From Ruminococcus sp. (GTDB lineage Bacteria > Bacillota > Clostridia > Oscillospirales > Acutalibacteraceae), in NCBI GenBank assembly GCA_017473955.1, contig JAFUIK010000037.1:1-37481 (forward strand): 37,481 nt of DNA, given 5' to 3'. Below, in pieces: positions 1 to 37,481 of this stretch. The notes beneath the pieces are model-generated. The model saw nothing but the letters and a program-made list of their open reading frames with translations. It ran no database searches and was not told the DNA's origin. The position numbers were made by a program, and so were the translations under genes. Position 1 is the stretch's first letter; the number at the start of each line of letters is the position of its first letter.

Positions 1-117
1 ACTGACGCTTGGATTAAGAGAAGACGTGAACTCTCTGTACTTTTCATCCTTGTTTTCAAATAAGACACTAAGTATATCTTCTTTTTTTAAAACTGCAACA
101 CTTTTCATACTATTCAT
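1..117 (-). CDS. AlkD-like DNA alkylation repair protein, N-terminal fragment
   Basis: An open frame runs from an ATG at 117 (or an in-frame ATG at 108) off the left edge of the window, giving 39 codons. The fragment contains 'LFENKDEKYREFTSSLNP', which resembles the N-terminus of HEAT-repeat DNA alkylation repair proteins (COG4912/AlkD family), where a 'DxKYREFxxxLxPT' segment is typical. AlkD-type enzymes excise alkylated bases. Only the start is visible, so the assignment rests on one motif. No Shine-Dalgarno sequence precedes either ATG, and a strong promoter lies so close that the message may be leaderless. It is divergent from the mscS gene at 205. Confidence 0.5.
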   Translation of the reverse strand, partial: MNSMKSVAVLKKEDILSVLFENKDEKYREFTSSLNPSVS

Positions 118-123
118 GTTTTT

Positions 124-152
124 AGTATAGCACACAATATTTTCGGTTTCAA
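124..152 (-). promoter_or_regulatory. Sigma-A promoter of the AlkD-like gene
   Basis: On the minus strand TTGAAA (152-147) is followed after exactly 17 bp by TATACT (129-124). Transcription would start near 117-118, that is, at the first ATG of the gene. Confidence 0.6.
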
Positions 153-169
153 TATGGTAAGATTTATGT

Positions 170-175
170 TATAAT
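170..175 (+). promoter_or_regulatory. Probable -10 element of the mscS gene
   Basis: A perfect TATAAT lies 30 bp before the ATG at 205. No good -35 is seen 17 bp upstream, and that region overlaps the -35 of the divergent promoter. A Shine-Dalgarno AAGGAGATG (191-199) precedes the ATG. Confidence 0.45.
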
Positions 176-204
176 AAAGTAAAAATTAAAAAGGAGATGT
201 TTTT

Positions 205-993
205 ATGGAGAAAATTTTAGACTATATTAAAACAGGACCGGCGATTTTAATTGCGGTGATTGTATTTATTGTCGGCTTTATCGCTCTGCTGATTATTTCG
301 AAAATCATTAAAAATATGCTGAAAAGAACAAAGCTCGACATTTCGCTCCAGAGCTTTTTTGTTAAGACAATTAACATTGTTGGTTTTATACTTATTTTAA
401 TCTGTGCCTTGTCAACAGCCGGTATCTCTACAACTGGGTTAATTGCGGGCTTTTCGGCAGCAGGTGCGGCTGTAGCCTTAGCTTTAAAAGACAGCCTTGC
501 AAATATCGCAGGCGGTATTGTGCTTCTTATTTCGCACCCGTTTGTGACAGGTGATTACATTGAAATGGGCGATAAGTCCGGTACTGTTAAGGAGATTGAT
601 ATTTTACAGACAATTCTTATTACTCCTGATAATAAAACGGTTGTTATCCCTAACGGCCTTTTGTCTTCAGACGAAGTTATAAACTACACCAAGGAAGAAA
701 CACGAAGAGTTGACTTGAGTATCCCTATAAGCTACGACAACGATGTTGAGCTTGCTCGAAAGTCTATTGTCAAGGCGGCATCAAGAGAAAGTAAGATTAT
801 GGACAAAGAGCCTGTGTTTGTCAAAGTAGCGGAGTACTCTGACAGTTGTGTCAATCTTGCAGTACGCGTATGGTGCAAAACAGAGGATTATTGGGATGTG
901 TATTTCAGTATGATTGAAAAAATCCGCGAAGCATTTAACGAGGACGGCATTATCATTCCATATCAGAGAATTGATGTGTGTATGGTGAAATAA
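205..993 (+). CDS. Small-conductance mechanosensitive channel, MscS family
   Basis: 262 residues. The protein opens at high membrane tension and releases small solutes during osmotic downshock. Three hydrophobic segments are seen at about residues 12-34, 52-72 and 78-105. The third carries the Gly/Ala-rich pore-helix pattern of MscS (GLIAGFSAAGAAVALALKD) followed by 'SLANIAGGI', and then the beta domain with 'VTGDYIEMGDKSGTVKEIDI' and 'VIPNGLL'. Length is normal for the short, three-TM MscS type. AAGGAG precedes the ATG with good spacing. It is monocistronic, ending in a palindromic terminator shared with the convergent gene downstream. Confidence 0.93.
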   Translation: MEKILDYIKTGPAILIAVIVFIVGFIALLIISKIIKNMLKRTKLDISLQSFFVKTINIVGFILILICALSTAGISTTGLIAGFSAAGAAVALALKDSLANIAGGIVLLISHPFVTGDYIEMGDKSGTVKEIDILQTILITPDNKTVVIPNGLLSSDEVINYTKEETRRVDLSIPISYDNDVELARKSIVKAASRESKIMDKEPVFVKVAEYSDSCVNLAVRVWCKTEDYWDVYFSMIEKIREAFNEDGIIIPYQRIDVCMVK

Positions 994-1011
994 TTCACTT
1001 ATATACAAAAC

Positions 1012-1035
1012 AGCCCCGACAAATTTGTCGGGGCT
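1012..1035. terminator. Bidirectional terminator between mscS and the convergent membrane protein gene
   Basis: Perfect 24-nt palindrome: AGCCCCGACAAA (1012-1023) and TTTGTCGGGGCT (1024-1035). It lies between two convergent stop codons, and short T-rich runs follow it on both strands. Confidence 0.8.
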
Positions 1036-1057
1036 TATGTATTGATTGGCACATGCT

Positions 1058-1828
1058 TTAGCGTATATGTTTGAAACCACAGTCATTCAGTATAAATTCT
1101 TCCATAGATTCGATATAATCCAGCTCGATATCGCAGAAATACATATATAAGATTTCGTTTTTCTTGTCGTTCGTTGCTATGAAAATAACTTCCTTTGGGT
1201 ATATAAGACTATACCCATCTACTGACAAAGCACGGAAAGTGTAACCATCAACTTCGATAACAGGTTCACATTTGGGTTCATCAGGCATAGCTATCAATGG
1301 TTCCTTCTGGAAAACGTAGTTTTCATCGAGCAACTCTTTCTGTAATAAATACTCGTCCTCGCTGTATTGGCAAATCAGAGTGTCGCAGTCGCAAGTGACA
1401 AATCCTGCAAGCATAGAAGAATGGTAATCGTAGTATTCAATGCTTTCTGTTTGTGATAGTTCGGATAATGACGGCATACATTCAACATTTGCTGAATAAT
1501 GTGATTGGACTTTTTCGTTTTTGTGCACATCAAGTTCTTCGAATATACCAAAGATGCCGGCAACAAGAAATGAAGAAATAAATAAAGCGAAAATAAGCAC
1601 AGATAATAAGATTTTCAGAAAACGTTTTTTGACAAGAAAGCAAACCAGTGCAAATAACAAAATAATAACAGCAGGTATAATATAATAAGTCAGAGCAACT
1701 GTGAGGTTAAACAGCAGATTTCCAAACAGCAGTTTTATTTGGGTCATAACAATAAGCACAGCGGGCAGAAGACTTAACAGAATAAAAGAAATGATTTGAG
1801 ATTTAGAGAATCGCTTTTTACTTTCCAT
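1058..1828 (-). CDS. Membrane protein of unknown function
   Basis: I do not recognise this family. The ATG at 1828 is chosen because GAGGTG sits about 7 nt upstream; an in-frame TTG at 1849 would lengthen it to 263 residues but puts that Shine-Dalgarno inside the gene. The 256-residue product starts with a basic stretch, then three hydrophobic segments (about 12-32, 40-65 and 68-95), then a soluble C-terminal domain of about 155 residues rich in Glu, Asp and Tyr with several Cys, which would face outward if the topology is simple. Nothing in the neighbourhood suggests a role. It has its own promoter and terminator. Confidence 0.75.
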   Translation of the reverse strand: MESKKRFSKSQIISFILLSLLPAVLIVMTQIKLLFGNLLFNLTVALTYYIIPAVIILLFALVCFLVKKRFLKILLSVLIFALFISSFLVAGIFGIFEELDVHKNEKVQSHYSANVECMPSLSELSQTESIEYYDYHSSMLAGFVTCDCDTLICQYSEDEYLLQKELLDENYVFQKEPLIAMPDEPKCEPVIEVDGYTFRALSVDGYSLIYPKEVIFIATNDKKNEILYMYFCDIELDYIESMEEFILNDCGFKHIR

Positions 1829-1885
1829 AAGTTGCACCTCATTTTGCAATGTGGTTTATTATTTGCTGAATATAGCTACGGTTCC

Positions 1886-1914
1886 AGTGTATCATAAATA
1901 CACCGATTATACAA
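1886..1914 (-). promoter_or_regulatory. Promoter of the unknown membrane protein gene
   Basis: Minus-strand TTGTAT (1914-1909), a 17-bp spacer, then TACACT (1891-1886) preceded by TGA, an extended -10. It lies about 60 bp before the chosen ATG at 1828. Confidence 0.6.
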
Positions 1915-2001
1915 TGGTCTGCTTGTTGTGAAATGATGCGAAATAGTTTGCAGAACGTAAAGTAAAGACAGTGTTCCTTATGAAAACGAAAGAGATAAAC
2001 T

Positions 2002-2036
2002 AAAAGCCAAGGTGCGTAAAAGTCGCCTTGGCTTTT
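2002..2036 (-). terminator. Terminator of the murE-regulator-nitroreductase operon
   Basis: A 13-bp stem (2002-2014 with 2024-2036, one G-T pair) closes a 9-nt loop and ends in TTTTAGTTT on the minus strand, about 60 bp after the nitroreductase stop. It could also act on the plus strand, but no plus-strand gene lies before it. Confidence 0.75.
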
Positions 2037-2095
2037 ATATCATTGTTTTCTCCACAGAATCTCCATACAAGCGTGGTATATAGATAGTAGAAAAA

Positions 2096-2623
2096 TCAAA
2101 CGTAGCTTACAAGCTCGGCTAAGTCTTTACGCTTTTTGTCACGGAGCTTGTCATCATCTTTGCAGTAACCCAAAGCTACGACCAGCCTTACTGGTGAGTC
2201 AAGCCGACAAATGTCGCGGATTTTCTGGTCATCAAACCAGCCTAGAATACAGCTTGAGAGTCCCAACTCTGTTGCCATACAGGTGATGTATGAGCACACA
2301 ATGCCGATGTCGATTGAGCGGTAGTCGTTTTTCTTGAGCTTTGCTCCTGTTGCCGCTGACCTGACGTAAGGCTTTTCGGATATTACTATCATCACAGGAG
2401 CATCAGAGGCAAACCTGTTCATACCCATTGACTGAGTAGCTTTTGCGACTTTTTGAGCATTTTCACCCGTACACACACTCAGGTGATACGGCTGACCGTT
2501 ACATGCTGAGGGGGAGAGTCTGGCTGTTTCTAAAATTTTGCTGAGCTTTTCTTTTTCTACCATTCTTGTGCTGTCAAAATTACGACACGATTGGCGGTTA
2601 AGAGCAATTTGTGAAAAATCCAT
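2096..2623 (-). CDS. Nitroreductase-family FMN oxidoreductase
   Basis: 175 residues from the ATG at 2623, which has AAGGAG about 7 nt upstream; a longer frame to 2653 would read through a hairpin. Nitroreductase-fold proteins bind FMN and reduce varied substrates with NAD(P)H. Visible family marks are the N-terminal 'NRQSCRNF' (the usual RRSxRxF), 'ARLSPSACNGQPYHL' (the FMN-binding APSaxNxQPw segment), and a C-terminal 'GLSSCILGWFDDQKIRDI' followed by 'VALGY'. The substrate cannot be told. It is last in an operon with murE and a DtxR-type regulator, with a terminator-like hairpin just before its Shine-Dalgarno. Confidence 0.88.
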   Translation of the reverse strand: MDFSQIALNRQSCRNFDSTRMVEKEKLSKILETARLSPSACNGQPYHLSVCTGENAQKVAKATQSMGMNRFASDAPVMIVISEKPYVRSAATGAKLKKNDYRSIDIGIVCSYITCMATELGLSSCILGWFDDQKIRDICRLDSPVRLVVALGYCKDDDKLRDKKRKDLAELVSYV

Positions 2624-2643
2624 GGTTGTTCTCCTTGCAAAAA

Positions 2644-2664
2644 GTGCACCCATGAAGGGTGCAC
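2644..2664 (-). terminator. Internal terminator or attenuator before the nitroreductase gene
   Basis: On the minus strand GTGCACCC, a 5-nt loop and GGGTGCAC form a perfect 8-bp stem followed at once by TTTTTGC and then the AAGGAG of the nitroreductase. It lies 6 nt after the regulator stop. It should reduce read-through from the regulator gene, or be the site of conditional control. Confidence 0.55.
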
Positions 2665-2670
2665 GATAGG

Positions 2671-3045
2671 TTATGCTTTTTCAAGCAGTCTGACCTGCTC
2701 TTTGATAGCGTTGAATGATTCGTCCGACACAACGTGCTCCATTTTGCACGCATCCTGAGATGCGGTTTCCTTGCTTACACCGATTAAGGTGAGGTAATTT
2801 GTCAGCACTGTGTGACGTTCGTAAATCTTCTCGGCAATAGCCTTGCCGTCTTCTGTGAGTGTCAGATATCCCTGCTCACTTACGGTAACAAAGCCACCGC
2901 TTTTTAAAACTGAAAGAGCTCGGCTGACACTCGGCTTAGAAAAGCCCATATATTCACTTAGGTCAATAGCTCTAACGTTCGGATTCTTTTTTGATAAAAC
3001 GAGTATGCTTTCAAGGTACATCTCGCCTGATTCCTGAATGGACAT
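2671..3045 (-). CDS. DtxR/MntR-family metal-dependent transcription regulator
   Basis: 124 residues, close to the short MntR type without an SH3 domain. The N-terminal winged helix-turn-helix (about 1-65) includes 'ESGEMYLESI', 'VRAIDLSEYMGFSKPSVSRAL' and 'GYLTLTEDGKAIAEKIYERH'. The dimerisation part has 'KMEHVVSDE'. The His in ERH and the Glu-His of KMEH match metal ligands in MntR. Proteins of this family sense Mn(II) or Fe(II) and usually repress metal uptake. AAAGGAG overlaps the murE stop codon, so translation is probably coupled to murE. No metal transporter is seen next to it, which is unusual, so its target is unknown. Confidence 0.85.
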   Translation of the reverse strand: MSIQESGEMYLESILVLSKKNPNVRAIDLSEYMGFSKPSVSRALSVLKSGGFVTVSEQGYLTLTEDGKAIAEKIYERHTVLTNYLTLIGVSKETASQDACKMEHVVSDESFNAIKEQVRLLEKA

Positions 3046-3056
3046 AGGTATCTCCT

Positions 3057-4517
3057 TTATTTCAAGCTGTCAAAAATGTCAGCAATGATTTCGCGTTCAT
3101 CCATATGGTATTTAACACCACGGATTTCCGGGTAGTCCTCGTGACCCTTACCTGCAAGTACGATAATGTCGCCCGTTTGAGCGTTTTCGATACAGTAGCG
3201 GATAGCGTCAACACGATTAGGAATAACAACATATTCGCCGTCGGTTTTGTTGATGCCGACCTTGATGTCCTCGATGATGTCCATAACATCCTCAAAACGA
3301 GAGTTATCCTCTGTAATAACAGAGAGGTCAGAAAGTCTGCCTGAAACCTCGCCCATCTCGTATCTTCTGTCCTTCGGGCGGTCACCACCGGCACCGAACA
3401 TAGTTACAAGACGTGTCGGGTTGTATTCCTTTAAGGTGGTAAGGATATTTTCCATAGAAAGTGCGTTGTGAGCGTAGTCGATGAGAATTGTGTAATCGCC
3501 CACAACAGGAACAGCCTCAACTCTGCCTTTAACTTTAACTTCGTTAAGACCATCTAAAATATCCTTATCGGTTAAATCAAAGTGACGGCAAACGGAGATT
3601 GCAGCAAGTGCGTTATAAACCGAGAATCTGCCGGGAATTGCAACATCGACAGAAAGCTCAGCTTTGCCGGTTGTGTCAAAGTGAACGCCGATATAGCCAG
3701 CTCTTGCGATAAGAGAATCGTTGTGAGCCACGATATCAGCTTCATCACAAAAGCCGTAGGTTTCGATTTCACAGGTGTGGTCCTTTGTGACTTTATCCCA
3801 CATCTCGTCATCACGGTTGATAAGTCCTACTTTGCACTGCTTGAAGAGTAAGCTCTTGCAGTAGAGGTATTCATCCATATCAGCGTGCTCAGCTTTACCA
3901 ATGTGGTCGTTTGAGAAGTTTGTAAAAATACCGTAGTCAAAAACGATACCATCGGTGCGGTGCCATTTTAGACCGAGAGAAGAAGCCTCAATAACCATAG
4001 CCTTACAACCCTCATTTACCATTCTTCTCATAGCCTGCTGGATTTCATATGATTCAGGTGTTGTGTTGTTTGTTTTATAAATCTGGTTGTCAATTACGAT
4101 ACCCAGTGTGCCGATAGTAGCAGTTTTGATGTTTGCTTTCTCAAGAATTGAGCGAATCATAGCAACGGTTGTTGTTTTGCCCTTTGTACCTGTGATGGCA
4201 ATAGTTTTGAGCTCGTCAGCAGGATGTCCGAAATACTCAACGCTCATATACGCGAGTGCTTTACGGGTGTCAGGAGCTTTTATAACAGTAATACCGCTTG
4301 GTGCTTCCACATCGTCCTGTACAATTAAAGCGGTCGCACCCTTTTCCAGTGCATCAGGGATGAACTTGTGACCGTCAACGTTAAAGCCTTTTAGGCACAC
4401 AAACGCACATCCGTTTGTTACCTTACGCGAATCATAGATAACATCAACGATTTCTATGTCAGTGCTACCCTGTAAAACGGAATAATCACACTGTGTGAGC
4501 AGTTTGCTTAGTTTCAT
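3057..4517 (-). CDS. murE: UDP-N-acetylmuramoyl-tripeptide synthetase (MurE)
   Basis: 486 residues from the ATG at 4517, which has GGAGGG 6 nt upstream; an in-frame ATG at 4544 lacks such a site. MurE adds the third amino acid to UDP-MurNAc-L-Ala-D-Glu in the cytoplasm. The three Mur ligase domains are visible: N-terminal UDP-binding with 'DSRKVTNGCAFVCLKG', ATP-binding loop GTKGKT (110-115), 'TTPESYEIQ', 'EASSLGLKWHR', 'FTNFSNDH', and the C-terminal 'RVEAVPV', 'DYAHNA' and 'GKGHEDYPEI'. The third-residue recognition motif, DNPR in diaminopimelate enzymes, reads DNSR (404-407). The Arg is kept, which favours diaminopimelate, but the Pro-to-Ser change leaves it uncertain. First gene of a three-gene operon. 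Confidence 0.92.
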   Translation of the reverse strand: MKLSKLLTQCDYSVLQGSTDIEIVDVIYDSRKVTNGCAFVCLKGFNVDGHKFIPDALEKGATALIVQDDVEAPSGITVIKAPDTRKALAYMSVEYFGHPADELKTIAITGTKGKTTTVAMIRSILEKANIKTATIGTLGIVIDNQIYKTNNTTPESYEIQQAMRRMVNEGCKAMVIEASSLGLKWHRTDGIVFDYGIFTNFSNDHIGKAEHADMDEYLYCKSLLFKQCKVGLINRDDEMWDKVTKDHTCEIETYGFCDEADIVAHNDSLIARAGYIGVHFDTTGKAELSVDVAIPGRFSVYNALAAISVCRHFDLTDKDILDGLNEVKVKGRVEAVPVVGDYTILIDYAHNALSMENILTTLKEYNPTRLVTMFGAGGDRPKDRRYEMGEVSGRLSDLSVITEDNSRFEDVMDIIEDIKVGINKTDGEYVVIPNRVDAIRYCIENAQTGDIIVLAGKGHEDYPEIRGVKYHMDEREIIADIFDSLK

Positions 4518-4596
4518 AAAATTCCCTCCGATATTTAATCTCATTAGTATGTCTGAGAGTCAGTTTAAATATATATAAGTATATGTCTTAGTTGTA

Positions 4597-4625
4597 ATAG
4601 TATATCAATTTTAGCCTATTGTCAA
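4597..4625 (-). promoter_or_regulatory. Promoter of the murE operon
   Basis: Perfect minus-strand TTGACA (4625-4620), then TACTAT (4602-4597) at a 17-bp spacing; an overlapping TATACT gives 15 bp. The leader before the murE ATG is about 75 nt. Confidence 0.6.
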
Positions 4626-4918
4626 ACGCTGCTAAGTAGGGTATCGGTACAATTTTGTTAAAAATACACTAAAAACTTTTTGAAAATTGTAAACGGACAT
4701 TTTTAATTCCAAAAGAGAATAAAACATTAAGATGTTGTAACTTGATAGCCTGAAAATGAGAAAGGCATTTGACGAGTTGCACAAAACGAGTTCCGTTAAA
4801 AATAATAAAATATTGATGCCTGATTTGTACATAACGCACAATAAACAAAAAATTCGTTGTTAAAATCACCAAAAAGAGCTAGAGATTTTATGGTTTTAGA
4901 TAAAAAGTACAAAGGGAG
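4626..4918. other. AT-rich intergenic region with no supported gene
   Basis: About 290 bp between the divergent murE and malE promoters. Short minus-strand frames exist but lack ribosome binding sites and have low-complexity, Phe/Leu-rich translations. I see no clear operator or RNA gene here. Confidence 0.5.
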
Positions 4919-4947
4919 TTGAAAAAAGCACTTTCAAATGATAAAAT
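4919..4947 (+). promoter_or_regulatory. Promoter of the malEFG operon
   Basis: TTGAAA (4919-4924), 17 bp, TAAAAT (4942-4947). The leader to the malE ATG would be about 98 nt and contains two hairpins. Confidence 0.65.
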
Positions 4948-4968
4948 TTAGGTACAGTGATATAGTGT

Positions 4969-5018
4969 CGCCGAAACGGATTTGCGGCGGTAACTTTCAC
5001 TAGCCGAGAAACTCTCGG
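4969..5018 (+). promoter_or_regulatory. Two small stem-loops in the malE leader
   Basis: The first pairs CGCCGAAA (4969-4976) with TTTGCGGCG (4981-4989), one bulged base. The second is CCGAGA (5004-5009) with TCTCGG (5013-5018) and a 3-nt loop, followed by AAAAGAAAATTTTT. They could stabilise the message or serve as operators; no U-tract long enough for a strong terminator follows. Confidence 0.4.
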
Positions 5019-5051
5019 AAAAGAAAATTTTTATAAGAAAGGAAATCCGAC

Positions 5052-6323
5052 ATGAAAAGAATTATTGCTATGATTCTCGCTGTTTTAATGATGGCTACAT
5101 TATTTGTAGGCTGCGGCGGCGACGAAGCAACAAATGACGGTGGTGCTGCTGCTACAGGTCTCGAGCCAGAAGCAGGTGCAACACTCAAAGTATGGGCACC
5201 AGACGCTGCTCTTGAAGTATTCAAGGCACAGTGTGATGCTTTCATCGCTCAGTATCCAGATGCTGGCATCAAAATTGAAGTTGTAGCACAGGGCGAAGGC
5301 GATGCTGCTACTAACCTCTTAAACGACCCTGAGGCTGCTGCTGACGTATTCAGCTTTGCTTGCGACCAGTTAAACAGACTTAACGACGCTGGCGTTATTA
5401 TGCCTGTTAACACAAACCTCGCAACAGACGTTACAGCTAGAAACTCTGCAGAATCAATCTCTGCTGCTACATTAAACGACCTTCTTCTCGCTTTCCCAGA
5501 GACAGGCGACAATGGTTACTACCTCGTTTATGACAAGTCTTTAGTATCTGACGAAGACGCTAAGACTCTTGAGGGCGTATTCGAAGCTTGCCGTAAAGCT
5601 AACAAGAAGTTCATCGTAGATGCTGGTAACGGTTTCTACTCATGTATGTTCCCATTCACTGGCGGTCTTAAGATTGAAGGCCTCGAGGGTGAGCTCGGCG
5701 ACGTACAGAAGTTCAACGATTATGATGAAGCTGAAGTAGTTGCTACTTTAGAGGCTTTTGCTAAGCTTTTCCACGAGTACAGCGACATCTTCTTTGCTAC
5801 ATCACCTGATAAGATTTCTGCTGGTCTTGCTGAAGATCCTTCAACAGTTGCTGCTGGTATCGACGGTAGCTGGAACGCTTCTACAGTATCTAAGATTCTC
5901 GGCGAGAACTACGGTGCTGCTAAGCTCCCAACAATCAACGTAAACGGCACAGACAAGCAGATCGTTTCAATGCACGGTTACAAGCTCATCGGTGTTAACG
6001 CTATGTCTAAGTTCCCTAACGCTTCTCAGCTTCTCGCTGATTACCTCTCAGGCGAGGCTTGCCAGCTCGAGCGTGCAGAGAAGATCTCTTGGGGTCCTTC
6101 AAACACAAACGCTGCTGCTTCAGAAATCGTTACATCTAACCCAGCTATCTCAGCTATCCTTGAGCAGGCTAAGAACTCTGTTCCACAGGTAAACATTGCT
6201 TCTACATTCTGGGATCCAATGGGCAACCTCGGTAACAACCTCTTCAAAGAGGACGCTAAGTATGACACAGCTACTCTTACAGATCTCTTAAACAAGACTA
6301 TTGCTAACATCAGAGACGAATAA
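5052..6323 (+). CDS. malE: Maltose/maltodextrin-binding lipoprotein of an ABC transporter (MalE type)
   Basis: 423 residues. The lipoprotein signal (basic MKR, hydrophobic core, 'LFVGC' lipobox with Cys at about 21) is followed by an acidic linker and a family-1 solute-binding fold: 'TLKVWAPDAALEVFKAQCDAF', 'GEGDAATNLLNDPEAAADVFSFACDQL', 'YYLVYDKSL', 'AAGIDGSWNA' and 'SMHGYKLIGVN', all characteristic of MalE-like proteins. It captures oligosaccharides outside the membrane and hands them to MalF/MalG. Codon use is strongly biased to a few codons (GCT, AAC, TTC, CTC), more than in neighbouring genes, which suggests very high expression. Three stem-loops separate it from malF, probably allowing much more MalE than MalF/G. 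Confidence 0.93.
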   Translation: MKRIIAMILAVLMMATLFVGCGGDEATNDGGAAATGLEPEAGATLKVWAPDAALEVFKAQCDAFIAQYPDAGIKIEVVAQGEGDAATNLLNDPEAAADVFSFACDQLNRLNDAGVIMPVNTNLATDVTARNSAESISAATLNDLLLAFPETGDNGYYLVYDKSLVSDEDAKTLEGVFEACRKANKKFIVDAGNGFYSCMFPFTGGLKIEGLEGELGDVQKFNDYDEAEVVATLEAFAKLFHEYSDIFFATSPDKISAGLAEDPSTVAAGIDGSWNASTVSKILGENYGAAKLPTINVNGTDKQIVSMHGYKLIGVNAMSKFPNASQLLADYLSGEACQLERAEKISWGPSNTNAAASEIVTSNPAISAILEQAKNSVPQVNIASTFWDPMGNLGNNLFKEDAKYDTATLTDLLNKTIANIRDE

Positions 6324-6362
6324 TCATAGTCTTAATTCTACTTAATTTCTTATGAATTTAAT

Positions 6363-6449
6363 GGTCAGGCAACCGCCGAAGGTTGCCTGACCGCACATTT
6401 TAGAATGTGGTGTTTTGGATGCAAGTATTTGCTTCCACAATACTTGCAT
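6363..6449 (+). promoter_or_regulatory. Three tandem stem-loops between malE and malF
   Basis: Stem 1: 12 perfect pairs, 6363-6374 with 6381-6392. Stem 2: 6 pairs, 6394-6399 with 6404-6409. Stem 3: 11 perfect pairs, 6419-6429 with 6439-6449. None is followed by a real U-tract, so they look like RNA-processing or 3'-end-protecting structures rather than full terminators. The malF Shine-Dalgarno GAGGAAG begins about 9 nt after stem 3. Confidence 0.75.
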
Positions 6450-6471
6450 GCGACATTGAGGAAGTGAACTG

Positions 6472-7974
6472 ATGAAATATATTGATTATATGCAGCTCAA
6501 TCCTTTCCAGAGATTTTGGTACAGTTTCAGTAATGCTTTGAAGGCATTCCCTGGTAAGCTCAAGAATTTCTTCGTAGCTATCGGAGCTTTTATCGTAAAG
6601 TTCTTCAAGGGCATCGGCAAGGCTGTTGCTGGTTATGTATCAAGATTCGTAAAAGGCGACTGGGCAGTTAAAATTTCTTACATAGTTATGGGTTTTGGCA
6701 ATATGGTCAAGGGACAGTTTATCAAGGGTTTACTGTTCTTGGGTATAGAAATTGCCTACATAGCTTACATTGTTTTCTTTGGTTGGGGATATATTCAGAA
6801 ATTCCCTACACTCGGTACAGTAGAACAGGGCATGCAGATTAACCCTGCAACAGGCGGTTATGAGCTTATGGCAGGCGATAACTCAATGCTTATCCTTCTC
6901 TACGGCGTACTTACAATTGTACTTACAGCAATTTTCTTAGCAATTTACTTTGCTAGTACAAAATCTGCTTATGCTGTTGCACAGCAGGTTGCTGCAGGCG
7001 AGAAGCCTGTAACATTCAAGAGCGAGCTTCAGGATCTTTTTGATAAGAAGTTCCATATCACAATGCTTGCTTTCCCGACTCTTACTATCTCGGCATTCAC
7101 AATTTTGCCGTTGATATTTATGATTTTGATTGCATTCACAAACTACAACAAGGCTCATCTTGCTCCTGGTAAGCTGTTCACTTGGGTAGGATTTGACACT
7201 TTCTCTGAGATTTTCGCGATGACAGAGGGTGCGTCAAAGGGTGCAACATTCATAGAGCTTACAAAATGGACACTTATCTGGGCTGTTTTCGCTACAGTAC
7301 TGAACTACCTGTTTGGTATGATTTTAGCCCTTATGATAAATAAAAAAGGCATCAAGTTTAAGGCTCTGTGGAGAACACTCTTCGTTATTACAGTTGCTGT
7401 TCCACAGTTCGTTACACTTCTGCTTATGAACCAGATGCTTCAGGAAGACGGTGCAATAAACGTTCTTCTTATGAGTCTGGGTATTATAGATAAGGGAATT
7501 CTGTTCTTGAATTCGACACCACTTATAGCACGAGTAACAGTAATTGTTGTTAACTGCTGGATTGGTATCCCGTACACAATTCTCATCACATCAGGTATTC
7601 TTATGAATATTCCTGCTGACCTTTATGAGAGTGCTACTATCGACGGTGCAGGTCCTGTCAGATCATTCTTCAGCATTACATTACCATACATGCTGTTCGT
7701 AACAACACCTTATCTTATCACTAACTTCATTGGTAACGTTAACAACTTTAACGTTATCTACCTTCTTACCGGCGGTGGCCCAAGTACAGAAAACTTCTAC
7801 CAGGCAGGTTACACAGACCTTCTTGTTACATGGCTGTTCAAGTTAACCATGAACTCTTTGGACTACAACCTTGCTGCTGCTGTTGGTATCCTTGTATTCA
7901 TTGTTTGTGCAACACTTTCACTTGTTACATTCAATCTTACAAAATCTGCTAAGAACGAGGAGGAATTCTCATGA
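6472..7974 (+). CDS. malF: Maltodextrin ABC transporter permease (MalF type)
   Basis: 500 residues. Binding-protein-dependent permease, membrane. An extra N-terminal stretch of about 60 residues is amphipathic and rich in Lys, Phe and Gly. It is followed by the usual Firmicutes MalF start ('ISYIVMGFGNMVKGQFIKGL'), a TM hairpin, and the permease core from about residue 200. The ATPase-coupling EAA loop is 'YESATIDGAGPVRSFFSITLP', and 'LLTGGGPSTENFYQAGYTDLL' is typical of maltose permeases. GAGGAAG precedes the ATG. The stop overlaps the malG start by 4 nt (ATGA), so translation is coupled. Confidence 0.93.
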   Translation: MKYIDYMQLNPFQRFWYSFSNALKAFPGKLKNFFVAIGAFIVKFFKGIGKAVAGYVSRFVKGDWAVKISYIVMGFGNMVKGQFIKGLLFLGIEIAYIAYIVFFGWGYIQKFPTLGTVEQGMQINPATGGYELMAGDNSMLILLYGVLTIVLTAIFLAIYFASTKSAYAVAQQVAAGEKPVTFKSELQDLFDKKFHITMLAFPTLTISAFTILPLIFMILIAFTNYNKAHLAPGKLFTWVGFDTFSEIFAMTEGASKGATFIELTKWTLIWAVFATVLNYLFGMILALMINKKGIKFKALWRTLFVITVAVPQFVTLLLMNQMLQEDGAINVLLMSLGIIDKGILFLNSTPLIARVTVIVVNCWIGIPYTILITSGILMNIPADLYESATIDGAGPVRSFFSITLPYMLFVTTPYLITNFIGNVNNFNVIYLLTGGGPSTENFYQAGYTDLLVTWLFKLTMNSLDYNLAAAVGILVFIVCATLSLVTFNLTKSAKNEEEFS

Positions 7975-8825
7975 TCAAAAGTTACAAGCTCAGGAGAGGC
8001 CTCACAAACGCTCTCGTTTATTTGGTTCTTGCAGTGCTTGGTATCATCTGGGTTTCCCCACTTGTTTATCTTGTGCTCCACTCATTCAGAGATGAGGGTC
8101 TTGCTACAGTATCATACTTGCTTCCAAAGACTTACTCATTCAAGAACTACATCGAATTGTTTACTGATACAGCAACACTCAACTTCCCACGTTGGTTTAT
8201 GAACACATTCGTAGTTGCATGTTTCAGTTGCGTTATCTCAACTCTCGCTGTACTTATGGTAAGCTACAGCTTCAGCCGTTTAAGATTTAAAGCCAGAAAG
8301 CCTTTAATCAACGTTGGTATGATTTTAGGTATGTTCCCTGGTTTTATGACAATGATTGCTATCTATTACCTTTTAAAGGCAATGGGTCTTACACAGACAC
8401 TTCTGGCTCTCGTTATCTGCTACTCTGCAGGTGCAGGTCTTGGTTATCAGATTTCTAAAGGCTTCTTCGATACAATTCCTAGAGCTCTTGACGAAGCTGC
8501 TACCATCGATGGTGCAACAAGCAACCAGATTTTCTGGAAGATTATTCTTCCAATGTCAAAGCCAATCGTTGTTTACACGGTTCTGACATCATTCATCGGT
8601 CCTTGGACTGACTTCATTCTCGCTAAGATTATCATGGGCGATATGCGTGATAACTACACAGTTGCTATCGGTCTGTATACAATGGTACAGAAGGAGTTCG
8701 TTGTTAACTACTTCAAGCGATTCCTTGCTGGTTCAGTTCTTGTTGCTGTTCCAATTTCAGCTCTGTTCCTGTTCATGCAGCGTTACTACGTTGAAGGTGT
8801 TACAGCCGGCGGTGTTAAGGGATAA
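7971..8825 (+). CDS. malG: Maltodextrin ABC transporter permease (MalG type)
   Basis: 284 residues, the usual MalG length, with six predicted membrane segments. Family marks: N-terminal 'VYLVLAVLGIIWVSPLVYLV', 'YSFSRLRFKARKPL', the EAA loop 'LDEAATIDGATSNQIFWKII' followed by 'LPMSKPIVVYT', and 'FIGPWTDFILAKIIM'. It pairs with MalF as the translocation channel. It overlaps malF by 4 nt and ends the operon. No MalK-type ATPase gene follows, so energy must come from an ATPase encoded elsewhere, as with shared MsmK-type ATPases in other Firmicutes. Confidence 0.93.
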   Translation: MIKSYKLRRGLTNALVYLVLAVLGIIWVSPLVYLVLHSFRDEGLATVSYLLPKTYSFKNYIELFTDTATLNFPRWFMNTFVVACFSCVISTLAVLMVSYSFSRLRFKARKPLINVGMILGMFPGFMTMIAIYYLLKAMGLTQTLLALVICYSAGAGLGYQISKGFFDTIPRALDEAATIDGATSNQIFWKIILPMSKPIVVYTVLTSFIGPWTDFILAKIIMGDMRDNYTVAIGLYTMVQKEFVVNYFKRFLAGSVLVAVPISALFLFMQRYYVEGVTAGGVKG

Positions 8826-8853
8826 TCTTAACATAATTTCAAAACACATATTT

Positions 8854-8886
8854 GAGGCATCCGTTTTGGGTGCCTCTTTTATTTTT
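8854..8886 (+). terminator. Terminator of the malEFG operon
   Basis: A 9-bp stem (8854-8862 with 8868-8876, one T-G pair), 5-nt loop, then TTTTATTTTT. It starts 28 nt after the malG stop. Confidence 0.9.
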
Positions 8887-8977
8887 CTGCGACTGGTGCT
8901 TGCTCGTTTTCATAACACCTAAATTATTTTTTACGCTGAAACATAATTATTTCTGAATAAAACAAAAAATATAAAAA

Positions 8978-9043
8978 CCCACACCGTTTCCCACACTAAG
9001 ATTATTTTAGTGTGGGTACAAATTTATAGGATAAGTGTATAAT
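8978..9043 (+). promoter_or_regulatory. Promoter and CCCACAC-motif operator of the dockerin gene pair
   Basis: TATAAT at 9038-9043 is the probable -10; the best-placed -35 (GGTACA, 9015-9020) is poor. A perfect inverted repeat CCCACACTAA (8990-8999) / TTAGTGTGGG (9007-9016) overlaps that -35, and a third CCCACAC copy lies at 8978-8984, 12 bp upstream in direct orientation. A weak -35 with three motif copies suggests control by a DNA-binding protein. The inverted repeat could instead be a minus-strand terminator. Confidence 0.45.
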
Positions 9044-9079
9044 TACCATGTAAGATTGTACCTATAAGGAGGGGTCAGG

Positions 9080-10996
9080 ATGAAAGTAAAACGATTAGTG
9101 AGTTTGATTATTGCTTTACTGTTGATGCTTAGTGTTACTGTAGTTTCTGCAGGGGCTCAAAACATCGACTTGGTACAAACAAATGGTGTTGCTGTCGAGA
9201 TTACATCGTATGAGCAGTTGAAAGAATTGATTTATAACTCGCCTAACGGAGAATGCTTTGTTTTGCAAAACGATATAGTTGTAGATGATAATAAAAATGA
9301 TAATACGATTGTGGTTAGCAGCTTTACGGATTGTATGCTTGATTTGAACGGCTATACCTTGAGCCGAGCAACCCGAGGTATAGATAATTGCCTTATTAAT
9401 GTGCTGTCTGACGCAAACTTTTCAATTATTGACTCATCAAATGAGAAGAGCGGAAAGTTGATTTTCAGCAGTGGTAATTATGCGGGCACAAGTTCCGTAA
9501 TTCTTGCCAATGGTAATGTGGACATTTACGGCGGTAATTATGAGATAAAAACTCCGTATGAGGTTGGTGGCGGTGTTGTTTTCTTGGTGGAAACAGGTTA
9601 TCTCAATATCTACGATGGTGTGTTTGATTCTCATACTGCTTTTGGCGGAGATACTATTGAGTTACGTCATAATGCGTATATTTATGATGTTCCGCATTGT
9701 AATGTATTTGGTGGCACATTCTACGGGAAAATAAGTAATTTTGAAGTGTCTTCATATAGCAATTTTTCATCGTACGGGTGCTTTTATCCGAGTGTTTACG
9801 TTTTTGACGGTGAGTTTTACATAGCAAAGCCTGATGATGAGTATGCAGGCTTCACTTATTGTAACAATGGCTGGGGACAGGTTATTGTTGCAGGCGGTAC
9901 AATGTTTTCCAAATGTGTTAATGCACGTGACCAGCGTTTTGTTGATGGTGTCACCAAAAATTTAACTGCAATTGAATATGAAGGAAAAAATGGCACGTAT
10001 TATGAGGTAACTCCGCCTACTATGGTAGGTAGTGAGGATTTGACCTCGACAGAACGCCTTGTTTATAAAATGATGCAAGAGGAAGTATCTTATTACAATC
10101 CTAAAGGAACTGTATATGAGATGAACACAGAATATATCGACTCTGTTCTCAGTTATGTTGACACAATCGAGGTTTCTCAGACTACAGAAGAATCTCCGCT
10201 ATTGTGGATTGAAAATAGCGATAATGTAAAAACTGTTTCGTGGTATATGAGCGACGAAGCTCATTATGATGGCGAAAATACACCTTGGTCAGAGCTTGCT
10301 GATTTTAGAGGTCGCGTCAATCCGTTTCGCTTTGATTTCAGACCTGAACAGGAAACAACGCTGTATTTTCGTGCACTTATTACGATGGATGATGGCAAAG
10401 AGATAGAAGACGTAATCGCCATTCATTATGAAGAATTAAAGCCTAATCCTCCTATTGCTTCGGTTGAAATTACAGGAATAGACGAGCCTGAAGTTGGTTG
10501 TCATCCTGATTTTACCTGTGATGATACTTCGATGTATTACATTGACGGAGTTTACTGGACAGATGTTACGACCAGTTCACATAAATGGCTAAAGGAAACT
10601 GACGTGTTCGAGGCAGGTCACACATACGAGCTTGAGATTTGGCTGAGAACATACAACGGCTATAAATTCAAGACGGACTCGGACGGATGGATTGATATTA
10701 CCGCCACAGTAGGAAGTAAAGAAGCAGAGGTTATTTTGCCGGGTTCTGCTATTTCATCGATACTGTCTGTTACATATACACTAGAGCAATCACAACAGTT
10801 TAAGCTGGGTGATGTTGACTTTGACGGCGATATTTCTATTATTGATGCAACCTTGGTTCAGCTTTATATCGCACAGCTTGAAAGCCTTACAGATATACAG
10901 CTTAAAGCTGCTGACACTGACAAAAACGGTGACATTTCAATTATGGACGCAACTAACATTCAGCTTTACGTTGCAAAGATTATAGAAGGATTTTAA
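9080..10996 (+). CDS. Secreted dockerin protein with beta-helix-like region
   Basis: 638 residues. A signal peptide (1 to about 27, ending 'VSAGAQ') is followed by about 250 residues with short repeating 'DLNGYTL', 'GNVDIYGGNYEI', 'GYLNIYDGVFDS' and 'NVFGGTFYG' elements, the pattern of a right-handed parallel beta-helix. A middle region of about 130 residues has no recognised family. Then comes a beta-rich module (about 460-565) also found three times in the next gene, and a dockerin (574-638) with two calcium loops 'DVDFDGDISIIDAT' and 'DTDKNGDISIMDAT'. Dockerins attach proteins to cohesin scaffolds outside the cell. No catalytic residues can be assigned, so a binding or structural role is possible. 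AAGGAGGGG precedes the ATG. Confidence 0.85.
   Translation: MKVKRLVSLIIALLLMLSVTVVSAGAQNIDLVQTNGVAVEITSYEQLKELIYNSPNGECFVLQNDIVVDDNKNDNTIVVSSFTDCMLDLNGYTLSRATRGIDNCLINVLSDANFSIIDSSNEKSGKLIFSSGNYAGTSSVILANGNVDIYGGNYEIKTPYEVGGGVVFLVETGYLNIYDGVFDSHTAFGGDTIELRHNAYIYDVPHCNVFGGTFYGKISNFEVSSYSNFSSYGCFYPSVYVFDGEFYIAKPDDEYAGFTYCNNGWGQVIVAGGTMFSKCVNARDQRFVDGVTKNLTAIEYEGKNGTYYEVTPPTMVGSEDLTSTERLVYKMMQEEVSYYNPKGTVYEMNTEYIDSVLSYVDTIEVSQTTEESPLLWIENSDNVKTVSWYMSDEAHYDGENTPWSELADFRGRVNPFRFDFRPEQETTLYFRALITMDDGKEIEDVIAIHYEELKPNPPIASVEITGIDEPEVGCHPDFTCDDTSMYYIDGVYWTDVTTSSHKWLKETDVFEAGHTYELEIWLRTYNGYKFKTDSDGWIDITATVGSKEAEVILPGSAISSILSVTYTLEQSQQFKLGDVDFDGDISIIDATLVQLYIAQLESLTDIQLKAADTDKNGDISIMDATNIQLYVAKIIEGF
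10535..10996 (+). repeat. 462-nt duplicated cassette, copy 1
   Basis: Encodes the end of the beta-rich module plus the whole dockerin. It aligns without any gap to 11959-12420 (constant offset 1424). I count roughly 33 differences by eye, about 93% identity, many of them synonymous. Confidence 0.9.
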
Positions 10997-11019
10997 CAGA
11001 GATGACAGGGGGATTGAAA

Positions 11020-12420
11020 ATGAAGAAAAACATAATTAAATCGGCACTTTCCGTTTTGCTTGCTATTATGATAGTTGTTTCTGCTACCGTCTGTGCCTTT
11101 GCGGCAAACTCGAAAGATGCTATCGTTATTTATGATATTAACCTGACTGGTGTTTCAACTCCGTACGCAGGTGAAACACCAAAGTACACCTGCAATCTTA
11201 ACACAAACGCGTACTATTTTGATGACCAGCATGATGGCGATTATGATGTTGTAAACGGCAAATGGTGGTATGACGAAACAACACAGTACGTTGTACAACC
11301 CAATGATACTTTTATAGAAGGTCACGTTTACACTCTGTCTGTGTTATTAAAATCAGCGGATGGTTATGAATTTAGGGTAGATGAAGATAATACTCCACTG
11401 GTTAAAGCAAAAGTGAATGGTGAAGTTGCAGATGTTTCCAGTGTACTTACTGGTAAATATCAGGCTTTTGTTGAGTATACTTTTGAGCCTTGCGATGAAA
11501 GCCCAATTATAAACGAGGTTGAATTAGATGTTACCGAGCCTGTCGCTGGTGAGTATCCTGATTTTTATCCTGAGCTTCTTACAGAGGGCGTTACTATCGT
11601 AGATATGACCTCTGTATATTATATCGAGGGCGTTGCATGGTACGACTACACAACACAGACTTTTATGAATTTCAGCGATAAATTCCAGGAAGGTCACGTT
11701 TATGAGATTAACGTAATGGTTGAAACCTTAGAAGATACGTACTTTCCGACAGATTCTAATGGTAACGCTGCCGTTGTCGGCTATGTAAACGGTAACAAAG
11801 CGACCACTGAAACATCAGGTGAAACCGGTCGATACTACGCAAGAATTTGCTATGCTTTCGGTGACAAAAGACAAGAGGTGACACACGTTGATGTTACAGG
11901 TGTCACCGCTCCGAGTGTTGGTGCTAATCCCGACTTCTCTGTTGCTGATACCGCAAGATATTACATTGACGGAGTTTATTGGACAGATGTTACGACCAGT
12001 TCACATAAATGGCTAAAGGAAACTGATGTATTTGAAGCAGGACATACTTACGAGCTTGAGATTTGGCTGAGAACAAACGAAGGCTATAAGTTCAAGACAG
12101 ATATTGACGGTTGGATTGATATTACCGCTACGGTAGGAAGTAAAGAAGCAGAGGTTATTTTGCCGGGTTCTGCTATTTCATCGATACTTTCTGTTACATA
12201 TACACTGGAACAATCACAACAGTTTAAGCTAGGCGATGTTGACTTTGACGGCGATATTTCTATTATTGATGCAACCTTGGTTCAGCTTTATATCGCACAG
12301 CTTGAAAGCCTTACGGATATACAGCTTAAAGCTTCTGACACTGACAAAAACGGTGACATTCCAATTATGGACGCAACTAACATTCAGCTTTACGTTGCAA
12401 AAATTATAGACGAATTTTGA
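11020..12420 (+). CDS. Secreted dockerin protein with three copies of a beta-rich module
   Basis: 466 residues from the ATG at 11020, chosen for the GGGGGA about 6 nt upstream and because the product then begins with a clean signal peptide (MKKNIIKS..., ending 'VCAFAAN'). Three modules of about 110-120 residues follow (about 33-152, 163-283 and 287-397). Each has a 'xxxGVxxPxxGxxPxF' entry, a 'YYIDGVYWTDVTT'-like line, and 'DxFxxGHxYxLxVxL' followed by 'GYxF'. The dockerin (402-466) has calcium loops 'DVDFDGDISIIDAT' and 'DTDKNGDIPIMDAT'. I cannot name the module; an adhesive or carbohydrate-binding role is a guess. It lies 23 nt after the previous gene, in the same operon. Confidence 0.85.
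   Translation: MKKNIIKSALSVLLAIMIVVSATVCAFAANSKDAIVIYDINLTGVSTPYAGETPKYTCNLNTNAYYFDDQHDGDYDVVNGKWWYDETTQYVVQPNDTFIEGHVYTLSVLLKSADGYEFRVDEDNTPLVKAKVNGEVADVSSVLTGKYQAFVEYTFEPCDESPIINEVELDVTEPVAGEYPDFYPELLTEGVTIVDMTSVYYIEGVAWYDYTTQTFMNFSDKFQEGHVYEINVMVETLEDTYFPTDSNGNAAVVGYVNGNKATTETSGETGRYYARICYAFGDKRQEVTHVDVTGVTAPSVGANPDFSVADTARYYIDGVYWTDVTTSSHKWLKETDVFEAGHTYELEIWLRTNEGYKFKTDIDGWIDITATVGSKEAEVILPGSAISSILSVTYTLEQSQQFKLGDVDFDGDISIIDATLVQLYIAQLESLTDIQLKASDTDKNGDIPIMDATNIQLYVAKIIDEF
11959..12420 (+). repeat. 462-nt duplicated cassette, copy 2
   Basis: Gap-free partner of 10535-10996. Upstream of the cassette the two genes diverge sharply at DNA level although the module continues at protein level, so the high identity is limited to the C-terminal end. 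Confidence 0.9.
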
Positions 12421-12427
12421 TAAAAGC

Positions 12428-12468
12428 AAAGGGGATGTCTCACTAAACAAGCGAGACATCCCCTTTTT
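12428..12468 (+). terminator. Terminator of the dockerin gene pair
   Basis: GGGGATGTCTC (12431-12441) pairs perfectly with GAGACATCCCC (12453-12463), flanked by AAA/TTT and followed by TTTTT. Confidence 0.92.
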
Positions 12469-12539
12469 CTATGTGCCTTTTCCGTTATATTATACAAATT
12501 GGAGGTAGTGTTTTTCTACGATGATATTAGCTTGCTTTG

Positions 12540-12568
12540 TTGTGTTTTTGTAAGGTGGAGTTTATAAT
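12540..12568 (+). promoter_or_regulatory. Promoter of the third dockerin gene
   Basis: TTGTGT (12540-12545), 17 bp, TATAAT (12563-12568). A small hairpin (CGCAA 12597-12601 with TTGCG 12608-12612) lies in the leader before the AAGGAGG Shine-Dalgarno. Confidence 0.5.
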
Positions 12569-12648
12569 GTACTTATATAAAACCTCAGCATAAAACCGCA
12601 AGATTATTTGCGATAATTTATATCTGAAGGGTTCAAGGAGGCTATGAT

Positions 12649-14790
12649 ATGAAAAAACTTATAAGCTTATTACTGTGTGCCGTTATGTTGTTTGGCTGTG
12701 CGACTGTGTCAGCTTTTGCAACTGAAAAAGATGTTCAGTTATCTGTTAAGGAAGCTGTAGAGCAGTACGAAGCAGAAAACAGTGTGAAGGTGAACACAAA
12801 CCGCTATTACTTCCTTATGCCAAACGGTACAAACGGTAATATGGGTACTGATGATACCGCTGAGTATTACAAAGAGTTTGCTCCAAGCTGGTACAACGAG
12901 TATACAACAGGTGATGCTGGCGTTTACTGGTGGGATACAGGCAAGCTTGACCCGGCTGTTTGGACAGGCTACAAAATGGAAAAAGACGAATGTGAAAGTA
13001 TCTTCTATGCAGACGTTCCTGATTTTGTTGAAACACTAATTTTCAATAATAACGTTAACGGCGGAATGGATATGGAAGACCCTATCTATTACAACGCATA
13101 CCAAAGCACTAATCTTATAGTAAGCGACTATTACTATGACGAAAGTCCTTACTATCCTTACGGGTTGGACGATTTTGACGATATGATTTTTGTAGTTGAC
13201 CCTAAACTTAACTCAAGCTTTGAAAGCAACAGACCTGTTTTTGGTGGTGAATGGTTCTACTATTACGGCGATGGCTGTTATGGTATATCTGAGCACAATG
13301 ACCCTAAAAACTGCATAAGAGATGACCATAACCATAATGAGGACTACTACACTGTTGCTGGTTCGTGGAAGCTTTGCGGCACAGAATATAACCCTTATGA
13401 AAAAATCAATCGTATGCTTTATGACCCTGAAACGGGTGTGTACACCAAGATTTATGTAAATGTTACAAAGGGTGAGCATGAGCTTTGCCTTACTAAAAAC
13501 GGAGCTATTGAAGATGCTCTCAAGGATGCTACTGCTTGCACTGTTAATATTACCAAGAAAGACGCTGTGGTTATCGTTACTTACGACGGCGAAGATATGA
13601 AAGTTGAAGTGAAAGAACAGCTTTCAGCTAAAGAGGCACTCGAAAAATACGAAGCCCAGACAGGCGAAATTGTCGAAACAAATCGTTACTATTTTCTGAT
13701 GCCAAACGGTGAAAACGGCATAAAAGATAAAGACGATACTCTTGAAACTTATTCACAGTATGCTGATAGCTGGATAAGCAGATATTCAGACGAGCCGGTT
13801 GTTTACTGGTGGAATTCGGAAATTATTAAGCCTGAGTGGATGGGATACACTATGGAAAAAGGAGATTGTGACGGTGTTTTCTATGCCGACGTACCAAAAG
13901 CGGTAACAACAATTCTCTATAACAATAATATCGATTACGGCAGACGTCTTGGTGAGAACGAGCTGTTTTCAGCGTGCCAGACTATAAACATCCCTTGCGA
14001 GTATTACGATGCAGGTGAAAGTGAAAGTTATCCTGATGGTGTAGAAAGCTTTGATGAGATGATTTTTGTGGTTTCTCCTAATGATGTAACAATGGGGTGG
14101 ATGCCTGCATATCCACAGTATTTTAGTGGTGAGTGGTACTACTATTACGGTGGCGGTTGTTTTGGCACAGTAAAGGACGGTTCGTATTCCGATTGCTTAC
14201 GCGATGACCACACCCATACACGCATCGTTGATAACAAAATCTGCTTTGATGCAAATACGACTAAGTGGGAAGATACATCTAAGATTTATTGCCACATTTA
14301 CGATGATGATGGCAACTACTTCTATGATTGGTGTTCAAATAGTGAGAAGTGCATTGATACAAACGGCGACGGTGTGTGGACTTACGATTTGACCAGAGCT
14401 AATATAATTTTAGAAGACGACAAAACCTATCACGTCATATTCTCAAATGGCTTAAGGGGTCAAACAATGTCGCTTCAGTTTAAAACGCTCAGCATCGGAA
14501 AGACAGCTTACTGCACAGGCATGTATCTTGACTCTGACAAGGATTTTTATTACCCTGAGATTAGCTGGAAAGATACCACCGCTCCTACTGACTCATATCT
14601 AGGTGATGTTGATAATGATGGTGAAGTTAATGTTTTGGATGCAACACTGATACAGCTACATATTGCTCAGCTATCACAGCTTTCAAAAACACAGCTTATG
14701 TCAGCCGATACCGATAAAAACGGCGACGTTAATATTCTGGATGCAACTACTGTTCAGCTATATCTCGCAAAGCTGATTGAAAAGCTATAA
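12649..14790 (+). CDS. Secreted dockerin protein with tandem modules, probable starch-binding component
   Basis: 713 residues. A signal peptide (1 to about 25, ending 'VSAFATE') is followed by two homologous modules of about 220-290 residues, starting near residues 30 and 327. Both show 'NRYYFLMPNG', 'VYWW', 'YxMEKxxCxxxFYADVP', 'FNNN' or 'YNNN', 'DxMIFVVxP' and 'GEWxYYYGxGCxG', and end in a 'RDDHxH' motif. A third domain (about 527-640, 'CFDANTTKWEDTSKIYCHIY', 'DTNGDGVWTYDL', 'YHVIFSNG') looks like CBM26-type or related starch-binding domains; this is a resemblance, not a proven match. The dockerin (650-713) has loops 'DVDNDGEVNVLDAT' and 'DTDKNGDVNILDAT'. Domains of this kind are common in dockerin proteins of ruminococci. 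No glycosidase domain is seen. Its place between the mal operon and an amylase supports a starch role. Confidence 0.85.
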   Translation: MKKLISLLLCAVMLFGCATVSAFATEKDVQLSVKEAVEQYEAENSVKVNTNRYYFLMPNGTNGNMGTDDTAEYYKEFAPSWYNEYTTGDAGVYWWDTGKLDPAVWTGYKMEKDECESIFYADVPDFVETLIFNNNVNGGMDMEDPIYYNAYQSTNLIVSDYYYDESPYYPYGLDDFDDMIFVVDPKLNSSFESNRPVFGGEWFYYYGDGCYGISEHNDPKNCIRDDHNHNEDYYTVAGSWKLCGTEYNPYEKINRMLYDPETGVYTKIYVNVTKGEHELCLTKNGAIEDALKDATACTVNITKKDAVVIVTYDGEDMKVEVKEQLSAKEALEKYEAQTGEIVETNRYYFLMPNGENGIKDKDDTLETYSQYADSWISRYSDEPVVYWWNSEIIKPEWMGYTMEKGDCDGVFYADVPKAVTTILYNNNIDYGRRLGENELFSACQTINIPCEYYDAGESESYPDGVESFDEMIFVVSPNDVTMGWMPAYPQYFSGEWYYYYGGGCFGTVKDGSYSDCLRDDHTHTRIVDNKICFDANTTKWEDTSKIYCHIYDDDGNYFYDWCSNSEKCIDTNGDGVWTYDLTRANIILEDDKTYHVIFSNGLRGQTMSLQFKTLSIGKTAYCTGMYLDSDKDFYYPEISWKDTTAPTDSYLGDVDNDGEVNVLDATLIQLHIAQLSQLSKTQLMSADTDKNGDVNILDATTVQLYLAKLIEKL

Positions 14791-14795
14791 TTATA

Positions 14796-14821
14796 GGGAG
14801 GGTTTTGAACCCTCCCATTTT
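14796..14821 (+). terminator. Terminator of the third dockerin gene
   Basis: Perfect 9-bp stem (14796-14804 with 14808-14816), 3-nt loop, then ATTTTA. The U-tract is short but the stem is GC-rich. Confidence 0.75.
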
Positions 14822-14868
14822 ACTGAATTACAATACAACAAAATATGCGATTTCTTTCTAAAAAGTAT

Positions 14869-14896
14869 TTGCAGAATATGTAATTTATGATATACT
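14869..14896 (+). promoter_or_regulatory. Promoter of the alpha-amylase gene
   Basis: TTGCAG (14869-14874), 16 bp, and TATACT (14891-14896) preceded by TGA, an extended -10. It lies 63 bp before the chosen ATG. Confidence 0.55.
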
Positions 14897-14959
14897 TCTT
14901 TCAGTAGGCTCAAGCGGAGAAATATCGTGAGAGCTACAATAAATAAAGGATTTGATGAG

Positions 14960-16570
14960 ATGAAAAAATTAATTGCTCTTATGCTTGTAGTTTGTATCGC
15001 ATTCTCTTGCGTGCTTTGCGGTTGCTCTACAAGTGCCGACCCTGTTGAAAAGAACGAAGTTTTTGCGTCAAGCGACAAGTACAGAACCTTCTACCAAATT
15101 TGGATTGGCTCATTCTGTGACTCTAACGGCGACGAAACAGGTGACTTTGAGGGTATTATTTCAAAGCTTGATTATTTAAACGACGGTGACCCTAACACCG
15201 GTGACGACTTTGGTATTGACGGTATCTGGCTTTCTCCGATGATGCCATCTTATTCGTACCACAAGTATAACGTTGAAGATTACTTCAATATCGACCCTGA
15301 TTTTGGTACTCTTGAGATTTTCGATAAGTTTATGGCTGAATGCGACAAGCGTGGTATCGCTGTTATTATTGACCTTGTTATTAACCACAGTGCGTCTACA
15401 CACCCATACTTTCTCGATGCTTGCGAGGAGCTAAGAAACGGCAAGGAAGACGGCTACGCTAAATATTATAACTTTAAAAAAGGCTCTGACTCTATCCATA
15501 ATCGTAGTGTTACGGATTGTGATTATTTCTACGAAGGACAGTTCTCTCCTGAAATGCCTGACTGGAATTTAGCCTACGAGGGCACCAGAGAGTACTTTGA
15601 AGAGATTACTAAGTTCTGGCTCGACAGAGGTGTAGATGGTTTCAGACTTGATGCTGTCAAATATTTCACAGACGCTAACACAGATGGTATCGAATTTATG
15701 ACCTGGTTCTACGATATGGCACAGAGCTACAACCCTGATGTTTATATGGTAGGTGAGGACTGGGAGAGTGCAGGCATCATTTATGACCAGTACAAGTCAG
15801 GTATTGACTCTTTCTTCAACTTCAAGTTCGGTACAACCTCTGGCGATTATATTATGACAGGCCGTAACGGTCAGACACAGACCTTTGTGTCAGCTTTAAA
15901 GAAGTATAACGATAACATCAACAAGAGAAATGAAGACGCAATAAACGCAAACTTCCTTACAAACCACGATATGCCTCGAGTTTCTAACACACTTGAAGCT
16001 TACGAGCAGAAGTTTGCAGCTTCACTTTACTTGCTTTCACCTGGTAACTCATTTACATACTATGGCGAGGAAATCGGTATCGAAGCTCCTAACACAACAA
16101 ATGACGCATCATATCGTACTGCTATGATTTGGGATAACGATAACCTTCCTAGTATTTATGTCAACGGTGTTGCTAAGGTTGAGCCTAACGCTTTGGGTGG
16201 TGTTAAGCAGCAACTCGAGCAGGAGGATAGCTTGCTTAATACATACCGCAGAATTATCCGCCTTAAGAATCAGAATCCGGAAATTGTTCGCGGTGACATC
16301 ACAGAAATCTATAAAACCGATGATGTTTTCCTCGGCGGTTACTACGTTGAGTACGAGGGTGAAAAGCTCCTTATCATTCACTATGGCGGCAACGAGACTA
16401 AGGAAATCGAAATTACCGACGATATTCTTAACAAAGCTGAGTTTAGAGGCGGCGTTGTAGCAACAAGTGCGGCTGACTTTGATGGCGACCCTGAAAACTG
16501 GGACGTTACATTCAAGAAAGGCGTGCTCACAATGCCACCGATGTCAACTGCAGTGTTAAAAGCAAAATAA
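14960..16570 (+). CDS. Alpha-amylase family lipoprotein (GH13)
   Basis: 536 residues from the ATG at 14960, with AAAGGA 9 nt upstream; an in-frame GTG at 14927 would spoil the signal peptide. The N-terminus is a lipoprotein signal ending 'VLCGC'. The GH13 barrel is intact: region I 'VIIDLVINH', region II 'GVDGFRLDAVKY' with nucleophile Asp231, region III 'YMVGEDWE' with acid/base Glu266, region IV 'FLTNHD' with Asp337. A small C-terminal beta domain ends 'MPPMSTAVLKAK'. It should cleave alpha-1,4-glucan at the outer face of the membrane and feed the MalEFG importer. It has no dockerin, so it is lipid-anchored rather than scaffold-bound. Exact specificity (amylase or maltodextrinase) is not visible. 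Confidence 0.93.
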   Translation: MKKLIALMLVVCIAFSCVLCGCSTSADPVEKNEVFASSDKYRTFYQIWIGSFCDSNGDETGDFEGIISKLDYLNDGDPNTGDDFGIDGIWLSPMMPSYSYHKYNVEDYFNIDPDFGTLEIFDKFMAECDKRGIAVIIDLVINHSASTHPYFLDACEELRNGKEDGYAKYYNFKKGSDSIHNRSVTDCDYFYEGQFSPEMPDWNLAYEGTREYFEEITKFWLDRGVDGFRLDAVKYFTDANTDGIEFMTWFYDMAQSYNPDVYMVGEDWESAGIIYDQYKSGIDSFFNFKFGTTSGDYIMTGRNGQTQTFVSALKKYNDNINKRNEDAINANFLTNHDMPRVSNTLEAYEQKFAASLYLLSPGNSFTYYGEEIGIEAPNTTNDASYRTAMIWDNDNLPSIYVNGVAKVEPNALGGVKQQLEQEDSLLNTYRRIIRLKNQNPEIVRGDITEIYKTDDVFLGGYYVEYEGEKLLIIHYGGNETKEIEITDDILNKAEFRGGVVATSAADFDGDPENWDVTFKKGVLTMPPMSTAVLKAK

Positions 16571-16590
16571 TAATTGTTAAATAGTAAACT

Positions 16591-16626
16591 AAAACCGACT
16601 GATTTGTTCAGTCGGTTTTATTTTTG
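16591..16626 (+). terminator. Terminator of the alpha-amylase gene
   Basis: Perfect 12-bp stem AAAACCGACTGA (16591-16602) / TCAGTCGGTTTT (16608-16619), 5-nt loop, then ATTTTTG. Confidence 0.92.
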
Positions 16627-16678
16627 CTCCAAAGCGTGATTTTATCTACAAAACAAAACAGTAAGCAACAAACAAACA

Positions 16679-16711
16679 GTGACAAAAGAGAGAAAGTGTG
16701 CGGTTTATAAT
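16679..16711 (+). promoter_or_regulatory. Putative Spo0A-type spoIIE promoter with 21-bp spacer
   Basis: GTGACA (16679-16684) and TATAAT (16706-16711) are 21 bp apart. In Bacillus subtilis the Spo0A-activated spoIIE promoter also has a 21-bp spacer, with 0A boxes over the -35 region. Here GACAAA (16681-16686) matches part of the inverted 0A-box (TTCGACAAA). No -35 is found at the normal 17 bp. Confidence 0.5.
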
Positions 16712-16759
16712 AAAGTCACTCTAAAGGACCTTTAAGGCCTGTAAAAAAGGATGTTTAAA

Positions 16760-19084
16760 ATGACGTATAAGGAGCTTGCAAAAAAGACTCGTAAAGAAAA
16801 CGAAAGTGCTGTAACTGTCGCTAGAGAAGTTGTTGTACATATTCTGTATTTTTTAGGCGGTGTGTTAGTGTCACGTGGAGCTGTGCTGGGTGAGTTGTCA
16901 CCATTCGGAGCATCTTTTGCGTCTGCCGTGCCCTTTATGTATATGCCATCAGGATTGATGGGCTCAATATTTGGTTTTTTGTTGAGAAACCCCGTTGACA
17001 GCTTTCGCTATATTGCGGTTGTAGTTTCAATCGGAGCTTTGAGATGGGTGCTTAATGAATTCAAAAAAGTATCACAGAGCAGATTTTTTCCTTGCGTAAT
17101 TGCGTTTATACCGATGTTTGTAACAGGAGTTGCACTGACTTTTTCCAGCTCGAGTGAGCTGTCACAGGTTACATACTGCCTTATGGAAGCAACCTTATCT
17201 TCTGCCGGAGCGTACTTTATGAGCAGGACAAGCACGATGTTTTCGTCTAAAAAAAGCCTGTTTTCATTAAGCTCTCAGGAGGTTGCCTGTATCGCGATGA
17301 CAGGGTGCATACTTTTGTTGTCATTTTCGTCACTAACGATAGGGGATGTATCTGTCGGCAGAATACTTGCCGTGCTGATAGTTTTATTGTCAGCAAAGTA
17401 CGGCGGTGTATCGGGCGGTGCAATTACAGGTGTATCAACAGGTATAGTTTTTTCGCTGTCTAGTAACGACTTAATTTTCCTTTGTGCCGGTTTTGCGTTT
17501 TCGGGACTTATGGGTGGTTTGTTTGCTCCTGCAGGGAAGCTTTACGTCGCACTTTCTATGCTCATCTGTAACCTTACTATGTCTTTTTCATCAAACGATA
17601 ATTCGATGATTTTTGCAGTATTTGTTGAGAGCCTTGTCGGCGGAACAATATTTATGCTCTTGCCGAAATCATTGGGAAACTTTGTCAGCAGTATGTTTTC
17701 GGATAAAAGCAAAAGCCCTGATGATGAGGTTGTCAGACGAGCTGTGACTATGAGGCTTTCCTTTGCGTCAAAAGCACTGGAAAACGTAAGCTCGTGCGTA
17801 AATTCTGTGTCCGAAAAGCTATCGCGACTATATACACCTAATGCACAGTGGATTTACGACAACGCGTGTGAGCACACCTGTACGCATTGTGGAATGAGGT
17901 ATTACTGTTTTGAAAAGCAAAAGGAAATGAAAAACGAGGATTTTCACCGTCTTACAGCTTACTTAAAGGAGAATGGCTTTGTTAAGGAACGCGACATAGA
18001 GGATAATTTCAAAATCAGGTGTTGCAGAGCAAGTGAACTCGCACTAAGCATTAATAACAGTTACAACGAGTATGTGTCATGCGAACAAGCACGACAGAGA
18101 ATCACGCAGGTCAGAAGTGTGGTTGCGTCTCAGTTTGCCGGACTTTCGGATATTTTACAGGATATGTCCGAGGAGTTTTTAAGCTACGAAAAGTATGATG
18201 TAGAGTGCAGTGATCGTGTAATTGATTCGCTGATGGCGATGGGGCTTTCTGTGCTTGATTGCAGTTGCAGAATGTGTAAGGGCAAAGGGATGGTGGTTGA
18301 GGTCGCTTTGCTTATCAATAGCAAAATGAACGTTAGTAAAAGTCAGGTAACAAAAGAAATACAAAAGGCGTGTGGTAGAGCGTTTGAGTCGCCGACTATA
18401 AGCTATACTCAGGACGTTGCACGAGTGACCTTGTGTGAAAGACCAGTGTACGACGTTGAAATAGGAACATCTCAACATATTTTCAAAAACGGAGAGTTGT
18501 GCGGTGATTGCCTTAACTATTTCAATAATGGAATGGGAAGCACGGTGGTTGTGTTGTCCGATGGAATGGGAACAGGGGGCAGAGCCGCGGTTGACTCTAA
18601 TATGGCTGTCAGCATTATGACAAAGCTTATTAAAGCAGGACTTTCTTACGATTGCTCACTTTCGGTTGTAAATTCCTCACTTATGATAAAAAGTGAGGAC
18701 GAGTCGCTTGCGACCTTGGATGTTCTGGATTTCAACCTGTTTACTGGAAAGACAGAGCTCTTAAAAGCAGGGGCTTGTGTTACCTATATAAAAAAGAACT
18801 CAAAACTCTACAAAAAGGATATGTCTAGCCTGCCGATAGGGATACTTAACGAGGTAAGATTTGCTAAAGAGTCGATAACCTTGTCAAGTGGTGATTTGAT
18901 TGTTATGGTATCAGACGGAGCACTGACTGGCGATGATGCTTGGCTTGAGCGTATGGTTATGACATTTAAGGACAATAGCTGTGAGGAGCTTGCTTGTTCG
19001 ATTGTTGATGAAGCAAAAAAACGCCGTAATGACGGTCATGATGACGACATTACGGCGATAGCTGTGAGGGTTATTGAAAACTAA
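16760..19084 (+). CDS. spoIIE: Stage II sporulation protein E, membrane PP2C phosphatase
   Basis: 774 residues from the ATG at 16760, with AAAAGGA at a better distance than for the ATG at 16751. SpoIIE sits at the polar septum and dephosphorylates SpoIIAA, which releases sigma-F in the forespore. The N-terminal half has about ten hydrophobic segments (up to about residue 300). A central region has a Cys-rich patch 'CEHTCTHCGMRYYCF'. The C-terminal PP2C domain has 'LSDGMGTGGRAA' (Asp601), 'MVSDG' (Asp719) and 'GHDDDITAIAV', the expected metal-binding aspartates. Length is close to the usual 800. Its stop overlaps the convergent glycosyltransferase stop (CTAA), with no terminator between. Confidence 0.95.
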   Translation: MTYKELAKKTRKENESAVTVAREVVVHILYFLGGVLVSRGAVLGELSPFGASFASAVPFMYMPSGLMGSIFGFLLRNPVDSFRYIAVVVSIGALRWVLNEFKKVSQSRFFPCVIAFIPMFVTGVALTFSSSSELSQVTYCLMEATLSSAGAYFMSRTSTMFSSKKSLFSLSSQEVACIAMTGCILLLSFSSLTIGDVSVGRILAVLIVLLSAKYGGVSGGAITGVSTGIVFSLSSNDLIFLCAGFAFSGLMGGLFAPAGKLYVALSMLICNLTMSFSSNDNSMIFAVFVESLVGGTIFMLLPKSLGNFVSSMFSDKSKSPDDEVVRRAVTMRLSFASKALENVSSCVNSVSEKLSRLYTPNAQWIYDNACEHTCTHCGMRYYCFEKQKEMKNEDFHRLTAYLKENGFVKERDIEDNFKIRCCRASELALSINNSYNEYVSCEQARQRITQVRSVVASQFAGLSDILQDMSEEFLSYEKYDVECSDRVIDSLMAMGLSVLDCSCRMCKGKGMVVEVALLINSKMNVSKSQVTKEIQKACGRAFESPTISYTQDVARVTLCERPVYDVEIGTSQHIFKNGELCGDCLNYFNNGMGSTVVVLSDGMGTGGRAAVDSNMAVSIMTKLIKAGLSYDCSLSVVNSSLMIKSEDESLATLDVLDFNLFTGKTELLKAGACVTYIKKNSKLYKKDMSSLPIGILNEVRFAKESITLSSGDLIVMVSDGALTGDDAWLERMVMTFKDNSCEELACSIVDEAKKRRNDGHDDDITAIAVRVIEN

Positions 19085-20370
19085 TTTAGAGTGTTATTAG
19101 ACTTAACTATATCCTGAAGCAGACTGTATATACGCTCGGTTGAGTGGATGCTTGCACAGCTTTTGCAGTTTTCTTTCATCTGTTTGAGCTTTTGAGGGTT
19201 TGTTAAAAGCTCCTCAATTTGTTTTGCACCTTTTGCACCTTTTTCAAGAACAATCGCTGCTTGCTTTTCAACTAAGAAATCAGCGTTTTGTGCTTCCTGT
19301 CCGGGGAATGCCTTGAAAACTGCCATCGGCAGTGAGCAAGCTAAGCTTTCGCTGGTAGTAAGTCCGCCCGGCTTAGTGATGATAAGGTCACTTATGTGCA
19401 TATAATCCTCGACATTATCAACAAAGTAGAAAAGGCTTGTAGGCTTGGTTTTATCTGTGGAACGCCTGAAGGTTTTTACCAGCTTTGCACTGAGTTCGTG
19501 ACGGAATTGCTCACTGTGCTCGTAAATCATCTTAGCGATATTTGCGTCGCTTAGTCCTGAGAAAAGCTGTGAGTAATCGTGAGTTTCAAACTCTTTTGTG
19601 TCACCGCTAAGCATTTTTTCGAAAGCATCATACAGCTTTTGATTTTTACCTGTTATTACGATAATCTGGTACTCAACATCGAGCTCAACGAGATGTTCGT
19701 AAATTTTAAGTATGTCAGTAACTCCGAAGCTGCCTGCCATAATAAGAACTGTCGGTAATTCGTGAGAAAAGCCGAGTCTGTCGAGCGTTTCACTAGCTCG
19801 GTTTTCATCGTAGTTATAAAAGCTCTGGAAAATCGGCATACCTAACGGATAAATATGATTTGAATCAACATTATATTTTTCAGCGAGATTATCCGCAGTG
19901 TCCTTGCTTGCGGTGATATATGCATCAATATGGTCGCCTATATACGCTCTGTGTGGCATATAGTCGGTGATGATTGATACAACAGGAGTCTTAACGTCAT
20001 ATGCCTTTTTTAGTATTGACATCATACTTGACGCAAACGGATGGCAGGTAACCACGACGTCTGGAGAGTGTTCATCTATAAGCGGTAACAGCTTCTTTGC
20101 AAACTGAGTCATAACCGTATTTACAAGGTCTGAAATAGGCGACTCCTTATCAGCAGTTTTGTAAAAGGTTCCGTAAAGCTCAGGTGCGTTTTTAGCGAGA
20201 GTTTTGTATCCGAGTGTTACGGTTTTATCAAGGATTGAAGAACAATACTTAAGTGTGTCAACGATTTTAACCTTTGCTTCTTTGTCTTGAGAGTTGATGT
20301 ACGCTTTCAGGGCGTTTGAAGCACGATTGTGTCCTCCACCCGTGGATGCAGATAAAATAAGAATATTCAT
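19081..20370 (-). CDS. Diacylglycerol glycosyltransferase, MGDG synthase family (GT28)
   Basis: 429 residues from the ATG at 20370, preceded by GAGGT; an ATG at 20382 is less well placed. Members transfer glucose or galactose from the UDP-sugar to diacylglycerol at the inner membrane face, making glycolipids or anchors. Family marks: N-terminal 'LSASTGGGHNRASNAL', 'ELYGTFYK', 'DVVVTCHPFASSMM', 'TDYMPHRAYI' (often TDF..H..W), 'YPLGMPI', 'VLIMAGSFGV', and the donor-site 'DLIITKPGGLTTSESLA' followed later by 'PGQEAQNADFL'. The 'FSGLSDANIAKM' segment looks like an insertion in the C-terminal domain. Sugar and product are not visible from sequence. Monocistronic, convergent with spoIIE. Confidence 0.9.
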   Translation of the reverse strand: MNILILSASTGGGHNRASNALKAYINSQDKEAKVKIVDTLKYCSSILDKTVTLGYKTLAKNAPELYGTFYKTADKESPISDLVNTVMTQFAKKLLPLIDEHSPDVVVTCHPFASSMMSILKKAYDVKTPVVSIITDYMPHRAYIGDHIDAYITASKDTADNLAEKYNVDSNHIYPLGMPIFQSFYNYDENRASETLDRLGFSHELPTVLIMAGSFGVTDILKIYEHLVELDVEYQIIVITGKNQKLYDAFEKMLSGDTKEFETHDYSQLFSGLSDANIAKMIYEHSEQFRHELSAKLVKTFRRSTDKTKPTSLFYFVDNVEDYMHISDLIITKPGGLTTSESLACSLPMAVFKAFPGQEAQNADFLVEKQAAIVLEKGAKGAKQIEELLTNPQKLKQMKENCKSCASIHSTERIYSLLQDIVKSNNTLN

Positions 20371-20406
20371 AACTAACCTCATCGTAAGAATATATTGTCA
20401 TTTATT

Positions 20407-20435
20407 ATTATATAACACTTTCTTATCTTATTCAA
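20407..20435 (-). promoter_or_regulatory. Promoter of the diacylglycerol glycosyltransferase gene
   Basis: Minus-strand TTGAAT (20435-20430), 17 bp, TATAAT (20412-20407), about 37 bp before the ATG. Confidence 0.7.
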
Positions 20436-20591
20436 TATCCATTATGTGAACATTGGATATATAAGGGGGATATTTTTCTACATATTTTCAGCATATTTAT
20501 TTTTTTAAAATTCCCGAAAAGAACATTTCCGAAATACTACTAATGTATTATATAGCTGTGACAGAATACGACGTGAAAGGCGTGAATATAG

Positions 20592-22313
20592 ATGGAAAAT
20601 AACAACAAAAATAACATTTCAAATACTATGGAAATTAACGCGATTTTAGAAGAAGCTAAGCGAAATCGCGAGCAGGCTTCTGCTCCTCAGAAAAGCGTTA
20701 ATAATAAAGCTCCACAGCAGAGAATACAGAACAACGCTCCTGCTAATAATCGCAAGCCTCAGCCACAACCACAGCAGGTTGACATCCAAAGCGGCTTTGT
20801 AATTTACGACGAAGAGTTAAATAATGGAAAGAAAGCAAAAAAAGGCAAGAAGACAGCTGTTATTGTTTCGATTATTGCGGCGGTTTTAGTTCTTGTTTTA
20901 GGAGCAGGTTTTTGTGTTTACTCTTTCTTAAGTGACTTCGAGTATGCAAATAACGTTTATGTTAACGATATCGCACTCGGCGGTTTGAGCGAGAAAGAAG
21001 CAGAGGAGCTTTTAGCTCAGGAAGAGGCTAAGCTTGTTAACAGCATTAATATTAACGTAAATGCTGCTGATAAGACCACAACCCTTACAAAAGAGCACAT
21101 CTCGTGTACATTTAATACAGAAGATGTTTTGGCTCAGGCTAAGCAGTACTCTGAAGACACTTTAGTTCCAACCGGCGAACAGAGATACTACATCGCTATT
21201 GAAATGAAAGATGAAGCAATAGCAGATGTTGCAGAAAGGGTTGCAACAGAACTTAACCAAAAAGCTGTAAACGCAACTGTTACAAAGTTTGACTCTTCAA
21301 AGAGCGGTGCTGACCGTTTTACATTTGAGGATGAGAAAACTGGTGTTGAGGTTAATACTGATTCTTTTAAAAATCAGTTCAAGAGTTTCATCTCAAGTGG
21401 CAAGGTAAGCGGTGATATTGATGCCGAAGCTGTTGCTACAGAGCCTAAATACACAAAGGATTATCTTATCAAAAACATCAAACAGCTTTCATCCTACTCT
21501 ACAGTTTCAACCAATGGTGCTAACGGAAACAATAATATGAAGATTTCTGCCAAGGCTTGCAATAACTCAATTATCAATCCTGGTGCAGTATGGTCATTCA
21601 ACAAATGTACAGGTAACTCAAACTTAACATCAAACGGATATAAGCCAGCGGGTGTTTATATTAACGGCCAAAGTGCAACAGGTGTTGGCGGCGGTATTTG
21701 CCAGACAAGCTCTACTATTTACAATGCAGGCTTGTTAGTTGGACTTCACGTTCAGGAGCGTCAGCCTCATGTTTTCCCATCTGCATATGTTCCTATAGGT
21801 CTTGATGCTACAATCGACTATGGCAATATCGACTTGAAGTTTAAGAATACATTTGATTATCAGATTTTCATCGAGTGCTATATGGAAGGCGTAAATGTTG
21901 TTTGCAAAATGTACGGTCTTGAAAATCCTGATTTTGATGAGGTTAAGGTAACATCATCAAGTACTTCCGGTTACGGTGCAGTTGCATCAAGAACATTCTA
22001 CAAAGACGGCAAGAGAGTGACAGGTGACCATCTCCCTGATGAGCAACTCCCGTCATCAAGATATGGTTCTTCTAACAGCTCATCATCTTCAAATAACAAT
22101 AACAACAATAACACACAGACTCCGTCACAGGGAGGAGAAACTCCTGACCCAGATAACCCGGATAATCCTGACAACCCGGACAACCCAGATAATCCGGATA
22201 ATCCTGTTAATCCTGATCCACCGGTAGTTGATCCAGACCCACCGGTAGTTAATCCTGATCCACCTGTAGTGGACCCTGATCCTGTAGTTCCGGATGTTCC
22301 TGTTGAGGGCTAA
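20592..22313 (+). CDS. VanW-family membrane-anchored wall protein with proline-rich tail
   Basis: 573 residues. Order: an Asn/Gln/Pro-rich cytoplasmic head (1-80), one TM segment (about 90-113), a 'VYVNDIALGGLSEKEAEELL' peptidoglycan-binding-4-like domain (about 120-290), then a VanW domain (about 300-445) with 'NPGAVWSFNKCTG', 'GVGGGICQTSSTIYNA', 'LHVQERQPH' and 'YVPIGLDATIDYG'. The tail changes to Ser/Asn runs and PDN and DPPVV repeats, probably spanning the wall. VanW proteins occur beside some vancomycin resistance genes, but most are general envelope proteins of unknown activity; no resistance genes are near. The Shine-Dalgarno is weak (GAAAGG, 10 nt). Confidence 0.9.
   Translation: MENNNKNNISNTMEINAILEEAKRNREQASAPQKSVNNKAPQQRIQNNAPANNRKPQPQPQQVDIQSGFVIYDEELNNGKKAKKGKKTAVIVSIIAAVLVLVLGAGFCVYSFLSDFEYANNVYVNDIALGGLSEKEAEELLAQEEAKLVNSININVNAADKTTTLTKEHISCTFNTEDVLAQAKQYSEDTLVPTGEQRYYIAIEMKDEAIADVAERVATELNQKAVNATVTKFDSSKSGADRFTFEDEKTGVEVNTDSFKNQFKSFISSGKVSGDIDAEAVATEPKYTKDYLIKNIKQLSSYSTVSTNGANGNNNMKISAKACNNSIINPGAVWSFNKCTGNSNLTSNGYKPAGVYINGQSATGVGGGICQTSSTIYNAGLLVGLHVQERQPHVFPSAYVPIGLDATIDYGNIDLKFKNTFDYQIFIECYMEGVNVVCKMYGLENPDFDEVKVTSSSTSGYGAVASRTFYKDGKRVTGDHLPDEQLPSSRYGSSNSSSSSNNNNNNNTQTPSQGGETPDPDNPDNPDNPDNPDNPDNPVNPDPPVVDPDPPVVNPDPPVVDPDPVVPDVPVEG
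22143..22304 (+). repeat. In-frame tandem repeats encoding the Pro-rich tail
   Basis: Six consecutive 9-nt DNP units from 22152, varying at third positions, then three longer units of DPPVV followed by D or N and P. Synonymous variation among units shows they are not fresh slippage copies. The region could still vary in length between strains. Confidence 0.85.
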
Positions 22314-22328
22314 TATGATAATAATTTT

Positions 22329-22360
22329 GGACACCTTCGTAACTGAGGGTGTCCTTTTTT
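22329..22360 (+). terminator. Terminator of the VanW-like gene
   Basis: GGACACC (22329-22335) pairs with GGTGTCC (22348-22354), followed by TTTTTT. Confidence 0.9.
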
Positions 22361-22389
22361 GTTGACTGCCACTAATTTTTGAAGATACT

Positions 22390-22419
22390 GAATTTTTGTT
22401 GCTTAAGTGCTGTATTATA
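22390..22419 (+). promoter_or_regulatory. Candidate sigma-G (forespore) promoter of spoVAD
   Basis: GAATT (22390-22394), 18 bp, TATTATA (22413-22419). This matches the sigma-F/G pattern (GHATR, then CATWHTA) at six of seven -10 positions. A TATAAT overlaps at 22416-22421 but has no -35 at 17 bp. Confidence 0.4.
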
Positions 22420-22475
22420 ATTTGGTTTGTATTATCACTTGGTTTCGGCAAACACTATAAAAAAGGAGTGTTTAT

Positions 22476-23489
22476 ATGATTAAACGAATGGGCGACAGTA
22501 CTGTTATGTTTTCTATTATGCCCAGAATTGTAAGTTATGCCAGTGTTGTCGGTAAAAAGGAAGCGGATGGCCCTTTGAAGGACGATTTTGATAAGATTTC
22601 GTATGATATGCATATGGGTCAGGATACCTGGGAAAAAGCTGAGAGTCAGCTCCAAAAAGAGGTGCTGTCTTTGGCACTTGAAAAAGCAAATAAAAATGCG
22701 GGTGATATCGACTTTTTGTTTGCAGGAGATTTGCTTAACCAGTGTATCAGCAGTAGTTACGGCTTAAAAGATTTTTCTATACCGTATTTAGGTCAGTATG
22801 GAGCGTGCTCAACAATGGTGCAAGGACTAATTATGGCTTCGGTTATGGTTAGTAGCGGAGCCTCGCACTTATCAGCTTGCATTACATCTTCTCACTTTTG
22901 CTCAGCAGAAAGACAGTACCGATTTCCACTTGATTACGGTGGACAGAGACCACAGTCATCCCAGTGGACAGTGACCGGTGCTGGCTGTTGTATTTTAAGT
23001 GATACAAAGAGCGAAGGCTTGCCGATGGTGAAGACTGCAACTGTAGGCAGGATAGTTGATTTAGGTGTTACCGACCAGAATAATATGGGTGCTGCGATGG
23101 CTCCTGCAGCAGCGGATACTTTGCTGAGATATTTTAGGGACACTTCAAGCTCACCGTCTGATTACGATATGATATACACGGGGGATTTAGGAAAAATCGG
23201 CTCCGAACTTTTATATGAGTTGCTAAGTAAGGAGGGCGTTGACATTAAAGGCAGGCACAAGGATTGCGGTGTGATGATATTTAATGATGAGGATATGGAT
23301 GTTCATTCGGGTGGCTCGGGATGCGGTTGCTGTTCAAGTGTGTTGTGTGGTCATATATTAAAAAATGTGAGTTCAGGTAATTTGAAAAACATTCTTGTTA
23401 TGGCAACAGGAGCACTGCTTAGCCCTACGTCAATTCAGCAGAGCGAAACTATTCCGAGTATCGCTCACCTTGTTAATATTGTGATATAA
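22476..23489 (+). CDS. spoVAD: Stage V sporulation protein AD
   Basis: 337 residues, normal length. SpoVAD is part of the SpoVA channel that moves dipicolinic acid into the forming spore. It has a thiolase-like fold. Recognisable segments are 'PRIVSYASVVGKKEADGPL', 'DTWEKAESQLQKE', 'GDLLNQCISSSYGLKD', 'GQYGACSTMVQGL', 'ITSSHFCSAERQYRFPLDYG', 'YTGDLGKIGSELL' and 'HSGGSGCGCCSSVL'. AAAAAAGGAG precedes the ATG. Unusually it stands alone: its normal operon partners spoVAC and spoVAE are not on either side. Confidence 0.95.
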   Translation: MIKRMGDSTVMFSIMPRIVSYASVVGKKEADGPLKDDFDKISYDMHMGQDTWEKAESQLQKEVLSLALEKANKNAGDIDFLFAGDLLNQCISSSYGLKDFSIPYLGQYGACSTMVQGLIMASVMVSSGASHLSACITSSHFCSAERQYRFPLDYGGQRPQSSQWTVTGAGCCILSDTKSEGLPMVKTATVGRIVDLGVTDQNNMGAAMAPAAADTLLRYFRDTSSSPSDYDMIYTGDLGKIGSELLYELLSKEGVDIKGRHKDCGVMIFNDEDMDVHSGGSGCGCCSSVLCGHILKNVSSGNLKNILVMATGALLSPTSIQQSETIPSIAHLVNIVI

Positions 23490-23494
23490 AACAA

Positions 23495-23522
23495 AAAGCT
23501 TGGCGAATAACTGCCAAGCTTT
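23495..23522. terminator. Bidirectional terminator between spoVAD and rpe
   Basis: Perfect 10-bp stem (23495-23504 with 23513-23522), 8-nt loop, between two convergent stop codons, with A/T-rich runs on both sides. Confidence 0.8.
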
Positions 23523-23540
23523 ACTTTGTATATTTATGCT

Positions 23541-24191
23541 TTACTCACAAAGAGCTTTTAATTCATCAATCGCTTTCTTTGCGTCGTCAGGCTTGAAAAC
23601 TGCTGTACCTGCAACGCAGATATCAACACCTGCTTTAGCCGCAGTTGCGATTGTGTCCTTTGCGATACCGCCGTCAACCTGTACGAGTACATCAAGGTTA
23701 CGTCTTTTAGCTTCTTCTTTTATAGCCTCAACCTTTGGCATCATATCAGCCATAAAGCTCTGACCGCCAAAGCCGGGTTCAACCGTCATAACAAGCACCA
23801 TATATAATCTGTCAAGGTAAGGGAAAACAACAGATGGGTCAGTCTTTGGTTTAATCGCAAGGGCAGGCTTGACGCCACGGCTTTCGATTTTCTTGATAGT
23901 TTCCTCGATGTCGGAGTCGGATTCTGTATGGAAAGAGATAATGTCAGCACCAGCGTCGGAAAAATCGTCAATATACTTAAGTGGTTCTGAAATCATAAGA
24001 TGCACGTCAAATGGTTTGTCTGTGTATTTTCGCAGCATCTTTATGACAGGAGCACCGAATGTAAGGTTAGGTACAAAGTGAGCGTCCATAACGTCAAGAT
24101 GCATCATATCTGCACCTGCTTTATCCATACGCTCGATTTCGTAGCCGAATTTTGAAAAATCACAGGATAAGAGTGATGGGGCAATTTGCAT
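23541..24191 (-). CDS. rpe: Ribulose-phosphate 3-epimerase
   Basis: 216 residues, full length. It interconverts D-ribulose 5-phosphate and D-xylulose 5-phosphate in the pentose phosphate pathway (cytoplasm). The TIM-barrel marks are 'IAPSLLSCDFSKFGYEIERM', 'MHLDVMDAHFVPNLTFG' (metal-binding His and Asp), 'DVHLMISEP', 'MTVEPGFGGQSFM' (catalytic and metal ligand loop), 'VQVDGGI' and 'VAGTAVF'. AAAGGAG precedes the ATG. It is the last gene of a minus-strand operon, 21 nt after the P-type-ATPase-like gene. Confidence 0.97.
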   Translation of the reverse strand: MQIAPSLLSCDFSKFGYEIERMDKAGADMMHLDVMDAHFVPNLTFGAPVIKMLRKYTDKPFDVHLMISEPLKYIDDFSDAGADIISFHTESDSDIEETIKKIESRGVKPALAIKPKTDPSVVFPYLDRLYMVLVMTVEPGFGGQSFMADMMPKVEAIKEEAKRRNLDVLVQVDGGIAKDTIATAAKAGVDICVAGTAVFKPDDAKKAIDELKALCE

Positions 24192-24212
24192 AGTAAATCT
24201 CCTTTTAAAGTG

Positions 24213-26849
24213 TTAGGACTTTTTTACGAGCTGAGCAACGATGGTTGCAATACTCCAGAAAAGCATATATAAAAGCATTTCAAATACGCCGAGTATAGAA
24301 ACAGTAGCGTAAAGCACCATTGTGGCACATAGCAGTACACCTAAAATAAGTCCGAAAATTTCTATAATAAGACCGATGGTGAGGTTTTGCTTGAATGAAG
24401 CTGTGTTCGTCAAAGCATGCATAAACGATACAAAGCTTCCTCTTGTTGCAAGATACGCACGTGAGCTTTGCTCCTTTTTAGAGCATACATCGTTAACGGT
24501 ATTAGCGAAGCCTGTGTTGAGCACTTTGATTGTTCGTGCGTAAATTTCATAGTCTTCAGCAATTCTTTCGGCAGTGATATTACAGTCTGCTGTGCTGACT
24601 ACCAGACACAAGCCGTGTTTTTGAGCTTTGTGAAGCTCGCGTTTTATCTTTTCGTCAGCTTTGTACTGTGTTACCACCATAGCGATAAGCTGACCGGAGC
24701 AAGCTATGTAGGTAACATCGTACTTGCTGTTTTTGTACTTTGTTTCGTCTGCTGCATCTTCGATGTAGATGTGGAAGCGGTCAAGTAGTTTTCTGTTGCC
24801 GATAAGAACTCTTTCGCCGTTAATCCAACCGACAAGTCCGAGCTTGTCCTCATAAATCACGCTTTCGACCTTTGGCAAAGAGTCTTTGTTTTTCTTTAAG
24901 ATATCGGAGAAAGCTCTGTATAGTGGCGAGTTAGCCTCTTTCATAACAACAGCCGCAGAAAGCATAGCTTCATCAACTCGAAATTCTGCGAAGTGTTTGA
25001 TTGTTTTTATTCTGATGCTGTTTTTAGGGTAAAGCTCTTTTGCGTTTACCATAACAGCGTTACAATCGGAAAACTGCTTTACAGACGGGTAACCGCTTAT
25101 CATAGCATTGTTTTTAAGTGAGTTTTTGCACGTTATCAGAAGTGGTACATTACCCGCCAGAAGTGCAACCATCGGAATACTGATACAGCTCATTACGGAT
25201 AGAGCTGATACCGCTCCGACAAACGTTTTAAATATTATGCCGTAAACTATAGCAACAAAAATTGAGCTTACTAAGGTGATAGGTGATAGCTTGCCTGATA
25301 TTTCCTCGCTAGGGTCGGGAGCATATGAGATTTTTAAAAAGTCACTTAATGATTCTGTTTTATGCTGATACGCAATTGATGAGCTTTGTGCTGTAGTGCC
25401 ACTGAGCATTTTACGGGATGTGTCCTCGTCAGAAAAAACCTTCGCACAGTAAGCAGGAGTTTTAGCAGTAATGAATTTAAAGTTAGATTTAACCCTGAGT
25501 ACCATCAGTGTTCTGCCAAGAGAATTCAACGTAAAGCCAAGGGACAGTATGCTTGTGTACAAAAAGTATTCAGAAGAAACAAACGCACCAGACATAAACA
25601 TTGAAACTATTTGCTGGATTAAGCACGCGATATATGCACAGGAAAGTGCGGTATCGCTGTTTCCTCTAAAACCTTTGAGCGGTTTTAAGCCGTTTACTAT
25701 TTCATCAAAGCTCACGGCACCAATGAGTAACAGTACTAAAAGCTGAACACCGCAGTAGATAAGGGGAGTGAGCTTTGTCCCACCAAACATCGCACTGCCC
25801 ATTTTAAGCTCCATCAAGGTGAGAGCTAATGAAGCTATAAATAAACACAGCAGTAGCGTTGTTTTAAGCACAAGCTTTTTGAAGTTTTGTGACAGTTCTG
25901 TAGCTACAAACTTTGAGTCCTGATTTTCGCTGAAATCAAATGGCCTTGCAGCTTTGCTTTCCTTTACTTTACCGCTATTAGCTTTGTCGACTTTTTTAGG
26001 AACAACAAGGCGATAAACGATTTTAAAGAACTTCTTGACCTTCTTGAACGGATTATTAAGCTTTTTATTGCTGCTTGTTGTGTTTGATGATTGTACAACA
26101 GCTGAGGATATTTTTGGCTTTGTGTGATGACTCTTTTCTTTTTGAGAGGTAGAACGCTTCTTTGAAACAACCGAGTCGTTCGATTTTAAGTATTCATCGT
26201 ACTCGCTTTCGACAATCTCGGTGAACTTGCCTGCTTTTAAGTGTATGCAGTTGACCTTGCTGTCGTGCTGATATGTAGGAATCTTTGCAACTACCTTTTC
26301 ACTGCCTACATAAAACTTAGGTTTTCCGAAAATCTGTTCGTAAGCACTGGTGGATTTTTGCTTTTGACGTTCATCGTGACGAGATGTTTCTTTAGCCTGA
26401 CGTTCGTATTTTTTAAGGGCAGAGGTAGGGTCGATATCAATGTCTATTTCATTAATATCCTGAAGCTCAACCTTGTGCTTTTTAGGGATAGGCTCAAAGT
26501 CTTCGATGATATCCTCGGCAATCACGGTACCCTCTTCCGGCTCGTATGTTAACTCGACAATAGGAGTATCGTCGTTATCCTGAGTCAGAGCAATTTCGCC
26601 CTCGCCCGAGGTCAGCTTTTCTTTTGCTTCTTCTCTTCTTTTAGCGGCTTCTTCAGCTTCGAGCGGAGTTAGTCGCTTGTATTTTACTTGCTTGTCCTTG
26701 GTGGAGTAAATTTCCTCCATCTTTGAACTGTTATTATCCTTTTTTTGTGGGGTTGATGCTTTTGAAATGTCGGTAAGCTCAGGATTTTTGGCCTTTTTAT
26801 CTTCTTTTTCTTTTATAGGTCTTGTGCTATCCTTACGCCATATCTTCAT
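24213..26849 (-). CDS. Degenerate P-type ATPase-like membrane protein (probable pseudoenzyme)
   Basis: 878 residues with GAGGAG before the ATG. Residues 1 to about 300 are highly charged, Lys/Glu/Ser-rich and probably disordered. Then come about six hydrophobic segments (330-585), a soluble part, and two more at the C-terminus, the layout of a P1B-type transporter. Remnants of the ATPase are 'LLITCKNSLKNNAMISG', 'VKQFSDCNAVMV', the nucleotide-domain-like 'GWINGERVLIGNRKLL' (Trp675, Gly684-Asn685), 'IKRELHKAQKHGLCLVVSTADC' and 'TASFKQNLTIG'. The phosphorylated DKTGT motif is replaced by 'NAKELYP' (Asn602 at the Asp position), and the GDGxNDxxAL hinge region seems deleted. The frame is intact, so it is not simply decaying. 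Function unknown; a structural, regulatory or non-hydrolytic role is inferred. It lies between rlmB and rpe in one operon. Confidence 0.75.
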   Translation of the reverse strand: MKIWRKDSTRPIKEKEDKKAKNPELTDISKASTPQKKDNNSSKMEEIYSTKDKQVKYKRLTPLEAEEAAKRREEAKEKLTSGEGEIALTQDNDDTPIVELTYEPEEGTVIAEDIIEDFEPIPKKHKVELQDINEIDIDIDPTSALKKYERQAKETSRHDERQKQKSTSAYEQIFGKPKFYVGSEKVVAKIPTYQHDSKVNCIHLKAGKFTEIVESEYDEYLKSNDSVVSKKRSTSQKEKSHHTKPKISSAVVQSSNTTSSNKKLNNPFKKVKKFFKIVYRLVVPKKVDKANSGKVKESKAARPFDFSENQDSKFVATELSQNFKKLVLKTTLLLCLFIASLALTLMELKMGSAMFGGTKLTPLIYCGVQLLVLLLIGAVSFDEIVNGLKPLKGFRGNSDTALSCAYIACLIQQIVSMFMSGAFVSSEYFLYTSILSLGFTLNSLGRTLMVLRVKSNFKFITAKTPAYCAKVFSDEDTSRKMLSGTTAQSSSIAYQHKTESLSDFLKISYAPDPSEEISGKLSPITLVSSIFVAIVYGIIFKTFVGAVSALSVMSCISIPMVALLAGNVPLLITCKNSLKNNAMISGYPSVKQFSDCNAVMVNAKELYPKNSIRIKTIKHFAEFRVDEAMLSAAVVMKEANSPLYRAFSDILKKNKDSLPKVESVIYEDKLGLVGWINGERVLIGNRKLLDRFHIYIEDAADETKYKNSKYDVTYIACSGQLIAMVVTQYKADEKIKRELHKAQKHGLCLVVSTADCNITAERIAEDYEIYARTIKVLNTGFANTVNDVCSKKEQSSRAYLATRGSFVSFMHALTNTASFKQNLTIGLIIEIFGLILGVLLCATMVLYATVSILGVFEMLLYMLFWSIATIVAQLVKKS

Positions 26850-26892
26850 TTCATCAACTCCTCTCTGAAAATTTTAGTATTTACAATCGGGC

Positions 26893-27642
26893 TTATCTTC
26901 CTTGAGCTACCTTGTACATAATAATACCCGCTGCAACGGAAGCGTTAAGCGAATTAATCTTGCCTTTTAACGGGAGCGAAACAATAGTGTCGCATTTTTC
27001 TCTGACAAGTCGGCTGATGCCCTTGCCTTCGTTACCGATAACAATAGCACAGCCACCGGAAAAGTCGCATTTTGTGTAGTCTGTGCCGTTCATATCAGCA
27101 CCGTAAACCCACACGCCCTGCTCTTTCAAGTCGTCAATAACAGCGGATATATTATTCACCCTTGCGACAGGAACATACTCAACAGCACCTGCGGACGCTT
27201 TGCCGACAGTGTAGGAAAGCCCTGCACTGTGACGTTTCTTGATTATAACACCGTGAGCACCTGAACACTCGGCGGTACGAATAATCGCTCCAAGGTTGTG
27301 AGGGTCCTCAATTTCGTCAAGAATGACGATAAACGGAGCTTCCTCTCGCTCTTTAGCAAGAGATAAAATATCCTCAACTGTTGAGTATTCCTTAATAGCG
27401 GCAATTGCGACAATTCCCTGATGTGTGGCGTTGCCCGTCATAAAGTCAAGCTTTTTTTGGTCAACTTCTTTAATGGTTATACCTTTTTTCTTAGCTTTAG
27501 AAAGTATTGCGACTATTGAGCCTGCGTGGTTATTTTTTGAAACGAGGATGCTCTCAATCGGTCTGCCCGATGAAAGAGCTTCGGTTACGGGATTTCTGCC
27601 CGCAATAATATCGTCTTTTTTCTCTCTGTTTTGATTATCCAT
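26893..27642 (-). CDS. rlmB: 23S rRNA (guanosine-2'-O-)-methyltransferase, TrmH/RlmB family
   Basis: 249 residues. SPOUT-class enzymes of this group methylate ribose 2'-OH in rRNA using S-adenosylmethionine. The N-terminal substrate-binding domain begins 'IIAGRNPVTEALSSGRPIESI', and the knotted catalytic domain shows motif 1 'NLGAIIRTAECSGAHGV', motif 2 'IVIGNEGKGISRLV' and motif 3 'LPLKGKINSLNASVAAGI'. Length and N-domain fit RlmB (TrmH group 3). AAAGGA lies 10 nt before the ATG. It is first in the operon with the P-type-ATPase-like gene (43-nt gap) and rpe. Confidence 0.93.
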   Translation of the reverse strand: MDNQNREKKDDIIAGRNPVTEALSSGRPIESILVSKNNHAGSIVAILSKAKKKGITIKEVDQKKLDFMTGNATHQGIVAIAAIKEYSTVEDILSLAKEREEAPFIVILDEIEDPHNLGAIIRTAECSGAHGVIIKKRHSAGLSYTVGKASAGAVEYVPVARVNNISAVIDDLKEQGVWVYGADMNGTDYTKCDFSGGCAIVIGNEGKGISRLVREKCDTIVSLPLKGKINSLNASVAAGIIMYKVAQGR

Positions 27643-27681
27643 AGTTTATGTATCCTTTATTTCTCATACTTATACATATAT

Positions 27682-27690
27682 ATTGTACCA
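27682..27690 (-). promoter_or_regulatory. Extended -10 promoter of the rlmB operon
   Basis: Minus-strand TGGTACAAT, an extended -10, about 40 bp before the rlmB ATG. No clear -35 at 16-18 bp. Confidence 0.45.
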
Positions 27691-27736
27691 CGCAAAAGAC
27701 ACAAGTATAGTTACAATTTAGAAATATATCGCCGTT

Positions 27737-28315
27737 TTATGCCGTTTTAGACAGGAAAACTGCTCCTTGGTCTATGTAATCGTCAATGATACCGTACATA
27801 CCTGTTACAGGATCCCTGAATAAATCTATTCTTGGTGGAAAAATAGTGAAGCTGAAAAACATAACAAAAAACGTCATTAACAGTAATACTGCAACTGGAA
27901 AGTAATCTGCAATTTGCGAGTTATTTGTTGTGAGTCTAAAAGAAATATATTGGCTTAGTACCACAAATACTCCTGCTGATAGCAAATCAAGCCACAGTAT
28001 AGGTTCTTTGGTGAACAAATTATAAGTGTAGAAAAACGCAATTATGGACATTGATAAAAAGTACAACGAAACAGTCTTTGCTACTACAAATTTTTTAAAC
28101 GGCGGTTTTACCCAAAAAAGCTCTATTACAGACCAAAGAACAAAGCCTACAGCAAAAATTTTTATGTGTTCCCACACGCTTTCGTTAACAGATGCAAAAA
28201 GTATCGACAGAGTTGACCCACCGCTTAATTCGTAAACAAAGTGAAGTAATGTTGCTGTCAGATAGATTATTGGAATACCTGCTATCTCCAAAATTTTGAA
28301 CTTTTTCTCATTCAT
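27737..28315 (-). CDS. Integral membrane protein, DUF6512-like
   Basis: 192 residues with about six hydrophobic segments. 'LLHFVYELSGGSTLSILFASVNESVWEHIKI' and 'PPRIDLFRDPVTGMYGI' are the conserved blocks I associate with the DUF6512 family of uncharacterised clostridial membrane proteins; I could not search to confirm. The ATG directly follows the T-run of a terminator-like hairpin, so its Shine-Dalgarno would be the G-rich 3' arm (GGGGGC) of that hairpin. No terminator is seen after it before the rlmB promoter. Function unknown. Confidence 0.75.
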   Translation of the reverse strand: MNEKKFKILEIAGIPIIYLTATLLHFVYELSGGSTLSILFASVNESVWEHIKIFAVGFVLWSVIELFWVKPPFKKFVVAKTVSLYFLSMSIIAFFYTYNLFTKEPILWLDLLSAGVFVVLSQYISFRLTTNNSQIADYFPVAVLLLMTFFVMFFSFTIFPPRIDLFRDPVTGMYGIIDDYIDQGAVFLSKTA

Positions 28316-28364
28316 AAAAAAGCCCCCGACATATATTAGTGTTATAAAATATATGTCAAAGGCT
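28316..28364 (-). terminator. Terminator hairpin abutting the DUF6512-like start codon
   Basis: On the minus strand a 17-bp stem (28364-28348 with 28337-28321, three G-T pairs) is followed by TTTTTT and immediately ATG (28315). It terminates the upstream small gene. Its 5' arm also contains a perfect TTGACA (28359-28354), so a promoter may be embedded here. Confidence 0.75.
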
Positions 28365-28376
28365 TTGCTGAAATTC

Positions 28377-28640
28377 TTATATAAGCGTGTAAAATATTAC
28401 GGTCGACAATGCTCCGATTGCACAGTACAGACAACAGCAGAGTATTCTGCTTATTAAAACGCTTTTAGGTTTAGCTGAGGACACAGTGTCCATACTTTTG
28501 AGCATTTTCTTTGCCTCTTTTTCGAGCACTTCGCTTGAAATCGACGCGTATTCGGGTCGTAGCACTAAAAGTGCCCGCTCATAATATTTGTTGTTTGTGT
28601 CAGTTACTTCAATTATCTGATGACTTATCCCTTTTATCAT
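28377..28640 (-). CDS. Small conserved-type protein with C-terminal membrane segment
   Basis: 87 residues from the ATG at 28640, with AAGGA 10 nt upstream; a TTG at 28679 is possible but overlaps the likely promoter. The soluble N-terminal part, 'MIKGISHQIIEVTDTNNKYY' then 'ERALLVLRPEYAS', resembles a small protein type I have seen in many Clostridia without known function. The C-terminus is one hydrophobic segment with a CCC run (about 65-85). A TATAAT (28671-28666, minus strand) lies just upstream. It ends in the strong hairpin terminator before the DUF6512-like gene. Confidence 0.65.
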   Translation of the reverse strand: MIKGISHQIIEVTDTNNKYYERALLVLRPEYASISSEVLEKEAKKMLKSMDTVSSAKPKSVLISRILCCCLYCAIGALSTVIFYTLI

Positions 28641-28679
28641 AACAGCACCGTCCTTTTTTCTTACAATTATAATGGTCAA

Positions 28680-28989
28680 ATAGGTGTGCCGGTATACTTT
28701 TTGAGTTTATTTTTCCTTAAAATCAACATTTTGATGTTGAAAAATATTTGTTTTTAGAAATATACAGTTTGTATTATTCAAAATTCCAATAATAAATGTT
28801 GAAAACTATGTGGAAAACAAGGAAAACTTTTTAAAAACCCCTTGGAGATATCTATATCATTACGTTTTTTAGGGTGTTGATAAGTTTTTTCAAAAACTGA
28901 CAGATAAGTTCTTTATCCGAAATTAAGCATAAATAATTTACAAATTGTAATATTTTACAAGTCAACACGTTTTTTGAAATAAAAATAAA
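28680..28989. other. AT-rich intergenic region with DnaA-box-like and TTACAA repeats
   Basis: No gene is supported. Four 9-mers of pattern TGTKGAWAA lie in one orientation at 28735, 28797, 28809 and 28875; two are one mismatch from the DnaA-box complement TGTGGATAA. A trio of half-sites TTACAA / TTGTAA / TTACAA lies at 28938-28960. A hairpin (28723-28729 with 28734-28740) overlaps the first 9-mer. Confidence 0.35.
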
Positions 28990-29022
28990 AAAAGAAGACT
29001 TTTGTGTAAAAAGCCCTCTTTT
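28985..29022 (-). terminator. Terminator of the PAP2 phosphatase gene
   Basis: On the minus strand a 14-bp stem (29022-29009 with 29003-28990, two G-T pairs), 5-nt loop, then TTTATTTTT. It starts about 20 nt after the stop codon. Confidence 0.85.
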
Positions 29023-29042
29023 AAGTGTCTGTTTTATCAAAT

Positions 29043-29588
29043 TTACATAAAGAACTGAGAAAGCTGTGCTTCGAAAACAAGGTTACATACCATTCCGCTT
29101 AAAAATCCCAGAATAGCACCACAGACAACATCGCTCAAATAATGTACTCTCAAGTACATTCTCGAAAAACCAATGATGATAGCGACAAAAAGCACAGGAA
29201 TAAAAATATAAGGCGGGCATCTGAATAATGTCACCGCAAAGGCTGTGAAAGATGAGGCGGTGTGTCCTGACGGGAAGGAGTAGTCCTTTGGCCTTTTTAT
29301 AATCAGCTCATCGTCTTCGAGTAATGAGCTCGGTCTCATACGACCGATGATGTGCTTTATAATAATTTCGCCCAAAATAAAGGTTACTCCGAGTGATAAT
29401 GTCAAGTAAACTCCCGTAGCTCTTGTCCTTTTCATAAGCATAAAAGGAAAGCACAAGGTAATCCACCAGATAAAGGCTCCGTTGCCGAGTTTTGTGAAAA
29501 GAACCATTATTCTATTTAGAAAGGGGGTGTGAAGCTTAGCAATTTTTTCGACGATTAAAGTGTCAAGTCGCTGAATTTTTTTAAGCAT
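29043..29588 (-). CDS. PAP2-family membrane phosphatase
   Basis: 181 residues from the ATG at 29588, which has a very strong AAAGGAGGAAACT site; a longer frame to 29627 has none. The three phosphatase motifs are complete: 'KHIIGRMRP' (KxxxxxxRP), 'SFPSGHTAS' (PSGH) and 'SRMYLRVHYLSDV' (SRxxxxxHxxxD). There are about five membrane segments. Members dephosphorylate undecaprenyl pyrophosphate or phosphatidic acid or related lipids at the outer face; the substrate cannot be told here. It has its own terminator and faces away from the T-box cluster. Confidence 0.93.
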   Translation of the reverse strand: MLKKIQRLDTLIVEKIAKLHTPFLNRIMVLFTKLGNGAFIWWITLCFPFMLMKRTRATGVYLTLSLGVTFILGEIIIKHIIGRMRPSSLLEDDELIIKRPKDYSFPSGHTASSFTAFAVTLFRCPPYIFIPVLFVAIIIGFSRMYLRVHYLSDVVCGAILGFLSGMVCNLVFEAQLSQFFM

Positions 29589-29685
29589 AGTTTCCTCCTT
29601 TGAATAGTATATATAGTATGATACCACAGATTAAGTGATTTGTGTAGTACCTTTTTAAAAGGTGAAAAAATTTTCTTAAAAAATA

Positions 29686-29714
29686 TTGACAAATGTTTTT
29701 TATAGTGTTACACT
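29686..29714 (+). promoter_or_regulatory. Promoter of the first T-box transcript
   Basis: Perfect TTGACA (29686-29691), 17 bp, TACACT (29709-29714) preceded by TGT, an extended -10. Confidence 0.85.
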
Positions 29715-29990
29715 AAGCAAAAATCGAAAAAGCTGTGACGAAGACGGCTGTATTTATTTGTTTTCAGAGAGTCGGTGGAAGGTGAGAACCGATAACGAGT
29801 ATTTATAAAGCCCATCACTTCTGAGCTGAAGGCCCGAACGCGAATAGTCAGTAGACGCCTTCCGTGATTGCTGCGTAAAGGCATAGGGGTTGTTGGACTC
29901 CGAGAGTGGCAGAGTTATCTGCAATTTGAGTGGTACCGCGAGTGTATTTTACACCCGTCTCAAAGGTTTCTTTGAGACGGGCTTTTTTGA
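29715..29990 (+). promoter_or_regulatory. T-box riboswitch, specifier AUC (isoleucine)
   Basis: The leader has all T-box parts: a stem I distal 'AGAGAGTCGG...ACCGA' segment (from 29766), the basal pairing GAAG/CTTC, the specifier loop, the T-box 'TTTGAGTGGTACCGCG' ending near 29941, and a 12-bp terminator (29954-29965 with 29970-29981) with T6. Aligned with the known glyQS layout (specifier, purine, then the basal stem and TGAGC), the codon before ACTTCTGAGC is ATC (29814-29816), isoleucine. The UGGU bulge fits a tRNA with discriminator A, as in tRNA-Ile. Uncharged tRNA should stop termination and turn the gene on. Confidence 0.9.
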
Positions 29991-30022
29991 TTTTTGAATC
30001 ATTTTTTCAGGAGGAGTTTATT

Positions 30023-32293
30023 ATGGCTCAAGTTGAAACTCAAAAGCTATTAGAGATAGCGGTAAGAATTAAGGAAATGAGAGAAATCTTCGGTTTTTCT
30101 GTCGAAGATATGGCAAAGAGAACAGAGGTTAGCGTTGAAGAGTACGTTGACTTTGAAAGCGGAAAGCTGGACTTCCCGTTCACATTTATTCATAAGTGTT
30201 CTTTAGCATTCAATATCGGTATTTCAGACCTTTTGGAGGGTAAGAGTGCTCTGCTTTCTTCATATACAGTTACTCGTAAGGGCCAGGGTCAGCAGACCGC
30301 AAAAGAGGACGGCATTTCTATCCAGAACCTCGCTCCTTGGTTTAGAAAAAAGATTTCTGAGCCTTATTTTGTAACATACCAGTATTCACAGGAATTACAG
30401 AATAAGCCTATTCATCTTACAAAACACTCAGGTCAGGAATTTGACTATGTTATAAAAGGTAAGCTTAAAATTCAGGTTGGCGACAATGTTGAGTATCTTT
30501 GTGAGGGCGACAGCATTTACTACAACTCATCTACTCCTCACGGTATGATTGCCGTTGATGGAGAAGAGTGCCAGTTCGTAGCAGTTGTATTACCTGGCGA
30601 GAATGAGTCTGAGGATATCATCCGCGATACTCTTATGTCACATAACGAAGTTGCTGACACAAAGCTTTTATGTGAGGAGTTTATCAAGACTACAGTTGAT
30701 GAAAAAGGCTGCTTAAAGGCTATTGACTTCGAAAACGAGGACAGATATAACTTTGCTTTTGATACAGTTGACGCTATCGCTAAGAAAGACCCTGAAAAGC
30801 TTGCAATGATTCACGTTTCAAGGGATAAAGTCGAACGTAGATTTACATTTAACGATATGAAGCGTAAGTCGGCTCAGGCTGCAAACTATTTTAAGAGCTT
30901 AGGTATCAAAAAGGGCGACAGAGTAATGCTTGTATTAAAGCGTCACTATCAGTTCTGGTTTGCAATCTTAGGTTTGCATAAACTGGGTGCTATCGCAATC
31001 CCTGCAACTAACCAGCTTCAGGCTCACGATTTTGACTACCGCTTTAACGCAGCAGGTGTTAGTGCAATTGTTTGTACTGCTGACGGCGATGTATCTCATC
31101 AGGTTGATATTGCTCAGGAAAAATCTCCTACACTTAAGACTAAGGTGTTAGTCGGCGGTCAGAGAGATGGCTGGCATAGCTTTGATGAGGAGTTTGACCT
31201 TTTCTCAGCTCATTACTACAGAAATGAAGATACACCTTGTGGTGATGACCCGATGCTTATGTTCTTTACATCAGGTACTACAGGTTATCCAAAAATCGCT
31301 TTACATTCATATAAATATCCGCTTGGTCATTTTATTACAGCTAAATATTGGCATAGTGTGTCAAGTGACGGCTTGCACTTTACAATCTCCGATACAGGTT
31401 GGGGTAAAGCATTATGGGGTAAGCTCTACGGTCAGTGGCTTAGTGAGGGTGCAGTATTCACCTATGACTTTGACCGTTTTGACGCATCGGATATCCTGCC
31501 GATGTTTAAGCAGTATGGTATCACAACCTTCTGTGCACCACCAACAATGCTTAGAATGATGATTAAGCAGGATTTATCAAAGTACGATTTCTCAACCGTT
31601 AAGCGTGCCACAACAGCAGGCGAAGCGTTAAACCCTGAGGTTTACAAGCAGTTTAAAATGGCTACAGGTCTTAAGCTTAAAGAGGGCTTTGGTCAGACAG
31701 AAACAACACTTTCTATCGCTAATCTTATCGGTGAGCCAAGTAAACTCGGCTCAATGGGTAAGCCTGTACCACTTTATGATATGCACATTTTGGATGCTGA
31801 CGGCAACGAAGTGCCTGACGGTGAAGTTGGCGAAATCTGCGTAAAAACTTCCGATAAAGTTCCGTGTGGTCTGTTCCTTGGATATTACAAAGATGAGGAA
31901 AAAACAAAGGAAGTTTACCACGATGGTTACTATCACACAGGCGACACAGCTTGGCGTGATGAGGACGGCTTCCTTTGGTATGTCGGTCTAGTTGACGATG
32001 TTATCAAGAGTTCAGGTTACCGTATCGGACCGTTTGAAATCGAGTCTGTTATTATGGAACTTCCTTATGTACTTGAGTGCGGTGTATCCGCAGAGCCTGA
32101 CGAAGTAAGAGGTCAGGTAGTAAAGGCGTCTATCGTGCTGGTTAAGGGTACAAATCCAAGTGAAGACCTCAAGAAAGAAATCCAGAATTACGTAAAGAGC
32201 CGTACAGCTCCGTACAAATATCCACGTATAGTTGTATTCAGGGATGACCTTCCAAAGACAATCAGCGGTAAAATCCAGAGAAATAAGCTTTAA
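30023..32293 (+). CDS. HTH-cupin-AMP-dependent acyl-CoA synthetase fusion, Ile T-box controlled
   Basis: 756 residues from the ATG at 30023 (GGAGGAG upstream); the longer frame to 29930 starts inside the riboswitch. Domains: XRE-type helix-turn-helix (about 5-72, 'VRIKEMREIFGFSVEDMAKR'), cupin (about 125-190, 'HSGQEFDYVIKGKLKIQVGD' and 'TPHGMIAV'), then a complete adenylate-forming synthetase: 'FTSGTTGYPK' P-loop, 'GFGQTET', 'YHTGDTAWRDEDGF', 'VDDVIKSSGYRIGPFEIES' and 'PKTISGKIQRNKL' with catalytic Lys750. It would activate a carboxylic acid to acyl-CoA via acyl-AMP. The Ile-type T-box and the linked oxidoreductase suggest 2-methylbutyrate as substrate (inference). The HTH may only be a fold partner of the cupin. 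Confidence 0.9.
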   Translation: MAQVETQKLLEIAVRIKEMREIFGFSVEDMAKRTEVSVEEYVDFESGKLDFPFTFIHKCSLAFNIGISDLLEGKSALLSSYTVTRKGQGQQTAKEDGISIQNLAPWFRKKISEPYFVTYQYSQELQNKPIHLTKHSGQEFDYVIKGKLKIQVGDNVEYLCEGDSIYYNSSTPHGMIAVDGEECQFVAVVLPGENESEDIIRDTLMSHNEVADTKLLCEEFIKTTVDEKGCLKAIDFENEDRYNFAFDTVDAIAKKDPEKLAMIHVSRDKVERRFTFNDMKRKSAQAANYFKSLGIKKGDRVMLVLKRHYQFWFAILGLHKLGAIAIPATNQLQAHDFDYRFNAAGVSAIVCTADGDVSHQVDIAQEKSPTLKTKVLVGGQRDGWHSFDEEFDLFSAHYYRNEDTPCGDDPMLMFFTSGTTGYPKIALHSYKYPLGHFITAKYWHSVSSDGLHFTISDTGWGKALWGKLYGQWLSEGAVFTYDFDRFDASDILPMFKQYGITTFCAPPTMLRMMIKQDLSKYDFSTVKRATTAGEALNPEVYKQFKMATGLKLKEGFGQTETTLSIANLIGEPSKLGSMGKPVPLYDMHILDADGNEVPDGEVGEICVKTSDKVPCGLFLGYYKDEEKTKEVYHDGYYHTGDTAWRDEDGFLWYVGLVDDVIKSSGYRIGPFEIESVIMELPYVLECGVSAEPDEVRGQVVKASIVLVKGTNPSEDLKKEIQNYVKSRTAPYKYPRIVVFRDDLPKTISGKIQRNKL

Positions 32294-32307
32294 AATTTTG
32301 AAAAATA

Positions 32308-32336
32308 TTGACATATTTCCAAAGTTATGATATATT
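32308..32336 (+). promoter_or_regulatory. Promoter of the second T-box transcript
   Basis: Perfect TTGACA (32308-32313), 17 bp, TATATT (32331-32336), preceded by TGA. It begins 15 nt after the stop of the first synthetase; no terminator is seen between. Confidence 0.8.
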
Positions 32337-32339
32337 ATT

Positions 32340-32616
32340 ACCGTGTTTTTAAAAAGGCTATGACGAAGAGTACACATTAGTATGACCTACAGAGAGGTAG
32401 CGGTTGGTGGAAGCTACCGGAATACAGCTTTTGTGTTTGTAGCTTCTGAGCCGAGAGGAAGAAAGCGAAAGTGAGTAGAACCTCTCCGTGATTGCTGCGT
32501 AAATGCATAGAGGTTGTTAGACCTCGAGAGTGGCGATTGTATCGCAATTTGAGTGGTACCGCGGGTGATTATTACGCACTCGTCTCAAAGATAACTTTGG
32601 GACGGGTGTTTTTTTC
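32340..32616 (+). promoter_or_regulatory. T-box riboswitch, specifier GUA (valine)
   Basis: Same architecture as the first: GACGAAG basal arm, 'AGAGAGGTAGC...GCTACC' distal stem, the CTTCTGAGCC segment, T-box 'TTTGAGTGGTACCGCGGG', and a 14-bp terminator (32577-32590 with 32595-32608) with T7. The codon before GCTTCTGAGC is GTA (32439-32441), valine, followed by the usual purine. The UGGU bulge fits tRNA-Val (discriminator A). Read-through from the first synthetase would also have to pass this terminator. Confidence 0.88.
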
Positions 32617-32642
32617 GTCCTAACAAAAAAGGAGAATGTATC

Positions 32643-34931
32643 ATGCAACAAATGACAGGTCTTGACTACAAAATTCAGGAAATGGCGGCTCGTATCAGAG
32701 AGCTTAGAGAAATCCAGAACTTAACCGTTGAGCAAATGGCTAAGAAAACCGACGTTACGGTTGATGAATATTTAAGCTGTGAGGCAGGTAAAAGCGACTT
32801 AAACTTCGCTTTTATTTATCGTTGTGCGATGGCTCTTTCTGTCAATGTTACCGATATTATCGAGGGTTACTCACCTAACCTTAAAAGCTACTCGGTAACA
32901 AGAGCAGGCTTAGGTCAGAAAGTAGCACAGGCTCACGGTATGACTTACTACAACTTGGCTTATGCGTTTCAAAATCGTATCGCCGAGCCATTATATGTTC
33001 GCTCTGTTTATGATGAAAATGCTCAGAATAACGACATCGAGCTCACAACCCACGAAGGTCAGGAGCTTGACATCGTAATCGAGGGTAACCTGATGGTACA
33101 GGTTGGCGAGCACAAGGAGATTTTAGGCCCTGGCGACACTATCTATTTTGACTCAGATAAGCCACACGGTATGATTGCCGTTAACGGTAAAGATTGTGTG
33201 TTCTATGCTATCGTGCTTAACCCTACAGGTGAGCCTATCCCTGAGCTTAGTTCGGGTAAAATCGTTGAGATTAAGAAGACTGAAAGAAAGCACGAAGCTG
33301 ACCGTATATATAAAAAGTATGTTGATGTTGAAGAAAATGAAAAGGGTACACCAACATCAATCAAGTTTAAAAACACCGATAACTTTAACTTTGCATTTGA
33401 CCTCGTTGATGCTCTCGCTGACAAAAAGCCTGAGAAGCTCGCGATGTTACATATTTCGAAAGACCACACAGAGCGTAGATTTACTTTCAAGGATATGAAG
33501 AAAGCGTCTGCTCAGTGTGCTAACTACTTTAAGTCCTTAGGCATCAAAAAGGGCGACAGAGTTATGCTTATCTTAAAGCGTCACTACCAATTCTGGTTTG
33601 CTATGCTTGGACTTAACAAACTCGGTGCTATTGCCATACCTGCACCTAACCAGTTGCAGGCTCACGACCTTGAGTACCGCTTAAAGAGTGCAGGAATCTG
33701 TACGGTTATCTGTACTGCTGATGACGATGTTGCTCATCAGGTTGATATTGCAAGCGAGGGTTATGACGGTCTCAAGAATAAGCTTATTGTTAACGGTGAG
33801 CGTGAGGGCTGGCGTAACTTTGATGACGAATACACATTGTATTCAACACATTATAACAGAGCAGAGGATGCTCCTTGTGGCGATGATTTAATGCTTATGT
33901 ACTTTACATCAGGTACATCAGGCTATCCTAAGATTGCGGCTCACAACTACCGCTATCCACTCGGTCATTTCCATACTGCCAAATACTGGCACAACGTTGA
34001 CCCTGAGGGTCTCCACTACACAATTTCAGACACAGGCTGGGCTAAGGCTATGTGGGGTAAGCTCTATGGCCAGTGGCTGTGCGAGGCGGCAACTTTCGTT
34101 TATGACTTTGACCGCTTTGACGCTGCTGATATCCTGCCTATGTTTGCAAAATATCAGATTACAACATTCTGTGCACCACCAACAATGCTTAGAATGATGG
34201 TAAAACAGGATATCTCAAAATACGATTTCTCATCAGTACAGCATATGACAACAGCAGGTGAAGCGCTTAACCCTGAGGTTTATCGTCAGTTTGAAAAGGC
34301 TACAGGCTTACAGATTATTGAGGGCTTTGGTCAGACTGAGAGTACAATGATTGTAGGTAATATGACAGGTGCTCCGCATAAAATCGGCTCTATGGGCAAG
34401 CCTGCACCAATTTATGACGTAATGCTTGTTGATTCTGACGGCAACGAAGTACCGGACGGTGAGCCAGGCGAAATCGTTGTTAACCTTAAAAACGGTCATC
34501 CTTGTGGCTTATTTGTTGGTTACTACGGCGACGAAGAAAAGACCAAGGAAGTTATGCACGACGGTATTTACCATACAGGTGACGTTGCTTGGCGTGATGA
34601 GGACGGCTTCTTCTTCTACGAGGGTAGAGTTGATGACGTTATTAAGTCATCCGGCTATCGTATCGGACCGTTTGAGATTGAGTCTGTTATTATGGAGCTT
34701 CCATATGTCTTAGAATGTGGTGTTTCTGCCGCTCCGGATGAAGTAAGAGGTCAGATTGTTAAGGCTTCTATCGTACTTACTAAGGGCACAGAAGGCAGCG
34801 ACGACCTTAAGAAAGAAATCCAGTCTTATGTAAAGAGCCGTACAGCTCCTTACAAGTACCCTCGACTTGTTGTGTTCAGAGATGAACTTCCAAAGACAGT
34901 CAGCGGTAAAATCCAGAGAAACAAACTTTAA
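32643..34931 (+). CDS. HTH-cupin-AMP-dependent acyl-CoA synthetase fusion, Val T-box controlled
   Basis: 762 residues, AAAAGGAG upstream. It is paralogous to the protein at 30023 over its whole length, most closely in the synthetase and C-terminal parts, least in the linker after the cupin. HTH (about 5-70, 'ARIRELREIQNLTVEQMAKK'), cupin (about 130-190, 'THEGQELDIVIEGNLMVQVG', 'KPHGMIAV'), synthetase with 'FTSGTSGYPK', 'GFGQTEST', 'YHTGDVAWRDEDGF' and 'PKTVSGKIQRNKL' (Lys756). The valine T-box and the following VorB-type oxidoreductase genes suggest isobutyrate activation (inference). The next gene starts 14 nt downstream without promoter or terminator, so the whole 32.3-37.5 kb block is probably one T-box-controlled operon. 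Confidence 0.9.
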   Translation: MQQMTGLDYKIQEMAARIRELREIQNLTVEQMAKKTDVTVDEYLSCEAGKSDLNFAFIYRCAMALSVNVTDIIEGYSPNLKSYSVTRAGLGQKVAQAHGMTYYNLAYAFQNRIAEPLYVRSVYDENAQNNDIELTTHEGQELDIVIEGNLMVQVGEHKEILGPGDTIYFDSDKPHGMIAVNGKDCVFYAIVLNPTGEPIPELSSGKIVEIKKTERKHEADRIYKKYVDVEENEKGTPTSIKFKNTDNFNFAFDLVDALADKKPEKLAMLHISKDHTERRFTFKDMKKASAQCANYFKSLGIKKGDRVMLILKRHYQFWFAMLGLNKLGAIAIPAPNQLQAHDLEYRLKSAGICTVICTADDDVAHQVDIASEGYDGLKNKLIVNGEREGWRNFDDEYTLYSTHYNRAEDAPCGDDLMLMYFTSGTSGYPKIAAHNYRYPLGHFHTAKYWHNVDPEGLHYTISDTGWAKAMWGKLYGQWLCEAATFVYDFDRFDAADILPMFAKYQITTFCAPPTMLRMMVKQDISKYDFSSVQHMTTAGEALNPEVYRQFEKATGLQIIEGFGQTESTMIVGNMTGAPHKIGSMGKPAPIYDVMLVDSDGNEVPDGEPGEIVVNLKNGHPCGLFVGYYGDEEKTKEVMHDGIYHTGDVAWRDEDGFFFYEGRVDDVIKSSGYRIGPFEIESVIMELPYVLECGVSAAPDEVRGQIVKASIVLTKGTEGSDDLKKEIQSYVKSRTAPYKYPRLVVFRDELPKTVSGKIQRNKL

Positions 34932-34944
34932 TTTACATATATAA

Positions 34945-35616
34945 ATGATTATGAGAGATTTTAAACGAATTACTTTGCTTTGCGGGCACTATGGTAGTGG
35001 CAAAACAAATGTTGCTGTTAACTTTGCATTAGAGCTAAGAAAACAGCGTGACAGGGTGGCTATCGCTGACCTTGATATTGTCAATCCGTATTTTCGTTCA
35101 AAGGACTCCAGCTCTGAGTTTGAAGACAACGGCATCCGCCTTATCTGCTCAGAATTTGCTAACTCCAATGTCGATATTCCCGCATTGCCTCAGGATATGT
35201 ACGCTATAACCGATGATAAAGAGCTTTCTGTTATTATCGATGTCGGCGGCGATGACAGAGGAGCACTCGCTCTTGGTCGTCTAGCCCCAAAAATAGTAGA
35301 AGAAAACGACTACGAGATGCTGATGGTAATTAACTGCTATCGTCCGCTCACTCGTGATGCAGAGTCTACTATCGAAGTTATGCGTGAAATTGAATATGCA
35401 GGACACATAAAATTTACGGGAATTATCAATAATTCAAATTTGGGTATTGCTACCACCCCCCAAGATGTGTTAAAATCAATAGAATACGCAAAGGAAGTGG
35501 CAAAACTGTCAGACCTTCCTCTGCTGTACACTACCGTCACTGACGATATATATAATGACTTATGCGACAAGATAGAAAACCTCTTGCCACTGAGTCTTCA
35601 GGCAAGACCTGTATAA
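34945..35616 (+). CDS. P-loop ATPase of the MinD/ParA-like type
   Basis: 223 residues. The N-terminal 'LLCGHYGSGKTNVAVNFALEL' is a Walker A, 'VAIADLDIVNPYFRS' follows as the switch region typical of MinD/ParA/NifH-like ATPases, and 'SVIIDVGGDDRGALALG' is Walker B-like. There is no membrane segment. It sits between the synthetase and the oxidoreductase subunits. A role in maturation or metal-cluster handling of the iron-sulfur oxidoreductase, or in its regulation, is possible but not shown. No Shine-Dalgarno is evident; two ATGs (34945, 34951) lie close after the preceding stop, so translation may be coupled. Confidence 0.85.
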   Translation: MIMRDFKRITLLCGHYGSGKTNVAVNFALELRKQRDRVAIADLDIVNPYFRSKDSSSEFEDNGIRLICSEFANSNVDIPALPQDMYAITDDKELSVIIDVGGDDRGALALGRLAPKIVEENDYEMLMVINCYRPLTRDAESTIEVMREIEYAGHIKFTGIINNSNLGIATTPQDVLKSIEYAKEVAKLSDLPLLYTTVTDDIYNDLCDKIENLLPLSLQARPV

Positions 35617-35642
35617 GATTATAAGGAAAGGGAGAGTTTTTA

Positions 35643-35849
35643 ATGGCTAAATTAACATTCAAAACTGACAACTGCAAGGGTTGTGGACTGTGCGTTGAGG
35701 CTTGTCCAAAGAACTTGCTCATCCTTGCAAAAGACGAAATTAACAAAAAGGGTCATCATCCAGCTGTTATCACTGACGAGAGCAGTTGTATCGGTTGTGC
35801 TTTCTGTGCAACAATGTGCCCTGACTGCGTAATTAAGGTAGAGAGGTGA
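35643..35849 (+). CDS. 4Fe-4S ferredoxin-type subunit of 2-oxoacid oxidoreductase (delta)
   Basis: 68 residues. It contains two complete cluster motifs, 'CKGCGLCVEACP' and 'CIGCAFCATMCP', binding two 4Fe-4S clusters. It is the small electron-transfer (delta) subunit of the oxidoreductase whose alpha and beta subunits follow, passing electrons to or from free ferredoxin. GGAAAGGGAG precedes the ATG and the alpha gene starts 7 nt later. Confidence 0.93.
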   Translation: MAKLTFKTDNCKGCGLCVEACPKNLLILAKDEINKKGHHPAVITDESSCIGCAFCATMCPDCVIKVER

Positions 35850-35856
35850 GAAAATA

Positions 35857-36918
35857 ATGGCAGATAAAGTATTGATGAAAGGTAACGAAGCTATCGCTGA
35901 GGCTGCTATACTTGCAGGTTGTAAGCACTACTTCGGTTATCCTATTACTCCACAGACAGAAATCGCTGCTTATATGGCTAAGAAAATGCCAAAAATCGGT
36001 GGTTGCTTTTTACAGGCTGAAAGTGAGATCGCTGCTATCAATATGGTATATGGTGTAGCTTCAACAGGTAAGCGTGTTATGACATCTTCATCTTCACCTG
36101 GTATTTCACTTAAGGGTGAGGGTCTGTCATACATGGCAGGTTCAGATTTACCTTGTCTTGTTGTTAACGTACAGCGTGGTGGTCCTGGTCTTGGCGGTAT
36201 CCAGCCTAGCCAGTCTGACTATTTCCAGGCTACAAAGGGCGGAGCACACGGCGACTTCAGAATGATTGTTTTAGCTCCTGCATCAGTTCAGGAAATGGCA
36301 GAGCTCACAGTAAAAGGTTTTGAGCTTGCAGATAAATACAGAATGACTTCTATGATTTTAGCTGACGGTACTATGGGTCAGATGATGGAGCCTGTAGAGC
36401 TTGACTTTGATATTAAAGAGCGTCCTGAAACTCCTTGGGCTACAACAGGCACAAAGATGGAGCGTGAGCACAATATCGTAAACTCACTCTCTTTAGTTGC
36501 AGAAGAGCTTGAGCGTCTTAACTTTGAAAGATTTGAGCGTTACAAGGCTGTTGAAGAGAACGAAACAATGTACGAAGAGTTTATGACTGAGGATGCTGAT
36601 ATTATCGTTGCCGCTTTTGGTATTGCTTCTCGTGTTTCTAAGAACGCTATCGTAGAAGCAAGAAAGCAGGGCATCAAGGTTGGTCTTATCCGTCCAATCA
36701 CACTCTGGCCTTTCCCTAAGGCTCCGTTTGAGAAAGTTGCAAACACAGCTAAGGCTGTTGTTTGTGTTGAGCTTTCAATGGGTCAGATGATTGAGGATGT
36801 TAAGCTTGCAACAGGTTGTAAGGTTCCTGTAACTCTTTGCAACCGTGTTGGCGGTATGATTCCATCCCCTGAACAGGTATTAGAGGCTATTATTGAGGCA
36901 AACGGAGGTGCAAACTAA
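35857..36918 (+). CDS. vorB: 2-oxoacid:ferredoxin oxidoreductase alpha subunit, VorB type
   Basis: 353 residues. Together with the beta and (off-window) gamma subunits it converts 2-oxoacids to acyl-CoA and CO2 with ferredoxin, or the reverse. Marks: 'MKGNEAIAEAAILAGCKHYF' then 'GYPITPQTEI', 'FLQAESEIAAINMVYGVAST', 'TSSSSPGISLKGEGLSYMAG', 'VNVQRGGPGLGGIQPSQSDY' and a C-terminal 'RPITLWPFP' and 'VVCVELSMGQMIEDV'. This form is usually annotated as the branched-chain (2-oxoisovalerate) enzyme VorB, though 2-oxoglutarate or other 2-oxoacid enzymes look similar. Valine-type T-box control of the operon supports branched-chain substrates. The stop overlaps the beta start (TAATG). Confidence 0.88.
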   Translation: MADKVLMKGNEAIAEAAILAGCKHYFGYPITPQTEIAAYMAKKMPKIGGCFLQAESEIAAINMVYGVASTGKRVMTSSSSPGISLKGEGLSYMAGSDLPCLVVNVQRGGPGLGGIQPSQSDYFQATKGGAHGDFRMIVLAPASVQEMAELTVKGFELADKYRMTSMILADGTMGQMMEPVELDFDIKERPETPWATTGTKMEREHNIVNSLSLVAEELERLNFERFERYKAVEENETMYEEFMTEDADIIVAAFGIASRVSKNAIVEARKQGIKVGLIRPITLWPFPKAPFEKVANTAKAVVCVELSMGQMIEDVKLATGCKVPVTLCNRVGGMIPSPEQVLEAIIEANGGAN

Positions 36919-37481
36919 TGGCAGTAGTATTTGATAAACCACACGCTCTGGCAGATGTGCCTATGCACTATTGTCCGGGTTGTTTACACGGTGTTGTACA
37001 CCGTCTTGTTGCTGAGGTTATTGATGAGCTCGGTATCGAGGGCAGAACTATCGGTATTGCAACGGTTGGTTGCTCTGTTATGGCATATAATTATTTCAAC
37101 TGCGATATGATTGAGGCGGCTCACGGTCGTGCTCCTGCAGTTGCTACAGGTGTTAAGCGTTCAGACCCTGAGAACAACATCGTATTTACATATCAGGGTG
37201 ACGGTGATTTAGCGTCTATCGGTATGGCTGAAACTGTACACTCAGCTGCTAGAAACGAAAACATCACAATTATCTTTATCAACAACGCTATTTACGGTAT
37301 GACAGGCGGTCAGATGGCTCCAACATCACTTCCTGGTCAGGTAACACAGACTTCTCCATACGGCAGAGATGTTAACCACTGCGGTTATCCTATCCGTTTT
37401 TGTGAGATGCTAAGTCAGCTTGAAGGTCCTGAGTATTTAGAGCGTGTTACAGTTAATAACGTTAAGAATATCAAAAACGCT
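36918..37481 (+). CDS. 2-oxoacid:ferredoxin oxidoreductase beta subunit (TPP-binding), 3' end off window
   Basis: 188 codons are open to the window edge. The N-terminal 'HYCPGCLHGVVHRLVAEVID' cysteine pair and 'GIATVGCSVMAYNYFNCDMI' fit the beta subunit. 'FTYQGDGDLASIGMAE' followed by 'INNAIYGMTGGQMAPTS' is the thiamine-pyrophosphate and magnesium motif. It is the catalytic partner of the VorB-type alpha subunit. GGAGGTG lies inside the end of the alpha gene and the ATG overlaps the alpha stop by one base. A gamma subunit gene would be expected to follow. Confidence 0.93.
   Translation, partial: MAVVFDKPHALADVPMHYCPGCLHGVVHRLVAEVIDELGIEGRTIGIATVGCSVMAYNYFNCDMIEAAHGRAPAVATGVKRSDPENNIVFTYQGDGDLASIGMAETVHSAARNENITIIFINNAIYGMTGGQMAPTSLPGQVTQTSPYGRDVNHCGYPIRFCEMLSQLEGPEYLERVTVNNVKNIKNA

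Follow-up and report, generated by a model that had tools for sequence, protein, structure and literature searches.

That bacteria of the rumen use isovalerate, isobutyrate and 2-methylbutyrate to make Leu, Val and Ile is long-established knowledge, 2-methylbutyrate being a precursor of Ile and isobutyrate one of Val (PMC7356843, available part). This reductive carboxylation (Allison, Bryant, Robinson and others, as cited in the same part of PMC7356843) has the same substrates and products as those predicted here for a gene cluster of a Ruminococcus genome. The work cited there consists of physiology and labelling, whereas the present locus offers candidate genes and their predicted regulation, and no paper describing dedicated genes and control for the carboxylation of branched acids in the rumen was found in the literature searched.

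The leaders that control this locus have in common with the T-boxes of amino acid genes (Rfam family RF00230) a stem I with specifier, an AGAGA loop region, the T-box sequence, an antiterminator and a terminator. They differ from known T-boxes in that they precede acyl-CoA ligases and a predicted carboxylating oxidoreductase; in the main text of the TBDB paper, the part of that source covered, there is no mention of “CoA”, “oxidoreductase” or “fatty acid”. Similarly, no description of T-box control of acyl-CoA ligases, or of a ligase fused to a helix-turn-helix (HTH) and cupin part, was found in the literature searched, which covered a minority of subscription papers.

Among proteins of solved structure, the one closest by sequence to both ligases of the locus is MacsMa of Methanosarcina acetivorans (PDB 3ETC; scores of 616 and 627 bits over almost the full 580 residues), the preferred substrate of which is 2-methylbutyrate (PMC10455477, available part). 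The catalytic domain is alike, and MacsMa carries a Gly after a GW motif, as does ligase 1. Unlike the window ligases, however, MacsMa is archaeal, a 580-residue chain without an HTH-cupin part in the match. The best NCBIfam family for both ligases is MbcS (NF047394), with scores of 431 and 430.5 bits that are about half the equivalog cut-off of 850, which is not reached; compared to MbcS, the window ligases have extra N-terminal domains and are under T-box control. The N-terminal part in turn resembles the XRE-cupin regulators, represented by PDB 1y9q (HTH_3 family), which gives a weak match (E 7e-4) to HTH and cupin over residues 8–196 of ligase 2. In contrast to these regulators, the HTH-cupin part of the window ligases is fused to an enzyme. 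The rumen chemistry is old, but the gene set, the T-box circuit, in which each amino acid has its own ligase, and the fusion of regulator and enzyme appear to be new within the literature searched.

T-box leaders and genes of the locus

The window, i.e., the whole stretch of 37,481 nucleotides that was analysed, contains the following features of the predicted pathway:

29686..29714, + strand: promoter-like TTGACA-17-TACACT with TG before the −10; consensus match only
29726..29965, + strand: T-box leader, specifier AUC (Ile); RF00230 match 92.2 bits, E 1.1e-19
29954..29987, + strand: intrinsic terminator of the Ile T-box, alternative to the antiterminator; 12 pairs, −21.1 kcal/mol
30023..32293, + strand: ligase 1 (ACS1), XRE-HTH + cupin + AMP-binding acyl-CoA ligase; predicted 2-methylbutyryl-CoA synthetase
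32308..32336, + strand: promoter-like TTGACA-17-TATATT with TG before the −10; consensus match only
32351..32590, + strand: T-box leader, specifier GUA (Val); RF00230 match 92.0 bits, E 1.3e-19
32576..32615, + strand: intrinsic terminator of the Val T-box; 15 pairs, −22.6 kcal/mol
32643..34931, + strand: ligase 2 (ACS2), XRE-HTH + cupin + AMP-binding acyl-CoA ligase; predicted isobutyryl-CoA synthetase
34945..35616, + strand: P-loop ATPase of the MinD/ParA/CbiA kind, 223 residues; in the same place in many relatives
35643..35849, + strand: ferredoxin-like delta subunit of 2-oxoacid:ferredoxin oxidoreductase
35857..36918, + strand: VorB, 2-oxoisovalerate:ferredoxin oxidoreductase family; NF005507 536.5 bits, cut-off 399
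36918..37481, + strand: VorA (TPP subunit), incomplete at the contig end

An earlier, sequence-only reading of this DNA had placed two acyl-CoA synthetase genes behind T-boxes that read Ile (AUC) and Val (GUA), the second in an operon with a VorB-type oxidoreductase. Both assignments were borne out, the former by a permissive Rfam covariance scan of positions 28300–37481 in which the specifiers were taken from the Rfam alignment columns (E about 1e-19), the latter by the VorB score well above the NF005507 cut-off. At the Rfam gathering threshold (score 93) no T-box is listed for the window, because its two leaders fall just under this score. The six corresponding ligase leaders in genomes G066, G088 and G059 lie on both sides of the RF00230 gathering score, three above (95.0–99.9) and three under (81.1–85.0).

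The T-box sequence UGGUACCGCG is present in the Ile leader as well as in the Val leader. In both, the 5′ arm of the terminator is the 3′ arm of the antiterminator, and terminators of equal stability were obtained in 0 of 200 shuffles; on account of this shared arm and of the strong terminators, both leaders have the appearance of transcriptional T-boxes. Leaders for Ile, Val and Leu share the extended −10, and promoter-like sites in the region (15 found, 16.7 expected from shuffles) are not in excess. No palindrome stands out at the promoters, where an operator of the HTH part was sought as an inverted repeat. The whole genome holds nine T-boxes, among which the Rfam columns read UUC before pheS, GCU before alaS and ACC before thrS. 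A UGG T-box precedes a gene run with trpB. These four readings agree with the genes that they precede; the specifier columns of one before aspS (gene identified by eye) are not readable.

Ligases 1 and 2 are 65% identical and start at ATG 30023 and ATG 32643. A mechanical open-reading-frame call had put the start of ligase 1 at GTG 29930, a position that falls inside the leader, and ATG 30023 is the most likely start. The P-loop ATPase between ligase 2 and the ferredoxin is possibly a maturation factor. The Vor delta, beta (partial) and gamma subunits adjacent to VorB score below the cut-offs of their own models.

The last 209 bases of the window recur, with 2 mismatches, at the end of another contig of the same genome (C12, other strand); this contig completes VorA and continues with VorC and the branched-chain aminotransferase IlvE (TIGR01123, 413.7 against a cut-off of 250.05). 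Because of this overlap, and because the same order is unbroken in relatives such as L015 and L016, the two contigs are evidently neighbours and IlvE is evidently found in the same operon as ligase 2.

Pairing of ligases and specifiers in relatives

A scan of genome contigs identified at least 575 confirmed relatives and listed 80 loci, which are considered here. Many of these are from gut or rumen samples and carry labels such as Ruminococcus, Oscillospiraceae, Clostridia and the like, and a few are from Erysipelotrichaceae, Lachnospiraceae or Solobacterium. A usual order is a Leu T-box followed by a LeuA-like gene and a gene referred to as TIM-ligase, an Ile T-box followed by ligase 1, a Val T-box followed by ligase 2, and then ATPase, ferredoxin, VorBAC and IlvE; gene order and content vary among the 80 loci listed. 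Both ligases are present in 59 of these 80 loci, and a TIM-ligase (>50% identity, either strand) in 27. Where at least 3.5 kb of sequence remains after the last ligase, as at 61 of the listed loci, VorB follows in 57 and IlvE in 42; no VorB follows in the other four.

Specifiers in the relatives were read using a stem I covariance model, which gave 153 hits; the best 150 of the 153 were aligned (L007, L087:1562 and L041:8078 were excluded), and 144 of these 150 fall in the 80 loci listed. Among the gene-assigned leaders of these loci, all 70 that precede ligase 1 read AUC (Ile), all 47 that precede ligase 2 read Val (40 GUA and 7 GUC), and all 22 that precede LeuA-like genes read Leu (15 CUC, 6 CUG and 1 CUU). 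The Ile and Val specifiers of the sequence-only reading, i.e., AUC and GUA in the window, are in this manner matched in amino acid by all of these ligase leaders; that the specifiers suit the function of the genes depends on the predicted pathway. Five leaders at the same loci are without a recognised downstream gene (2 Val, 3 Leu). The synonymous specifier changes keep the amino acid, and the stem I pairs covary (99.1% of cells paired, compared to 82.0% in shuffles, in an alignment fitted to the model).

The stem I model was built from 34 leaders that had been chosen for the expected amino acid by a first caller, and 105 of the 139 gene-assigned leaders are outside this set. Control leaders of three near-complete relatives gave the expected reading in 14 of 15 hits (valS, ileS, tyrS, pheS, cysE, alaS, thrS, trpB), with gene names assigned by eye and confirmed by a family model for 6 of the 15. 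Three weak leaders were misread, i.e., L002 and L004 of the own genome, which the alignment of Rfam itself reads as UUC and GCU, and L112 before asnB. A second stem I search gave two weak extra hits outside T-boxes (L097:3082 and L116:2166) and missed L105. A hand-made specifier caller, which yielded the expected amino acid for 63 of 69 ligase-1, 39 of 47 ligase-2 and 13 of 20 LeuA-like leaders, was replaced by the stem I model; its misses, when read by eye, fit the expectation except at L081, where the leader is cut off.

A tree of 134 ligases splits into two paralogue clades (support 100) with no specifier crossing between them. Ligase 1 accounts for 80 rows, of which 71 have an Ile leader and 9 no leader found, and ligase 2 for 54, of which 45 have a Val leader and 9 none (18 rows without a leader found).

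Domains and putative substrates of the ligases

In a domain scan of 22 ligases picked out of the 134 full-length proteins, the AMP-forming domains PF00501 and PF13193 were both present in all 22, as was Cupin_2, and HTH_19 was found in 21 (E up to 0.001). In the window ligases, the HTH scores are under the Pfam cut-offs and the cupin scores above. The domains agree with the proposed identity as acyl-CoA ligases; the HTH-cupin fusion had been overlooked. This fusion probably originated from neighbouring genes, because a separate HTH-cupin gene adjoins the ligase gene in several relatives (L150–L154, L156 and L159). We conjecture that the HTH-cupin part most likely provides a second, protein-level control, through either ligand sensing or autoregulation.

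Twelve positions differ consistently (threshold 85%) between the 80 ligase-1 and the 54 ligase-2 proteins, and 11 of these are located in the N-terminal HTH-cupin part (residues 9–192). The sole such position of the ligase domain is found directly after the GW motif, where all 80 ligase-1 proteins have Gly (Gly461) and all 54 ligase-2 proteins have Ala (Ala467). We take this position to line the acyl pocket in Acs. The aligned residue in solved enzymes is Gly in MacsMa (3etc), Ala in 4-hydroxybutyrate-CoA ligase, Val in acetyl-CoA synthetase and Ile in ACSM2A. Gly is also found in four members outside the main set that are located behind an Ile T-box (L150, L157 and L158 by Rfam alignment, L155 by eye), and among six relatives whose fetched stretch shows no T-box motif, three have Ala and three Met. 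Because ACSM2A has Ile and some of the relatives without T-box have Ala, the residue alone does not set the substrate; the Gly/Ala site is a possible one-residue explanation of substrate choice, as judged from these alignments.

Standard enzymes of branched-chain amino acid synthesis

A search of this genome (completeness 83.2%) for IlvC, IlvD and acetolactate synthase found none of the three, with control genomes positive in 14 of 14 cases for each; this result is in line with the proposal of the sequence-only reading that Ile and Val are made by another route. Because of the incompleteness of the genome, the absences rest partly on relatives. In G066, a genome of the same genus that is listed as 100% complete, neither IlvC nor IlvD was found.

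A family survey comprised 150 genomes (requested completeness at least 80%), with the number of genomes carrying two fusions compiled by hand from the scan list. IlvC was present in 3 of the 26 genomes that have two full-length fusions, in 10 of the 20 that have one and in 72 of the 104 that have none; the difference between the two-ligase genomes and all others (82 of 124) corresponds to a Fisher p of 3e-7, in which kinship is not corrected for. Tests of a further 16 genomes revealed IlvD in three, exactly those among them that carry IlvC. Because three two-ligase genomes keep both IlvC and IlvD, the route is not always a replacement. An acetolactate synthase over the cut-off was found in none of four genomes, where G088 has a weaker relative (175 vs 538 bits). 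LeuC over the cut-off was found in none of 17 genomes, the sole LeuC-sized second homologues being those of the three IlvC carriers, and LeuB in 2 of 6, both IlvC carriers. Many of these bacteria seem to be without the textbook Ile/Val pathway, apparently with the salvage route in its stead.

Proposed function and alternative explanations

The RNA elements and their specifiers, the gene order, the strict pairing of clade and specifier and the non-finding of the standard enzymes are seen in the sequences themselves, and in our judgment their function is very probably a starvation-gated salvage in which Ile and Val are formed from branched-chain volatile fatty acids; the substrates, the direction of flux and the response to tRNA are what we infer. 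In this mechanism, uncharged tRNA-Ile or tRNA-Val would bind the T-box leader and stabilise the antiterminator, which would allow RNA polymerase to enter the gene. Ligase 1 would activate 2-methylbutyrate, and ligase 2 isobutyrate, to the CoA esters at the expense of ATP, upon which Vor together with reduced ferredoxin would carboxylate the esters to 3-methyl-2-oxopentanoate and 2-oxoisovalerate. Enzymes of the Vor type are reversible in principle. Both 2-oxoacids would then be aminated by IlvE, and the route would replace acetolactate synthase, IlvC and IlvD. The specifiers, the missing Ilv enzymes, the IlvE that is evidently part of the operon and the nearest solved enzyme, which prefers 2-methylbutyrate, are all consistent with the earlier proposal that the locus serves to make Ile and Val.

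An alternative destination of the CoA esters would be the membrane lipids, such that a shortage of Ile or Val leads to activation of branched acids as CoA primers for fatty acid synthesis. Precedents are MbcS of Staphylococcus, by which branched acids are converted to CoA primers, and the ability of branched acyl-CoA to start the synthesis of branched fatty acids. MbcS is also the best family match of both ligases, though far below its cut-off. We nevertheless consider this explanation improbable: ligase 2 shares a gene run with Vor and, evidently, with IlvE, neither of which is needed for lipid supply; one mixed ligase would suffice, while two ligases matched to Ile and Val specifiers in all gene-assigned leaders fit amino acids better; and a search of this genome gave no acetolactate synthase, IlvC or IlvD.

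Less probable still is the oxidative direction, in which IlvE and Vor would break Ile and Val down to acyl-CoA and acids as a source of energy, with the T-boxes reporting on amino acid supply. Vor enzymes do operate oxidatively in peptide fermenters, but T-boxes switch on upon lack of the amino acid, which is the wrong sign for degradation, the ligases belong to the AMP-forming superfamily (PF00501, PF13193), which spends ATP, and the aminotransferase alone was found among the standard Ile/Val enzymes searched for. The leaders could also be degenerate, or their specifiers misread, such that the pairing arose by chance. Both window leaders are just under the Rfam cut-off and the stem I model did misread three weak control leaders (L002, L004 and L112); such an explanation is nonetheless hardly credible when 139 of 139 gene-assigned leaders agree among the 80 loci listed, 105 of which are outside model building, when the stem I structure covaries and when synonymous specifiers occur.

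With the salvage of branched acids as the preferred reading, the locus gives named candidates for each step of branched-acid carboxylation, and the specifier codon acts as an internal indicator of the amino acid that each ligase serves. The salvage route also predicts that these Clostridia and amino acid fermenters are linked by a dependence on cross-feeding, and would add carboxylic acid activation to the functions under T-box control. A broader scheme, which we regard as slightly less likely than not and put forward tentatively, is that many gut Firmicutes gave up de novo branched-chain synthesis for scavenged acids, and that the enzymes predicted to activate the acids for Ile, Val, Leu and, in some of these bacteria, Phe are each gated by the matching T-box. 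The Ile/Val ligases may then combine an enzyme with a DNA-binding cupin sensor, in an operon that would sense the missing amino acid by RNA and the acid or CoA ester by protein.

Leucine, phenylalanine and other branches

The Ile and Val T-boxes of the sequence-only reading were confirmed, but that reading missed both the branches for Leu and Phe and how broad the system is. On the minus strand of contig C12 (L011:5954-10956), a Leu (CUC) T-box is followed by a LeuA-like protein, a TIM-ligase and an amidohydrolase. The LeuA-like protein carries the LeuA allosteric domain, and the TIM-ligase joins a xylose-isomerase-like TIM barrel and an acyl-CoA ligase in one fusion protein. LeuB and LeuC over the cut-off were not found in this genome. 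A natural guess is that the Leu branch forms isovaleryl-CoA for Leu, a scheme that does not account for the orphan LeuA.

Another contig (C7, L010:5696-11830) harbors an acyl-CoA ligase and IorAB, i.e., indolepyruvate oxidoreductase, followed by a Phe (UUC) T-box, a phenylacetate-CoA ligase and an ACT-pair protein. For this branch the same logic is predicted, with Phe formed from phenylacetate. Of the 30 PaaK loci that were fetched, five, that of the own genome among them, have a T-box before PaaK (16 of the 30 were covered by the Rfam scan), and the specifier is UUC in all five, four by the Rfam columns and L128 by eye, because the columns are one base off there.

A Trp (UGG) T-box on contig C4 (L013:7385-9502) is located before the S component of an ECF transporter and a tryptophan synthase beta protein, which suggests formation of Trp from imported material such as indole. 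In a further genome (G050, L157:1-13001), a ligase fusion of a distant subfamily is found behind an Ile (AUC) T-box, directly before genes that by eye resemble those of the shikimate pathway. Elsewhere in the window, positions 16751-19084 encode a SpoIIE-like protein (385 bits, cut-off 490.8) and positions 3057-4544 MurE; judging by these two proteins, the organism would seem to form spores or to descend from a spore-forming ancestor.
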